Positions 1-64,000 of a stretch of 64,000 bases of DNA are shown here, piece by piece. The stretch is from Dyella lipolytica. GTDB lineage: Bacteria; Pseudomonadota; Gammaproteobacteria; Xanthomonadales; Rhodanobacteraceae. Below the pieces are notes generated by a model. It was not told where the DNA came from. It ran no database searches and saw only the letters and a program-made list of their open reading frames with translations. The stretch spans positions 248,001 to 312,000 of the forward strand of contig NZ_BSNQ01000003.1 in assembly GCF_030160075.1 (NCBI RefSeq). Reading direction: 5' to 3'. Positions within the stretch are counted from its first letter, which is position 1, and every line of letters starts with the position of its first letter. The position numbers and the translations under genes are program-made.

Positions 1-483
1 GGGGCAGTACGGACATCAGCCACAACAACATGGAAAGTTTCATACCTGCCTCCAGCTTGCAGTTACATCGCGACATGACATGCATGTGTTGACGCAGTTG
101 CGGTGGACGGGCGGGCAGACCGTTCCACCTGGATATATCGCCTGGGCCGAAACTTGTGGCACAAGCGGTTAGCCACGACATCGTGGCGAAATCGATCGAC
201 TTGTCCGGTGCCGACCGTCATGAGTTTGCTGTGACGCTGCGGGGCAAAAGGCCCATGCTTGCAGCGTGTTCGCGCATACGGCGAATTGTCATCCGGCGAT
301 GCTCTGCCGGGTCGCGCCGATCCGGACCCCTCCGGTTCGTCGCGTATAACGGCACCCTGCGGGCTGGTGGATGCCGAAAAAAGTTTGGCGGAATCTAGTG
401 GGGCTTTCTTTTCTTTGCAAGTGCCTGGTCGGTTTGGTTCACATTTCACTCACATTGATGACACGCTGCACATCGTGCATACA
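1..483. other. No gene recognised
   Basis: Several frames stay open here for 80-130 codons, but none gives a recognisable protein, a plausible ribosome site or a composition like the neighbouring genes. The stretch lies downstream of ygfZ, which reads leftward and ends at 484, so it may hold the ygfZ 3' region or the edge of a gene outside the window. I see no tRNA, repeat or clear terminator. Confidence 0.5.
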
Positions 484-1287
484 TCAATCCGACCAAGTAT
501 CGAGCAACTGCACTACTACACCATTATCGCTAGTGTTTTCTGAGCTTTGCATGATGCTGCTTGCTATGTCGTCAGTTATGACTGCAAGCGCTTCGATGCG
601 TTCCTCGTTTGAGATGACGTTCAGCAATCGCACGAATTCGCGATCACCTCTACGCAACATACTCCCTTCTGCAACGGCTCGTGATAGTTCGACGCGATGC
701 AGGTGCCGTTTGTTCCCGCCGCGATAGTGCAATCGCGCAACGATTTCCTGTCCTGGGTAACAACCTTTATCGAGTGCGATGCCGCCGAGTCGATGCAGCG
801 ATAACGCAGGCGGAAGAGATTCGTTCAATGCATCCGCGGGAAGCCATGGCCATCCTGCGCGCAATTGCGCGAGTCGCCATGCGTCGTCATCGACAACATC
901 GGTACCGAATTGCAAAGAGTGCGAACCGCAACCCAGGCGAATCACGTCACCGTCTGCGTCGACGATGTGCATGGGTAGTGCAGCGCCGCTTCCGAGCGTC
1001 GACGTGTTCGCAACGGACAAGCGCACACGCGAACGAAAGACGAAGCGTTGCAGCGCTTCTGCGAAGCTTGCGGCATCGCCACCGCGCAGCAGCAGCAACA
1101 ATCGCTCCTCGGCCAGTCGCGCGAGATGGAACACAGCGCGTACTCGCCCTTGTGCATCGAGCCAGCTGCTGAATTGCCATTGGCCGTTAGGCAGGGCACT
1201 GACCTGGCTGGTGAATTGGCTGTGTGCGAACGCAACAGCGTCCGGACCTTCGATGAAAACTGCTTGGGCGAGGTTGGATGTCGGCAT
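484..1287 (-). CDS. ygfZ: YgfZ/GcvT-type folate-binding protein
   Basis: The 267-residue product belongs to the YgfZ family, which is related to the GcvT aminomethyltransferase and supports the repair or assembly of certain iron-sulfur enzymes with tetrahydrofolate. The diagnostic motif KGCYPGQE is at residues 174-181, with the conserved cysteine at 176, followed by the C-terminal barrel segment that ends in the EALAVITDD stretch. It is somewhat shorter than E. coli YgfZ (326 residues). The gene reads away from the sdh locus, and a factor for Fe-S proteins beside succinate dehydrogenase is a sensible functional pairing, although co-regulation is only inferred. Confidence 0.88.
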   Translation of the reverse strand: MPTSNLAQAVFIEGPDAVAFAHSQFTSQVSALPNGQWQFSSWLDAQGRVRAVFHLARLAEERLLLLLRGGDAASFAEALQRFVFRSRVRLSVANTSTLGSGAALPMHIVDADGDVIRLGCGSHSLQFGTDVVDDDAWRLAQLRAGWPWLPADALNESLPPALSLHRLGGIALDKGCYPGQEIVARLHYRGGNKRHLHRVELSRAVAEGSMLRRGDREFVRLLNVISNEERIEALAVITDDIASSIMQSSENTSDNGVVVQLLDTWSD

Positions 1288-1415
1288 GCGCTAAGAGAAG
1301 TGGGGGCTGCAGGGGCATGGTGCAAGGCGGCAGCCGGCCTATGCAGCGCTAGGCGCCGCACGTCAACTGGTTGTGCCGCTATGCCGCAAGTATTACGCTT
1401 TTAGCGATACAAACC

Positions 1416-1583
1416 ATGCCTGACACCTCCTCCAAACCCGCAACCAGTCCCGAACCCGCGAAGACGGAGCGCGTAATCACGCCTGCTTCGCCAACGCAGG
1501 AGAAGGAACCGGCCGGGCGACCGGCACCGGATCCCACACGCTACGGCGATTGGGAAAAGAACGGGCGCTGCATCGACTTCTGA
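1416..1583 (+). CDS. SDHAF4-like succinate dehydrogenase assembly factor (DUF1674)
   Basis: This 55-residue protein ends in DPTRYGDWEKNGRCIDF (residues 39-55), the signature of the DUF1674/SDHAF4 family. In mitochondria SDHAF4 binds the flavinated catalytic subunit SdhA and helps it join SdhB. The first 38 residues are Pro/Ala/Lys/Glu-rich and look disordered. I chose the ATG at 1416, because an in-frame TTG at 1371 would add an unlike N-terminus. It sits 93 bp before sdhC on the same strand, which supports a role in complex II assembly. The gene is easy to miss because of its size. Confidence 0.8.
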   Translation: MPDTSSKPATSPEPAKTERVITPASPTQEKEPAGRPAPDPTRYGDWEKNGRCIDF

Positions 1584-1676
1584 TTCGCTGTACCGGCCGC
1601 GTCGTATAGGTGGCCATGGAACAGGGGAAGCAGAGGGTAGTGCGGGCATCAGCGATTCCACCCCAGGATAGCCGCC

Positions 1677-2072
1677 ATGGCAGACACGCGACGACCGCTT
1701 TCACCGCACCTACAGATATATAAGTGGCAAGTGCAGATGGTGACCTCCATCTTGCATCGCGCCACCGGCATTGCCCTGGCCGTGGGCACCTTGCTGATCC
1801 TGTGGGGCTTGCTCTCGCTGGCTGCCGGCGAAGATGCCTTCAATCAGTTCAAGGTCTGCGCTGGCAGTCCGATCGGGATCATCTTGATGATCGGGTGGAG
1901 CTGGTCGCTGTTCTTTCACCTGTGCAACGGCATTCGCCACCTGATTCAGGACGCGGGTACCGGTTACGCCATTGCCCAGTTCGTGCGCTCCAGCTGGCTG
2001 TCGGTGATCATCAGTATCGTGCTGACGTTGCTCGTATGGGCTTACGTACTGACCGCCGGAGGTGCCGCATGA
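1677..2072 (+). CDS. sdhC: Succinate dehydrogenase cytochrome b556 subunit
   Basis: The 131-residue product has three membrane helices and is one of the two anchor subunits of complex II in the inner membrane. The S-x-x-x-R pair of the quinone site is visible (S24, R28), and the HLCNGIRH segment at 81-88 carries the expected heme b histidine ligand. Length matches the family. Its stop overlaps the sdhD start in an ATGA, which implies translational coupling. An AGGAT element lies just upstream of the ATG. Confidence 0.95.
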   Translation: MADTRRPLSPHLQIYKWQVQMVTSILHRATGIALAVGTLLILWGLLSLAAGEDAFNQFKVCAGSPIGIILMIGWSWSLFFHLCNGIRHLIQDAGTGYAIAQFVRSSWLSVIISIVLTLLVWAYVLTAGGAA

Positions 2073-2464
2073 GCACGAATGCGAACGATCTGCGTAATCC
2101 GCTCAAGCGTGCCCGCGGGCTCGGCTCGGCTCAATCGGGTGTTGGCCATTGGTGGACGCAGCGTGTCACGGCAGCGGGCCTGGTGCTGCTCGGCATCTGG
2201 TTTGTCGTCCTTGTGCTTGGCTTGCTGCATGCCGATTACGCGACTGCAAGGGCGGCGGTGGCCAAACCGTGGAATGCGGTGCTGCTGGTCGCGTTCCTCA
2301 TCACCGCTTTTTGGCATGCCGTGCTTGGTTTGCAGGTGGTGATCGAAGACTACGTACACACCCGCTGGAAAGAAATTTTTCTACTGGTGGCAATTAAGTT
2401 CCTCGCGGTGCTGGGCGCGCTGGCTGGCGCGCTGGCTGTGCTGCGCATCGCATTGGGAGCCTGA
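2069..2464 (+). CDS. sdhD: Succinate dehydrogenase membrane anchor subunit
   Basis: This 131-residue protein is the second membrane anchor of succinate:quinone oxidoreductase. It has three hydrophobic segments (about 33-53, 67-90 and 102-128). H83 is the predicted heme b ligand, and the EDY motif at 93-95 matches the Asp-Tyr pair of the E. coli quinone site. The start at 2069 is fixed by the 4-bp overlap with sdhC. sdhA follows after 5 bp. Confidence 0.93.
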
Positions 2465-2469
2465 GGCCG

Positions 2470-4257
2470 ATGGAAGCCTACAAGATTCAGCAACACAAAT
2501 ATGACGTGATCGTGGTCGGTGCCGGCGGCGCCGGTCTGCGCGCCACCTTCGGTCTGGCGGAGAAGGGCCTCAAGGCCGCCTGCATTACCAAAGTGTTCCC
2601 GACTCGTTCGCACACCGTGGCGGCGCAGGGCGGTATCGCCGCAGCGCTCGGCAACATGGGCGAGGACGACTGGCGCTTCCACTTCTACGACACGATCAAG
2701 GGTTCGGACTGGCTGGGCGACCAGGACGCGATCGAGTACATGTGCCGCGAAGCCATCCCGTCGATCCTCGAACTGGAACATTACGGTGTGCCGTTCTCGC
2801 GTACCGACGACGGACGCATCTACCAGCGCCCGTTCGGCGGCATGACCACGCATTACGGCAAGGGCACCGCGCAGCGCACCTGTGCCGCCGCCGACCGCAC
2901 CGGCCACGCGATCCTGCATACGCTGTATCAGCAGGCGCTGGCGCATGACGCCACGTTCTTTGTCGAATACTTCGCAATCGACCTGATCTTCGACGACGAA
3001 GGCGTTTGCCGTGGCGTACTTGCGCTCGATATGAACGAGGGCACGCTGCACTTCTTCCGCGGCCAGGCCGTTGTGCTGGCCACGGGCGGTTATGGGCGCG
3101 CCTACTTCAGCGCCACATCTGCGCATACCTGCACGGGCGATGGCGGTGGCATGGTGTTGCGTGCCGGCCTTGCGTTGCAGGATATGGAATTCGTGCAGTT
3201 CCATCCCACCGGCATCTACGGTGCGGGCTGCCTGATTACCGAAGGCGTGCGCGGTGAGGGCGGTTATCTCACCAACTCCAAGGGCGAGCGCTTCATGGAG
3301 CGCTATGCACCTAGCGCGAAGGATCTTGCCTCGCGTGACGTGGTGAGTCGTGCGATTACCGTCGAGATCCGCGAAGGCCGCGGCGTCGGCGAACACAAGG
3401 ATCACGTGCACCTGAATCTGATGCACCTGGGCGCCGAAGTGATTCATGAGCGTCTGCCGGGTATCGCCGAATCCGCCCGCATCTTTGCCGGTGTGGACGT
3501 GGCCAAAGAACCGATTCCGGTACTGCCGACCGTGCACTACAACATGGGCGGCATTCCCACCAACTATCACGGCGAAGTGGTGCAGAAGAAAGGCGACAAC
3601 GTCGACGCCGTTGTGCCGGGCCTGTTTGCCATCGGCGAAGCGGCCTGTGTGTCGGTGCATGGCGCCAACCGTCTGGGTTCCAATTCGCTGCTCGATCTGG
3701 TGGTATTCGGTCGTGCCGTGTCGCATCGCTGTGCCGAGCTGGTCAAGCCGGGTGCCGCGCACAAGGATCTTCCGGCCAGTGTGCTGGATAAAGCGCTGGC
3801 CCGTTTCGACGGCCTACGCAACGCCAACGGCAGCACGCCGACGGCGCAAATCCGCATGGACATGCAACGCACGATGCAGAAGGACGCCGCCGTGTTCCGC
3901 ACCGGCGAAACGCTGAAGGAAGGCAAGCAGAAGATCTCGGCCGTCTATGACTCGTTCAAGGACGTCAAGGTCAGCGATCGTTCGATGGTGTGGAACTCCG
4001 ACTTGATCGAAACGCTGGAGCTTTCCAACCTGCTGGCGCAGGCGGTGGCCACCATGCATTCGGCCGAGCAGCGTCCGGAAAGCCGCGGCGCGCACGCCCG
4101 CGAGGATTTCCCGGAGCGCGACGACCACGACTGGATGAAGCACACCCTGGTCAAAGTCGACGACAACGGTAACAGCAGTTTCGATTTCCGCCCGGTGCAC
4201 ATGTACACCCTGACCGATGAGGTCGAGGTTGTGCCGCCGAAGAAGCGCGTCTACTAA
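2470..4257 (+). CDS. sdhA: Succinate dehydrogenase flavoprotein subunit
   Basis: SdhA (595 residues, normal length) oxidises succinate to fumarate on the cytoplasmic face of the inner membrane and passes electrons to SdhB. The Rossmann motif GAGGAGL lies at residues 17-23. RSHT at 46-49 places the covalent FAD histidine at H48. The substrate-site segments HPTGIYG and RGEGG are intact. The C-terminus ends in the usual basic KKRVY. Both small assembly factors of this locus (SDHAF4-like upstream, SdhE downstream) are expected to act on this subunit. Confidence 0.98.
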
Positions 4258-4280
4258 GTATTCCGACTGGAGAGGCAATC

Positions 4281-5063
4281 GTGGCCGAGTTCACGCTACC
4301 CAAGAATTCGAAGATCCAGCCGGGCAAGCACTATCCGGCGAAGGACGCGAAGAAACCGCGGACGTTCCGCATCTATCGCTGGTCGCCGGACGACGGCCAG
4401 AACCCGCGCATCGACACGTACGAAGTCGATCTGGCCGCCTGCGGCCCGATGGTTCTGGACGCGCTGCTGAAGATCAAGAACGAGATCGATCCCACGCTCA
4501 CGCTGCGCCGTTCTTGCCGCGAAGGTATCTGCGGCTCGTGCGCGATGAATATCGACGGCACCAACACGCTGGCTTGTACCCGGGCCATCGACGAGTGTCC
4601 GTCGGGCGACGTGAAGATCTACCCGTTGCCGCATATGCCGGTGGTGAAGGATCTGGTGCCGGATCTCACGCACTTCTATGCCCAGTTCGCCTCGATCAAG
4701 CCGTGGCTGCGCACGCAGAGCGCAACCCCGGACCGCGAGCGCCTGCAGTCGCCGGAAGATCGCAAGAAGCTCGATGGCTTGTATGAGTGCATCCTCTGCG
4801 CTTGCTGCTCGACCAGCTGCCCGAGCTACTGGTGGAACGGCGACCGTTATCTGGGGCCGGCGATCCTGCTGCAGGCTTATCGCTGGATCGTCGACTCGCG
4901 CGACGAAGACACCGGTGCACGCCTGGACGATCTGGAAGATCCGTTCAAGCTCTACCGCTGTCACACCATCATGAACTGCGCGCGCACGTGTCCGAAGGGT
5001 TTGAACCCGGCGAAGGCGATTGCCGAGATCAAGAAGCTGATCGTGGAGCGTCGCTCGGCGTGA
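4281..5063 (+). CDS. sdhB: Succinate dehydrogenase iron-sulfur subunit
   Basis: This 260-residue subunit carries electrons from the SdhA flavin to quinone. All three cluster motifs are visible in order: the plant-type [2Fe-2S] set around [10 protein letters not shown], the [4Fe-4S] set [12 protein letters not shown], and the [3Fe-4S] set around [14 protein letters not shown]. The N-terminus is basic and slightly longer than in E. coli. An AGAGG ribosome site precedes the start. It is the last gene of the catalytic operon before a repeat element at 5074. Confidence 0.97.
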
Positions 5064-5073
5064 TGTCGCTTTT

Positions 5074-5199
5074 CCTTCTCCCTTTGGGAGAAGGTGCCCG
5101 TAGGGCGGATGAGGGTGCGATCGGAGCGTTAAAGCGGAAGTTGGATCATCGCGCAAGCTCCGTACCCTCATCCCAACCCCTCTCCCGGAGGGAGAGGGG
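5074..5199. repeat. REP-like composite inverted repeat
   Basis: Two perfect hairpins flank the element: CCTTCTCCC with GGGAGAAGG (5074-5094) and CCCCTCTCCC with GGGAGAGGGG (5177-5199). Between them GGATGAGGGT (5107-5116) pairs with ACCCTCATCC (5164-5173), so the whole unit can fold as a large cruciform. This resembles the dispersed extragenic palindromes of many gammaproteobacteria. It lies between sdhB and sdhE and may protect the 3' end of the sdh mRNA or attenuate read-through. A related hairpin occurs after infB. Confidence 0.7.
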
Positions 5200-5223
5200 C
5201 ACTATCAGGAGGCTTTTGCGTCA

Positions 5224-5472
5224 ATGGACGCCGAACGAATCAAACGCCTGCGCTGGCGTACCCGCCGCGGCACGCGTGAACTCGATGCGCTGTTCGGAGG
5301 CTGGCTGGAAACGTCTTTTCCGACGGCAGACGAAGCTCAGCGCCAGGCTTTCGACGAATTGCTCGACGTGCAGGATCCGGACCTGTGGGACTGGGTGATG
5401 GGTTATGCCCGGCCACCTCGCGCAGACTGGCAGGCGATCATCGATGACATCCGCGCCCGCCATCGGCTTTGA
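5224..5472 (+). CDS. sdhE: FAD assembly factor SdhE (SDHAF2 family)
   Basis: The 82-residue helical protein carries the family motif RGxxE at residues 15-19 (RGTRE) followed by LD. SdhE/SDHAF2 promotes covalent attachment of FAD to SdhA. Length and the C-terminal DWVMGYARP segment fit the family. It follows sdhCDAB after a REP-like repeat, and a YgfX-like gene overlaps its end, the same pairing as ygfY-ygfX in E. coli. Confidence 0.93.
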   Translation: MDAERIKRLRWRTRRGTRELDALFGGWLETSFPTADEAQRQAFDELLDVQDPDLWDWVMGYARPPRADWQAIIDDIRARHRL

Positions 5473-5878
5473 ATATCGACCCTCGCGCTGGGTACCTCGT
5501 CTGCTTGTCGCAGTGACCGGCCTGACGTTATTGGCAATCGCGTTATCGGGCTTGCCGGGATTTCTGCAGCTGATCTCCATGCTTGGTGCCGCAGCCGCCT
5601 GCGGTCATGCGCTGCGTCGGCTGCGTTTGCCAGTCAGCGCGGTCGGCTGGGCCAACCAGGGTGGTTGGAGCTTGCGTGGCCTGGATGGCGCAGACGAGCC
5701 AGCCGTGCTGCTCTCGCATAAGGTTTTTCGAACCGTGGTCCTGCTCCGGCTGGCAAGCCGCCGTTACGGCAAGCTCACCTTCTGGCTGATGCCGGACAAT
5801 AGCGATGCGGATATCCGGCGGCGCCTGCGTATGCGGTTGGCCATACAAAGGGCCAATACGGAAGAAAGTACGGGCTAA
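5444..5878 (+). CDS. YgfX-like membrane protein
   Basis: The predicted 144-residue protein has two adjacent hydrophobic segments near its N-terminus (about residues 17-50), then a soluble C-terminal part ending in a basic Arg-rich helix. Position directly after sdhE and this layout match the YgfX family, which is annotated elsewhere as a membrane toxin-like partner of SdhE (CptA) though its role is debated. The ATG at 5444 overlaps sdhE by 29 bp; an earlier in-frame ATG at 5405 would overlap more and adds unlikely residues. Family assignment rests on context and topology rather than a catalytic motif. Confidence 0.65.
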   Translation: MTSAPAIGFEYRPSRWVPRLLVAVTGLTLLAIALSGLPGFLQLISMLGAAAACGHALRRLRLPVSAVGWANQGGWSLRGLDGADEPAVLLSHKVFRTVVLLRLASRRYGKLTFWLMPDNSDADIRRRLRMRLAIQRANTEESTG

Positions 5879-6001
5879 GACCCTTTGAGGTTGCCGCATT
5901 GCCCCGCTTCGGGCACTCTGCGCGCGCGGCACGGTCCAAGGGATTCCACGATAATCAGGCGTCCGGGCGGCCTGTCTCCCGACCCCAAAAGCGAACCCTA
6001 C

Positions 6002-7246
6002 ATGTTCCGACCGCTCGAGCTTTTCATCGGCCTGCGTTACACCCGCGCCAAACGGCGCAATCAGTTCATCTCCTTCATATCCAGCGTTTCCATCGTCTGC
6101 ATCACCATCAGCGTGATGGCGTTGATCACGGTGATGTCAGTGATGAACGGGTTCGACTACCAGCTGCGCTCGCGCATTCTGGGTGCGATCTCGGATGCCA
6201 CGGTTTCCGGCCTGCCTGGCGAAAGCGTGCAGAACTGGCAACACGCGATGGACGTGGTGCGGGCCAATCAGCACGTGAAGGGTGCGGCGCCCTATGTCGA
6301 GATTCAGTCTTTCCTGCAGGCGCAGCGATCCGGCGGCGCCATGGTGCGCGGGATCGACACGGCGCAGGAGCCGAATGTCTCGGATATCAACAAGCACATC
6401 ATCGCTGGTTCGTTCGATTCGCTGACGCCGGATAGCTGGAACATCGTGCTTGGCAGGGACTTGGCGGTGCAACTCGGCGTAAATGTCGGCGATCGGGTCA
6501 CCATGGTCGTGCCCGAACTACGCGCGACACCGATGGGCGCCGTGCCGCGCATCCGCGGTTTCAAGGTCAGTGGCATCTTCGAGTTGGGCATGGAGGAATT
6601 CGACTCCGGCCTTGGCGTGATCAACATCAGTGATGCCGAAAAGCTGAAAAGCATCGACGGCCCTACCGGTATTCGTCTGCGCCTAGATGATTTGTACAAC
6701 GCAGGCCCTGTCGCCCGCGAATTGGCCAACAACCTGGGCCAGGTTTACGAAGTAACAACCTGGATGGACAGCCATGCCAACTTCTTCTCCGCGATTTCGA
6801 TGGAGAAGAAAGTGATGTTCATCATCCTCTCGCTGATCATTCTGGTCGCAGTGATCAACCTGATCTCGATGCTGATGATGCTGGTGACTGACAAGCAGGC
6901 CGACATCGCCATTTTGCGCACGTTGGGTTCCACGCCACGCAGCATCATGGGCATGTTCATGGTGCAAGGCGTGCTGGTCGGTGTCGTGGGCATTGGTTTC
7001 GGCGTCACCCTCGGTTCGCTGCTGTCATGGCAGTTACCGGGCATCGTGAAGTGGATCGAGCACGTCACGGGCGTGGTCTTTCTCTCGCCGGACGTTTATT
7101 ACATCAGCGAAGTGCCGAGCAAACTGGATTGGCACGACGTGACTTGGGTGGCTCTCGTCACTTTCGCTTTTTCCCTGCTTGCCACGCTCTATCCCGCATG
7201 GCGCGCATCGCGTACCCAGCCGGCGCAGGCGTTGCGCTATGAGTAA
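6002..7246 (+). CDS. lolC: Lipoprotein-releasing ABC transporter permease LolC/LolE
   Basis: This 414-residue inner-membrane permease extracts outer-membrane lipoproteins and hands them to LolA. One N-terminal helix (about 20-45) is followed by a large periplasmic domain (about 45-265) and three C-terminal helices, the MacB/FtsX-like Lol topology. The start [13 protein letters not shown] is typical. lolD overlaps its end by 8 bp, and no second lolE-like gene follows, so this may be a LolF-type permease that works as a homodimer. An upstream in-frame ATG at 5885 adds an unrelated 39 residues and was rejected. Confidence 0.92.
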
Positions 7247-7943
7247 GCCCATGACGAATGCTTCCGATGTTGTACTGCGAGCCAGCCATATCGCCAAGAC
7301 CTATGAGGAAGGCGATCTGCGCACGAAGGTGCTCAGCGATGTGAGCTTTACCCTCAAGCGCGGCGAGACGCTGGCCATCGTGGGTGCGTCGGGCTCCGGC
7401 AAAAGCACATTGCTGCACATCATCGGCGGTCTGGACACGCTCACCGGGGGCGAGGTCGAAGTGGAAGGCCGCATGCTCTCCAGGCTTTCCGATGCCGAGC
7501 GCGGGCGAGTGCGCAATCGTTCGCTCGGTTTTATCTACCAGTTTCATCACCTGCTGCCGGAATTCACGGCGATCGAGAATGTTTGCATGCCGTTGTTGAT
7601 ACGCGGCACCAAGATCGACGAAGCGCAAAAGCAGGCAAAAGCGCTGCTGGAACGCGTGGGATTGGGCCAGCGGCTGGAGCACAAGCCCGCCGAGCTGTCC
7701 GGCGGCGAGCGCCAGCGTTGTGCCGTAGCGCGTGCGCTGGTAACGCGTCCTTCCTGCGTATTGGGCGATGAGCCGACCGGTAATCTGGATGAAGACAATG
7801 CCGCGCAGGTCTATGCCTTGATGCTGGAATTGAACCGCGAAATCGGCACCAGCTTTATCCTGGTTACGCACGATAATCGGCTGGCGGCGCGCATGGATCG
7901 AACGTTGGAGTTGCACAACGGCGAGCTACGCGAAAAGCCATAG
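7239..7943 (+). CDS. lolD: Lipoprotein-releasing ABC transporter ATPase LolD
   Basis: This 234-residue ATPase powers the Lol permease encoded just before it. The Walker A motif GASGSGKST is at 49-57, the ABC signature LSGGERQR at 153-160, and the Walker B segment VLGDEP at 174-179 is followed by TGNLD. The start overlaps lolC by 8 bp, so the two are translationally coupled. comEC follows 70 bp downstream. Confidence 0.96.
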
Positions 7944-8013
7944 TTCTTACCTTGGGCAAGTCGCTTGCCTACACGTGAAACCTGCTGTCATGCGTTAGTG
8001 TCGCTTTGTCGGG

Positions 8014-10350
8014 ATGCGGAGCGGCACGGACATGCTGCAGGCACGGAAATGGCCGAGTGCGACAGCTGCAGCTTTAGCGCTGCTGGCCGGTGTGCTCACG
8101 GTGCAATGGCTTCCGGTATTGCCTCCGCATTGGATGATGGCTGCGCTGGTTGCGTCTGCGCTGGTGCTTGCGTGGCGTCTGCCACGTGCACGCTGGTTAT
8201 TCGTCGCGCTGCTTGGTTTTGCATGGGCGGCATGGCGCGGTAGCGTCGCGATCGATGCGCGTCTGCCAAGCGCGTGGGAAGGGCAGGATGTCAGCGTGGT
8301 CGGCCGTATCGGCGGTCTGGCGCAGACGAAAGCCGATGCGACGAGCTTTCTCTTTCAGATCGAACAGACGAAACGCGATGACCAGGTTCTACCTTGGCGT
8401 GGCTTGGCGCGCGTAAGCTGGTATGGCAAGCCGCCATCGGAACTCGAGCCCTGTTCGCGCTGGCAGCTGTCATTGCGTTTGCGAAGGCCGCGCGGGCTGG
8501 TCAATCCGGGTGGCGCCGATGGCGAGCGCAGCGCCCTTGCGCATGGCATCGCGGCAGTCGGGTATGTGCGCGACGACCGATCCAACGAGCGGCAAGCCGT
8601 CGCGCGCTGGTGCCTGGACCGCGTGCGCGCTTCGCTAGCGAATGACATCCAGACGCGCGTGTCCAATGCGCACGATGCGGCGCTACTGCGCGCCTTCTCC
8701 GTTGGCGACACGCGCGGACTCGATGCACACGATTGGGATGTGGCGCGCGCCAACAGCGTCTCGCATCTGATCGCCATTTCCGGATTTCACGTCGGCGTCG
8801 CGGCGGTGTTCGGTGTCTGGTTATGTCTGGTCGTTTACTGGCTGTGGCCTCGGCTCGCGCTCCGCTGCCCACGCGCCCAAGCGCAGCCCATAGCGGCTTT
8901 AGTGGTGGCTTTTGCGTACGCTGGGCTGGCCGGCTTCGGCATGCCCACGGTGCGAACGGTGTTGATGATTGCGGCGATAGCGCTGGCTCGATGTGCCAAA
9001 CGTGCATCGGGTGCAGGTCACGCGTTGGCGCTCGCGCTCATGGCGATTTTGGTGGTCGATCCATTGGCCGTGCTACAGGCGGGTTTCTGGTTGTCGTTCG
9101 TCGGCGTGGGATTTCTCATTCTGTGTCTGGAGACAAAGGGGCGGGGGATTCGTGCGTTCCTGCGCGAACTGACCATGGGCCAGATGGTGATGACCATTGC
9201 GCTGTTGCCGTTGACGTTGTGGTTCTTCGGCGAAGCGTCCTTGGTTGGCGCTTTGTCGAATCTCGTTGCGGTGCCCTTCGTCAGTTTCGTGATCGTGCCG
9301 TGTGCGTTGCTTGGCGTGTTGCTGCTGCTGATCTGTCCGCCGCTGGCATCGCCCGTGCTGCAAGGGGCGGGATGGCTTGCACATGCGCAATGGTGGTTGC
9401 TCGAGCAAACAGCCACTTGGCCGGGAGCACATTGGTTCTTGCCGGCAGTGCAGCCTTACGCGCTAGTGCTCGCCATGTTAGGTGCAACATGGCTGTTTAT
9501 GCCGCGAGGCGTGCCGTTGCGTGCGTCCGGCGTTTTGCTGTTTCTACCGTTGGTCTGGCCGATACGGTACGAGCCAACCGTTGGGGCGTTTCAGGCGTGG
9601 GTGCTCGATGTCGGACAGGGACTCTCGGTCGTGGTGCGCACTCATGATCACATCCTCGTTTACGACACCGGTGCGCGTTATCCGTCGGAGTTCGATCTGG
9701 GTGAGGCGGCGGTGCTTCCGTCGCTGTATGCGCTCGGCGCCGATCATCTGGATGTGCTGATGGTCAGCCACGCCGACAATGATCATGCTGGCGGTGCGCC
9801 GGCGGTGGCAGCGGCTTTCCCTGCAGCACGCCGTTATGCCGGAGAACCGGAACGGATGCCGCTGCCGATGACACAATGTGTGGCCGGCCAGCATTGGGAT
9901 TGGGACGGTGTGCGCTTCCAGGTGCTCAGCCCGGTCGGAACAGGGCAGGCGTCATCGGACAACGATCGCTCCTGTGTCTTGCTGGTCGAAGGAAGTGCAG
10001 GGCGCATGCTGCTGACCGGGGATATCGCCTCGGACATCGAGCCTCGCGTCGCAGCGGCAATGGGACCCGGTCCCGCACCTGTCTTGCTGGTTCCCCATCA
10101 CGGCAGCAAAACGTCGTCCAGCGCCGCTTTTATCGCAGCCATCAAACCGGAGCTGGCCGTTGTTTCAGCCGGTTGGCGGAATCGTTTCGGTCACCCCCGC
10201 CCGGAGGTTTTGCAGCGTTACGCCGAAGCGGGCGTACCGGTATTCAATACCGCGCTGGAAGGTGCCGTTCAGATTGATTTTCCGGCGCATGCGCCAGCCT
10301 ACGTCGCCGCGCGTTGGCGCCTGCGGGAGCGCCGTTACTGGCGGGAATGA
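8014..10350 (+). CDS. comEC: DNA internalisation competence protein ComEC/Rec2
   Basis: The 778-residue protein has the full ComEC layout: N-terminal helices with a DUF4131-type soluble domain (about 20-180), a central competence domain of many helices (about 220-530), and a C-terminal metallo-beta-lactamase domain. In the last, SHADNDHAGG (near residue 585) is the metal-binding HxxxDH-type motif. ComEC forms the inner-membrane channel for single-stranded DNA in natural transformation. The ORF is intact, so the strain may be transformable if pilus genes elsewhere are functional. An alternative start is the ATG at 8032. Confidence 0.93.
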   Translation: MRSGTDMLQARKWPSATAAALALLAGVLTVQWLPVLPPHWMMAALVASALVLAWRLPRARWLFVALLGFAWAAWRGSVAIDARLPSAWEGQDVSVVGRIGGLAQTKADATSFLFQIEQTKRDDQVLPWRGLARVSWYGKPPSELEPCSRWQLSLRLRRPRGLVNPGGADGERSALAHGIAAVGYVRDDRSNERQAVARWCLDRVRASLANDIQTRVSNAHDAALLRAFSVGDTRGLDAHDWDVARANSVSHLIAISGFHVGVAAVFGVWLCLVVYWLWPRLALRCPRAQAQPIAALVVAFAYAGLAGFGMPTVRTVLMIAAIALARCAKRASGAGHALALALMAILVVDPLAVLQAGFWLSFVGVGFLILCLETKGRGIRAFLRELTMGQMVMTIALLPLTLWFFGEASLVGALSNLVAVPFVSFVIVPCALLGVLLLLICPPLASPVLQGAGWLAHAQWWLLEQTATWPGAHWFLPAVQPYALVLAMLGATWLFMPRGVPLRASGVLLFLPLVWPIRYEPTVGAFQAWVLDVGQGLSVVVRTHDHILVYDTGARYPSEFDLGEAAVLPSLYALGADHLDVLMVSHADNDHAGGAPAVAAAFPAARRYAGEPERMPLPMTQCVAGQHWDWDGVRFQVLSPVGTGQASSDNDRSCVLLVEGSAGRMLLTGDIASDIEPRVAAAMGPGPAPVLLVPHHGSKTSSSAAFIAAIKPELAVVSAGWRNRFGHPRPEVLQRYAEAGVPVFNTALEGAVQIDFPAHAPAYVAARWRLRERRYWRE

Positions 10351-10431
10351 ATTGCCACCAGCCGCACGGTATGCCATAGCGACGCTGCTATGATGCCGAC
10401 TTCAAGCAGACGGCAACGCCGGGAGTTTGTT

Positions 10432-11109
10432 GTGGGTGATTTGGGTCAGATTCTGATGGCGGGTGGCTGGGCGATGGCGCCTATCCTGATCTGCTCGGCG
10501 GTAGCGCTGGCGATCGTACTGGAGCGGTGCTGGACCTTGCGGCGCAACTCGGTGCTGCCGCCCGGACTTTCCCAGGAAGTGCGCGAATGGGCGCGCTCCG
10601 ATCAGCTCGATCCGGCACATCTGGAAAAGCTTTCGACCGGCTCGCCGTTGGGCGAACTGTTAGCCGCCGCGCTGGCGGTGCGCAATCGTCCGCGCGAGTT
10701 GATCAAGGAACGTATCGAAGACACGGGCCGCCATGTGGTGCATCGCATGGAGCGTTATCTCAATACGCTCGGCACGATCGCGCTGATTGGCCCGTTGCTC
10801 GGTTTGTTCGGCACCGTGATCGGTTTGATCCGCATGTTCATGCAGGTGATGGTCGGTGGTATGGCCGATCCGACCAAGATGGCCGGCGGCATCGGCGAAG
10901 CGCTGATCTGCACGGCTGCCGGTCTTACCGTGGCGATTCCCGCTTACGTGCTGCATCGCTACTTTCGCTCGAAGGTGGCCGGCTACTGCGTCGAGATGGA
11001 GAAGCAGGCCACACTGCTGCTGGACGACCTGACCATGTCCGCGCCCACTGCAACCACGCGCCCGCGCCGCGCTCCGGTAACTGCCGCAAGCGGCAAAGCT
11101 TCGGTCTGA
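10432..11109 (+). CDS. exbB: ExbB/TolQ-family proton-channel protein
   Basis: This inner-membrane protein (225 residues from the GTG) has three hydrophobic segments: near the N-terminus, about 112-137, and about 150-175 (numbered from the GTG). The conserved Gly/Pro-rich run IALIGPLLGLFGTVIGLI is typical of MotA/TolQ/ExbB proton channels. I prefer the GTG at 10432 because GGGAG lies about 7 bp before it and the family starts with a short segment before AGGW; the ATG at 10390 has no such site. It pairs with exbD 3 bp downstream and lies before msbA, an arrangement also known in other gammaproteobacteria. Confidence 0.88.
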   Translation: MGDLGQILMAGGWAMAPILICSAVALAIVLERCWTLRRNSVLPPGLSQEVREWARSDQLDPAHLEKLSTGSPLGELLAAALAVRNRPRELIKERIEDTGRHVVHRMERYLNTLGTIALIGPLLGLFGTVIGLIRMFMQVMVGGMADPTKMAGGIGEALICTAAGLTVAIPAYVLHRYFRSKVAGYCVEMEKQATLLLDDLTMSAPTATTRPRRAPVTAASGKASV

Positions 11110-11112
11110 CCT

Positions 11113-11544
11113 ATGCGTATCGGTAACGACCGTCGCAGCGATGATTTCGAGATCAACGTGGTCTCGCTGATCGACGTGCTGCTGACTCTGTTGATGTTCT
11201 TCGTACTCACGACCACGTTCGTGCAGCATTCGCGCCTGAAGGTCGAGCTGCCGCAAGCGAGCGCGGAAGACCGCGACATGCAACCGCCCGTGATCACCGT
11301 GATGGTGGATCGCGACGGGCATTTCTACGTCGGTAGCGATGAAGTGACGGGTGCAGGTGTAGATCCGCTGAAAGAGGCTATCGCCCGTGTGGCAGGGGAT
11401 GATCGCAACCAGACCGTGACCATCCGCGCAGATGCCATGACGGCGCATCAGAATGTGGTCACGGCGATGGATGCGCTCGGCCAGCTCGGTTTCACCCATC
11501 TCTCGATCGCCACGACGCCGACGCAGTCGGAAGCGGGCCAATGA
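11113..11544 (+). CDS. exbD: ExbD/TolR-family energy transducer
   Basis: The 143-residue protein has a short cytoplasmic N-terminus, one membrane helix (about 15-37) that contains the conserved aspartate of the proton path (D20 in SLIDVLL), and a periplasmic domain. It should form a motor complex with the upstream ExbB, powering TonB-type or envelope functions. No tonB gene is adjacent. Its stop overlaps the msbA start in ATGA. Confidence 0.92.
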   Translation: MRIGNDRRSDDFEINVVSLIDVLLTLLMFFVLTTTFVQHSRLKVELPQASAEDRDMQPPVITVMVDRDGHFYVGSDEVTGAGVDPLKEAIARVAGDDRNQTVTIRADAMTAHQNVVTAMDALGQLGFTHLSIATTPTQSEAGQ

Positions 11545-13325
11545 GCGGTAAGAAAGTCGCGGTCTGGGGTCCCGAATCCCTGCAGGTCTACAAAAGACTG
11601 CTCGGTTATTCGGGGCGCTACTGGCTGGTTGCAGTGATCTCCGTCATCGGCATGGCTGTCGACGGCGGTGGTTTGGCCATATTTACGCAGCAGCTGCGGC
11701 CGATCATCGACAAGCTGTTTGCGCAGAAGGATCCGTACCTGATCTTCTGGATGCCGATCTGGATCATTTTGATTTTCGTCGTGCGTGGCGTGGGTACATT
11801 TGCTAGCGGCTATGGCATTTCCTACATTGGCCGCAACGTCGTGAATTCGATTCAACGTGATGTGTTCGCTGCTTACTTGCGTTTGCCGGCAGCGTTCTTC
11901 GGCAAAGAACATTCCGGTCACCAGATCTCGCGCATTACCTACACCAGCGAACAGGTCGCCGCGGCCGCAACGGATTCGGTCAAGGTAGGCGTGACCGAAG
12001 GTGTGACTGTCATCGGCATGCTGTACGTCATGCTTCACAACAGCGTGTATTTGACTTCGGCGCTGTTGGTGATGATTCCGGCGATTTTATATATCTCCTC
12101 GATCGTCAGCCGGCGCTATCGGCAAATTAGCCGGCATATCCAGGGCATGATGGGCTCGGTGACCGGGACCGTGGAAGAAACCGTCTCGGCGCATCGCGAA
12201 GTACGCATCTACGGCGGGCAGCAACATGCGGCGTCTCGCTTTGCGGACGTGACGGACCGTGCGCGTTACTTGAATCTCAAGATCGCAGCAACCAATGCAT
12301 CATCCAGCTCAGCCATCCAGACGGTGGCCTCTTTTGCATTGGCCGGCCTAGTTTTCCTTGGATCGCGCCCGAGCGTCATCGGTAGTATTACGCCTGGTGT
12401 CTTCGTCACGGTGCTGACAGCGATGGGCGGCATGCTGCCTTCGCTGAAGCGCCTGACCAACGTGCAAGCCAACATCCAGAGTGGTATTTCCGCGGCCGAA
12501 AGCCTGTTCGAGGTCATGGACATGCCGCCGGAAGTCGACCATGGCACAGAGGTGCTGGAACGCGCGCGCGGTGATCTGCGCTTCCAAGATGTGCGTCTAA
12601 TCTATCCGCGCAACGACTTCGAAGCGCTGGCCGGCGTGAACCTGCATTGCGCGCCCGGTACGGTGACGGCGCTGGTGGGGCGTTCGGGTAGCGGCAAGAG
12701 TAGCCTCGTCAGTTTGCTGCCACGATTCAACGAGCCCACGAGCGGCCACATCCTGCTCGATGACGCTGATTACGGCTCTTATACGCTGCTTTCGCTACGT
12801 CGACAGATTGCATGGGTAGGGCAGAGCGTGGTGTTGTTCGATGGCACCGTGGCCGAAAACATCGCTTATGGCGAGCTGAGTGGTGCCAGTGAGCAGGACA
12901 TCGTTGCTGCCGCCGAAGCCGCCAATGCGATGGAATTTATCCAGCGCTTGCCGAAAGGTATACACAGCCATATCGGCGAGGGCGGCAATATGCTCTCCGG
13001 TGGCCAGCGTCAACGCCTTGCGATTGCGCGCGCCATTCTCAAGAACGCGCCGATTCTTGTGCTGGACGAAGCGACCAGTGCACTCGATACCGAGTCGGAG
13101 CGGCTGATTCAGCAGGCTCTGCAGCGCTTGATGCGCGATCGCACCACGTTGGTCATTGCCCACCGCCTCTCAACCATCGAGCACGCCGACCAGATTGCAG
13201 TGATGGATCATGGTCGTATCATCGAATGTGGCACGCATACCGAACTGATGGCGTTGAACGGTCACTATGCGGCGCTGCATCGCATGCAATTCAACGAGCG
13301 TCCTGCTGCTGTCGCCGCTGATTGA
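11541..13325 (+). CDS. msbA: Lipid A export ABC transporter MsbA
   Basis: MsbA flips lipid A-core across the inner membrane. The 594-residue half-transporter has six N-terminal helices (to about residue 320) and a C-terminal nucleotide-binding domain with Walker A GRSGSGKS (about 380-387), signature LSGGQRQR (about 485-492) and Walker B LVLDEATS with the D-loop SALD. Size and the downstream lpxK identify it as MsbA rather than a generic exporter. It overlaps exbD by 4 bp. Confidence 0.95.
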   Translation: MSGKKVAVWGPESLQVYKRLLGYSGRYWLVAVISVIGMAVDGGGLAIFTQQLRPIIDKLFAQKDPYLIFWMPIWIILIFVVRGVGTFASGYGISYIGRNVVNSIQRDVFAAYLRLPAAFFGKEHSGHQISRITYTSEQVAAAATDSVKVGVTEGVTVIGMLYVMLHNSVYLTSALLVMIPAILYISSIVSRRYRQISRHIQGMMGSVTGTVEETVSAHREVRIYGGQQHAASRFADVTDRARYLNLKIAATNASSSSAIQTVASFALAGLVFLGSRPSVIGSITPGVFVTVLTAMGGMLPSLKRLTNVQANIQSGISAAESLFEVMDMPPEVDHGTEVLERARGDLRFQDVRLIYPRNDFEALAGVNLHCAPGTVTALVGRSGSGKSSLVSLLPRFNEPTSGHILLDDADYGSYTLLSLRRQIAWVGQSVVLFDGTVAENIAYGELSGASEQDIVAAAEAANAMEFIQRLPKGIHSHIGEGGNMLSGGQRQRLAIARAILKNAPILVLDEATSALDTESERLIQQALQRLMRDRTTLVIAHRLSTIEHADQIAVMDHGRIIECGTHTELMALNGHYAALHRMQFNERPAAVAAD

Positions 13326-13330
13326 GCGCG

Positions 13331-14305
13331 ATGACATTGGCCGAAACGCTCCAGGCGGGCTGGTACGGCAAGGGACGCCTGCCGTGGTGGTGCTATCCGC
13401 TCGCGGGACTTTACGGTGCGGTGGTGGCGATCCGTCGCGCACTGTACGCGTGGGGCTGGTTGCGCATCGTGCGATTGCCTTGCCCGGTCATCGTGGTAGG
13501 CAACCTCACAGCGGGTGGTGCCGGCAAAACACCGCTTACGTTGGCCTTGAGCGATGCGCTGCGCACACGTGGCTATCGACCGGGCGTCGTGAGCCGTGGT
13601 TACGGTGGAAGTCGGCGCGAACCCATGTTGCTCGGCGATACACCGAACCCTACCGAGGTGGGCGACGAACCTTGCCTGGTCCGCGCCGCGGGTGTTCCTG
13701 TGGCGATCGGTCGCGATCGTCCGGCCGCCGCGCAACTGTTGCTCGACGCCGGATGTGATGTGTTGATTGCAGACGATGGTCTGCAGCATTACCGGCTGGC
13801 GCGCGATGTCGAGATCTGCGTGATCGATGGCGACCGCCGATTCGGTAATGCGCGACTGTTGCCCGCAGGGCCGCTGCGCGAGCCGTTACGTCGATTAGAT
13901 AAAGTGAACTTTCGCGTGTGCAATGGCGGAACGGCGCAAGCGGGCGAAATTCCGATGTTTTTGCGCGGCGGTACGGTGCGTGCACTGCGCGATGGGCAAG
14001 AACGGTCCATTGCAGATTTTTCCGGCGCACGTGCACATGCGGTCGCAGCTATCGGCCACCCCGAACGCTTTTTTGCAAGTCTGGCCATGCAGGGCATTGA
14101 CGTCATCGCCCATCCTTTCGCCGACCATCACGCGTTTGTGCCAGCCGATCTCGCTTTCGGCGACGATTTGCCCGTGCTGATGACTGAAAAGGATGCGGTT
14201 AAGTGCCGCATCTTTGCCCGGCCGGATTGGTGGAGTGTGCCGGTGAAAGCTGAGCTGCCGCTCGCTTTTTACGATGCGGTGTGCGCGCGACTCGATAGCC
14301 GCTAG
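13331..14305 (+). CDS. lpxK: Tetraacyldisaccharide 4'-kinase
   Basis: LpxK phosphorylates the 4' position of the lipid A disaccharide at the inner membrane. The 324-residue product has an N-terminal hydrophobic anchor (about 18-45) and a Walker A motif GNLTAGGAGKTP at 57-68, then the ADDGLQH segment typical of the family. The ATG at 13331 lies 5 bp after the msbA stop. The usual follow-on kdsB is not adjacent here. Confidence 0.95.
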   Translation: MTLAETLQAGWYGKGRLPWWCYPLAGLYGAVVAIRRALYAWGWLRIVRLPCPVIVVGNLTAGGAGKTPLTLALSDALRTRGYRPGVVSRGYGGSRREPMLLGDTPNPTEVGDEPCLVRAAGVPVAIGRDRPAAAQLLLDAGCDVLIADDGLQHYRLARDVEICVIDGDRRFGNARLLPAGPLREPLRRLDKVNFRVCNGGTAQAGEIPMFLRGGTVRALRDGQERSIADFSGARAHAVAAIGHPERFFASLAMQGIDVIAHPFADHHAFVPADLAFGDDLPVLMTEKDAVKCRIFARPDWWSVPVKAELPLAFYDAVCARLDSR

Positions 14306-14387
14306 GCATAAAAATAACACCTGGGGCGTTATCATGCGCGCTGTTCCCGGCCTTGAGCCGGTATACATCTTCCAGCGCGAGGTTTTC

Positions 14388-14786
14388 ATGAGCTTGATCC
14401 AGGTACCGGTGTCCTTCGGCGAACTGATCGACAAGATCACGATACTTGAGATCAAGTCGCGCCATATTTCCGATGCGTCCAAGCTGGCCAACGTCCATAA
14501 CGAGCTCAACCTGCTCAATGCCACCTGGGCCAATCATCATGCGTCGCAGACCGATATCGCCAAAGAGCGCGCCCGCCTGCTCGCGGTGAACGAAACCTTG
14601 TGGGACATCGAAGATCGCATTCGGTTGAAGGAAAAAGCGCAAGCGTTCGATGCCGAATTCATCGAGTTGGCACGTTCGGTGTATTTCCAGAACGACGAGC
14701 GCGCGGCCGTGAAGCGTGAGATCAATCTCAAGCTGGGTTCGCAGCTGGTTGAAGAAAAGTCGTATCAGGATTATCGACAGAAATAA
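14388..14786 (+). CDS. DUF6165 family protein
   Basis: The product is a 132-residue, mostly helical soluble protein that begins MSLIQVPVSFGELIDKITILEIK and continues with charged helices rich in Glu, Arg and Lys. This N-terminal pattern is characteristic of DUF6165, a family without an established function. It lies between lipid A gene lpxK and a converging heptosyltransferase gene, which hints at an LPS or surface-polysaccharide role but proves nothing. The ATG at 14388 was chosen because upstream in-frame residues do not resemble the family. Confidence 0.78.
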   Translation: MSLIQVPVSFGELIDKITILEIKSRHISDASKLANVHNELNLLNATWANHHASQTDIAKERARLLAVNETLWDIEDRIRLKEKAQAFDAEFIELARSVYFQNDERAAVKREINLKLGSQLVEEKSYQDYRQK

Positions 14787-14811
14787 GCGGTGCGGACGGG
14801 CGTCACGCCGT

Positions 14812-15861
14812 TCAACCTGCGCTAACGCCCAGGGCCGCAGCCGCGGCCTCGAAACGCTCGATGGCGTCATCGATTGCGATCAGATCCATCACGCCCGGCT
14901 GTTCGATCTTGCTGCCCCACGGAATCTCGCTGGCTGGCTTGCCAAGATATTTGCGGGATGCTGCATCGTATTTGTCCACGCACCAGCGCCGGTCCGAGTA
15001 GGGTCCCGAGCGTGCGGGATTGCTGGCGGCATGCAGGCCAAGCACTTTCATACCCACCGCGTTGGCCATATGCATGGGGCCCGAGTCGGGAGTGAGCAGC
15101 AGTTGCGCACGGCAGAACATCGCCATCAACTTTTTGAGCGTGTCTTTGCCGGTCAGATCCAGCGGTGTGTGGCGACACGCGGCTAGCACCGTATCGGCCA
15201 TCTGGCGCTCGTTGGGCGAGGGACCGCCGATCAGCACGATCCGCCAGCCGCGAGCGGCGGCATGATCCATCACCGCGGCGTAGCGCTGAGGCTGCCAAGT
15301 GCGTAGGACGTGGCTCGACGTGGGGCTAACCAATAGCGTCGGCTGATCGCCGGGCAATTGCTCGGCGGCCCAGGCATGGGCATCGTCGGGAATCGGGATG
15401 TCCCAACGCACATCCGTCTGTTTCAGGCCCAGCGGTTCGCAAAAGCTGCCTATCGCGTCCAGCACATGTTCGCCGGTGCGAGCAGGAATGCGTTCGTTGA
15501 TGACCAGGGTATGCAGATCCTTCGCGCGTGCATGGTCGTAGCCGATACGGCGCTGCGCCTTGATACCCAGGCTCAACAGATTTGAACGCAGGGCGACCTG
15601 CATGTGCAGCAAGGCATCGAACTGCCTGCCGCGTAGAGCCGCACTGACGGCCCGCATACCGGCCCAGCCCGCACTTTTGTCGAAGGTGACGAACTCCACA
15701 CCGGGCAAGTCGCCCACTAGCTTGCGTTCCAGCTTGCCGACGATCCAGGTTAGCGAGGTCTGTTGCCAGGCCCGCTGTAGGGTGCGTACCAGCGGAACGA
15801 CATGGGTCACGTCGCCGATGGCTGACGTGCGCAGCAGGCAGATGGATCTGGGATCAGACAT
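14812..15861 (-). CDS. waaC: Lipopolysaccharide heptosyltransferase I-like (GT9)
   Basis: The 349-residue protein has the family-9 glycosyltransferase layout: an N-terminal Rossmann half starting LLRTSAIGDVTHVVPL, and a C-terminal half with the nucleotide-sugar segment LLVSPTSSH and the motif PDSGPMHMANAVG. Family members transfer heptose to Kdo of the inner LPS core. The Kdo kinase gene starts 16 bp away in the opposite direction, which supports an inner-core role. Whether it is WaaC or another heptosyltransferase is less certain. A much longer reading frame exists upstream but overlaps kdkA, so I chose the ATG that gives MSDPRS. Confidence 0.85.
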   Translation of the reverse strand: MSDPRSICLLRTSAIGDVTHVVPLVRTLQRAWQQTSLTWIVGKLERKLVGDLPGVEFVTFDKSAGWAGMRAVSAALRGRQFDALLHMQVALRSNLLSLGIKAQRRIGYDHARAKDLHTLVINERIPARTGEHVLDAIGSFCEPLGLKQTDVRWDIPIPDDAHAWAAEQLPGDQPTLLVSPTSSHVLRTWQPQRYAAVMDHAAARGWRIVLIGGPSPNERQMADTVLAACRHTPLDLTGKDTLKKLMAMFCRAQLLLTPDSGPMHMANAVGMKVLGLHAASNPARSGPYSDRRWCVDKYDAASRKYLGKPASEIPWGSKIEQPGVMDLIAIDDAIERFEAAAAALGVSAG

Positions 15862-15877
15862 GTAGAATCGCCGGGCA

Positions 15878-16633
15878 ATGAACCGAGACGGAGCAGCGGC
15901 AACACCGATGCACGAGCAACTGCGCCAAGACGCCGAAGCTGCGATTCTGTTCGACACTACGGTGTCGCCACAAGTCGATGGCGACTGGTTCGATCCCAAA
16001 TACTGGCATGGTCGCGGCGCGCTGCGCACGCAGGCCGGTGGGAGGGGAGGTGTAGCCGTGATCGCCACGCCGGCCGGCGAGTGTGTGCTGCGTCACTACC
16101 GGCGGGGCGGCATGGTCGCGGCGCTGATGGGCGACCGTTATCTATGGACGGGCGCCGACCGTACGCGCAGCTTTGCTGAATTCCGTTTGCTGCAAGCGAT
16201 GACTCGGTTGGAGTTGCCTGCACCCCAGGTCGTTGCGGCTCGATATCAGCGCGTTGGATTTCACTACCGCGCCGATCTGATCACCCGCCGCATTCCCGAT
16301 GCGCAGACGCTGGCCGAATGCCTGGCGGGAGGGTGGCTCGATGCGGAGCTGGCGCAGGAAGTCGGCGCGCTGGTGGCGCGGTTTCATCGCGCCGGTGTAT
16401 GGCACGCCGATCTCAATGCACACAACGTGCTGCTAGCACAGGCTGCGCTGTACCTGATCGATTTTGATCGCGGTCGTCTGCGTTCACCTGGGCAGGGGTG
16501 GCGTGTGGCGAACTTGCAGCGGCTGCGTCGTTCGCTGCTAAAGCTTGGCGCGGCAACACAGGGAGAGTCCGTTTTCGATGAGACGATTTGGACATCCCTA
16601 ATGTACGGCTACGAGCGTACCCTGAGCGCATGA
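15878..16633 (+). CDS. kdkA: 3-deoxy-D-manno-octulosonic acid kinase
   Basis: This 251-residue enzyme phosphorylates Kdo in the LPS inner core, replacing the second Kdo found in enterics. It has a protein-kinase-like fold: the catalytic loop HADLNAHN is at 176-183 and the metal-binding DFD at 195-197. The conserved RHYRRGG segment at 72-78 fits the family. A second possible start is the ATG at 15908. The gene is divergent from waaC with only 16 bp between the starts and overlaps the next gene by ATGA. Confidence 0.92.
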   Translation: MNRDGAAATPMHEQLRQDAEAAILFDTTVSPQVDGDWFDPKYWHGRGALRTQAGGRGGVAVIATPAGECVLRHYRRGGMVAALMGDRYLWTGADRTRSFAEFRLLQAMTRLELPAPQVVAARYQRVGFHYRADLITRRIPDAQTLAECLAGGWLDAELAQEVGALVARFHRAGVWHADLNAHNVLLAQAALYLIDFDRGRLRSPGQGWRVANLQRLRRSLLKLGAATQGESVFDETIWTSLMYGYERTLSA

Positions 16634-17388
16634 ACTGGCATCTTCATTTCCTTGGTACGGGCGCGGCGCACGCAGTGGAACTGGGTTCGTCATCTGCCGT
16701 GCTCGAGCGCGATGGCAAGCCGTTGCTGCTGATCGACTGCGGCCCGGACACCCTCGATCGGTACATGGCTGCGTATGGTGAGTTGCCGCATGCGATCTAC
16801 ATCACGCATACGCATCTGGACCATGTAGGTGGTTTGGAACGATTGTTCACGCGGTTATGGTTCAACGAGGCGTTGCGCGGGCAAACGCGCGTATTCATTC
16901 ACGCGGCGTTGGTTCCGTGGTTGCAGACGCGGGTGGCCGACTATCCGGGCGTGCTGGCGGAAGGTGGCGTGAATTACTGGGAAGCGTTCCGGCTGGTGCC
17001 GTGCTCCCGCGGCTTCTGGCTCGATGGCCTATGGTTCGACGTATTCGCCACGCGGCATCATCGGCCCGGCACCTCCTTTGGTCTGAGTTTGCGTGGAAGT
17101 TTTGTCTTCACCGGCGACACGCGCCCGATTCCGGAAGTGTTGGCACACTATGCGGGCGATCATGAATTGATCGCGCACGATTGCGGGCTGGTCGGCAATC
17201 CGTCGCACACGGGCATCGACGATATAGAACGCGACTACGACGCAGCCTTGCGTGCGCGCCTGTTGCTATACCACTACGGCAGCGCTGCCGATGGGGCAAC
17301 TCTCACTGCACGCGGATACCGTGTCGCCGGAACCGGCGAGCACGTGGCGCTGGCTGCGCCGCCTCCTCCGCGGCCGGACGCCGGTTGA
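16630..17388 (+). CDS. MBL-fold metallohydrolase
   Basis: The 252-residue protein has a complete metallo-beta-lactamase fold signature: HTHLDH at 60-65, FTGDTRP for the bridging aspartate near 157-163, and a C-terminal LLYHYG segment. It resembles the ribonuclease Z/phosphodiesterase branch in layout, but I cannot assign a substrate. It overlaps the kdkA stop by 4 bp, so it may be co-translated with it. The C-terminus ends in a Pro-rich tail. Confidence 0.82.
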   Translation: MNWHLHFLGTGAAHAVELGSSSAVLERDGKPLLLIDCGPDTLDRYMAAYGELPHAIYITHTHLDHVGGLERLFTRLWFNEALRGQTRVFIHAALVPWLQTRVADYPGVLAEGGVNYWEAFRLVPCSRGFWLDGLWFDVFATRHHRPGTSFGLSLRGSFVFTGDTRPIPEVLAHYAGDHELIAHDCGLVGNPSHTGIDDIERDYDAALRARLLLYHYGSAADGATLTARGYRVAGTGEHVALAAPPPPRPDAG

Positions 17389-17475
17389 ACCGCCGCTCTC
17401 TTGTCTGCGCCGGGAGCACCCGTTATCCTTCCGCTTCTTTGCCGGTCTTCGGACGGCATTGCGGTTGATGCGTGC

Positions 17476-17568
17476 GGAGAGATGTCCGAGTGGTTGAAGG
17501 AGCACGCCTGGAAAGTGTGTATACGGCTTATACCCGTATCGAGGGTTCGAATCCCTCTCTCTCCGCCA
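17476..17568 (+). tRNA. tRNA-Ser (GGA)
   Basis: The acceptor stem GGAGAGA pairs with TCTCTCC, and the T arm is GAGGG-TTCGAAT-CCCTC. The anticodon loop CTGGAAA gives anticodon GGA, reading UCC and UCU. A long variable arm (with the self-complementary run TACGG...CCGTA) marks it as a class II tRNA. Discriminator G and an encoded CCA follow, giving 93 nt. Confidence 0.97.
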
Positions 17569-17634
17569 AATACAGCGAGATGGGCGACGAGGCTTAATTT
17601 GGCGTCCATCCAGGGCTTCGATGCCCACCCCTAT

Positions 17635-17744
17635 GGTGGCCCCGTCGGTCCCCCCGCGACGATAGTTCGCAAACCCCGCCAGGTCCGGAAGGAAGCAACG
17701 GTAGCGGATGATTCGGGTGCCGGGGTGTGGCTGGCGGGGCCGCC
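17635..17744 (+). ncRNA. ffs: Signal recognition particle RNA, 4.5S small type
   Basis: The sequence contains the conserved SRP domain IV core, AGGTCCGGAAGGAAGCA followed by a GGGTGCCGGGGTGTGGCTGG arm, and its ends pair (GGTGGCCCCG with CGGGGCCGCC) to form the single hairpin of the 4.5S RNA. Length of about 110 nt equals the E. coli RNA. It partners with Ffh for membrane protein targeting. It lies between tRNA-Ser and dnaX; a short T-run follows the last stem. Confidence 0.95.
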
Positions 17745-17828
17745 GCCTTTTGCGAATGCCGCCGGGTTCGCATGACTTGCCTTGACCGACTTGGCACAAT
17801 CGGGTTCTGCCCCAACTGGCTTTGACGC

Positions 17829-19475
17829 ATGTCCTATCAGGTACTCGCGCGTAAGTGGCGCCCCCGCAAGTTCGCCGAACTGGTCGGTCAGGAACACGTC
17901 GTACGCGCGTTGACCAACGCCCTGGACAGCGGGCGCATGCACCATGCTTACCTGTTCACCGGCACGCGCGGCGTCGGCAAGACCACGATCGCGCGCATCT
18001 TCGCCAAGTCGCTCAACTGCGAACGTGGCGAGTCGGCCGATCCCTGCGGTGAATGCGCCGTTTGTACGGCGGTGGATGCCGGCCGCTTTGTGGACCTGCT
18101 CGAAATCGACGCGGCCAGCAACACCGGCGTGGACGATGTGCGCGAAGTGATCGAGAACGCGCAATACGCGCCGGCGCGCGGGCGTTTCAAGGTGTACCTG
18201 GTGGACGAGGTGCACATGCTTTCCAAACCGGCCTTCAATGCTTTGTTGAAAACGCTGGAAGAACCCCCGCCCCATGTGAAGTTTCTGCTGGCGACCACCG
18301 ATCCGCAGAAGCTGCCGGTCACGGTGTTGTCGCGCTGCCTGCGCTTCAACCTCAAACGCCTGCTGCCGGATCAGATCTCCGGTCAGATGCGGCACATTCT
18401 CGGCGCCGAACATATCGAATACGAAGATCCGGCCATCGTGGAACTCGCGCGTGCGGCGGATGGTTCGTTGCGCGATGGTCTATCGCTGCTGGATCAAGCG
18501 ATTGCCTATGGCGGCGGCTCGCTGAAAGCCGATGACGTCAGAGCCATGCTGGGCAGCGTTGAGCGCGGGCAAGTGCTTGGTTTGCTCAATGCACTGTCGG
18601 CGGGCGACGGACAGGCTTTGCTGGCCGAGGCTACGCGTATCGCGTCGTTCTCTCCCGATTTCGGTAGTGTGCTGGACGATTTGGCGGCATCGCTGCATCG
18701 CATTCAGCTCATCCAACTGGTGCCTGGCTATCGTCCGGAAAGCAACGACGGCGAGGACAGCGCGTTGGTTGGCCTGGCGGAGCACCTTACTGCCGAAGAC
18801 GTACAGCTCTACTACCAGATCGCCATCGCCGGCCGTCGGGATCTGACATTGGCGCCCGACACACGCACCGGCTTTGAGATGGTCTTGTTGCGCATGCTCG
18901 CGTTTCGTCCATCCGACGATGCAGTGCCTGCCGCTTCCGGTGGTCAGCGGTCTGCGCCACCTCAGCGGCCTGCGCCAGCCACGCCGCCCGCACCTGCGGC
19001 AGCCCCCATCCCGCCGCGCTCTTCCTTGGCACCTTCTCATCCGGCCACGACGCGGGAAGCGGCGGCGCCCCGCGTTGCCGAAGCCGGCGGTTTGCCCGAT
19101 TGGGAAGCGTTGATCCAGCGTGCCGACCTGCGCGGCCCGCTCGGCCAGCTGGCACAGAATTCGGCGTTGCGCGGGCGGGAAGGCAATACGCTGGTGCTGG
19201 CCTTGCAGCCGACCCATATGCATCTGGCCGTAGAGCCGATGGTGAGCCAGATCGCCGATCGCGTGAGCGAGGTGATGGGCGAACCGATACGGCTGCGTTT
19301 CATCGGTGACAGCCAGGGCGCTGTCCATACCCCGGCGGCGCGTGCGGCCAGTGCACGCAGTGCGGCGCAATCGGCGGCCGAAGCGTCGATCGAGGGCGAT
19401 CCCCTGGTGCAGGCGCTGAAGCGAGAGTTTGGCGCACGCGTCGTGCCGAACTCCATCAAACCCATCGAATCCTAG
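17829..19475 (+). CDS. dnaX: DNA polymerase III subunits gamma/tau
   Basis: DnaX is the clamp-loader ATPase. The 548-residue protein shows Walker [10 protein letters not shown] at 45-53, zinc cysteines C64, C73, C76 and C79, Walker B VDEVHM at 125-130, and a Pro/Ala-rich linker at about 376-412 before a tau-type C-terminal domain. I saw no A-rich slippery heptamer of the E. coli type at the end of domain III, so a gamma form by that route is not evident. ybaB and recR follow in the usual order. Confidence 0.95.
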
Positions 19476-19486
19476 GAGTACATGTC

Positions 19487-19810
19487 ATGAGAGGACAACT
19501 TGGCCAGCTGATGCAGCAGGCGCAGCGCATGCAGGAAGACATGAAGCGCGCGCAGGAGGAAATCGCCAAGCTCGAGGTCACCGGTAGTTCCGGCGGCGGA
19601 CTGGTCAGCGTCGTGATGAGCGGTGCGCATGAAGTTCGCCGCGTGCAGATCGATCGCAAGCTATTCGCCGACGATCCGGAAATGGCCGAGGACTTGGTCG
19701 CGGCAGCGATCAACGACGCGGTGAATAAAGTCGCCGAGGCGAGCAAGAACAAACTGGGCGGCGTCACGGCAGGCATGAACCTGCCGCCGGGCTTCAAGAT
19801 GCCGTTTTGA
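19487..19810 (+). CDS. ybaB: YbaB/EbfC nucleoid-associated protein
   Basis: The 107-residue product has the family layout: an N-terminal helix rich in Gln and Met ([19 protein letters not shown]), a central beta sheet with [11 protein letters not shown], and a C-terminal helix ending near PGF. YbaB dimers bind DNA. The gene sits 11 bp after dnaX and before recR, the near-universal dnaX-ybaB-recR order. Confidence 0.94.
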
Positions 19811-19890
19811 TGGGGAAGGGCGTTGGACGATCGCGCCATCACCTAGCACCTTTGCTCATCCCCTCGTTCCTTGGCGCATCCGGCTGAATC

Positions 19891-20490
19891 ATGAGCGGCT
19901 CCCCACTCCTCAACGAACTCATCGAAGCGCTGCGTTGCTTGCCTGGCGTGGGCGGCAAAAGCGCGCAGCGCATGGCGTTCCACTTGTTGGAGCGGGAACG
20001 CGAGCGCGGCCTGAAATTGGCGGTGGTGCTGCAACAGGCGATGCAGAACATTGGTCATTGCACGCGCTGCCGAAATTTCAGCGAAACACCCGTGTGCGGG
20101 ATCTGCGCCAGCAGCAGTCGCGATCGCCACGTGCTCTGCGTCGTCGAGTCGCCCACTGACCTGGCCGCGATCGAGCAGGCTACGGGTTACCGCGGGCAAT
20201 ACTTCGTTTTGATGGGTCGCCTGTCGCCGCTGGATGGTCTTGGGCCCGAAGAGCTGGGGCTGGGCCTGCTAAGCGAGCGTCTGGCCGAGGGCGAAGTCGA
20301 GGAGCTGATTCTCGCCACCAACCCGACCGTGGAAGGCGAAGCCACCGCCCATTATCTGGCGCAGCTGGCACGCGCCGCAGGTATTCGTCCGACACGCCTG
20401 GCACACGGCGTTCCGCTGGGTGGCGAGTTGGAATACGTCGATCGCAGTACGCTGGCACATGCATTCGGTAGTCGGCAATCCTTGGAATGA
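19891..20490 (+). CDS. recR: Recombination mediator RecR
   Basis: RecR works with RecF and RecO to load RecA on gapped DNA. The 199-residue product has an N-terminal helix-hairpin-helix ([12 protein letters not shown]), a zinc finger with C57, C60, C69 and C72, a Toprim domain ([12 protein letters not shown], then [12 protein letters not shown]) and the C-terminal conserved [16 protein letters not shown] segment. Length and motif order are normal. Confidence 0.96.
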
Positions 20491-20511
20491 TCGGAATACA
20501 GCAGAGGAACG

Positions 20512-20862
20512 ATGCTCATGGGTGACACTATCTTCGGCAAGATCGTCCGTCGCGAAATCCCAGCCGATATCGTCTACGAGACCGACGACGTGCTCGCGTT
20601 CCGCGATCTCAATCCGCAAGCGCCTGTGCATGTGCTGTTTGTCCCGAAGCGCCCCATCGCGACTTTGAACGATGCCGCTGTACCGGATGCCGAATTGCTC
20701 GGCAAACTGTTGCTGGCCGCTGCCGATTACGCCAAGCGCGAAGGTTTCGACAAGGAGGGCTACCGCGCGGTGGTCAACTGCAACGAGCATGGCGGACAGA
20801 CCGTGTTTCATCTTCACGTCCATTTGCTGGCCGGACGCCGACTCACTTGGCCGCCTGGCTGA
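20512..20862 (+). CDS. hinT: HIT family nucleotide hydrolase, HinT-like
   Basis: This 116-residue protein carries the histidine triad HLHVH at 100-104 and begins with the HinT-like TIFGKIVRREIPADIVYE segment. HinT hydrolyses purine nucleoside phosphoramidates. The GAGGAAC element just before 20512 supports the first ATG; a second in-frame ATG at 20518 is also possible. A strong hairpin terminator follows immediately. Confidence 0.93.
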   Translation: MLMGDTIFGKIVRREIPADIVYETDDVLAFRDLNPQAPVHVLFVPKRPIATLNDAAVPDAELLGKLLLAAADYAKREGFDKEGYRAVVNCNEHGGQTVFHLHVHLLAGRRLTWPPG

Positions 20863-20865
20863 GAT

Positions 20866-20896
20866 AAAAAAACGCCGGCATAAGCCGGCGTTTTTT
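20866..20896. terminator. Bidirectional intrinsic terminator
   Basis: ACGCCGGC and GCCGGCGT form an 8-bp stem around an ATAA loop. It is flanked by six A on the left and a T-run on the right, so it can terminate transcription in both directions. It lies between the converging hinT and Slp-lipoprotein genes. Confidence 0.93.
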
Positions 20897-20912
20897 ATAG
20901 GCGAAGGATTGA

Positions 20913-21485
20913 TCAGCGATGTCGCACGACGATCACCGGCGGGCCATAAAAACCACCCCAGCCGCCCCAATAGGGACCACCCCAATAGGGGCCCCAGAAC
21001 GGGTCGTACCAGCCCGGTCCATAGGGATAATTCACGACCATCGGACGCTTCGGCCACAGATAAACCACATTGGCTTCGACGCGCGGATAGGCGTAATCGT
21101 AATCACCCACCTTTCGGCTCATCGTGCCTTGGACGGTGCCGGTAACGGTGATCTCGCGACCCCGCGCAAAGACTTCCGGATCATAGAAGCCGGCGCGGCA
21201 GGCTACGAAACGACCTTGGCTATCGTTGCTGGTGCTGCGCGTGGGACGCGCCTGATCATCCAGCGGGTGACCCAGCACGTAGAAACAGGTCGACTGCTGA
21301 CCCGGTTCCGTACTGATGATTTCGCCGCCCCAACGCACTGCCGTGCCGTTGGCGCTGCCTTGCTGGGCACCGAGCGACGTGACGTTGGTCGCGTAATTGC
21401 CCTGCAATGGCTGCGGCACCGTGGCGCACGCGGCCAACAGGGCGGAAGCCGCTGCGAGGCTAAGAATTCGATAAAGGGGAGACAT
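20913..21485 (-). CDS. Slp-family outer membrane lipoprotein
   Basis: The 190-residue precursor has a short signal peptide with lipobox LAAC ending at C20, so the mature protein should be lipid-anchored and sorted by the Lol system. The body resembles the Slp/YeaY family (NYATNVTSLGAQQG near the start, then a beta-rich domain), and the tail is unusually rich in Gly, Tyr, Trp and Pro. I chose the start at 21485 because GGAG lies about 8 bp upstream; an in-frame ATG at 21515 would add ten non-signal residues. Function is unknown; enteric Slp is stress-induced. Confidence 0.82.
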   Translation of the reverse strand: MSPLYRILSLAAASALLAACATVPQPLQGNYATNVTSLGAQQGSANGTAVRWGGEIISTEPGQQSTCFYVLGHPLDDQARPTRSTSNDSQGRFVACRAGFYDPEVFARGREITVTGTVQGTMSRKVGDYDYAYPRVEANVVYLWPKRPMVVNYPYGPGWYDPFWGPYWGGPYWGGWGGFYGPPVIVVRHR

Positions 21486-21535
21486 GGTGTATTTCTCCAT
21501 CATGGGCGGATGCATGCTACAGCGTTGCGCTCTGG

Positions 21536-23512
21536 TTAGACCACGCGGTGCGGTTGGAAATTCCGTACTGCCAGCCGGAAAGCGCGCAAAGTTTCAGGGG
21601 AAGGTTCGACAGTGGCGTAGCGCAGTTCGATATAGCACCTCATCAGCTGGTCCAGTTCGGTACGTTGCCCGGGCAGCGCACGGATAGCGCGGCGGAGGAA
21701 ATTCTGCGGTCCTTCGCTGTGTCCACGCGCAATCCCCGCTCCAGCAAGCTTGCGCTCAAGCGCTCGCATTGCTGCCAGAGCAGGGTCGCTCTCCGGTCGA
21801 CGCCACAGCGCCCACGACAAGCCGACGATGCCGAACAACGCGATGCTGGCAGCCAGCAGCTTTTCAAGCATGCCGGTGTCGACCTCGCGTATGCCGAACG
21901 GGGTCAGCAGTCCGCGTTGGCGGAGGGCGTCAAAACCAATAACGCCTTGGTTCCACCATCGGTTGACGATGTCCCAGTGATTGCGCATCGATTCCAGCAC
22001 GCCGGATTGGTACCAGGGGAGCTGGCCGCTGGCAGCGCTGGATGCGCCCAAATTAATTCTCTGCGGCCGCACCGCTGCGGTGGGATCCACACGCACCCAA
22101 CCCCGCCCGGCTAGCCATACCTCGCTCCAGGCGTGCGCATCGGAATTACGGACCAGTAAGTATTGGCCCATGGCGTTCCAGAAACCGCCCTGGTAACCGG
22201 TGACGACGCGCGCCGGTATCCCGGCGGCGCGCATCAGTACGGTGAAAGAAGATGCGTAGTGTTCGCAAAAACCTTCGTGAGTGTTGAACAGAAAGTCATC
22301 GACGGCGTCGCGTCCCAGCGGCGCCGGCGTCAGCGTGTAGCTGAAGCCGTCATCGTGAAATCGCCGCAGCGCAGCCTGGATAATGCCGGCGTCATCTTGG
22401 GCGAAGCGTTGCCGCAGTTCGGCGGCCAGCGCGTGCGTGCGTGGATCGAATCCCTCCGGCAACTGCAATGCGCGCAGGCGCGTGGCGGGATCGAGTTCGG
22501 CCTGAAGCCGATAATGAAGTGCCGAATGGAGCGTGTAATCGAGCACGTCGTTAACGGATTGGTCGGCAAATACCTCGCCGTCCAAGTGCATGTGCGATTG
22601 CGCGGGCGCTTGCAAAGGCAGGTCGAGGGTCGGAAGCACGTGTTGGTGGGTGGGTTCCAGGCTGATTCGATAAGCGATGGAACCTGCGGCTTCAACGGGT
22701 AAGGCGTCGCTGGCCGGCATATCGAGTCGCGTCCAATCTCTGCCGTCGTAGTCCCACATGACGTAAGCGCGGAAATAGCGCTGACCATTGGGTGGCGGCG
22801 GCCCTTCGAAACTCACACGCATGGCCGCGCTGTCGTCGGTCAGCAATTCGGTGAAGTCGCTGGGGGACATCTGATCGCTGAGGCCAGTTCGGGCCGCTTG
22901 CGGGTTAGATGTACCCCACAGCGGCGAACTCAGCCGCGGCACCAGCACGAACGCGGTCAGCGCCAGCGGCAACGACGCCATGAGCAGTACCAGCGCCGGC
23001 AACAACTGGCGCGGCAGGGTGACGGGCACTTGCGTCGGTTCGAGGGAACGCCATGTGGCCAAGGCAGGTAGCAGCCCGAACGCTACGACTAGCGTTGCGA
23101 TCAGTCCCTGTCCAAACAGCAATGCCGCCATCAACAGGAAGCAGGCGAAGGCTGCCGCAACGCGTGCATCACGCGGGAATTCGCTCTCCGTCAATTTCAG
23201 CACCAGCAGCCCCGCCGCCAGTGCAGAACCGGGTTCCCGGCCGAATAGGTTGCCGTATTCGAGAATGACAGCTGCAACCAGGATGACCAGCATGGGTACT
23301 TTTAGCCATGCCGGTACGTTGCCGGGTCGATGCTTCCGCTGCCACCAGCGCAGTGCCAGCGCCACGATCAGTGCCACGCTCAACAACCAGGGCAAGTGGT
23401 TGACATGGACGGCCAGTACGAAGGCGGCGCTCAGGCTCATCAGATCGAAGGTGCGTTCGCTCACGCGCGCGTGTACGCGACGATGGCTTGTCGTTCGTCC
23501 TGTAGCCATCAT
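21536..23512 (-). CDS. TgpA-type membrane transglutaminase
   Basis: The 658-residue protein has five or six N-terminal membrane helices (to about residue 195), a periplasmic transglutaminase core and one helix near 560. The catalytic triad is visible: Cys416 in GFCEHYASSF, His460 in SDAHAWSEVW and Asp476 in VRVDPTAA. It matches the DUF3488/TgpA family of Pseudomonas. Its start overlaps the DUF58 gene stop, completing a moxR-DUF58-transglutaminase operon. The substrate is unknown. Confidence 0.9.
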   Translation of the reverse strand: MMATGRTTSHRRVHARVSERTFDLMSLSAAFVLAVHVNHLPWLLSVALIVALALRWWQRKHRPGNVPAWLKVPMLVILVAAVILEYGNLFGREPGSALAAGLLVLKLTESEFPRDARVAAAFACFLLMAALLFGQGLIATLVVAFGLLPALATWRSLEPTQVPVTLPRQLLPALVLLMASLPLALTAFVLVPRLSSPLWGTSNPQAARTGLSDQMSPSDFTELLTDDSAAMRVSFEGPPPPNGQRYFRAYVMWDYDGRDWTRLDMPASDALPVEAAGSIAYRISLEPTHQHVLPTLDLPLQAPAQSHMHLDGEVFADQSVNDVLDYTLHSALHYRLQAELDPATRLRALQLPEGFDPRTHALAAELRQRFAQDDAGIIQAALRRFHDDGFSYTLTPAPLGRDAVDDFLFNTHEGFCEHYASSFTVLMRAAGIPARVVTGYQGGFWNAMGQYLLVRNSDAHAWSEVWLAGRGWVRVDPTAAVRPQRINLGASSAASGQLPWYQSGVLESMRNHWDIVNRWWNQGVIGFDALRQRGLLTPFGIREVDTGMLEKLLAASIALFGIVGLSWALWRRPESDPALAAMRALERKLAGAGIARGHSEGPQNFLRRAIRALPGQRTELDQLMRCYIELRYATVEPSPETLRAFRLAVRNFQPHRVV

Positions 23513-24456
23513 GGCAACAGTGCCAATGCGCTCATACAGCGCGCGTAGTGAGCGACGCCACTGCCCAGGCCGATCACCTCGCTGGGCAACCACAAGCTGC
23601 ACGGACGTCCCTGTGCCTGCGCCTCATTCAGCCAGCGGGCCAGGCGGGCAATGCGTGCCTCGTTGTCCAGGCCGCGTAAGTGCCGCCAGTCCAATCGCCA
23701 CTCCTGCCTGGCCTCGGGTTGCTCGTAATCCTTCACCAGTAGAGCGTTGTGGCGCGCGCTGGCCTTCCACGCTACGTGACGCATCGAATCGCCGCTGCGG
23801 TAATCGCGTAGGGAGGCCAAATCCTCTCCGCGGTGCAGGCGCTGCCGCCGGTTATCCTCTTCCGGCAACGTGGGAGCAGGCCCGGCAAATTCAGGTCGTG
23901 GCCAGACCAGTACCGCATAGTGCGGACGCAACCAGCTCCAGGCGCGGAACAGACCCAGCGGCCAGGTCGTCCAGATGCGACATCGCGGTAGTGCCAGCCA
24001 GCCGCGATGTTCAGTGGGGATGCTCACCGTTACATCGGTGCGACCATTGACGTCGAAGCTATGACTGTTGTCGGCGATATCGAGCCGAACGGCCTGTCGT
24101 AGGCGCCTGGCCTGAAAATCGAAAGTGACGTCGATGGGCTGCCCGGCCGTCGCATGGCCGGCGCGCAGGCCGTGCACGCGCAAACCGTTCAATGTACGAA
24201 ACGCCACGAGCATGCTGATCGATGTGGCAGCACCGAGCAGACAGGTAAGCAGCAGTGCGGCGTTGTTCGAATAATTGAGACTGCCGACCATCATCACCAA
24301 CAGCAACACCGTAAATGCCACGCCGAAGCCGGTGGGGATGATGTAGATACGTTGCCGATGCAGCTCGATCGGCAACTCCTCCAATCGACGATGCTGTGTC
24401 AGCGCCGGTAGCCGGCGCTCGGCCCATTGCTGCAGGCGCTGAAACTGGGCGCGCAT
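23509..24456 (-). CDS. DUF58 domain protein
   Basis: The 315-residue protein has two membrane helices (about 33-80) and a cytoplasmic DUF58 domain with the motif GEDLASLRDYRSGDSMRHVAWKASAR split across about residues 195-225. DUF58 proteins accompany MoxR AAA+ ATPases and are thought to be their membrane partners. It overlaps both neighbours by ATGA junctions, so the three genes form one operon. Confidence 0.88.
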   Translation of the reverse strand: MRAQFQRLQQWAERRLPALTQHRRLEELPIELHRQRIYIIPTGFGVAFTVLLLVMMVGSLNYSNNAALLLTCLLGAATSISMLVAFRTLNGLRVHGLRAGHATAGQPIDVTFDFQARRLRQAVRLDIADNSHSFDVNGRTDVTVSIPTEHRGWLALPRCRIWTTWPLGLFRAWSWLRPHYAVLVWPRPEFAGPAPTLPEEDNRRQRLHRGEDLASLRDYRSGDSMRHVAWKASARHNALLVKDYEQPEARQEWRLDWRHLRGLDNEARIARLARWLNEAQAQGRPCSLWLPSEVIGLGSGVAHYARCMSALALLP

Positions 24457-25397
24457 CAGTCGACGGCGACTTCGCTCAACAATGTGCGCGCCAGCGTTTC
24501 GCCACTGGCTCCTCGTGCCGCGACCAGGCGATGGGCCGCCAGTGGGACGAACAGCGCTTGGATATCTTCCGGCAAAACATGCCCGCGATCGCTGAGCATG
24601 GCCCACGCGCGCGCTGCGGCGAGCAAGGAAAGACCCGCACGCGGCGATAGTCCCACTCGGATATCGGGATGCCGGCGGCTGGCCGTGAGCAATGCCTGCA
24701 GATAATCGAGTAATGCGGGGCTGGCCGTAATGGTCTGAATTTGCCGATACAGCGCCGTCAGGCTGGCGGCATCCAGTTGCGGCGTGAGGCGCGTAAGCAA
24801 GTCGCGCCGGTCGCTGCCGGTGAGCAGTTCGCGTTCGGCGCTGGCGTCGGGATAATCCAGCGAGACGCGCAGCATGAAGCGGTCGAGCTGCGAGTCGGGC
24901 AAGGGGAAAGTGCCCGCAAGATCCAACGGATTTTGCGTGGCAACCACGAAGAACGGTTCCGGCAAAGCATGAGTCTGCCCGTCCACGGTGACCTGGCGTT
25001 CGGCCATGGCCTCCAGCAGCGCGCTCTGCGTTTTCGGCGTGGCGCGGTTGATTTCGTCGGCCAGTAACAGCCCGGCGAACACGGGTCCGGGATGAAAGCG
25101 AAATTGACCGGTCTCGCGCTCGTACATGCTGACCCCGATAATGTCGGACGGCAGCAGGTCGCTGGTGAACTGCACGCGCTGGAAATCGAGCGCGAAGCTC
25201 GCCGCCAGTGCATGCGCAAGCGTAGTTTTGCCAACACCGGGTACGTCTTCCAGCAACAGGTGGCCGCCTGCGATCAGGCAGGTGAAAGCCAGTTTGACCT
25301 GACGTGCCTTGCCGAGCAGTACCCGATTGACCTGGGCGATGGCAGCGTGGAGACGCTGCTGCAGATTTTCATCACGAAGCGGGGTGATCGCTGACAT
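24456..25397 (-). CDS. MoxR-family AAA+ ATPase
   Basis: This 313-residue ATPase has Walker A PGVGKTT at 53-59, Walker B LLADEINRA at 111-119 and the sensor-region segment ATQNPLDLAGTFPLP. MoxR proteins act as chaperone-like activators of enzyme or envelope complexes. It heads the operon with DUF58 and TgpA-like genes. The start codon at 25397 overlaps, on the other strand, the start codon of the GT39 gene. Confidence 0.92.
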   Translation of the reverse strand: MSAITPLRDENLQQRLHAAIAQVNRVLLGKARQVKLAFTCLIAGGHLLLEDVPGVGKTTLAHALAASFALDFQRVQFTSDLLPSDIIGVSMYERETGQFRFHPGPVFAGLLLADEINRATPKTQSALLEAMAERQVTVDGQTHALPEPFFVVATQNPLDLAGTFPLPDSQLDRFMLRVSLDYPDASAERELLTGSDRRDLLTRLTPQLDAASLTALYRQIQTITASPALLDYLQALLTASRRHPDIRVGLSPRAGLSLLAAARAWAMLSDRGHVLPEDIQALFVPLAAHRLVAARGASGETLARTLLSEVAVD

Positions 25398-27018
25398 GGG
25401 TTTGTGGAAGGCGAGGACAGATTGGGGAGACCACGCCAGTGTAGTCGCCGGCATCGCGCGCTGGCGAGCGGCATTCGTCACGGTATTCCTCTGCCTATTC
25501 TTGATAAAGCTGGTGCTCGCGGCAACTCTTCAGCCGTTCGGTGACGAAGCGTTCTACTGGCAGGAAAGCCGGCACCCCGCCTGGGGCTATAGCGATCTGC
25601 CACCGTTTACGGCGTGGTTGATTCGTCTGGGCGAAAGCGTGGCCGGGCATGGTGTGCTCGGCATGCGTTGGCCATTCCTGCTATTAGGGAGCTGTCTGCC
25701 CTGGCTCATCGTGGCTTTCGGTCGCCGCGCCTTCGATGCGCGCGCAGGTTGGCAGGCCGGTCTGCTTTGTCTCTGCCTGCCACTGGCCGGCAGCCTGGGT
25801 GTGATGGCGATGCCGGATGTGCCGCTCACCGTGGCCGGTGCTGTCGCGATGCTCGCGTTGCTGAGCGCGATGGATCAAAACCGGTGGCGCTATTGGTTGC
25901 TGTTGGGCGTCGCGCTCGCGGTGTGCTGGATGAGCCATTACCGCGCCGCGATGTTCATGCTTGCGGGGTTGCTGTTATGCCTGCTCACACCGCGCGGACG
26001 TATGCAGTGGACTCGCAGCGGTTTCTGGATAGCGATGCTGATTGCCGCGATGGGGTTGTTGCCGTTGGCCATGTCGAACTGGCAGCAAGGTGGCGCCGGG
26101 TTGGCATTCCAGTTGGTCGAGCGCAACCCATGGCGCTTTCACCCCGATACGCTGGTGCAGCCGTTGGAACAGGCTGTGACATGCACTCCATTTCTGTATG
26201 CATGTTTGCTGTGGGCGGCATGGCGTTGTTGGTGCCGGCGTCGCGACGGTGGGCCATGGGATGTGATCGCACTGCTATCGCTCACATTTATCGTCGTCTA
26301 TTTTGCAGCGGGGCTATTCGCTGACGATCAGCGCTTCCGCGTGCATTGGCCGTTGCCCGGATATTTGCCGTTGATGGCAGCGCTTCCCGTATTGCTGCGT
26401 GATGCAAACGTAAATCGAATCTGGCGGATTGTTGCCGTGGCAGGAGCAGGGTTGGCATTGCTGGTGCAATTGACCGGTTTGTTTTATCTCGGCTTGGCGT
26501 CTTATCCCGATACCGCTCGATGGCTTGGGGCGGCACGCATAGTTCCGACTAGTTTTATCGGCTGGCGCGAAAGCGCGGATATTGCGCAGACGCAGCTCGC
26601 CACACAGCCGGCCATCCTGGTGGCGGACAATTTCATGATGGCTGCAGAACTCGATTTCCAGTTCAACGGGCAGCGCGTGATTTATACGCTCGACAATCCT
26701 TTGAATGTGAAATACGGGCGTGCGCCGCAAGTCGCATGGTGGGGCACTGATGAAACGGCATTGCGTCGCCTGCATGCCGCGGCTCCCATACTGTTGGTTG
26801 TCGATGAACATGCGGCGCGTGCGCGCGAACGTGCATTGTGGCTGAACTCGTTGTGTGTGCGCGTGGAAAACCTGCAGCCTGTGCAAAGGCTCAGTCTCTT
26901 CGACGGCCGCAAAAGTGTCGCGTTCTATCGCGGGCGGGTTGCCGGACTGATGCCGGCAAGCATGCCGAACGCGGGCGATTGCATCGCCTCACGCAATGCC
27001 GCGGGAGCTGCAGAATGA
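25396..27018 (+). CDS. GT39 family glycosyltransferase (ArnT-like)
   Basis: The 540-residue integral membrane protein has a first helix at about 24-45 followed by the DE motif (D50, E51) of polyprenyl-linked GT39 enzymes within FGDEAFYWQESRHPAWGY, then about ten more helices and a periplasmic C-terminal domain. Relatives add sugars such as aminoarabinose to lipid A from undecaprenyl-phosphate donors, but the sugar and acceptor cannot be told here. The GGGGTGA element before 25396 supports this start. The stop abuts the stop of maf on the other strand with no gap. Confidence 0.85.
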   Translation: MGLWKARTDWGDHASVVAGIARWRAAFVTVFLCLFLIKLVLAATLQPFGDEAFYWQESRHPAWGYSDLPPFTAWLIRLGESVAGHGVLGMRWPFLLLGSCLPWLIVAFGRRAFDARAGWQAGLLCLCLPLAGSLGVMAMPDVPLTVAGAVAMLALLSAMDQNRWRYWLLLGVALAVCWMSHYRAAMFMLAGLLLCLLTPRGRMQWTRSGFWIAMLIAAMGLLPLAMSNWQQGGAGLAFQLVERNPWRFHPDTLVQPLEQAVTCTPFLYACLLWAAWRCWCRRRDGGPWDVIALLSLTFIVVYFAAGLFADDQRFRVHWPLPGYLPLMAALPVLLRDANVNRIWRIVAVAGAGLALLVQLTGLFYLGLASYPDTARWLGAARIVPTSFIGWRESADIAQTQLATQPAILVADNFMMAAELDFQFNGQRVIYTLDNPLNVKYGRAPQVAWWGTDETALRRLHAAAPILLVVDEHAARARERALWLNSLCVRVENLQPVQRLSLFDGRKSVAFYRGRVAGLMPASMPNAGDCIASRNAAGAAE

Positions 27019-27603
27019 TTAAGGAACGCTGACGCCGGCATCGCGCAGCAGCTGGGACAATGCGATCAGTGGCAAGCCAATCAAGGCGGTGGGATCGCTG
27101 TTCTCGATGCGCTCAAACAGACTGATGCCCAAACCCTCGCATTTGAAACTGCCGGCGCAATCCAAGGGTTGCTCCCGTTCGATGTAGCGCGTTATTTCTG
27201 CGGCATCGAGTTGCCGGAAATGCACGCGAGTGAGATTAACATGCGTATAGCGCCGCCCGGCATACGTATCGAACACGCATAACGCGGTGTGGAAATAAAC
27301 GGTGCGGCCGGAGCAGGCCAAAAGCTGCGCCTGCGCTCGCTCGGTGGAGCCTGGTTTATCCAGCAGTACACCGTCGAGCTCGGCGACTTGGTCAGAGCCA
27401 ATCACCAGCGCGTCGGGCAGCCCGGCACCAGCGTCGACGGCTTTGGCTTCGGCCAGTCTCATCGCGCGCGCCGCCGGCGCCTCGCCGGCCATCACGCTTT
27501 CCTCTGTTCCCGGCGAGCGCAGCTCGAAAGCCAGCCCAAGCCGATGCAGCAGCTCGGCGCGGTAGCGCGAGGTGGACCCCAGAACCAGCTGCCGCGTCGT
27601 CAT
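27019..27603 (-). CDS. Maf-like nucleoside triphosphate pyrophosphatase (YceF type)
   Basis: The 194-residue enzyme begins with LVLGSTSRYR, the Maf substrate-binding loop, and has the general-base aspartate D71 in IGSDQV and the C-terminal SDPTALIGLPL typical of the YceF branch, which hydrolyses 7-methyl-GTP. It overlaps the upstream small membrane-protein gene by 4 bp. The yceD gene lies divergently beyond, as maf/yceF and yceD do in E. coli. Confidence 0.92.
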   Translation of the reverse strand: MTTRQLVLGSTSRYRAELLHRLGLAFELRSPGTEESVMAGEAPAARAMRLAEAKAVDAGAGLPDALVIGSDQVAELDGVLLDKPGSTERAQAQLLACSGRTVYFHTALCVFDTYAGRRYTHVNLTRVHFRQLDAAEITRYIEREQPLDCAGSFKCEGLGISLFERIENSDPTALIGLPLIALSQLLRDAGVSVP

Positions 27604-28052
27604 GTCGGCGAATCGGGCCGTATGTGCTCCCGCATGGCGCTATCCAGTTCGTTCTGAGCCTGGCCCAGGGCCTGAAGCAAGGGGCTCAACCGTTCGCGGG
27701 TCTGATCCATCGCCTTGGTAGCAGCATCCAGTTCGCTCTGGCTGGCCGTTGGGGCGTAGTCGCGGATCCAGATGCGCTGCTGGAGCAGGGCGCGCAAACC
27801 GGCCTCGACGGCATGAGCCGCCTCCTGTTCGCTGGCGGCCGGCAGGTCGGGGTTTAGCGATATGACAGCGTGGGCCTGCTGCAGGCGGGCTCGGCAGGAT
27901 TTGAGATCGGCTTCCAGCCGGTCGGCCAGGTCCAGCAGACGTCGCAGACTGGTGGCGCGTTGTGTCGCCCGACGCAGCAGGAAGGCGCCAACCAGGGCCA
28001 CAATCAGTAAAATAAACAGGATGGCCAGGCCGAACGTGAGGTAGGTGTCCAC
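27600..28052 (-). CDS. Single-pass membrane protein with coiled coil, function unknown
   Basis: I do not recognise this 150-residue protein. It has one N-terminal membrane helix (about 5-27) followed by a basic stretch and long helices rich in Leu, Ala, Arg and Gln that probably form coiled coils. It overlaps maf by 4 bp, so the two are co-translated. Its upstream region is shared with the yceD promoter region. The intact frame and coupling to maf argue for a real gene. Confidence 0.7.
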   Translation of the reverse strand: MDTYLTFGLAILFILLIVALVGAFLLRRATQRATSLRRLLDLADRLEADLKSCRARLQQAHAVISLNPDLPAASEQEAAHAVEAGLRALLQQRIWIRDYAPTASQSELDAATKAMDQTRERLSPLLQALGQAQNELDSAMREHIRPDSPT

Positions 28053-28172
28053 TTAGGTGTTCGGCTCAGGCGGGGATAGGGCCGCAGTCTGCCGTATGTT
28101 CAGGATTCAGGCAAAGCGGCATGGTTGGCGCCGTGACACCGTTTGCGGCTTGAGGGCGCCTGTGACGCGCGG

Positions 28173-28201
28173 TTGACTTCAACAGGCTGGAAACTTACTA
28201 T
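28173..28201 (+). promoter_or_regulatory. Sigma-70 promoter of yceD-rpmF
   Basis: TTGACT (28173-28178) and TACTAT (28196-28201) are separated by 17 bp, each matching the consensus at five of six positions. Transcription should begin near 28208, only about 3 nt before the yceD ATG, which would give a nearly leaderless mRNA. Confidence 0.7.
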
Positions 28202-28210
28202 TTCCCGGTT

Positions 28211-28729
28211 ATGTCCGCGACACTGCCAGAGTCCGTGGACGCTTGGCGCATGGTTTCAGCGCGGCGTTCGTTCCAGGGGTCACTGCCCATCGCCGCAATG
28301 CGTCGCCTCTGCGAAGTGCTGGCGGATGATGCAGGTGTGGTCCAGTACGAGCTCGATTTCGGTCGGGACGAGTACGGTACGGCCTATGTCGACGTTCGTG
28401 TTCAGGCGCCTTTATGGCTGGTCTGCCAGCGCACGCTCGAGCCGTTCGTCATGCCGGTAACGGTGGACAGCCGGTTGGGCATGATCCGTTCCGAGCGTGA
28501 GGAATCCGCGCTACCGGCCGGGTGCGAGCCACTTCTGGTCGCCGAGGACGACAAACTGAACCCGATCGATGTGATCGAGGACGAATTGCTGTTAGCGCTG
28601 CCGCTGGTGCCGGTCAATCCGGACGGTGAGCTGCCCGAAGAAGTAACACGCCCGCCGGAGGAGGAAACTCCCACCGAGAGGCGCCCCGATAACCCGTTCG
28701 CCGTGTTGCGCGAACTCAAGAAAAACTGA
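28211..28729 (+). CDS. yceD: YceD/DUF177 23S rRNA accumulation protein
   Basis: The 172-residue protein aligns by eye with E. coli YceD from its first residues (LPESVDAWRMVSARRSFQG) to the NPFAVLRELKK C-terminus, and it contains the conserved acidic VEDE-like IEDELLLALP segment. The family is needed for normal 23S rRNA accumulation and is linked to rpmF. Only one cysteine of the usual CxxC remains (CQRT). No Shine-Dalgarno sequence is seen before the ATG, consistent with a leaderless start. Confidence 0.92.
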   Translation: MSATLPESVDAWRMVSARRSFQGSLPIAAMRRLCEVLADDAGVVQYELDFGRDEYGTAYVDVRVQAPLWLVCQRTLEPFVMPVTVDSRLGMIRSEREESALPAGCEPLLVAEDDKLNPIDVIEDELLLALPLVPVNPDGELPEEVTRPPEEETPTERRPDNPFAVLRELKKN

Positions 28730-28747
28730 TTCAGCTGGAGAACCATC

Positions 28748-28942
28748 ATGGCTGTTGCCAAGAGCCGCAAAACCCCGTCCACCCGCGGCATGCGTCGTTC
28801 GCACGACAAGCTGAGCACCGTGCAGCTGGCCACCGATCCGACCAGCGGCGAAGTGCATCGTCGTCATCACGTGACGGCCGACGGTTACTACCGTGGCAAG
28901 AAAGTGATCCAGACCAACGTCGCGGTGGTCGAAGAAGACTGA
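28748..28942 (+). CDS. rpmF: 50S ribosomal protein L32
   Basis: The 64-residue basic protein starts [20 protein letters not shown], the L32 signature, and contains the [14 protein letters not shown] segment. It lies 18 bp after yceD with a GGAG ribosome site, the conserved yceD-rpmF pair. The zinc-binding cysteines of some L32 proteins are absent, as in many gammaproteobacteria. Confidence 0.98.
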
Positions 28943-28987
28943 GCCGTCCCGCTGAGCCTTTAAGGTTCTGGGATTCGGTTTCGTATG

Positions 28988-29007
28988 GCGGCGCGGTGAC
29001 GCGCCGC
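28988..29007 (+). terminator. GC-rich hairpin between rpmF and fabH
   Basis: GCGGCGCG and CGCGCCGC form a perfect 8-bp stem around GTGA, followed by only three T. It may be a weak terminator or attenuator that lowers read-through from the highly expressed rpmF into the fab genes. Confidence 0.5.
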
Positions 29008-29109
29008 TTTGCGTTCCGGCGTCCGGCAACGTAACGTTGCGGTTCTGGTGTGTTGGTCACCCGCAAGGCGGATGGCGTGCAGCACCCTTCGCTTGCTGAT
29101 GGATATTCA

Positions 29110-30084
29110 ATGGCACAGATCTACTCCCGCATCATGGCCACCGGCAGCGCGCTGCCGGAGCGTGTCCTGACCAACGCCGATCTCGAAAAATTCGTCGATA
29201 CCAGCGACGAGTGGATTCATTCGCGCACCGGCATCCGTCAGCGCCATGTAGCGGCCGAGGGGGAGACCACTGGCGACCTGGCGACATTGGCCGCGCAGCG
29301 TGCACTGGATGCGGCTGGCGTCAAAGCCTCCGAGCTGGACCTGATCATCCTGGGCACTACCACGCCGGATATCATTTTTCCGTCGACCGCCTGTCTGGTG
29401 CAGCACCGGCTGGGCGCCAACGGTTGTGCCGCGTTCGACGTCAACGCTGCGTGTTCGGGCTTTGTCTATGCATTAGGCGTGGCCGACAAGTTCATTCGCA
29501 GCGGTCAGTCCAAGAAAGTGCTGGTGATCGGCGCAGAAACGCTTACCCGCATGATCGACTGGACCGAGCGCGAGACCTGCGTGCTGTTCGGTGACGGCGC
29601 TGGCGCCGTGGTGCTGGAAGCTTCCGATGAGCCGGGTATCTACGCCACCTGCCTGCATGCCGATGGTGGTCACAAAGAACTGCTTTACAACCCGGTTGGC
29701 GTTTCTGTCGGTTTCAAAGACGAGCCCAATCACGGCGTGCGCATTCGCATGTCCGGTCGCGAAGTATTCAAGGTGGCGGTGAAGACACTCGACTCGCTGG
29801 TCGAGGAAACGCTCAAAGCGGCTGGCATGGACGCATCGCAATTGGATTGGCTGATTCCGCATCAAGCCAACCTGCGCATCATCGAAGCCACGGCCAAGCG
29901 TCTGAACATGCCGATGGACCAGGTGATCGTCACCGTCGACAAGCACGCCAACACCTCGTCCGGCTCGGTGCCGCTGGCACTGGATAGTGCGGTACGTTCG
30001 GGCAAGGTCAAGCGTGGTCAGAACCTGTTGCTCGAAGCGTTCGGTGGCGGCTTTACCTGGGCTTCCGCGCTGCTCCGTTACTGA
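29110..30084 (+). CDS. fabH: Beta-ketoacyl-ACP synthase III
   Basis: FabH condenses acetyl-CoA with malonyl-ACP to start type II fatty acid synthesis. The 324-residue enzyme has the full Cys-His-Asn set: C115 in AACSGF, H251 in IPHQAN and N281 in HANTSSGS. The ATG at 29110 fits the family N-terminus. plsX, which sits between rpmF and fabH in many bacteria, is missing here. Confidence 0.97.
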   Translation: MAQIYSRIMATGSALPERVLTNADLEKFVDTSDEWIHSRTGIRQRHVAAEGETTGDLATLAAQRALDAAGVKASELDLIILGTTTPDIIFPSTACLVQHRLGANGCAAFDVNAACSGFVYALGVADKFIRSGQSKKVLVIGAETLTRMIDWTERETCVLFGDGAGAVVLEASDEPGIYATCLHADGGHKELLYNPVGVSVGFKDEPNHGVRIRMSGREVFKVAVKTLDSLVEETLKAAGMDASQLDWLIPHQANLRIIEATAKRLNMPMDQVIVTVDKHANTSSGSVPLALDSAVRSGKVKRGQNLLLEAFGGGFTWASALLRY

Positions 30085-30193
30085 TTCAGCGCAAGGTCTG
30101 CCGGTACGTATTTCTTTCGATAGACGAATACGGCTGCGTACGTCGCGTATTGATGGCACCATTTCGCTTTTACCCGATGGACTGCGCCTGTTC

Positions 30194-31141
30194 ATGACCC
30201 AATCGTCCGCATCGCTCGCCTTTGTTTTTCCTGGCCAGGGTTCGCAATCGGTCGGCATGCTTGCCGATCTGGCTGCTGCGCATGGCGACGTAAAGGCCAC
30301 CTTCGACGAAGCGTCGCAAGGCGCGGGCATCGACCTGTGGGCATTGAGTCAGCAGGGGCCGGAAGACCAGCTCAATCGCACCGAAAACACCCAGCCCGCA
30401 TTGTTGGCGGCCAGCGTCGCGGTTTGGCGTCTGTGGCAAAAGCTGGGCGGTGCGCAACCAGCGCAACTTTCCGGACATAGCCTGGGCGAGTACAGCGCCC
30501 TTGTTTGTGCTGGTGCGTTATCGCTGCATGACGCAGCAGCTTTGGTAGCCGAGCGCGGTCGCCTGATGCAGGCTGCCGTGCCTGCTGGTGTGGGCGCGAT
30601 GGCGGCTATTCTCGGCGGTGACGATCAGCAAATTGCGGCTGTGTGTGCGGAAGTTGCGAACGGACAGATAGTTGCTCCCGCCAACTTCAATTCGCCCGGG
30701 CAGTTGGTGATTGCCGGCCATGCTGAGGCAGTCGACAGGGCGCTGGCCCGGCTCGCCGAGTTGGGCGTGAAGAAGGCGGTGAAATTAGCCGTCTCCGTGC
30801 CGTCGCATAGTGCGCTGATGCGCGAGGCGGCCGACAAGCTCGGCGAGCGCATGACGTCGATAGCGTGGCAACTGCCGACCATCCCAGTGGTACAGAATGC
30901 CGAGGCACGCAGTTACGCGTCGCTGGACGATATCCGCGGCGCGCTGCAGCGCCAGCTATATCTGCCGGTGCGTTGGACGGAATGCGTTCAAGCACTGGTC
31001 GCCGGTGGCGCCACGCGCATCGCCGAATGCGGTCCGGGCAAAGTGCTGGCGGGTCTGATCAAACGCATCGACAAAAGTGTTGAAGCGCGCGCGATCGGCA
31101 CGCCGGCTGATCTCGATGTTGCGCGTAGCGAATGGGTCTGA
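30194..31141 (+). CDS. fabD: Malonyl-CoA-ACP transacylase
   Basis: FabD moves malonate from CoA to ACP. The 315-residue protein has PGQGSQ near residue 13, the nucleophile S96 in GHSLGEYS and the partner histidine in VPSHSALM. The start at 30194 was chosen because family proteins begin just before the FVFPGQG strand. It follows fabH by 109 bp and precedes fabG. Confidence 0.97.
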   Translation: MTQSSASLAFVFPGQGSQSVGMLADLAAAHGDVKATFDEASQGAGIDLWALSQQGPEDQLNRTENTQPALLAASVAVWRLWQKLGGAQPAQLSGHSLGEYSALVCAGALSLHDAAALVAERGRLMQAAVPAGVGAMAAILGGDDQQIAAVCAEVANGQIVAPANFNSPGQLVIAGHAEAVDRALARLAELGVKKAVKLAVSVPSHSALMREAADKLGERMTSIAWQLPTIPVVQNAEARSYASLDDIRGALQRQLYLPVRWTECVQALVAGGATRIAECGPGKVLAGLIKRIDKSVEARAIGTPADLDVARSEWV

Positions 31142-31189
31142 GGGTCGTTTGGGTCACCCGAATCTCGCTTCATTGAAGGAAATCGAAGA

Positions 31190-31930
31190 ATGAGCACACT
31201 GCAAGGTGAAATCGCATTGGTCACCGGCGCCAGCCGCGGTATCGGTGCGGCGATTGCCGACGAACTCGCTGCGATGGGTGCCATCGTGATCGGCACGGCA
31301 ACCAGTGAAGCGGGTGCCGCGGCGATCGGTGAGCGGCTTGCTGCAAAAGGTGGTCATGGGCGTGTACTCAACGTCACCGATGGCGCAGCGGTCGATGCAT
31401 TGATCGACAGCATTGCCAAGCAGTTCGGCAGCGTCTCGATCCTGGTCAATAACGCGGGCATTACCCGCGATCAGTTGCTGATGCGCATGCGCGACGAAGA
31501 CTGGCAGGCCATTCTCGATACCAATCTCACCTCGGTCTATCGCACCTCCAAGGCGGTGATGCGCGGCATGATGAAGGCGCGCAAGGGACGCATCATCTCG
31601 ATTGCCTCGGTGATCGGGCTTACCGGCAATCCGGGGCAATCCAACTACGCGGCGGCGAAGGCCGGCATCATCGCGTTTTCCAAATCGCTGGCGCGTGAGA
31701 TTGGTTCGCGTGGGATCACCGTCAATGTGGTGGCACCCGGTTTCATCGATACCGATATGACCCGCGGCCTTCCCGAAGAATCAAAGCAGGCCTTGTTGGG
31801 CCAGATCGCGCTAGGCCGCCTGGGCGACTCCACCGATATTGCCAAGGCGGTGGGCTTCCTTGCATCGCCAGCGGCCGGCTACATCACGGGTGAAACCTTG
31901 CATGTGAACGGCGGCATGTACATGCCTTGA
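31190..31930 (+). CDS. fabG: 3-oxoacyl-ACP reductase
   Basis: This 246-residue short-chain dehydrogenase reduces beta-ketoacyl-ACP with NADPH. The cofactor motif TGASRGIG is at 12-19, NNAG at 87-90, and the catalytic Ser-Tyr-Lys set is S140, Y153 and K157. The C-terminal HVNGGMYM is typical of FabG. A GGAA element precedes the start; acpP follows after a 279-bp gap with its own promoter. Confidence 0.97.
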   Translation: MSTLQGEIALVTGASRGIGAAIADELAAMGAIVIGTATSEAGAAAIGERLAAKGGHGRVLNVTDGAAVDALIDSIAKQFGSVSILVNNAGITRDQLLMRMRDEDWQAILDTNLTSVYRTSKAVMRGMMKARKGRIISIASVIGLTGNPGQSNYAAAKAGIIAFSKSLAREIGSRGITVNVVAPGFIDTDMTRGLPEESKQALLGQIALGRLGDSTDIAKAVGFLASPAAGYITGETLHVNGGMYMP

Positions 31931-32084
31931 GAGGGGGGCGGCCGGCGTAAACCTCGGGTGGAAGAGACGATAAGTTTCTTCACACCGTTTGAATTTTGCT
32001 GACCTTCGAGTCAGCCGATATGAAAAAAGTCGTCACGGCGCCCGTTTTGGGCGACAATCGGCGCTTTCGCGCCGGCACTGGCAC

Positions 32085-32113
32085 TGTGGCGGCTTGTATC
32101 CCTGGCATATAAT
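32085..32113 (+). promoter_or_regulatory. Putative acpP promoter
   Basis: A perfect TATAAT lies at 32108-32113; the -35 region 17 bp upstream (TGTGGC) is weak. Two short hairpins (CGCCC/GGGCG at 32039-32053 and CGGCGC/GCGCCG at 32059-32074) lie just before it and could separate fabG transcription from acpP. A dedicated promoter fits the need for very high ACP levels. Confidence 0.55.
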
Positions 32114-32209
32114 TGGCGGCTTCACGGCTTAGCCACTACAATGCCGCAGACTTTGTCGGCGAAAAATCCGGCATAGATAGACAATTTCCCCTTGGGAGGT
32201 AAAGGCAAC

Positions 32210-32449
32210 ATGAGCACCATCGAAGAACGCGTCAAAAAAATCGTCGTCGAGCAGCTGGGCGTGAAGGAAGATGAGGTCACGGCGAACGCTTCGTTCGTGG
32301 ACGATCTGGGCGCGGATTCGCTGGACACGGTCGAACTGGTGATGGCGCTAGAAGAGGAATTCGAAACCGAAATTCCTGACGAGGACGCCGAAAAGATCAC
32401 CACCGTGCAGCAGGCCGTCGATTACATTCGGGCCCACACCAAGGAATGA
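32210..32449 (+). CDS. acpP: Acyl carrier protein
   Basis: The 79-residue acidic protein has the phosphopantetheine site DSL with S37, and the [11 protein letters not shown] helix II. It carries acyl chains for fatty acid and lipid A synthesis. A very strong ribosome site (GGGAGGT) lies about 8 bp before the ATG, in keeping with high expression. It is bracketed by a promoter and a terminator. Confidence 0.98.
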
Positions 32450-32502
32450 TTCGTTGTGGCGGGCGACGCACAGTGCGTCCCATGTACCACTAGCGATACC
32501 GG

Positions 32503-32533
32503 AAGCTGCGCCATCAAGGCGCAGTTTTCGTTT
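32503..32533 (+). terminator. Intrinsic terminator after acpP
   Basis: CTGCGCC and GGCGCAG form a 7-bp stem (extendable by A-T and G-T pairs) around ATCAA, followed by TTTTCGTTT. It would end most acpP transcripts before fabF. Confidence 0.8.
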
Positions 32534-32646
32534 CTGCAATTTGCAACGTCCGATCCCGTATGGTGTGCAGGTCGGCGCGCATCGCGATTTGTGGGGGGTG
32601 ATGCCTGACGGCGGATCCTTCCCGAAACAGCAAGGAACTTTGATCC

Positions 32647-33885
32647 ATGAGCAAACGACGTGTGGTAGTGACCGGCATGGGCATCATCTCGCCGGTCGGC
32701 AACGATATCGCCACTGCCTGGGACAACATCCTCAAGGGTGTCAGCGGTATTGGTTCGGTGACACATTTTGACGCCACCACGTATGCCACCCGCATCGCGG
32801 GTCAGGTGCGCGACTTTGATCCGCTGCAGTGGATGCCGCCCAAAGACGTCAAAAAGATGGATCCTTTCATCCATTACGGCATTGCTGCGGGCACGCAGGC
32901 CCTGCGCGATTCCGGTCTGGAAGTGACCGAGGCCAACGCGCCGCGCATCGGCGTGGCGGTGGGTGCCGGCATCGGCGGCCTCAACACCATCGAAGACACC
33001 GCCATCGAACTGCACGAAAAGGGGCCGCGCCGCGTCTCCCCGTTCTTCGTGCCCAGCTCGATCATCAACATGGTGTCGGGTCATCTGTCGATCATGTTCG
33101 GCCTGAAGGGCCCGAACATCGCCTGCGTGACCGCATGCACCACGGCTACTCACAACATCGGCCTGGCCGCACGCATGATCCAGTACGGTGATGCGGATGT
33201 AATGATCGCCGGCGGTGCCGAATTCTCGACCACGGGTACGGCGATGGCGGGCTTCTGCTCGGCCAAGGCCATGTCCACCCGCAACGACGAGCCGCACAAG
33301 GCAAGTCGTCCGTGGGACAAGGACCGCGACGGTTTCGTGTTGTCCGACGGTGCCGGCGTGCTCGTGCTTGAGGAATACGAACAAGCCAAGGCTCGTGGCG
33401 CGCGCATTTATGCCGAGCTGGTCGGCTTCGGCATGAGCGGCGATGCGTACCACATCACCGCGCCCAGCGAAGGCGGCGAAGGTGCTGCGCGTTGCATGGA
33501 TGCCACACTGCGCGACGCCGGTATCAATCCGACCGACGTGCAATACATCAATGCACACGGCACGTCGACGCCGTTGGGTGACCTCGGCGAAGTGCTGGCG
33601 GCCAAACGCGTGTTCGGCGATCACGCCTACAAGTTGGCGATGAGTTCGACCAAGTCGACCACCGGTCACCTGCTGGGTGCCGCTGGCGGCGTGGAAGCGA
33701 TCTTCAGCATTCTCGCCATGCGCGATCAGGTGCTGCCGCCGACGATCAACCTCGACGAGCCCGGCGAAGGCTGCGATCTCGATTTCGTGCCTCATACGGC
33801 GCGCGACGCGAAAATCGAGGTCGTCATTTCCAACTCGTTCGGCTTCGGCGGTACCAACGGCACGCTCGCCTTCCGTCGCATCTAG
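32647..33885 (+). CDS. fabF: Beta-ketoacyl-ACP synthase II
   Basis: FabF elongates acyl-ACP. The 412-residue enzyme has the catalytic set C164 (TACTTATHN), H304 (NAHGTSTP) and H341 ([10 protein letters not shown]), and the standard length. It lies 197 bp after acpP, separated by a terminator, so it likely has its own promoter in that gap. The next gene, pabB, starts at its stop codon. Confidence 0.97.
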
Positions 33886-35234
33886 TGACTTGTGTGACTC
33901 GTACGCTCGCCGGCCGGCGCGATCTGCTCGCGCCGGCCGCTGCGTTTCCGGAGCGCTATCCAGCGCTACTCGAGAGCGTGACGCGAGGAAGCGCGCATGC
34001 GCGCTACGACATTCTGTTTGCGTTCCCACGCGCAACGCTTAGCTTGACCTCCAACGGCCGTGTGCACGATGCCGAAGGGCAAACACACCCTGGCCGTTTT
34101 CTTGATGCACTTGATGCTGCGTGGCGCGCAGAACGCTTGCCGCACGGTGCCGACGATGGATTGCCGTTCCATGGCGGCTGGGTGCTGTTGCTCGCATACG
34201 AACTCGCAGCGGAAATCGAACCGACGCTGCACTTGCGTCCGTCGGAACAGTTACCGGTAGCGATGGCTGTCCGTTGCCCGGCGGCGATCATCGTCGATCA
34301 TTTGCGTGAACGGACCATGCTCGTGGCCGAGGCAGGGCAGGCCGACTTGCTCGATGCGATGGAAGCCGATCTCGATGCGGTACCAGTCATTCGGCCGCTT
34401 GCGACGCCCGAAGCTATCGAGGAAGACGCGCCATCACTGTTTCTCGATGGCGTAGAGCGCATCCACGAACATTTGCACGCCGGTGACGTGTTTCAGGCAA
34501 ATCTTTCGCGTGCCTGGCGCGCGCGTTTTGCCGAGGCACCTTCGGCAGCCAGTCTTTATGCCGCGTTACGTCAAGCCAATCCGGCGCCGTTCGCCGGTCT
34601 ACTGCAACAAAAGCATTGGGCGATCGTCAGTTCTTCGCCCGAACGTCTGGTCGAGGTGCGGCGTGGTATGGCGCAAACCCGGCCGATTGCAGGCACGCGG
34701 CCCCGCGTGGCCGGCGATGACGATCTGGCACGTATCCGCGAACTCAGCGCCCATCCGAAGGAACGCGCCGAGCACGTGATGTTGATCGATCTCGAACGCA
34801 ACGATCTCGGCCGCGTCTGCCGGCCAGGCACGGTCGAGGTCAACGAATTGATGGTGGTGGAAAGCTACGCACACGTGCACCACATCGTCTCAAACGTGCG
34901 AGGCCGTTTGCGCGATGGCGTGACCCCAGGGCAGGTCATCGCCGCAACCTTCCCGGGTGGCACGATCACGGGTTGCCCCAAAGTGCGTTGCATGGAGATC
35001 ATCGCAGCGCTGGAAGACGCACCACGTGGTGCTTATACCGGTGCGCTGGGTTACCTCGACCGCAATGGCGACCTCGACTTGAATATCCTGATTCGCACGT
35101 TGACCTTGAGCGACAACGAAGTAAGCCTGCGCGCCGGCGCCGGCATCGTGGCCGATTCCGTCGCGGAGAAGGAACTGGACGAAACACGCGCCAAGGCCCG
35201 CGGCATGCTGCGGGCGCTAGGAGTCGACGGCTGA
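33885..35234 (+). CDS. pabB: Aminodeoxychorismate synthase component I
   Basis: PabB converts chorismate with ammonia to aminodeoxychorismate, a folate precursor. The 449-residue chorismate-binding enzyme has the C-terminal core motifs AHPKERAEHVMLIDLERNDLG, FPGGTITGCPK and GAYTGALGY. The active-site motif is PIAGT (267-271), with Ala269 where E. coli PabB has its nucleophilic lysine. Overlap with pabC favours PabB over anthranilate synthase TrpE. The GTG at 33885 overlaps the fabF stop by one base. No pabA is present in the window. Confidence 0.88.
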   Translation: MTCVTRTLAGRRDLLAPAAAFPERYPALLESVTRGSAHARYDILFAFPRATLSLTSNGRVHDAEGQTHPGRFLDALDAAWRAERLPHGADDGLPFHGGWVLLLAYELAAEIEPTLHLRPSEQLPVAMAVRCPAAIIVDHLRERTMLVAEAGQADLLDAMEADLDAVPVIRPLATPEAIEEDAPSLFLDGVERIHEHLHAGDVFQANLSRAWRARFAEAPSAASLYAALRQANPAPFAGLLQQKHWAIVSSSPERLVEVRRGMAQTRPIAGTRPRVAGDDDLARIRELSAHPKERAEHVMLIDLERNDLGRVCRPGTVEVNELMVVESYAHVHHIVSNVRGRLRDGVTPGQVIAATFPGGTITGCPKVRCMEIIAALEDAPRGAYTGALGYLDRNGDLDLNILIRTLTLSDNEVSLRAGAGIVADSVAEKELDETRAKARGMLRALGVDG

Positions 35235-36049
35235 TGATGCTGGTCAACGGCCAGCCGCGAGATAGCGTGTCTGCGCTTGATCGTGGGTTGAGCTACGGCG
35301 ATGGGCTGTTTGAAACGATACGTTTCGTCGGTGACAAGGCGCCGCTGTGGTCCAGGCATACGCAACGCCTGCTTGCCGGTTGCGCACGCTTGAAGATACC
35401 CGCGCCCGATCCGCAGCAGCTGTGGCAAGAAGCGCTGTTGGTCAGCATGGGGCTCGAACAATCCGTAGTGCGTATTACGGTGACTCGCGGTGTTGGTGAG
35501 CGAGGCTATGCGCCACCAGTTTTGAGCTCCGCGACACGTGTCGTTGCAGCGTTCGCCATGCCTGCAGTACCTGCGCTGGTCTACAAAAACGGCATTCGCA
35601 TGCATCTATGCCAGACGGCGCTCGCTGATCAACCGCTGCTGGCCGGCATCAAGCATCTGAACCGGTTGGAGCAGGTGTTGGCGCGCGCCGAGTGGAGCGA
35701 TCCTTCCATCGGGGAAGGGCTGGTGTGCGATCAGCACGGCAACGCAGTTTCGGCGACCGCCGCCAACCTGTTTGCCGTCATCGACGGCGTACCGGTGACC
35801 TCGACGGTGGATCGCTGCGGTGTGGCCGGCGTGGCTCGTGCGGTGCTGCTTGATGCGCTGCCTACCTGCCAGATTCGTGATCTGCCGCTCACTGAGTGCT
35901 TGCGCGCCTCCGAACTCTTCCTCAGTTCCAGCATTCGCGGCATCCTGCCGGTTCTGGCCGTGGGCGATACCGTGTACGCTCCCGGGCCGGTGACCCGCGC
36001 CATGCAGCGGCATTGGCGCGATCTCGGATTTCCGACGGAGCAGGCATGA
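35234..36049 (+). CDS. pabC: Aminodeoxychorismate lyase
   Basis: This 271-residue PLP enzyme of the class IV aminotransferase fold releases pyruvate from aminodeoxychorismate to give p-aminobenzoate. The expected PLP lysine is K140 in GIKHLNRL, and the N-terminal DRGLSYGDGLFET is a hallmark. It overlaps the pabB stop by one base and the mltG start by ATGA, so the chain is translationally coupled. Confidence 0.94.
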   Translation: MMLVNGQPRDSVSALDRGLSYGDGLFETIRFVGDKAPLWSRHTQRLLAGCARLKIPAPDPQQLWQEALLVSMGLEQSVVRITVTRGVGERGYAPPVLSSATRVVAAFAMPAVPALVYKNGIRMHLCQTALADQPLLAGIKHLNRLEQVLARAEWSDPSIGEGLVCDQHGNAVSATAANLFAVIDGVPVTSTVDRCGVAGVARAVLLDALPTCQIRDLPLTECLRASELFLSSSIRGILPVLAVGDTVYAPGPVTRAMQRHWRDLGFPTEQA

Positions 36050-37086
36050 AACGAAACAGTGCAAACGTCGGGCGCGCGTCGTGGCGCCTTCTGTTGTTAG
36101 TCCTGTTGCTGGTATTCATCGGTACCGCCGCCTGGTTCTGGCGTGATTTCACACGGTTCGGCACCACCCCGCTGCACGTCAGTGAGACGGGCGAGAGTGT
36201 TGAGATCGGGCGCGGCACCAGTTTCAAAGACATCGTGCACCAGCTGCGCGGCCAAGGTCTTAGCACGGCTGCACCGCTGTACTGGCGCCTGCTTGCCGAG
36301 CAGATGCATGTGTCGGGCCGGCTACACGCGGGCGAGTACGCGATCGAGCCCGGCATCACGCCGCAGCAGCTGTTGACCAATATGGCAGAAGGCAAGGTAT
36401 TGCAGCGCGACGTCACCATCGTCGATGGCTGGACCTTCCGCGAGGTATTGCAGGCCTTGGCCAAGGCGGACAAATTGAAGCACGACACGGCCGGTGTCGA
36501 TGACGCGACGATCATGCAGAAAATCGGCGCACCCGGCGAAAAACCCGAAGGAAATTTCCTGCCGGAAACCTATGCCTACGTAAAGGGCGACAGCGATCTG
36601 GACATACTGCGTCGCGCGCATGCGGCCATGAGCAAGACATTGGCGACGTTGTGGACACAACGTGCGCCCGATCTGCCGTTGAACTCGCGCTACGACGCGT
36701 TGATCCTTGCCTCCATCGTCGAAAAGGAAACGGGTCGCGCCGATGAAAGACCACGCATTGCGGGCGTCTTTATCCGTCGCCTGCAAAAGAAAATGCTGTT
36801 GCAGACCGATCCCTCCGTGATCTACGGCATGGGGTCCAGCTACGCGGGCACGATCCACAAAAGCGATCTGACCACCGACACGCCTTACAACACCTATACA
36901 CGACCGGGCTTGCCGCCGACGCCGATCGCGATGCCAGGCAAGCCGGCCATCGAGGCGGCCCTGCATCCGGCAGCGGGCGACGAGCTTTATTTCGTGGCAC
37001 GTGGCGACGGCACACATGCCTTTGCCAATACGCTAGACGAGCAGAACCGCAACGTTGCCTGTTATCAACTGAAGCATTGCCAATGA
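36046..37086 (+). CDS. mltG: Endolytic murein transglycosylase MltG
   Basis: The 346-residue protein has one membrane helix (about 11-32), a LysM-like region and a YceG catalytic domain. The catalytic glutamate is E226 in SIVEKETG, followed by QTDPSVIYG and TPYNTYTRPGLPPTPI. MltG cuts nascent glycan strands and sets their length. It overlaps pabC and tmk by 4 bp each. Confidence 0.95.
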   Translation: MKRNSANVGRASWRLLLLVLLLVFIGTAAWFWRDFTRFGTTPLHVSETGESVEIGRGTSFKDIVHQLRGQGLSTAAPLYWRLLAEQMHVSGRLHAGEYAIEPGITPQQLLTNMAEGKVLQRDVTIVDGWTFREVLQALAKADKLKHDTAGVDDATIMQKIGAPGEKPEGNFLPETYAYVKGDSDLDILRRAHAAMSKTLATLWTQRAPDLPLNSRYDALILASIVEKETGRADERPRIAGVFIRRLQKKMLLQTDPSVIYGMGSSYAGTIHKSDLTTDTPYNTYTRPGLPPTPIAMPGKPAIEAALHPAAGDELYFVARGDGTHAFANTLDEQNRNVACYQLKHCQ

Positions 37087-37718
37087 ATCGGCGAGGACGT
37101 CTCATCACGCTCGAAGGCGGCGAAGGCGCCGGCAAGAGCACCTTGTTGGCCGGGCTGCACGATCATTTGTTGCAGCGTGGCGTGCGTCTGCTGCAGGTGC
37201 GCGAGCCCGGTGGCACCGATCTGGGCGAGGCGATTCGCTCGATCGTGCTCGATCCATCTCATCCTCACATCAGCGCCGAAAGCGAACTGCTGCTGATGTT
37301 TGCGGCGCGTGCGCAGCTGGTGCGTGAGCGCATGCTTCCCGCGCTGGATGCGGGGCAGTGGGTGCTATGCGATCGTTACGTCGATGCGAGTTATGCCTAC
37401 CAGGGAGGAGGGCGCGGACAGCCGCAGGAGCGAATCGCAGAACTGGAACGCTGGGCCTGCGCGGGACTGAAGCCGGACCTGACGTTGCTGCTCGATTTGT
37501 CGGTGTCGACGGGACGCGCACGTGCCGCTGGTCGCGGCGCAGCGGATCGCATCGAGACTGAAGCCGATGCATTCTTCGAGCGTGTTCGCCAAACCTATCG
37601 CGAGCGAGCGGAGGCCGAACCCGAGCGTTTTCGTGTGATCGACGCCAGCCAGTCGCCGGATAAAGTGCTGCAAGCGGCAGTGGCCGCCGTTGCACATTTG
37701 TTCGAGGTCGATACATGA
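37083..37718 (+). CDS. tmk: Thymidylate kinase
   Basis: Tmk makes dTDP from dTMP. The 211-residue enzyme has the P-loop EGGEGAGKST at 11-20, a DRY motif at the dTMP site and a lid with RGAADRIE. Both ends overlap neighbours by ATGA (mltG and holB), the conserved mltG-tmk-holB order. Confidence 0.96.
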   Translation: MNRRGRLITLEGGEGAGKSTLLAGLHDHLLQRGVRLLQVREPGGTDLGEAIRSIVLDPSHPHISAESELLLMFAARAQLVRERMLPALDAGQWVLCDRYVDASYAYQGGGRGQPQERIAELERWACAGLKPDLTLLLDLSVSTGRARAAGRGAADRIETEADAFFERVRQTYRERAEAEPERFRVIDASQSPDKVLQAAVAAVAHLFEVDT

Positions 37719-38650
37719 GTATTCCGTCGTGGCATAGCGAACACTGGACGCGTCTGCAAGCGCGTCGCCAACGCGATGCCTTACCGCACGCGTTGTTGCT
37801 GTGCGGGCCGCGTGGACTAGGCAAGCGTGATTTTTTGAGGCGCTTCGTACGCGGACTTTTGTGCCAGCGACCCCAAGAAGGTGATGCCTGCGGCACCTGC
37901 CGTAGCTGCTTGTTGTTCGACGCTGGCACGCATCCCGACTACGTTGCGTTGAGCTACGGTCTGCGCAAGGACGGTGTGCAGCGTTCGGAAATCGTAGTCG
38001 ACCAGATCCGTGAACTGTCCGCGCGACTAGCTACGGCCAGCCAATTCGGTGGCTGGCAGATCGCCAGCATCGATCCGGCCGATGCGATGAATGCGGCGGC
38101 GGCCAATGCCTTGCTCAAGACACTGGAAGAACCCGCTTCGCAAACCATGCTGATCTTGGTAGCCGATGCGCCGTGGCGCATGCCGGCCACCATCCGCAGT
38201 CGCTGCCAACGCATCGATTTCCAACTGCCTGCGCAGGCGGAATCGCTGGCCTGGTTGCAAGACGTAGGCGTGCGCGAGGCACCCGCTGCCCTGGCTGCTG
38301 CCGGCGGCAACCCAGGGCTTGCGCGCATCTGGGCCGAAGAGGGAGCACTCGCGCAGCGGCAGGATGTCCGCAAGGATCTTGCTGCGCTGGCCGCCGGGCG
38401 TGGCGATGCGATGGAAATGGGACGGCGCTGGCTCGACAACGCGCCCGATCAACGATTGTGGTTTGCCGCGCAAGCCGTGGCGGACGAAATGCGTGCCCGC
38501 GCCGCGACACAAACAGGTCCCCTTGCCAGTGCGCTCGACATCGAAGGTCTCGGCGCGTGGTATGACGCTGCGAACCGTGCGCGCGAAGCGTTGCGAGGTC
38601 CGCTGCGCGGCGATCTGTTACTGCTGGAGTTACTGGGGCGTTGGCGCTGA
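37715..38650 (+). CDS. holB: DNA polymerase III subunit delta'
   Basis: HolB is a clamp-loader subunit related to DnaX. The 311-residue protein has a degenerate P-loop (GPRGLGKRD), the zinc cysteine cluster CGTCRSC, and the sensor segment [11 protein letters not shown]. It overlaps tmk by 4 bp and the next gene by one base. Confidence 0.94.
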   Translation: MSIPSWHSEHWTRLQARRQRDALPHALLLCGPRGLGKRDFLRRFVRGLLCQRPQEGDACGTCRSCLLFDAGTHPDYVALSYGLRKDGVQRSEIVVDQIRELSARLATASQFGGWQIASIDPADAMNAAAANALLKTLEEPASQTMLILVADAPWRMPATIRSRCQRIDFQLPAQAESLAWLQDVGVREAPAALAAAGGNPGLARIWAEEGALAQRQDVRKDLAALAAGRGDAMEMGRRWLDNAPDQRLWFAAQAVADEMRARAATQTGPLASALDIEGLGAWYDAANRAREALRGPLRGDLLLLELLGRWR

Positions 38651-39576
38651 TGCAGCCATTGTCCGTTTCTACGCAAACCCGCCTGCTGGTGGTGGCGCCG
38701 CATCCGGACGATGAAACGCTAGGTTGCGGGTTGCTCATCCAGCAAGTGTTGGCCGCAGGGGGAGCGATCCGGCTACTTTTGCTGACGGACGGCGACAACA
38801 ACCCATGGCCGCAGCGTTACATCGAACGTCGTCTGCGCATCGACGATACAGCGCGTCTGCGCTGGGGCGCGCGACGTCGTAGCGAAGTGACGCGGGCGAT
38901 GGCACATCTCGGCGTGCCCGCTTCTGCGCTGCAGGCCCTGGGCTGGCGGGATATGGAGATAACCCACCACTTGCTCGACGATGTGCCCGGCGCAATCGCC
39001 GCGATGCGCACGGTATGGCAAGAGTTCCAGCCGACGTTGGTCTGCTGCCCAGCGCTCGGCGACAGCCATCCGGACCACGGAGCGGCGCACGTGTTATGCC
39101 GTTTGGCGCTGACCGGCGTAACGCCTTCGCCGATGCTGCTGGCTTATCCCGTCCACGGCGTGACTGACCCATCGGCTTACCCCATCCTGATCGAGGCCGC
39201 GCCTGGGCAGCAGCAACGTAAACTGCAAGCCTTGGCCGAGCACAAGACACAGATGACGCTCAGCGGGGGTCGCATGCGCCGTTTCGCGCTTAGTCCGGAA
39301 CGGTATATGCACAGCGAAACCGTGACGAGCGATCCACTACGGTTACCCTGGCAACCACCGTCTGTTTTGCGGCGCTGGTTGCGGCTACTGGTCGCCTCAT
39401 CTGACAGCGTCCAGGATTGGCGCTGGTCGGAGGCGCCCGTCGTTCGCGATCCGGACGGGATGTACCGGTGGCAGTGGCCCCCGGGCTTATCCATCCCGGC
39501 TCCCGTATTCGTGAAGCTCTACCTGGACTGGCCTTCGCCCTGGATTTTCGATCACTGGGGCTGGCACGCCTTGTGA
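38650..39576 (+). CDS. PIG-L family deacetylase
   Basis: The 308-residue protein starts with the metal site APHPDDE (H18, D20, D21) and has the distal SHPDH histidines, the signature of the PIG-L/LmbE N-acetylglucosaminyl deacetylase fold. Its C-terminal 90 residues, rich in Trp, Arg and Pro, are not part of the usual fold. It overlaps the holB stop by one base and is inserted between holB and pilZ, which are neighbours in Pseudomonas. The substrate is unknown; a surface-glycan role is a guess. Confidence 0.82.
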   Translation: MQPLSVSTQTRLLVVAPHPDDETLGCGLLIQQVLAAGGAIRLLLLTDGDNNPWPQRYIERRLRIDDTARLRWGARRRSEVTRAMAHLGVPASALQALGWRDMEITHHLLDDVPGAIAAMRTVWQEFQPTLVCCPALGDSHPDHGAAHVLCRLALTGVTPSPMLLAYPVHGVTDPSAYPILIEAAPGQQQRKLQALAEHKTQMTLSGGRMRRFALSPERYMHSETVTSDPLRLPWQPPSVLRRWLRLLVASSDSVQDWRWSEAPVVRDPDGMYRWQWPPGLSIPAPVFVKLYLDWPSPWIFDHWGWHAL

Positions 39577-39678
39577 GGCCGCTTTCGCAGTTCGCAACAA
39601 TAGCTTTGCGCAAGAAGAGGCAGCTGGTTACGATGCAGTCTCACCATCCGCCGACAGCGTTGCACGACAGGAGCAGGC

Positions 39679-40032
39679 ATGAACCCGGTCGCCGCCCGCC
39701 AGGGCATTATCTCGCTGAAGTTCAAAGATACGGCGTCGCTCTATAACGCATATATGCCATTCCTGAAGCATGGCGGCCTGTTCGCGCCCACCGCGCAGCG
39801 CTATGCGCTGGGTGACGAAGTCGTGTTGCTGATCAGCCTGATCGACGAAAGCGAGCGTCTTTCGGTGGCAGGCAAAGTGGTGTGGATTACCCCGATCGGC
39901 GCACAAGGCAACCGTACCGCCGGTATCGGCGTGCAGTTCAATGAATCGGCCGACGGCGAAGCGGCGCGTAGCCGTATCGAGGCCCTGCTTGCCGGCACGC
40001 TTGGTTCCGAGCGCGCCACGCATACGATGTAA
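39679..40032 (+). CDS. pilZ: PilZ type IV pilus assembly protein
   Basis: The 117-residue PilZ-domain protein is close to the founding PilZ of Pseudomonas and Xanthomonas, which bridges PilB and FimX in type IV pilus assembly. The RxxxR and D/NxSxxG c-di-GMP motifs are absent, as in those orthologues, so it probably does not bind c-di-GMP itself. Its place after holB matches related genomes. Confidence 0.92.
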   Translation: MNPVAARQGIISLKFKDTASLYNAYMPFLKHGGLFAPTAQRYALGDEVVLLISLIDESERLSVAGKVVWITPIGAQGNRTAGIGVQFNESADGEAARSRIEALLAGTLGSERATHTM

Positions 40033-40066
40033 TTCGCACTAGCGGCTGTTTGCATGCAAGGCAGGA

Positions 40067-40110
40067 AAGGGCCTACGCACCATACGGAGCGGCCCTTGCT
40101 TTGTATTTTC
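40067..40110 (+). terminator. Probable terminator after pilZ
   Basis: AAGGGCC (40067-40073) pairs with GGCCCTT (40091-40097) across a 17-nt loop and is followed by GCTTTGTATTTT. It likely ends the fab-pilZ transcript, although the loop is long and the T-run imperfect. Confidence 0.55.
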
Positions 40111-40154
40111 CTGTTGGTTCTTGCAAGAAACGTCCATGTTGCGCCACACAAGGC

Positions 40155-40185
40155 TTGTCGGCCCACCCATGCGCGCTGATACAAT
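40155..40185 (+). promoter_or_regulatory. Putative nuo operon promoter
   Basis: TTGTCG (40155-40160) and TACAAT (40180-40185) lie 19 bp apart, a spacing slightly long for sigma-70. Start would fall near 40192, leaving a leader of about 145 nt before nuoA. Confidence 0.45.
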
Positions 40186-40189
40186 GTCG

Positions 40190-40216
40190 CGATCCCCGGG
40201 CCCGCCCCGGGGATCG
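40190..40216 (+). other. Perfect stem-loop in the nuo leader
   Basis: GATCCCCGGG and CCCGGGGATC pair perfectly around CCCGC, extendable to 11 bp. It would lie at the very 5' end of the nuo mRNA if the promoter call is right. A second hairpin (GCACC/GGTGC, 40306-40320) sits just before the GGAGGT ribosome site of nuoA. Confidence 0.6.
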
Positions 40217-40336
40217 TCGAGCACCTGCATCCTGCATGTCAGCATTCAGGGCTGGACAGCCCGCTGAATCGAACTTCCGGACCGTTTACCCCAACGGTCA
40301 CTGATGCACCTGCATGGTGCGGAGGTAAGTTAAACC

Positions 40337-40693
40337 GTGCTTGCCGAATATTGGCCAGTTCTCCTGTTCATCGCGGTTGCCGCCGGAATGGGCATCGTCC
40401 TTATCACACTCGGCCTGCTGGTCGGTCCGCGTCGACCCGAACCAGACAAGCTCTCACCCTACGAGTGCGGCTTCGAGGCTTTCGAGGATGCGCGCATGCA
40501 ATTTGACGTGCGCTATTACCTCCTTGCCATCCTCTTCATCATTTTCGATCTGGAAATCGCCTTCCTCTTTCCGTGGGCGGTGGTGTTCAAGCAGATCGGC
40601 ATTGTCGCGCTGATTGAAATGGGCCTGTTCCTGCTGTTGCTGGTGATCGGTTTCGCTTACGTGTGGAAGAAGGGAGCGCTGGAATGGGAGTGA
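40337..40693 (+). CDS. nuoA: NADH-quinone oxidoreductase subunit A
   Basis: The 118-residue protein has three membrane helices and the conserved loop [20 protein letters not shown]. It is a small membrane-arm subunit of complex I next to the quinone site. It starts with GTG after a clear GGAGGT site and opens the 14-gene nuo operon. Confidence 0.96.
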
Positions 40694-41241
40694 TCTCCGC
40701 CATTGATCGGGTGATGCACAACCCGCAGCCGTTGAACGTGGTCGACGACATCTTGCGTCCGGCCGGCGACAACCCTGTCATCCAACGCGGTGCGGTCACG
40801 ACCACCGTCGACGCGCTGATGAACTGGGCGCGCACCGGTTCGATGTGGCCGATGACCTTTGGTCTTGCTTGCTGCGCGGTCGAGATGATGCACGCCGGCG
40901 CCGCGCGTCTGGACCTGGACCGCTACGGCGTGGTGTTCCGTCCCAGCCCGCGCCAGTCTGACGTGATGATCGTGGCCGGTACGCTGGTCAACAAGATGGC
41001 GCCCGCGCTGCGCAAGGTTTACGACCAGATGCCCGACCCGAAATGGGTGATCTCCATGGGCAGCTGCGCAAACGGCGGTGGTTATTACCACTATTCCTAT
41101 TCTGTGGTGCGCGGCTGCGACCGCATCGTGCCGGTGGACATCTACGTGCCGGGCTGCCCGCCCACGGCCGAAGCGTTGATCCACGGCATTTTGCAGTTAC
41201 AGAAGAAAATCCGTCGTACCAGCACCATCGCGCGTTCCTGA
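40684..41241 (+). CDS. nuoB: NADH-quinone oxidoreductase subunit B
   Basis: NuoB holds the terminal cluster N2 that reduces quinone. Its four cysteine ligands are C63, C64, C128 and C158 in the 185-residue protein. It overlaps nuoA by 10 bp. Length and the [17 protein letters not shown] segment are standard. Confidence 0.97.
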
Positions 41242-41251
41242 AGGCTCCATC

Positions 41252-41980
41252 ATGAGCGATACGCAAACGAACTCGCTGGTCGAGCGCCTTTCCGCGCGAT
41301 TCGGCGATTTGCTGAAAATCACCGTCTCGCACGGCCAGACGACGGCGGAAGTCGCTGGCGGTAACTTGCTGTCCGTGGCGACCGCGTTGCGCGACGAGCC
41401 CGGCTTTCGCTTCACCGAAGCGGTTGACCTGTGCGGTGTCGATTATCTCGGCTACGGCCAGACCGAGTGGGATACCACCGACGTCACCAGCACTGGTTTC
41501 TCGCGTGGCGTGGAAGGCGAAGCACAAGGTCGTTTCAACTGGGCCGACCGTCCGCGCGATGTTTCGAAGCCACGTCGTTTCGCTTCCGTGTTCCATTTGT
41601 TGTCGATTGAGCACAACCAGCGCCTGCGTGTGCGCGTGTTCTGCGACGACGACAGTCTGCCGGTGCTGCCGTCTCTGGTGCATATCTGGCCGGGACTGAA
41701 CTGGTTCGAACGTGAATCGTTCGATCTGTTCGGCATCATTTATGACGGTCATCCGGATCTGCGCCGCATCCTTACCGACTATGGCTTCGTCGGTCATCCG
41801 TTCCGCAAGGACTTCCCGCTGATCGGCAACGTCGAAGTGCGCTATGACCCCGAGCAGAAGCGTGTGATCTATGAACCCGTTTCCATCGAACCGCGCGTGT
41901 TGGTCCCGCGCGTGATCCGCGACGACGCCGACCTGATCCAGGCCAAGGCCGAAGCCGCCGACCACTGGCGGGAGAACTGA
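41252..41980 (+). CDS. nuoC: NADH-quinone oxidoreductase subunit C
   Basis: This 242-residue subunit of the complex I peripheral arm has the conserved [29 protein letters not shown] region across about 145-175. Unlike E. coli, it is not fused to NuoD. It follows nuoB by 10 bp. Confidence 0.95.
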
Positions 41981-41982
41981 GC

Positions 41983-43242
41983 ATGAGCGTCCAAGAAATC
42001 CGCAATTACACGATGAACTTCGGCCCGCAGCATCCCGCTGCGCACGGCGTGCTGCGCCTGGTGCTGGAGATGGACGGCGAAACCGTCGTGCGCGCCGATC
42101 CGCACGTGGGTCTGCTGCATCGTGGCACCGAAAAGCTGGCCGAATCCAAGCCGTTCAATCAGTCGATCGGCTATATGGATCGTCTCGACTACGTGTCGAT
42201 GATGTGCAATGAGCACGCTTACGTCCGCGCCATCGAGACCCTGCTGGGAATTCAGGCGCCGGAGCGTGCGCAATACATCCGCACGATGTTCGACGAGATC
42301 ACCCGCATCCTGAATCACTTGATGTGGGTGGGCTCGAACGCGCTCGACCTTGGCGCGATGGCGGTATTTCTCTACGCCTTCCGCGAACGCGAAGAGCTGA
42401 TGGACTGCTACGAAGCCGTGTCCGGCGCACGTATGCACGCCACCTACTATCGCCCCGGCGGCGTGTATCGCGATCTGCCCGGCAAGATGTCGCAGTACCG
42501 CGAGTCGCCCTGGCACAAGGGCAGCGATCTTAAGCGCCTCAACAGTTGGCGCGAAGGCTCGATGCTCGACTACCTCGATGCTTTCACTTCGGACTTCCCG
42601 ACCAAGGTGGATGAGTACGAAGAGCTACTCACCAACAACCGCATCTGGAAGCAGCGTACCGTTGGCATCGGCGTCGTGTCGCCCGAACTTGCCCAGCAGT
42701 GGGGCATGACCGGTGCGATGATTCGCGGTTCCGGTATCGCTTGGGATCTGCGCAAGAAGCAGCCGTATGCGAAGTACGCCGATATGGATTTCGACATACC
42801 GGTCGGCGTCAATGGCGATTGCTACGACCGTTACCTGGTGCGCGTCGAAGAAATGCGCCAGTCCAATCGCATCATCAAACAGTGCGTGGCTTGGCTGCGA
42901 GCCAACCCGGGCCCCGTGATGGTGGAAAACTTCAAGGTCGCGCCGCCCAAACGCGAGGCCATGAAGGAAGACATGGAAGCGCTGATTCATCACTTCAAGC
43001 TTTTCACCGAAGGTTATGGTGTGCCGGCGGGTGAAACCTACGCCGCGGTTGAAGCCCCGAAGGGCGAGTTCGGTTGCTACCTGGTTTCCGACGGCGCGAA
43101 TAAGCCGTTCCGTGTACACCTGCGCGCGCCGGGCTTTGCCCACCTGTCGTCGATGGATGCTCTCGTGCGCGGCCACATGCTGGCCGATGCCGTGGCTGTG
43201 ATCGGCACCTATGACCTCGTGTTCGGCGAAGTCGATCGCTGA
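41983..43242 (+). CDS. nuoD: NADH-quinone oxidoreductase subunit D
   Basis: NuoD (419 residues) forms most of the quinone cavity with NuoB. The N-terminal [13 protein letters not shown] loop, with its quinone-binding histidine, and the C-terminal VFGEVDR are intact. It lies 2 bp after nuoC, so the CD fusion seen in enterics is absent. Confidence 0.97.
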
Positions 43243-43260
43243 GCCCGGAGGAACGAACAC

Positions 43261-43788
43261 ATGAAAGTCACCGGAAATTACGAGCAGGTCAAAAACGTCG
43301 ATCCGCTCGTCGTGCTCAACGAGCACACGCGTCATCACATCGATCACTGGCTGGGCAAGTTTCCGCCGGATCGCAAGCGTTCCGCGCTGATCCAGTCGCT
43401 GTTCGCCGCGCAGGAGCAGAACAATGGCTTCCTGACCGATGAGCTGATCGCGGCTGTCGCCAAGTACATCGACGTGCCGACCGTGTGGGCCTACGAAGTG
43501 TCCAGCTTCTATTCGATGCTGGAAACCAAGCCCGTCGGGCGCAACAACGTCGCCGTCTGCACCAACATCTCGTGCTGGCTCAATGGCGGCGAAGATATCC
43601 TTCGTCACTGCGAGAAGAAGCTCGGTATCAAGGTGGGCGAGAGCACTGCGGATGGCCGCGTGTATCTGAAGAAAGAAGAAGAGTGCATCGCTGCCTGCGT
43701 TTATGCGCCGGCGATGACGGTCAATGGTCATTACCACGAGCGCCTCACGACCGAAAAGGTCGATGAGATTCTCGACGGTCTGAAATAA
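43261..43788 (+). CDS. nuoE: NADH-quinone oxidoreductase subunit E
   Basis: The 175-residue thioredoxin-fold subunit carries the [2Fe-2S] cluster N1a, with ligands C100, C105, C142 and C146. It pairs with NuoF in the NADH dehydrogenase tip. A GGAGG site precedes the start. Confidence 0.96.
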
Positions 43789-43798
43789 GGTCAGGGCA

Positions 43799-45124
43799 AT
43801 GGCAGTCGGACCCGCACCCCAGGAACACCAGGTCGTCTACACCACGCTGCATTTCGACAAGCCGTGGGCGATGGACAGCTATCTGCAAGTGGACGGTTAC
43901 AAGGCGTGGAAGAAGATTCTCGCCGAAAAGCCCGATCCCGCTTCGATCGTCGATATCGTCAAGAACAGCAACCTGCGCGGCCGTGGCGGTGCGGGCTTTC
44001 CCACCGGTTTGAAGTGGTCCTTCATGCCCAAGGGCAACATGCAGAAGTACATCCTCTGCAACTCCGACGAATCCGAGCCCGGCACCGCCAAGGACCGCGA
44101 CATCCTGCGCTACAACCCGCATGCGGTGGTCGAAGGCCTGGCGATCGCGTGCTACGCGACCGGCTCGACGGTGGCCTACAACTATCTGCGTGGTGAATTC
44201 CATCATGAGCCCTTCGAGCATTTCGAAGAGGCGCTGAAGGAAGCCTACGCGGCCGGCCTGCTCGGTAAGAATATTCAGGGCACAGGCATCGACGTGGACA
44301 TCTATGGCGCGCTTGGCGCGGGTGCTTACATCTGCGGCGAAGAAACCGCATTGATGGAATCGCTCGAAGGCAAGAAAGGTCAGCCGCGCTTCAAGCCACC
44401 GTTCCCGGCCAACTTCGGTCTGTACGGCAAGCCGACCACGATCAACAACACCGAGACGTATGCTTCGGTGCCCGCGATCCTGCGTAACGGTGCCGAGTGG
44501 TTCCTCAATCTCGGCAAACCAAACAACGGTGGTCCGAAGATCTTCTCGGTGTCCGGTCACGTCAACCATCCGGGCAACTTCGAGATCCGCCTCGGCACAT
44601 CGTTCAAGGATCTGCTTGAGATGGCCGGTGGCGTTCGCAACGGCAACAAGCTCAAGGCGGTCATTCCTGGCGGCTCCTCGATGAAGGTGCTCAAGGCCGA
44701 CGAAATGATGGTCGCCACCATGGACTACGACTGTCTGCAGAAGGCAGGTTCGGGCCTGGGCTCCGGCGCTGTGATCGTGATGGACGAGACTACCTGCATG
44801 GTCAAAGCCTGCCATCGCATCTCGCAGTTCTATCACGCCGAATCCTGCGGCCAGTGCACCCCGTGTCGCGAAGGCACGGGCTGGATGTACCGCGTGCTGA
44901 CCCGCATCGTGGAAGGCAAGGGCACGCTGGACGATCTGCATCGCTTGAAGGCTATCGCGGGCCAGATCGAAGGCCACACGATCTGCGCGTTCGGCGAAGC
45001 CGCCGCGTGGCCAGTGCAGGGCTTCCTCGCCAAGTTCTGGGATGAATTCGAATACTACGTGCAGCACGGCCGGTCGATGACCGAAGACCAGCTTGCCGAA
45101 ACCCGCCGTGGAGTCGCTGCATGA
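43799..45124 (+). CDS. nuoF: NADH-quinone oxidoreductase subunit F
   Basis: NuoF (441 residues) oxidises NADH and binds FMN and cluster N3. [11 protein letters not shown] is the NADH/FMN loop, and [11 protein letters not shown] with a later cysteine near 395 supplies the [4Fe-4S] ligands. Its stop overlaps nuoG by ATGA. Confidence 0.97.
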
Positions 45125-47448
45125 GTGCGCAGCCAGCCAATACCGCGCCTGATCTGCTGAACATCGAAATCGATGGCAAGCCGACACAGATTCGCAAGGG
45201 CGCGATGATCATCGAAGCGGCCGACGCTATCGGCGTCGCGATTCCGCGCTTCTGCTATCACCGCAAACTTCCTATCGCCGCCAACTGCCGTATGTGCCTG
45301 GTGGAAGTGGAAATGGGCGGCCGCCCCATGCCCAAGCCGCAACCCGCGTGCGCCACGCCGGTGGCCGAAGGCATGAAGGTCACGACGCGTACCGCCGGCG
45401 CGCTGAAGTACCAGCGCGACGTGATGGAATTCCTGCTGATCAACCACCCACTCGACTGCCCGATCTGCGATCAGGGTGGCGAATGCGAACTGCAGGACGT
45501 GGCGCTCGGCTACGGTCGTAGCGTGTCGCGCTACACCGAACGCAAGCGCACTATCGCCGATGAAAACCTCGGCTCGCTGGTCGCTACCGAGATGACTCGC
45601 TGCATCCAGTGCACGCGCTGCGTACGCTTCACCAGCGAAATCGCCGGCACTTATGAGCTGGGCGGCATGAGCCGCGGCGAGAACCTGCAGATCGGTACGT
45701 ACATCGGCAAGACGCTGGAAACCGAGCTGTCGGGCAACATCATCGATGTGTGCCCGGTCGGCGCGCTTACCAACAAGCCGTTCCAGTTCAAGGCACGTGC
45801 GTGGGAGCTGATCGCCAAACCATCGATCGCCTATCACGATGCGTTGGGCTCGAATCTCTGGCTGCATACGCGCCGCGGTGAGGTGCTGCGCACGGTGCCG
45901 CGCGATAACGAAGCCATCAACGAATGCTGGCTGTCCGATCGCGACCGTTATAGCCATCAGGGTCTGTATGCCGCCGACCGCGTGCGTACTCCCGAAGTGA
46001 AGCGCAACGGTCAGTGGCAGGGTACGACGTGGGACGACGCTTTGGCGGTTGCCGCCGACGCGCTGAAGAGCGTTCCTGGTAGTGATGTCGGCGTGCTGGT
46101 GCATCCGTCCACCACCAACGAGGAAGGCGACCTGCTCGTGCGTCTTGCGCACGGTTTGGGCAGCGCTCACATCGATCATCGTCTGCGTCAGCTCGATTTC
46201 GCCGACAACGCCGTTGCGCAGCCGTTCGGCATGCCGGTGGCGGAAGTCGACAAGGTGAAGGCGGCGCTGCTGGTCGGCTCCAATCTCCGCTACGAGATGC
46301 CGCTGCTCAACCACCGCATTCATCAGGCGGTGAAGAAGGGCGCCAAGGTTTACGCCGTCAATCCGGCAGAGTTCCACTTCAACTACAAGCTGGCCGGCGA
46401 AGCCATCGTTGCGCCGCATGCGTTGGTCGATGCGTTGTTGTCGTTGGCGAAGGCGGCGGTAGCTGCTGGCGCGACGGCTCCGGCGAATCTCGCCGATGCC
46501 ATCAACAGTGCTGCAAACGATCAGGGCGACAGCGATGCGATCGCGGCGCTCAAGTCCGGTCATGCCGTGGTGATTCTGGGCGATGCCGCTGTGACGCATC
46601 CGCAGGCTTCGTGGCTGCGTGCCATCGCACGCTTCGTCGCCGAAGCCACGGGGGCCGCTTACAACGAGTTGCCGGCTGGCGCCAACGCCATCGGTCTGGC
46701 CAAGGTCGGCGTGCTACCAGGCAACGGTGGTCTGGATGCGCAAGCCATGCTGGCGCAGCCGCGTAAAGGCTATGTGCTTTACGGCGTGGAATTGCCGCAC
46801 GACTTCGCCGACGGTTCGGCTGTAGTCAATGCGCTGCACGGTACCCAGCACATCATCGCGTTTGCCGCGTTTGCTACGCCGCAACTTCGCGATGTGGCCG
46901 ACGTCATTTTGCCGATCGGCCTGCTGCCGGAGATCGACGGTACGCTCGTGAACGTCGACGGTCTCGCACAGCACGTGGAAGCGGGTGCCAAGGCACCGGG
47001 TACCGATGTACGCGCGGGTTGGAAGGTGCTGCGTGCCCTCGGTGGCCAGATGAAGTTGCCGGGCTTCGAATTCGATGATCTCGCCGGTTTGCGCAACGGC
47101 ATCACTGAGCACGTGGCGGTGGCGAAGCAGGGGCTTTCCGCACGCAAGACCGTGCAGGGGCTGAGCCGCCTTGCGACGTGGCCGATTTATCGCAGCGACG
47201 CTGTGGTTCGCCGCGCCACGGCTCTGCAGGCGCATCCGCTCAATCGTGCAGCAGCCGTGCGCGTAAACGCGGAAGAAGCGCAGCGTCAGGGCCTGGCTGA
47301 GGGTGGCCTGGTCAAGCTTGCGAACGTCGTCCTGCCGCTGGTCATCGATTCAACGGTGCCCGATGGCGCTGTGTGGATCGAAGCCGCACACGATCAGACC
47401 GCGACGCTGCCGCCTTACGGCGCGGCCATCACCTTGAGCAAGGCGTAA
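45121..47448 (+). CDS. nuoG: NADH-quinone oxidoreductase subunit G
   Basis: The 775-residue peripheral-arm subunit has the N-terminal ferredoxin domain for N1b, the HxxC-type set around [15 protein letters not shown] for N5, the CIQCTRC/CPVGAL set for N4, and a molybdopterin-oxidoreductase-like domain without cofactor. The last 300 residues are Ala-rich and more divergent, as usual for NuoG. Confidence 0.96.
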
Positions 47449-47451
47449 ACC

Positions 47452-48480
47452 ATGGGCGATCAGATTCTCCATCAGCTAATCATTCCCATATTGCTGGTCG
47501 TGGCGGTCGTTCTTCCGCTCACTCTCACGGTGGCGCTGTACGTGTACTGGGAGCGCAAGGTCCTGGGCTGGATGCACGTGCGCATGGGGCCCAACCAGAT
47601 CGGTCCGTTGGGCTTGCTGCAAGCCTTCGCCGACGTGGTGAAGCTGATTTGCAAAGAAGTGATCCTGCCCACCAATGCCAACAAGTTCCTGTACTACACG
47701 GCACCGTTGCTGGCATTGATTCCGGCGTTGGCAGCATGGGCGGTGATACCTTTCGGTGCGCGCTTTGCTTTGTCCAACGCCAACGCGGGTTTGCTCTATC
47801 TGCTCGCCATGACCTCGCTAGGTGTGTACGGCATCATCCTCGCTGGTTGGGCCTCCAACTCGCGCTATGCGCTACTGGGTGCGATGCGTTCGGCGGCGCA
47901 GGTGATCTCCTACGAACTGGCGATGGGTCTGTGCCTGGTCTGTGTGCTGGTGCTGGCGGGCAGCCTCAACCTCACTGACATCGTCAATGCACAGGCCGGT
48001 CATAAGGGCATCCTGGACTGGTTCATGTGGCCGTTGCTGCCGGTGTTCGTGGTCTATTTCGTCTCGGGCGTGGCCGAAACCAATCGTGCGCCCTTCGACG
48101 TAGCGGAAGGCGAATCGGAAATCGTCGCCGGTTTCCACGTGGAATATTCGGGCTCGACATTCGCGCTGTTCTTCCTGGCCGAATACGCCAACATGATCCT
48201 GGTGAGCTTCCTGGCTTCGCTCCTGTTCATGGGCGGCTGGTTGAGTCCGTTCCCGGAAAGCGTGCCGGTGCTTGGGCACACCAGTTTCATCTGGCTATTG
48301 GCGAAGGCGTTCTTCTTCGCGTTCCTGTTCCTCTGGTTCCGCGCCACTTTCCCGCGCTATCGCTATGACCAGATCATGCGTCTGGGTTGGAAGGTATTCA
48401 TTCCCATCGCCATCGTGTGGGTGTTCGTCGCCGGCTGCATGAAGTACTACGGCTGGGTTCACATCGGCACGGGGGGCTAA
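47452..48480 (+). CDS. nuoH: NADH-quinone oxidoreductase subunit H
   Basis: NuoH (342 residues, about eight helices) links the peripheral arm to the membrane arm. The conserved [15 protein letters not shown] loop and the acidic [16 protein letters not shown] segment of the E-channel are present. It starts 3 bp after nuoG. Confidence 0.97.
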
Positions 48481-48488
48481 AGAAAGCC

Positions 48489-48980
48489 ATGTCTCGCATT
48501 ACCAACTATTTCAAAAGCCTGCTGCTCATCGAATTGCTCAAGGGCATGGTGCTGACCTGGAAGTATCTGTTCAGCCCCAAGTACACGATGCGCTATCCGA
48601 TGGAGCATATCCCCAAGTCCAACCGCTTCCGCGGTCTGCACGCGCTGCGCCGTTACGCCAATGGTGAAGAGCGTTGCATCGCGTGCAAACTCTGCGAGGC
48701 GGTGTGCCCGGCGTTGGCGATCACGATCGATTCTGCGCCGCGCGCCAGTGACGGTCAGCGCCGTACCACTCGTTACGACATCGACCTGTTCAAGTGCATC
48801 TACTGTGGCTTCTGCGAAGAAAGCTGTCCGGTGGACTCGATCGTCGAGACGCATGTGCACGAATACCACTTCGAGCACCGTGGCGAGAATGTGGTGAACA
48901 AGCTGCAGTTACTGGCCATCGGCGACCGCTTCGAAGCCGATATCGCCGCGGCCCGTGCGCAAGACGCGGCCTATCGTTGA
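48489..48980 (+). CDS. nuoI: NADH-quinone oxidoreductase subunit I
   Basis: The 163-residue protein has two [4Fe-4S] motifs, [12 protein letters not shown] and [12 protein letters not shown], for clusters N6a and N6b on the path to N2. The start at 48489 is preceded by an AAAG-rich spacer after nuoH; upstream in-frame residues belong to nuoH coding sequence. Confidence 0.97.
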
Positions 48981-48992
48981 GGACGGGACATC

Positions 48993-49658
48993 ATGATTGA
49001 TCCGCAAATGTTCCAACTCGTCTGTTTCTATGCGTTCGCTGCGGTGACCGTGATCGCGGCGCTGTCGGTGATCACGCTGCGCAACTCGGTGCACGCGGTG
49101 CTGGCCCTTGTGCTCACCTTCTTCAGCACGGCCTGCATCTGGATGCTGGCGGAGGCCGAGTTCCTCGCCATTGCACTCATCGTGGTGTACGTCGGTGCGG
49201 TGATGGTGCTGTTCCTGTTCGTGGTGATGATGCTGGACATCGACCAAGAGAAACTGCGCGAAGGTTTCGTAAAGTTCCTGCCGGTCGGCCTGGTCGTCGC
49301 GGTCGTGATGCTGGTGGAAATGCTAGGTCTGATCGGTGTGCGCGTGATGCATGCCCAGACGATGGGCGTGAACCCGGCCACCGCCGCGGGCATGTCCAAT
49401 ACCGCGTGGCTGGGTATGGCGCTGTACACGCAGTACCTGCTGCCGTTCGAAGTGGCCGCGCTGATCCTTACCGTGGGCGTGATCGCCGCCGTGGCGCTTA
49501 CCTTGCGCCAGCGCACCGGCGTGCGTCATCAGCAGGCTAGCGAACAGGTTGCTGTGAATGCGCGCGACCGCGTCCGTATCGTGAAGATGGCAGCGGAGCG
49601 CCCAATCGTCGGCGAGCCAGGTAGCCAGTCCGCACCGGCCGAGGAGCCCAAGCCATGA
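48993..49658 (+). CDS. nuoJ: NADH-quinone oxidoreductase subunit J
   Basis: NuoJ (221 residues) is a five-helix membrane subunit with the conserved [16 protein letters not shown] helix containing the pi-bulge region. A soluble C-terminal tail of about 50 residues is Ala/Glu/Pro-rich. It overlaps nuoK by ATGA. Confidence 0.95.
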
Positions 49659-49960
49659 TTACGCTTTCGCATTACATCGTGCTCGGCGCGATCCTGTTCT
49701 GCATCTCGGTGGCTGGACTGTTCATCAATCGCAAGAACGTGATCGTACTGCTGATGGCGATCGAGTTGATGCTGCTCGCCGTCAATATCAACTTCGTGGC
49801 CTTCTCGCGTTTCAATCATGACGTGGCGGGACAGGTCTTCGTTTTCTTCATCCTTACCGTGGCCGCGGCGGAATCCGCCATCGGCCTGGCGATCCTGGTC
49901 TTGCTGTTCCGTAACCGCAGCACGGTCAACATCGCCGAAATCGACAGCATGAAGGGTTGA
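49655..49960 (+). CDS. nuoK: NADH-quinone oxidoreductase subunit K
   Basis: The 101-residue three-helix subunit is an Mrp-type antiporter relative. The two functional glutamates appear in [11 protein letters not shown] and [10 protein letters not shown]. nuoL follows after 4 bp. Confidence 0.97.
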
Positions 49961-49964
49961 GCAC

Positions 49965-52013
49965 ATGGAACTTTCCACCTCCATACTGTTGACTATCGCA
50001 CTGGCGCCGCTGGTCGGTTGTTTGCTCGCCGGGTTTCTCGGCAAGCAGATCGGCAGGGTCGGCGCGCACAGCGTCACCATTCTGGGTCTGCTGATTTCCT
50101 GCGGCCTATCGTTCTACGTGCTGTACCAGATCACGATGGGCGGTGCGCCGGTCTACAACCACAATATCTACACGTGGTTCGAGATCGGCAAATACACCGC
50201 CACCGTTGGTTTCCTGATCGATCGCCTTACCGCCATGATGATGGTGGTGGTCACGTTCGTGTCGCTGCTGGTGCACGTGTACACCATTGGCTACATGGCC
50301 GATGACGACGGATACCAGCGTTTCTTCAGCTACATCTCGCTGTTCACCTTCTCGATGTTGATGCTCGTGATGAGCAATAACTTCCTGCAGCTGTTCTTCG
50401 GCTGGGAAGCGGTGGGCCTGGTGTCGTATCTGCTGATCGGCTTCTGGTACAAGCGTCCGACCGCGATCTTCGCCAACCTCAAGGCGTTTATCGTCAACCG
50501 CGTGGGCGACTTCGGTTTCCTGCTCGGTATCGCCGCGATCCTGTATTTCCTGGGGACGCTGGATTACGCCACGGCGTTTTCCACCGCTCCGACGCTGGTC
50601 GGCAAGACGCTAACGCTGACCCAGAGCATCCACTGGGATGCGGCAACGGTGATCTGCATCTTGTTGTTCATCGGTGCGATGGGTAAATCGGCGCAGGTGC
50701 CGCTGCATGTGTGGCTGCCCGATTCGATGGAAGGCCCGACCCCGATCTCCGCGCTGATCCACGCCGCGACGATGGTGACCGCCGGCATCTTCATGGTGGC
50801 GCGCATGTCGCCGCTGTATGAGCTGTCGGATTCCGCGCTCAGCTTTGTGTTGGTGATCGGTGCCACCGGCGCGTTGTTCACCGGCCTGATCGGCATCGTG
50901 CAGAACGATATCAAGCGCGTGGTGGCGTATTCGACGCTGTCGCAGCTCGGCTACATGACGGTGGCGCTCGGCGTGTCGGCTTATGCCGGAGCGGTGTTCC
51001 ACCTGATGACCCACGCGTTTTTCAAGGCGCTGCTGTTCCTCGGCGCCGGTTCGGTGATCATCGCCATGCACCATGAGCAGGACATGCGTTACATGGGCGG
51101 CCTGCGCAAGTACATGCCGATCACCTGGATCACGATGTGGATCGGTGCGTTGGCCTTGTGCGGTGTGCCGTTCTTTGCGGGGTTCTATTCGAAGGACTCG
51201 ATCATCGACGCGGTGCATGATTCGCATCGCTGGGGCTCGGGTTACGCGTACTTCTGCGTCATGGCCGGTGCCTTCGTGACCGCTACGTATACGTTCCGCC
51301 AGATGTACATGACCTTCCATGGCAAGGAACGCTTCAAAGTGATCGAGCACCACGGCCACGATCATCACGACGCGCATGGCGCCGATGATCATCATGATGA
51401 TCACGGTCATCTCGAGCCCGGTGTGCTGCATCATGCACCCAAGGAATCGCCGTGGGTGGTGACGTTGCCGCTGATCCTGTTGGCCATTCCGTCGCTATTG
51501 GTGGGTTACTTCACGGTCCAGCCGGTGCTGTTCGGCGGCTGGTTCGGAGGTGCCGTGCATGTGAACGAAGCGAACAACGTACTGGGCGAGATAGGGAAGG
51601 AGTTTCACGGCTCGCTGGCGATGGCGCTTAACGGCTTCACGCAGTTGCCATTCATCCTGATCGTGCTCGCATTCATCATCACGACCTACATTTACCTGTT
51701 CAACCCAGCCATGGCCGGCAAGATCAAGAACGCGCTAAAGCCGCTGTGGACGATTCTCGACCGTAAGTACTGGGTTGACGACATCTACTTTGCGATCTTT
51801 GCGCGCGGCGGCGTCATGTTGGGCCGCATGTTCTGGAAGGGCGGCGATGCCGCCGTGATCGACGGTGTGCTGATCGACGGTTCGGCGAGCCTGGTCCAAC
51901 GCATTGCCTCCGGCATGCGTCGTGTCCAGTCCGGTTATCTGTACCACTACGCCTTTGCGATGATTCTCGGCCTGATCCTGCTGCTTGGCGGGTATTGGCT
52001 GATCGGGCAATAA
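49965..52013 (+). CDS. nuoL: NADH-quinone oxidoreductase subunit L
   Basis: NuoL (682 residues) is the distal proton pump with the long lateral helix at its C-terminus. Core motifs such as FFGWEAVGLVSYLLIGFW and GKSAQVPLHVWLPD are present. Residues 461-490 form an insert with 12 histidines and many aspartates, not seen in E. coli NuoL, that could bind metal. Confidence 0.97.
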   Translation: MELSTSILLTIALAPLVGCLLAGFLGKQIGRVGAHSVTILGLLISCGLSFYVLYQITMGGAPVYNHNIYTWFEIGKYTATVGFLIDRLTAMMMVVVTFVSLLVHVYTIGYMADDDGYQRFFSYISLFTFSMLMLVMSNNFLQLFFGWEAVGLVSYLLIGFWYKRPTAIFANLKAFIVNRVGDFGFLLGIAAILYFLGTLDYATAFSTAPTLVGKTLTLTQSIHWDAATVICILLFIGAMGKSAQVPLHVWLPDSMEGPTPISALIHAATMVTAGIFMVARMSPLYELSDSALSFVLVIGATGALFTGLIGIVQNDIKRVVAYSTLSQLGYMTVALGVSAYAGAVFHLMTHAFFKALLFLGAGSVIIAMHHEQDMRYMGGLRKYMPITWITMWIGALALCGVPFFAGFYSKDSIIDAVHDSHRWGSGYAYFCVMAGAFVTATYTFRQMYMTFHGKERFKVIEHHGHDHHDAHGADDHHDDHGHLEPGVLHHAPKESPWVVTLPLILLAIPSLLVGYFTVQPVLFGGWFGGAVHVNEANNVLGEIGKEFHGSLAMALNGFTQLPFILIVLAFIITTYIYLFNPAMAGKIKNALKPLWTILDRKYWVDDIYFAIFARGGVMLGRMFWKGGDAAVIDGVLIDGSASLVQRIASGMRRVQSGYLYHYAFAMILGLILLLGGYWLIGQ

Positions 52014-52027
52014 GGGAAGCGAGCTCC

Positions 52028-53536
52028 ATGTTCAATCATCTGCTCAGCCTGCTGATCTGGCTGCCCATCGCAGGCGCGGTGCCTGTCCTGCTGGCCGGCT
52101 CCAGTCGTCCCAATACAGCCCGTTGGCTGGCCTTGTTGATGGCGGTGCTTACTTTCGCCGTCAGCCTGTACCTCATCCCGCAGTACCACGCGGATGCGGG
52201 CGGCATGCAGCTGGCCGAAAGCCATCTGTGGATTGCCGCACTGAACGTGCATTACAGCCTGGCCGTCGACGGTATTTCGGTCGCACTGATCCTGCTGACC
52301 ACGTTCGTGGGCATCCTGGTCATCGTGGGTGCCTGGGAGGTGATCCAGGACAATCCGCATCAGTACATGGCCGCGATGCTGGTGCTCGAAGGCCTAATGA
52401 TCGGCGTGTTCTGCGCCACCGATGCCTTGCTGTTCTACGTGTTCTTCGAGGCGATGCTGATCCCGATGTTTATTCTCATCGGTATCTGGGGTGGTCCGCG
52501 TCGCGTCTACGCCACGCTGAAGTTCTTCATTTATACCTTCCTCGGCTCGATCTTCATGTTGATCGGCCTGATCTACCTGTACCTGAAGGCAGGCACGTTC
52601 GATTTGCACACGCTGGCGGCCTTGCCCTTGACGCTGAAAGAGCAGAGCTGGTTGTTCTTCGCCTTCCTGATTGCGTTTGCGGTGAAGGTGCCGATGGTGC
52701 CGGTGCATACGTGGTTGCCGGATGCGCACGTGGAAGCACCCACCGGTGGTTCCGTGGTACTGGCGGCGGTGATGCTGAAGATCGGCGGATACGGTTTCCT
52801 GCGTTTCAGTTTGCCGATCGTGCCGGACGCGTCGATGCAATTTGCGTGGGTAGTGATCCTGCTCAGCCTGATCGCCGTGGTCTACATCGGCTATGTGGCG
52901 CTGGTGCAGGACGACATGAAGAAGCTGGTGGCGTATTCGTCTGTGGCACACATGGGTTTCGTGACGCTGGGCGTGTTCATCGCCTTCATGCTGGTGCGCG
53001 AGCAGGGCAATACCGATGCCGCACGGCTGGGCATGCAGGGTGCGATGGTGCAGATGATCTCGCACGGTTTTATCTCGGGCGCGATGTTCTCGTGCATCGG
53101 CGTGTTGTATGACCGCCTGCATACTCGCTCGATCAAGGACTACGGCGGCGTGATCAATGTGATGCCGTGGTTCGGTTTCTTCTATGTGCTGTTCGCGATG
53201 GCCAACTGCGGTTTGCCGGGCACCAGCGGTTTCGTGGGTGAATTCATGGTGATCCTGGCCAGCTTCAGTGCCAATCCATGGATTGCACTGTTTGCCGCCT
53301 TCACCCTGATCATCGGCGCCGCTTACACGTTGTGGCTGGTCAAGCGAGTGCTGTGGGGCGAGGTGACCAACCCCCATGTGGCAGAAATGAAAGACATCAA
53401 CGGACGCGAAACCCTTGTGCTGGGTGCGTTCGCCGCATTGGTGCTTATTGTCGGCGTCTGGCCCGAGCCGCTGATCCATCTGATGGACAGTTCGGTGACA
53501 CAACTGGTCCAAGTGTTGGCCATTCACAAGGTCTGA
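52028..53536 (+). CDS. nuoM: NADH-quinone oxidoreductase subunit M
   Basis: NuoM (502 residues, about 14 helices) is an antiporter-like proton pump. The FFEAMLIPMFILIGIWG helix with its key glutamate and the KVPMVPVHTWLPDAHVEAP motif are intact. I used the ATG at 52028 directly after the nuoL stop rather than an upstream frame inside nuoL. Confidence 0.97.
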   Translation: MFNHLLSLLIWLPIAGAVPVLLAGSSRPNTARWLALLMAVLTFAVSLYLIPQYHADAGGMQLAESHLWIAALNVHYSLAVDGISVALILLTTFVGILVIVGAWEVIQDNPHQYMAAMLVLEGLMIGVFCATDALLFYVFFEAMLIPMFILIGIWGGPRRVYATLKFFIYTFLGSIFMLIGLIYLYLKAGTFDLHTLAALPLTLKEQSWLFFAFLIAFAVKVPMVPVHTWLPDAHVEAPTGGSVVLAAVMLKIGGYGFLRFSLPIVPDASMQFAWVVILLSLIAVVYIGYVALVQDDMKKLVAYSSVAHMGFVTLGVFIAFMLVREQGNTDAARLGMQGAMVQMISHGFISGAMFSCIGVLYDRLHTRSIKDYGGVINVMPWFGFFYVLFAMANCGLPGTSGFVGEFMVILASFSANPWIALFAAFTLIIGAAYTLWLVKRVLWGEVTNPHVAEMKDINGRETLVLGAFAALVLIVGVWPEPLIHLMDSSVTQLVQVLAIHKV

Positions 53537-53548
53537 TCGAGAGCGCCC

Positions 53549-54988
53549 ATGCCGAATTTCAATGACATTCTTATCATGCTGCCGGAGTTTTTTCTGGTTG
53601 CCGCGGCGTGCGTCATTTTGGTGGCCGATGCTTTCATGAAGCCTGCCGAGCGCCCCTTCCTGCACTGGATTTCCATCGCGGTGCTGGTCGTGACCATCTA
53701 CCTGGTGGTGCGTGGGCAGCCGAGCGGTTCGGTCACCGCATTCAACGGCATGTTTATCCGCGATGGCGTGGCTGAGATCCTCAAGGTATTTGCCTTGCTG
53801 AGCACGATCCTGGTGTTCATCTACGCGCGTCCATACCTGGTCGATCGCAAGCTGTTCGTGGGCGAGTTCTATACGCTGATGATCTTTGCGATTATCGGAG
53901 TGATGCTGCTGGTCTCGGCCGGCAACCTGATCATGATCTACCTGGGACTGGAGCTGCTGACGCTCTCGTCTTACGCACTGGTTGCTCTTAACCGCGATTC
54001 AAAACTTTCTTCCGAAGCTGCGATCAAGTATTTCGTGCTCGGTGCGCTCGCCTCGGGCATGCTGCTCTACGGCATGTCGATGCTCTACGGTGCTACCGGT
54101 ACCTTGGATTTGGCGCATCTGCATGATGCGATCCCGCAAAGCACGATGCCGCACCTGCTGGTGTTCGGCCTGATCTTCATGATCATCGGCATTGCGTTCA
54201 AGCTGGGTGCTGCGCCGTTCCATATGTGGATTCCGGACGTCTATCAAGGCTCGCCCACGGCCGTTACGGTGTTCATCGGTTCGGCGCCGAAGCTGGCTGC
54301 ATTCGGCATGGCGTTCCGTTTGCTCGAATCCGGCATGGGCGATCTTTCCCAGCATTGGCAATTGATGTTGGCGGTGTTGGCGGTGTTGTCGCTAGCTATC
54401 GGTAATCTGGTCGCTATCGTGCAGAGCAATCTCAAACGCTTGCTCGCCTATTCGACTATTTCCCATATGGGCTACCTGCTGCTGGGTCTGGTCAACGCAG
54501 GGCCGGAAGGCTATGCCGCGGCGATGTTCTATGCGATCAGCTATGCGTTGATGTCGACCGCGGCCTTCGGCGTGATTCTTGCGCTGAGCCGTGCGGGCTT
54601 CGAGTGCGAAGAGATCGAAGACTTCAAGGGTCTCAATCAGCGTGCGCCGTGGATGGCGTTCCTCATGATGCTGTCGTTGTTCTCGCTGGCTGGTGTGCCG
54701 CCGCTGTTCGGCTTCTTCGCCAAGCTGCTGGTACTGCAGGCCGCGATCCACGCGGGCATGATGTGGTTGGCCATCGTCGGTGCAGTGTTCGCGATCATCG
54801 GGCTCTACTACTACTTGCATGTCGTGAAGGTGATGTACTTCGACAAGCCGGTTGCTGGTACCGAAGTTCGTCTTCAACCCGATTTCACATTGCGCGTGGC
54901 TTTATCGCTGAATGCACTGGCGTTGCTCGCACTGGGTCTTTACTGGGGTCCGCTGCTAGGTTGGTGCAAGCAGGCTTTTGCAGGTTGA
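53549..54988 (+). CDS. nuoN: NADH-quinone oxidoreductase subunit N
   Basis: NuoN (479 residues) is the third antiporter-like subunit and ends the nuo operon. The YLGLELLTLSSYALVA helix and the GAAPFHMWIPDVYQGSPT motif are typical. Eighty-seven bp separate it from tRNA-fMet, and no strong terminator is visible between them. Confidence 0.97.
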   Translation: MPNFNDILIMLPEFFLVAAACVILVADAFMKPAERPFLHWISIAVLVVTIYLVVRGQPSGSVTAFNGMFIRDGVAEILKVFALLSTILVFIYARPYLVDRKLFVGEFYTLMIFAIIGVMLLVSAGNLIMIYLGLELLTLSSYALVALNRDSKLSSEAAIKYFVLGALASGMLLYGMSMLYGATGTLDLAHLHDAIPQSTMPHLLVFGLIFMIIGIAFKLGAAPFHMWIPDVYQGSPTAVTVFIGSAPKLAAFGMAFRLLESGMGDLSQHWQLMLAVLAVLSLAIGNLVAIVQSNLKRLLAYSTISHMGYLLLGLVNAGPEGYAAAMFYAISYALMSTAAFGVILALSRAGFECEEIEDFKGLNQRAPWMAFLMMLSLFSLAGVPPLFGFFAKLLVLQAAIHAGMMWLAIVGAVFAIIGLYYYLHVVKVMYFDKPVAGTEVRLQPDFTLRVALSLNALALLALGLYWGPLLGWCKQAFAG

Positions 54989-55033
54989 GAAGTGTGTTTC
55001 GCTCGCACGGAGCGAGAAATAACGAGTTTAGGC

Positions 55034-55062
55034 TTGCAAGAATCCGGCCATCTCGCTAATAT
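55034..55062 (+). promoter_or_regulatory. Promoter of tRNA-fMet (metY operon)
   Basis: TTGCAA (55034-55039) and TAATAT (55057-55062) are 17 bp apart, close to the sigma-70 consensus. Start would fall near 55069, about 7 nt before the mature tRNA. It should also serve rimP-nusA-infB by read-through. Confidence 0.75.
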
Positions 55063-55075
55063 TCTCGGACTCTGA

Positions 55076-55152
55076 TGCGGGGTGGAGCAGTCTGGCAGCT
55101 CGTCGGGCTCATAACCCGAAGGTCGCAGGTTCGAATCCTGCCCCCGCTACCA
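55076..55152 (+). tRNA. metY: Initiator tRNA-fMet (CAT)
   Basis: The 77-nt gene has anticodon loop CTCATAA on a stem with three consecutive G-C pairs (TCGGG/CCCGA), the initiator hallmark, and no Watson-Crick pair at 1-72 (T1 and T72). Acceptor positions 2-7 GCGGGG pair with CCCCGC; discriminator A and CCA are encoded. It precedes rimP-nusA-infB as metY does in E. coli. Confidence 0.97.
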
Positions 55153-55169
55153 GATCTTTCTTGGACAAG

Positions 55170-55193
55170 AAAGCCTCCTCGTGAGGCTTTTTT
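55170..55193 (+). terminator. Intrinsic terminator after tRNA-fMet
   Basis: AAAGCCTC pairs with GAGGCTTT around CTCGT, ending in six T. It lies 17 nt after the tRNA CCA and would separate tRNA from rimP transcripts unless antiterminated. Confidence 0.9.
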
Positions 55194-55292
55194 GTTGGGC
55201 GCAAGGATTGCGGTGCATTTTGTCTGGCTTTTTTTGCTATGACGGGTGCGCGGAAAGAGCCTGGAAGAGTCGGGACATCGGCGAGATAAGGG

Positions 55293-55317
55293 AATGGGCC
55301 GCTTGAGCCCATTTTTT
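55293..55317 (+). terminator. Second terminator or attenuator before rimP
   Basis: AATGGGC pairs with GCCCATT around CGCTTGA, followed by a six-T run, 23 bp before the rimP ATG. A terminator this close to a start codon suggests attenuation of the nusA operon, as autoregulation by NusA is known in E. coli. Confidence 0.75.
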
Positions 55318-55340
55318 GTTTCTGGCGACGGTAGACGGAT

Positions 55341-55859
55341 ATGGACACGCAAGTTCTGGCACAACGCTTCACCGATGTACTGGCGGATCTCCAGCTGGAA
55401 TGCCTTGGTGTGGAATTCACTCCATCGCAGGGGCAGAGTACGCTGCGCGTCTACTTGAATGCCGAAGGGCGCGAGGTCAACCTCGATGACTGCGAGGCGG
55501 CCAGCCGCGAGCTTTCGGCTTTGTTGGACGTCGAGGATCCCATTCCCGGCCATTACGTGCTGGAAGTGTCATCGCCGGGCATCGATCGTCCGCTGTTTAC
55601 CGCCGATCAGTTCGCGAAAGTGGTCGGTCAGGAAGTGAAAGTGCTGTTGAAGGCACCGCTCGAAGGTCGCCGTCGGTTGCGCGGCAAGGTGGTATCGGTG
55701 GAAGGCAGCCAGATCGCGCTGGAAGCTGAAGGCAAGGTTTTTCAATTCGAGCACGATGCGGTGGAAAGCGCGCGCATCGTGCCGGACTGGGTGGCGCTCG
55801 GTTACGTGCCGCAGCCCAAGCCCGGCGGTCGCAAGCCGGGTAAGAAAGAGTCGAAATAA
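55341..55859 (+). CDS. rimP: Ribosome maturation factor RimP
   Basis: RimP (172 residues) helps assemble the 30S subunit. The N-terminal alpha/beta domain includes [17 protein letters not shown] and [14 protein letters not shown], the family core, followed by an SH3-like domain and a basic Lys/Gly tail. It opens the rimP-nusA-infB order conserved in proteobacteria. Confidence 0.96.
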
Positions 55860-55906
55860 TTCAATCTGTCGAAGGAACGCCGGACGGCGTTCACGGAGTG
55901 GTTGCA

Positions 55907-57412
55907 ATGAGCAAAGAACTTTTGCTGGTGGTTGATGCAGTTGCCAACGAAAAAGGTGTGCCGCGTGACGTGATCTTCCTGGCCATGGAAGCTGCGTTGG
56001 CGTCGGCCGCGAAAAAGCGCTATCCGGACGAAGATCCGGATATTCGCGTCAGCATCGATCGCAACTCGGGCGACTACGAAACCTTCCGTCGCTGGGAAGT
56101 GATCGCCGACGACGGAGAGATGGAGTCGCCGTTCCGCCAGTTGCGCCTGATGGATGCCGTAGACGAGCGTGCAGACGCCGCCATCGGTGAATTCATCGAG
56201 CAGCAGATCGAGAACGCCGAATTCGGCCGTATCGCCGCCCAGGCCGCCAAACAGGTGATCGTGCAGCGCGTGCGCGAGGCCGAGCGCCAGCAGGTGGTCG
56301 ATGCGTTCAAGGATCGCGTCGGCGAGCTGGTCACCGGCATCGTCAAGCGCGTCGAGCGCGGCAATGTCTATCTCGATCTCGGCGGCAATGCGGAAGCTTT
56401 CATTCCGCGCGACAAGACGATTCCGCGCGAATCGCATCGCGTCGGCGACCGCGTGCGCGGCTATCTGCAGGAAGTGCGCTCCGAAGTGCGCGGCCCGCAG
56501 TTGTTCGTGTCGCGCGCCGCACCGGAATTCATGATCGAGCTGTTCAAGCTCGAAGTGCCGGAAGTGGGCCAGGGTCTGGTCGAGATCAAGGGCTGCGCCC
56601 GCGATCCCGGCGACCGCGCCAAGATCGCCGTGGTGGCGCATGACAGCCGCACCGATCCTATCGGCGCGTGCATCGGTATGCGCGGCTCGCGCGTGCAGGC
56701 TGTGTCCAACGAGCTCAACGGCGAGCGCGTGGACATCATCCTGTGGCACGAGAACCAGGCCCAGTACGTAATTAACGCCATGGCGCCGGCCGAAGTGCAG
56801 TCCATCATCATGGATGAAGACAAGCACTCCATGGATATCGCTGTGGCCGAGGACAAGCTCTCGCAGGCCATCGGCCGCGGCGGCCAGAACGTGCGCCTTG
56901 CCAGTAAGCTCACGGGCTGGCAGCTCAACGTGATGACTCAGGACCAGGTCGCCGCCAAGAGCGAGGCCGAACAGGAATCTGCCCGCCAGCTGTTCATGGA
57001 CAAGCTGGAAGTGGACCAGGAAATCGCCAACATCCTCGTGCAGGAAGGTTTCTCCAGCGTCGAGGAAATCGCCTATGTACCGAGCGCCGAGCTGCTGGCC
57101 ATCGAAGGCTTCGACGAGGATATCGTCGAGGAACTGCGTGCCCGTGCCCGCGACTCGTTGCTGACTGAGGCGCTGGCCGTCGAAGAAAACATCGACGAAC
57201 ACCAGCCGTCGCAGGAATTGCTTGAACTGCAAGGCATGGATGAATCGACGGCGTATGCGCTCGCCGAGCGCGGCGTTGTCACCGTGGACGATCTGGCCGA
57301 CCTCGCGGTCGACGACCTGATCGATATCGAAGGCATGGACGAAGATCGGGCTGCGGCACTCATCATGGCGGCACGTGCGCCGATGATTGCTCGACTGGAG
57401 AAGGGCGGCTAA
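55907..57412 (+). CDS. nusA: Transcription factor NusA
   Basis: NusA (501 residues) binds RNA polymerase and nascent RNA for pausing, termination and antitermination. Domains run from the N-terminal polymerase-binding part (1-130) through S1 (about 135-200) and two KH domains (about 205-345) to two helix-hairpin-helix acidic repeats (about 365-430 and 440-495). The ATG at 55907 follows a GGAG site. Confidence 0.97.
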
Positions 57413-57423
57413 CCGCGAGCGGC

Positions 57424-57503
57424 CGCGCCCTGGATGGGCGCGCCGGGAGACCTACTGGGTCTCCGCCAAGGATGGAGGTGACCGTACAAAAACTTTTGTA
57501 CGG
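57424..57503 (+). other. Three tandem hairpins in the nusA-infB gap
   Basis: Perfect stems occur at 57424-57442 (CGCGCCC/GGGCGCG), 57446-57464 (GGAGACC/GGTCTCC) and 57482-57503 (CCGTACAAAA/TTTTGTACGG). The last ends 34 nt before the infB ATG. None has a terminal T-run, so they look like leader or processing structures rather than terminators. Confidence 0.65.
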
Positions 57504-57537
57504 ACGATAAGCGCGGGAACGGCGGAGAAAGAACACG

Positions 57538-60330
<2,793 letters not shown>

Positions 60331-60339
60331 AAACCATCG

Positions 60340-60364
60340 AACCCTCTCCCGTCGGGAGAGGGTT
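60340..60364. repeat. REP-like hairpin after infB
   Basis: AACCCTCTCCC and GGGAGAGGGTT form a perfect 11-bp stem around GTC, the same core as the repeat after sdhB. A degenerate partner (TTTCCC/GGGAAA near 60431-60447) follows. There is no T-run, so it is more likely an extragenic repeat or mRNA-stabilising hairpin than a terminator. Confidence 0.65.
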
Positions 60365-60508
60365 CAGGTGTAGGGTTGATCTTGCCTCAGGCTTTATGAA
60401 AGGCGGAGCAAGCACTGCCCTCACTCATCGTCTTTCCCAGCGGGAAAATGGTGAGCAGGTCACCGTCGCTACGCGGTGTCGTATCGTTATCAAATAGGAG
60501 CGGCTGCC

Positions 60509-60883
60509 ATGCCCTCACGCGACTTCAAACGCACAGACCGCGTCGGCGCCGAACTTCGCCGTGAGATCGGCACGCTGGTTCACGGAGCAGTGCGCGATCA
60601 CGGCCTGCCGTCGGTCAGCGTGTCGGATGTGGAAGTAACACGCGATCTTGATTGGGCCACGGTGTGGGTCACCGCCTTGTTGCCTGCGCAATCCAAAGAG
60701 GCAGTGAAGGCGCTGAACCAATTGGCCGTTGAATTTCGCCGCACACTGTCGCGCCAAATGCGCTTGCGACGGGTGCCCGAATTGCGTTTCAAATACGACG
60801 ATTCGGTAGACAAGGGCGAGCGCATCGAGCATCTGCTGCGCCAGGACTCCGTGGACGCTTCGTCGGATGATGGCGAAAGCTGA
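60509..60883 (+). CDS. rbfA: Ribosome-binding factor A
   Basis: RbfA (124 residues) is a KH-fold protein needed for 16S rRNA 5'-end maturation. The RTDRVGAELRREIGTLV start and RRVPELRFKYDDSVDKGERI segment are diagnostic. TAGGAG lies before the ATG at 60509. It sits in the infB-rbfA-truB order. Confidence 0.96.
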   Translation: MPSRDFKRTDRVGAELRREIGTLVHGAVRDHGLPSVSVSDVEVTRDLDWATVWVTALLPAQSKEAVKALNQLAVEFRRTLSRQMRLRRVPELRFKYDDSVDKGERIEHLLRQDSVDASSDDGES

Positions 60884-60910
60884 GTTTACGAACCGGTTTC
60901 ACCCGTCACC

Positions 60911-61852
60911 ATGAGTCGTCGTCGCCATCGTCCCGGTGCCCGTGACCTGCACGGCATCCTGTTGCTCGACAAGCCGCTGGGCATGAGCTCCAACAAGGGG
61001 CTGCAGATGGCGCTGGCCATCCTGCGCGCGGCCAAAGGCGGCCACACCGGCGCCCTCGATCCGCTCGCCACGGGCCTATTGCCGCTGTGCTTTGGCGAGG
61101 CGACCAAGATCGCCGGCAATCTCCTGGGATCGCGCAAGGCTTACGTTGCCGAATGCCGGCTCGGCGCCACCACCACGACCGCGGACCTCGAGGGCCAGAT
61201 CATCGACCAGCGACCGATACCGCCTCTGGATGATGCCGCGATCGAGGCTGCGCTCGCCGCTTTTCGCGGGCGCATTGTTCAGGTACCACCGGTGTATTCG
61301 GCCCTGAAACAGGACGGTGAGCCGCTTTACCTCAAGGCGCGCCGGGGCGAAGCCGTTCAGGCTCCGCCGCGCGAGGTCGAGATCGATCGGTTGGAACTCG
61401 TCTCGCGCACCGCGGACATCCTCACGCTGCACGTGGAATGCGGTTCCGGAACGTACATCCGCAGTCTGGCGGTCGATTTGGGCGAGCGATTGGGCTGTGG
61501 TGCACACGTGATCGCGCTGCGGCGACTATGGGTGGATCCATTCCGGGAGCCGGTAATGGTGAGCCTGGACCAGCTCCGCGAGGCGGCAGAGCAGGGCGAA
61601 GAGACGGTGGATCGGCTGGTATTGCCGCTTTCGGCAGGGGTGGCGGACCTTCCCGCGCTGCATTTCGACGCCGAATCCAGCCAGGCTGTCTCACAGGGCC
61701 GTCAGATCGACTGGCCCGCCGAGGCCCGGCATGAGCGATCCGCCGCATTCGGCAACGATGGGCGTCTACTGGCCCTGGTCGATTGCGATGAGCTGAACCG
61801 GGTACGCATTCTACGAGGCTTCAATCTGCCTATTTCACCCGTGGGGGCTTAA
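60911..61852 (+). CDS. truB: tRNA pseudouridine-55 synthase
   Basis: TruB makes pseudouridine 55 in the tRNA T loop. The 313-residue enzyme has the catalytic aspartate D50 in GGHTGALDPLATG, the conserved YVAECRLG and GTYIRSLAVDLGE segments, and a C-terminal PUA-like region. It lies 27 bp after rbfA. Confidence 0.97.
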   Translation: MSRRRHRPGARDLHGILLLDKPLGMSSNKGLQMALAILRAAKGGHTGALDPLATGLLPLCFGEATKIAGNLLGSRKAYVAECRLGATTTTADLEGQIIDQRPIPPLDDAAIEAALAAFRGRIVQVPPVYSALKQDGEPLYLKARRGEAVQAPPREVEIDRLELVSRTADILTLHVECGSGTYIRSLAVDLGERLGCGAHVIALRRLWVDPFREPVMVSLDQLREAAEQGEETVDRLVLPLSAGVADLPALHFDAESSQAVSQGRQIDWPAEARHERSAAFGNDGRLLALVDCDELNRVRILRGFNLPISPVGA

Positions 61853-61869
61853 TGCGCAAGGCCATGCCC

Positions 61870-61899
61870 TTGTTGCAATGCGGTCCGGCTCGGTACAAT
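61870..61899 (+). promoter_or_regulatory. Putative rpsO promoter
   Basis: TTGTTG (61870-61875) and TACAAT (61894-61899) are 18 bp apart. Start near 61906 would give a leader of about 100 nt that contains the long stem-loop below. An alternative -35, TTGCAA at 61873, gives only 15 bp spacing. Confidence 0.55.
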
Positions 61900-61932
61900 A
61901 ACCCACTTGATTCAGAGCTTTCACTAACCAGT

Positions 61933-61978
61933 CGGAGCTTGCGCAACGTCACCGGGCGGTGACGTTGCGCAAGTTCCG
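61933..61978 (+). promoter_or_regulatory. Long stem-loop in the rpsO leader
   Basis: A 16-bp perfect stem (61938-61953 with 61958-61973) closed by GGGC extends to 21 bp with one G-T pair. It ends 26 nt before the rpsO ATG, and no T-run follows, so it is not a typical terminator. It may be an S15 autoregulation site or an RNase III processing site. Confidence 0.75.
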
Positions 61979-62004
61979 CACCCGCTTTTAAGGAAAAGTT
62001 ACCC

Positions 62005-62274
62005 ATGTCTCTCAACGCAGAACAGACCGGCAAGATCATTGCTGACTTCGGCCGCGTGCCGAACGATACCGGCTCGCCGGAAGTGCAGGTTGCCCTGCTT
62101 TCCGCCCGCATCGATCACCTCACCGATCATTTCAAGGCGCACAAGCAAGACCATCATTCCCGCCGTGGTTTGCTCAAGCTGGTCAACCAGCGCAAGCGCC
62201 TGCTCGGCTACTTGAAGGATCGCGATCTGGGCCGTTATCAGAGCCTGATTGAGCGCCTCGGCTTGCGCAGGTAA
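62005..62274 (+). CDS. rpsO: 30S ribosomal protein S15
   Basis: S15 (89 residues) binds the 16S central domain early in 30S assembly. The [16 protein letters not shown] and [19 protein letters not shown] helices are diagnostic, and the C-terminus ends in RLGLRR. An AAGGAAAAG site precedes the ATG. pnp follows, as in most proteobacteria. Confidence 0.98.
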
Positions 62275-62307
62275 TTGCTGCTCATCCGTGACCGCGAAAG
62301 TCAAAAA

Positions 62308-62325
62308 GCGGCCATCCCTGGCCGC
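62308..62325 (+). other. Hairpin between rpsO and pnp
   Basis: GCGGCC pairs with GGCCGC around ATCCCT in the 75-bp gap. The same gap in E. coli has a terminator and an RNase III site that lets PNPase control its own mRNA; here no T-run follows, so processing is the more likely role. Confidence 0.45.
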
Positions 62326-62349
62326 ACTATTCAAATCAGGACAAACCCA

Positions 62350-64000
62350 GTGGCGAAAGTAACCAAGTCATTCCAGTACGGTAATCACGAAGTCACACTG
62401 GAGACGGGCGAAATCGCCCGGCAGGCATCCGGTGCAGTCATGGTCAGCATGGGCGGCACGGTGGTGCTCGTCACCGCGGTGGCCGCTTCCAAGGCGAAAG
62501 AGGGGCAGGATTTCTTTCCGCTCACCGTCGACTACGTCGAGAAGTTCTATTCCGCCGGCCGTATTCCGGGTGGTTTCTTCAAGCGTGAAGGACGTCCGAC
62601 CGAGAAGGAAACGCTCACGTCGCGCCTGATCGATCGCCCGGTTCGCCCGCTGTTCCCGGAAGAGTTCAAGAACGAAGTGCAGGTCATCGCGCAAGTCGTT
62701 TCGTTGAACCCCGAGATCGACGGCGACATCCTTGCCATGATCGGTGCTTCCGCCGCACTGTCGTTGGCCGGTATCCCGTTCAAGGGCCCGATCGGTGCCG
62801 CACGTGTCGGTTACGCCAACGGTAAGTACTTGCTTAACCCGACCGTTACCGAACTGAAGACTTCGGATCTCGACCTGGTTGTAGCCGGCACCACCAACGC
62901 CGTGTTGATGGTGGAATCTGAAGCCAAGCTACTTAGCGAAGAAGTGATGCTGGGCGCCGTGATGTTCGGCCACCAGCAGTTGCAGACCGTGATCCATGCG
63001 ATTGCCGAGCTGGCCACTGAAGCCGCTAAGCCGTCATGGGACTGGCAGCCGCCGGCCCGTAACGAGTCGTTGATTGCCGCCCTCAAGGGGGAAGTCGGCA
63101 ACAAGCTCGAAGAAGCTTTCCAGGTGCGCGACAAGCTGCAGCGCCGCGATGCCATCGCCGCGATCAAGTCAGATGTACTGGAATCGCTCAAGGGTCAGGC
63201 CGAGCAGAATGGTTGGGTGTCGGCCGAGCTCGCGAAAGAATTCGCTGAACTCGAATACCGCACCATGCGCGACAGCGTGCTGAAGTCGAAGATCCGCATC
63301 GACGGCCGCAAGCTGGACGACGTGCGTCCGATCACCGTGCGCGTCGGCGTGTTGCCGCGTACCCACGGTTCGGCGCTGTTCACCCGCGGCGAAACACAGG
63401 CGCTGGTCGTTGCTACGCTGGGCACCACGCGTGATGCGCAGATCATCGATGCGCCGGAAGGCGAGTCGAAGGATCCATTCCTGTTCCACTACAACTTCCC
63501 GCCGTTCTCGGTGGGTGAGGCCGGTCGCTTCGGTGCTCCCAAGCGCCGCGAGATCGGTCATGGCCGCCTCGCCAAGCGCGGCGTGCAGGCCGTCAAGCCG
63601 AGTATCGAAGAATTCCCGTACGTGCTGCGCGTGGTCTCCGAGATCACGGAGTCGAACGGCTCTTCGTCGATGGCATCGGTGTGCGGTTCCTCGCTGGCCA
63701 TGATGGACGCCGGCGTGCCGCTGAAGGCTCCGGTGGCCGGTATCGCCATGGGCCTGGTGAAGGAAGGCAGCGACTTCGTAGTGCTGTCCGACATCCTGGG
63801 CGACGAAGATCACCTCGGCGACATGGACTTCAAGGTAGCCGGTAGCGCCAATGGCGTGTCCGCGTTGCAGATGGACATCAAGATCGACGGCATCACCGAA
63901 GAGATCATGAAGGTGGCGTTGGAGCAGGCCAAGCGTGGTCGTCTGCACATCCTGGGCGAAATGGCCAAGGTGCTGAATACGCCGCGTTCTGAAATGAGTG
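62350..64000 (+). CDS. pnp: Polynucleotide phosphorylase (partial, 3' end beyond window)
   Basis: About 550 residues are present of a protein usually near 700. PNPase degrades RNA 3' to 5' with phosphate. The first RNase PH domain ([30 protein letters not shown]), the helical linker and the second RNase PH domain ([57 protein letters not shown]) are visible; the KH and S1 domains lie outside. The start is a GTG at 62350, with CAGGA about 13 bp upstream. Confidence 0.95.

Follow-up and report, generated by a model that had tools for sequence, protein, structure and literature searches.

The window, by which we mean the whole 64,000-nt stretch of DNA analyzed, carries a truB-like coding sequence that ends at 61852, upstream of rpsO, and rpsO is followed by pnp after a gap of 75 nt. 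The two genes are probably co-transcribed. The features of the region are as follows:

61870..61899, + strand: candidate rpsO promoter, read by eye, with TACAAT at 61894-61899, a weak -35 element TTGTTG at 61870-61875 and a spacer of 18
61933..61953, + strand: left arm of the hairpin, from sequence, fold and covariation
61954..61957, + strand: apical loop GGGC, which differs in length and sequence among relatives
61958..61978, + strand: right arm of the hairpin, from sequence, fold and covariation
61990..61994, + strand: Shine-Dalgarno sequence AAGGA, from sequence, outside the hairpin
62005..62274, + strand: rpsO, ribosomal protein S15, 89 aa, an open reading frame whose relatives were found as S15 loci
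62350..64000, + strand: pnp (PNPase), an open reading frame with relatives, GTG start, running off the window

As judged from its letters, 61870..61899 is a probable rpsO promoter; a generic promoter scan returned 0 sites there at its threshold. TACAAT lies 33 nt before the stem, and among 100 family leaders a -10-like hexamer was present upstream of the stem in 96, at 28-34 nt from it in 94, counts that had no random control. Because of this hexamer, the stem probably lies within the 5' UTR of rpsO, and perhaps of pnp, beginning about 25 nt after the transcription start.

The hairpin occupies 61933-61978 on the + strand and reads CGGAGCTTGCGCAACGTCACC-GGGC-GGTGACGTTGCGCAAGTTCCG. Its 21 pairs comprise 16 perfect ones (61938-61953 with 61958-61973), one G·T pair (61937/61974) and then four more, and 26 nt separate its end from the rpsO ATG at 62005. 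A preliminary description of this DNA had reported exactly this stem, loop and distance, and every element of it was recovered at these coordinates. It had also suggested folding the leader. The minimum-free-energy fold is one long hairpin, with no junction in the predicted structure. For the segment 61900-62030 the folding energy was -50.6 kcal/mol; shuffled versions averaged -31.96 (z = -5.12), and none of 200 was as stable. When the 64-kb window was scanned for hairpins, the rpsO hairpin ranked at the top of 16 hairpins scoring at least 11, with a score of 20.2, and the runner-up scored 14.1. Other strong hairpins in the window included two with T-rich tails and a terminator-like appearance, at 20867-20896 and 55164-55196, and one at 60339-60365, between infB and the next gene.

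To follow the hairpin in relatives, we collected rpsO leaders, with S15 located in 15 of the 16 genomes from the window's genus, 116 of 117 genomes in the family sample and 183 of 200 in the order sample. Leaders L001 and L002 (both at the place of L003), genomes G013 and G119 (no S15 match), G122, and L131 (contig end) were excluded, and four leaders without a tblastn match (L123, L127, L130 and L134) were read by coordinate. The nearest named records were mostly Dyella, Rhodanobacter and Frateuria, which places the window in the family Rhodanobacteraceae. An ungapped stem scoring at least 11 was present in 103 of 122 family leaders and in none of 366 shuffles, in which letters were shuffled singly and not as dinucleotides. 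Stem length was 21-24 bp in 91 of these 103 stems, the stem ended 20-30 nt before the ATG in 96, and loops ran from 3 to 9 nt. The preliminary description had held that absence from close relatives would speak against its proposal. The long stem was found in all 80 close-relative loci, mostly from Dyella and Rhodanobacter; it was exactly 21 or 22 bp long in 70 of them, with a loop of 4 nt in 57 and of 3 nt in 21. As a control on real sequence, 19 of 1037 other 100-nt windows from the same 80 loci reached a score of 11, the highest being 14.2. Among the 19 family leaders with no scored long stem, an interrupted or irregular one survives at least in L095 (20 bp) and, by eye, in L088, L158 and L160. 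One record titled Candidatus Eremiobacteraeota (L210, CAJCJD010000229.1) carries an S15 99% identical to that of the window and the same hairpin; its title is probably a mislabel, since in G015, a genome of the window's genus, S15 lies at matching coordinates of a contig.

Alignment of the leaders to look for compensatory changes had likewise been proposed at the outset, and such changes were found. In 46 leaders (45 distinct), 9 of 19 stem pairs showed changes on both sides. Paired cells made up 99.2%, as opposed to 93.0% for shuffles, and dropped to 22-43% once the partner was shifted by 1-3 columns. Further pair types were no more numerous than in shuffles (18 versus 16.7, with 100 of 500 shuffles as high). 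A tree-based null, run on 88 distinct leaders with an R-scape-like script of our own (60 null alignments, on an alignment, A2, that had been fitted to the model), gave 4 significant column pairs out of 6105, and all 4 were stem pairs. We regard covariation in the rpsO-leader stem as close to certain. G·U or U·G pairs outnumbered A·C or C·A by 101 to 15 in 63 distinct stems, although both kinds are penalized alike in the scoring, which indicates that selection acts on the RNA of the sense strand. Across Rhodanobacteraceae, selection maintains the hairpin as an RNA structure; because base-pairing persists while the letters change, this hairpin at the start of the rpsO mRNA is very probably a control element.

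With pairs numbered from the base over the 103 family stems, conservation of sequence was uneven along the helix. The base is conserved as GCGRRGCUUG paired with CAAGYYYCGC; pairs 3 (G-C) and 9 (U-A) were invariant in 103 of 103 stems, pair 8 was the same in 102, and pairs 5 and 6 retained a purine in the left arm. Compensated variation marks pairs 11-16, pairing is loose at 17-18 (83 and 87%), and pairs 19-22 are conserved again as CAUC with GGUG. The stem thus reads as two sequence-constrained blocks, base and top, around a drifting middle. We scored stems for a GU/GC step resembling the S15 site of 16S rRNA, using the geometry of that motif. The step was present in 38 of the 103 stems, spread over 11 genera, and in none of the 15 stems from the window's genus.

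We compared the leader with known and conceivable structures. At curated cut-offs, Rfam gave nothing at the rpsO leader. At a relaxed threshold the E. coli S15 pseudoknot family, RF00114, matched at 32.4 bits, below its cut-off of 39.5, and still at 28.5 bits from 61996 onward with the hairpin removed; this sub-cut-off match is driven mostly by coding sequence. An outer helix masking the Shine-Dalgarno sequence was rejected, as the flank duplex gave -7.9 kcal/mol in native leaders, -8.7 with swapped flanks and -9.0 with shuffled ones (100 of 103 stems; in the other 3 the stem ends more than 37 nt before the ATG). A pseudoknot formed by the loop was rejected as well: complementarity of at least 5 was found downstream in 42% of native versus 36% of swapped combinations, and upstream in 31% versus 29%. 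Of the 15 loops from the window's genus, 13 could pair over at least 5 consecutive positions with a CACCCG-like stretch that directly follows the stem. We discounted this because the loop sits 21 bp away from that stretch and the excess over swapped combinations in the 100 leaders is small.

The preliminary description had called the element potentially lineage-specific, and its distribution agrees. We searched with a covariance model, R1, that takes in the start of the coding sequence. In the window's own genome it matched only the two strands of the one palindrome (150 of 1970 candidates scored). Under the stricter filters it matched 73 of 299 genomes of the order, 70 of them in the family and 3, weakly, in the Xanthomonadaceae-like family f2, where the weak match in genome G270 lies away from rpsO. 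Under the same filters 6 of the tabulated family genomes had no match, and G045 gave an additional weak match at a place other than rpsO. Across 185 genomes of the class, the window's genome was the sole match. A leader from family f10 (L123) also matches the model, with E-values of 2.5e-5 on one strand and 8e-5 on the other, and three f10 leaders form hairpins of 29-32 bp with a base similar to that of the family stem. The element is therefore essentially, if not absolutely, confined to one family.

We also read 69 leaders from ten other families of the order. By eye, f2, f8, f10 and f12 each have a conserved leader of their own, often an irregular hairpin. Most of the f2 leaders L049, L050, L052, L055, L120, L129, L132, L136 and L152-L156 form an irregular hairpin containing a common GCGGUGCG ... 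CGUUCCUGC; this hairpin seems to hold a GU/GC-like step and could be another candidate S15 leader. Leaders of f8 (L121, L125 and L179-L196) have long irregular hairpins of up to 34 bp, with GGGGCU ... GGCUCU common by eye, and no long-hairpin fold was found in 10 of the 20. Those of f10 (L123, L197, L198, L200 and L202) likewise form long irregular hairpins in the rpsO leader, of 29-32 bp. Within Rhodanobacteraceae itself, a compact motif, GCGG.UCGCGCU...GGCUGA.CCGCGCCGUACG, replaces the long stem in 11 leaders from two genera (alignment A3: L083, L084, L105, L107, L112, L113, L114, L159, L162, L163 and L164). The gap between rpsO and pnp was 111-216 nt in all 10 compact-motif genomes in which it is known.

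Judging from sequence and position, we tentatively read the hairpin as a ribosomal-protein leader through which S15 quite possibly controls its own synthesis. When in excess over 16S rRNA, S15 would bind the hairpin, with its sequence-kept base and top; the hairpin, once bound and sitting some 25 nt ahead of the start codon, would hinder loading of the 30S subunit on rpsO and so lower the output of S15 and perhaps of PNPase. The element shares with S15 leaders its place in the inferred 5' UTR of rpsO and a conserved structure with covariation. Its steady distance from the start codon and the GU/GC step in 38 stems of 11 genera are in keeping with S15. The fixed pairs 3, 8 and 9 favor S15, as a stem recognized blindly to sequence would not need them, and the different structured-looking leaders at the same place in other branches of the order are as expected for S15 leaders. 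In the consulted parts of the literature, such leaders differ between lineages: those of Rhizobium, Geobacillus and Thermus, and predicted ones from Actinobacteria, Chlamydia, Flavobacteria and archaea, are lineage-restricted and have unrelated folds, as is the case here (PMC4137082, PMC4684408, PMC7247131). The E. coli rpsO leader (RF00114) resembles the Dyella one in being structured, at the same gene and the same place near the ribosome binding site; its two helices, however, form a pseudoknot that includes the start region, whereas Dyella has one long hairpin outside the Shine-Dalgarno sequence. Failure to find Shine-Dalgarno masking, a pseudoknot or, in the genus, the GU/GC step counts against the simplest S15 model. 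As far as those same sources go, the other S15 leaders with data mimic the three-way junction of 16S rRNA, its GU/GC motif or both, while here there is no junction and the GU/GC step is confined to the 38 stems. That many of the stems are almost perfect duplexes without a three-way junction would make them an unusual S15 target, which speaks against the S15 reading. If S15 does recognize a nearly perfect hairpin of 21-22 bp with no junction, pseudoknot or GU/GC step, this would be a new, minimal form of S15 feedback that has replaced other leader folds within one order, a proposition that we consider doubtful.

The same duplex could instead be a target of RNase III, an explanation that we hold to be possible but rather unlikely on what the sequences offer. 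Bound or cut at a 21-24 bp duplex heading the rpsO-pnp mRNA, the operon would have its stability or translation set by RNase III, linking the level of PNPase, and of S15, to that enzyme. This would give the head of the operon the role that the stem between rpsO and pnp has in E. coli. RNase III needs about 20 bp of duplex, a requirement for which no statement was found in the review cited below, and the stems provide it, being near-perfect over 21-24 bp, or two helical turns, in the 91 stems counted above, with variable loops. In the parts of one review consulted, bacterial RNase III targets show little conservation in their loops, and RNase III controls rpsO-pnp or pnp in E. coli and several other bacteria (PMC8708148). 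The E. coli stem, as described there, is likewise a double-stranded element in the messenger of this gene pair (PMC8708148). It lies between rpsO and pnp, whereas the long stem of the family lies before rpsO, and the known rpsO-pnp sites of RNase III are placed after rpsO. A gap of at most 30 nt, too short for a separate pnp leader, was found in 61 of 96 long-stem genomes versus 4 of 18 in which no long stem was scored; among these 4, L088 and L158 have the interrupted stem seen by eye. Hairpins predicted in the gaps of 49 family loci (L003-L048, L053, L054 and L056) measure up to 16 bp, apart from a 20-bp one in L044. For a relocation of the E. coli pnp stem to the head of the operon, the gap association is suggestive only: the gap exceeds 30 nt in 35 of the 96 long-stem genomes, and the association comes from raw counts over few independent branches. 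The fixed letters at pairs 3, 8 and 9, and conservation at both ends of the stem, also weigh against a purely sequence-blind RNase III model. It is unlikely that the hairpin is a general mRNA element with no dedicated ligand, acting as a shield from 5'-end-dependent decay or as a boundary for ribosome landing. The flank before the stem is G-poor and single-stranded in appearance by column counts, and the stem keeps its fixed distance from the -10-like hexamer, as such an element might; yet a 5' shield is usually placed at the very 5' end, and here the stem should be preceded by about 25 nt, while the occurrence at one rpsO locus per genome and the conservation at both stem ends suggest a role specific to rpsO. 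Far less probable than either is a palindrome that works as DNA, be it a transcription-factor site, a terminator of truB or a mobile repeat. The palindrome is strong, and the 10-mer CTTGCGCAAC has 50 genomic copies, whereas its reversed control has 23. A DNA operator is nevertheless rejected by the preference for G·U over A·C, and the probable promoter precedes the stem. An intrinsic terminator is rejected too: as first described, no T-run follows the stem directly, with TTTT beginning only 7 nt past it (61986-61989), T is the commonest base only from the 7th nucleotide after the stem in 100 leaders, and a terminator scan was silent at the site. The preliminary description had allowed that the palindrome might prove to be scattered over many loci; BLAST and, among the 150 candidates scored, the covariance model found no second copy in the genome, and a mobile repeat was rejected.

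Leaders of rpsO are a textbook case in which one protein is served by unrelated RNA folds across lineages. Our search of the open-access literature found no paper on this leader, and it may have been described elsewhere. The hairpin adds a well-supported, family-wide rpsO leader fold unlike those in the papers and Rfam families compared. As sister groups carry other types of leader, leader replacement could be studied inside a single order, and the family offers a clean test case for S15 versus RNase III as the controller of the rpsO-pnp operon.
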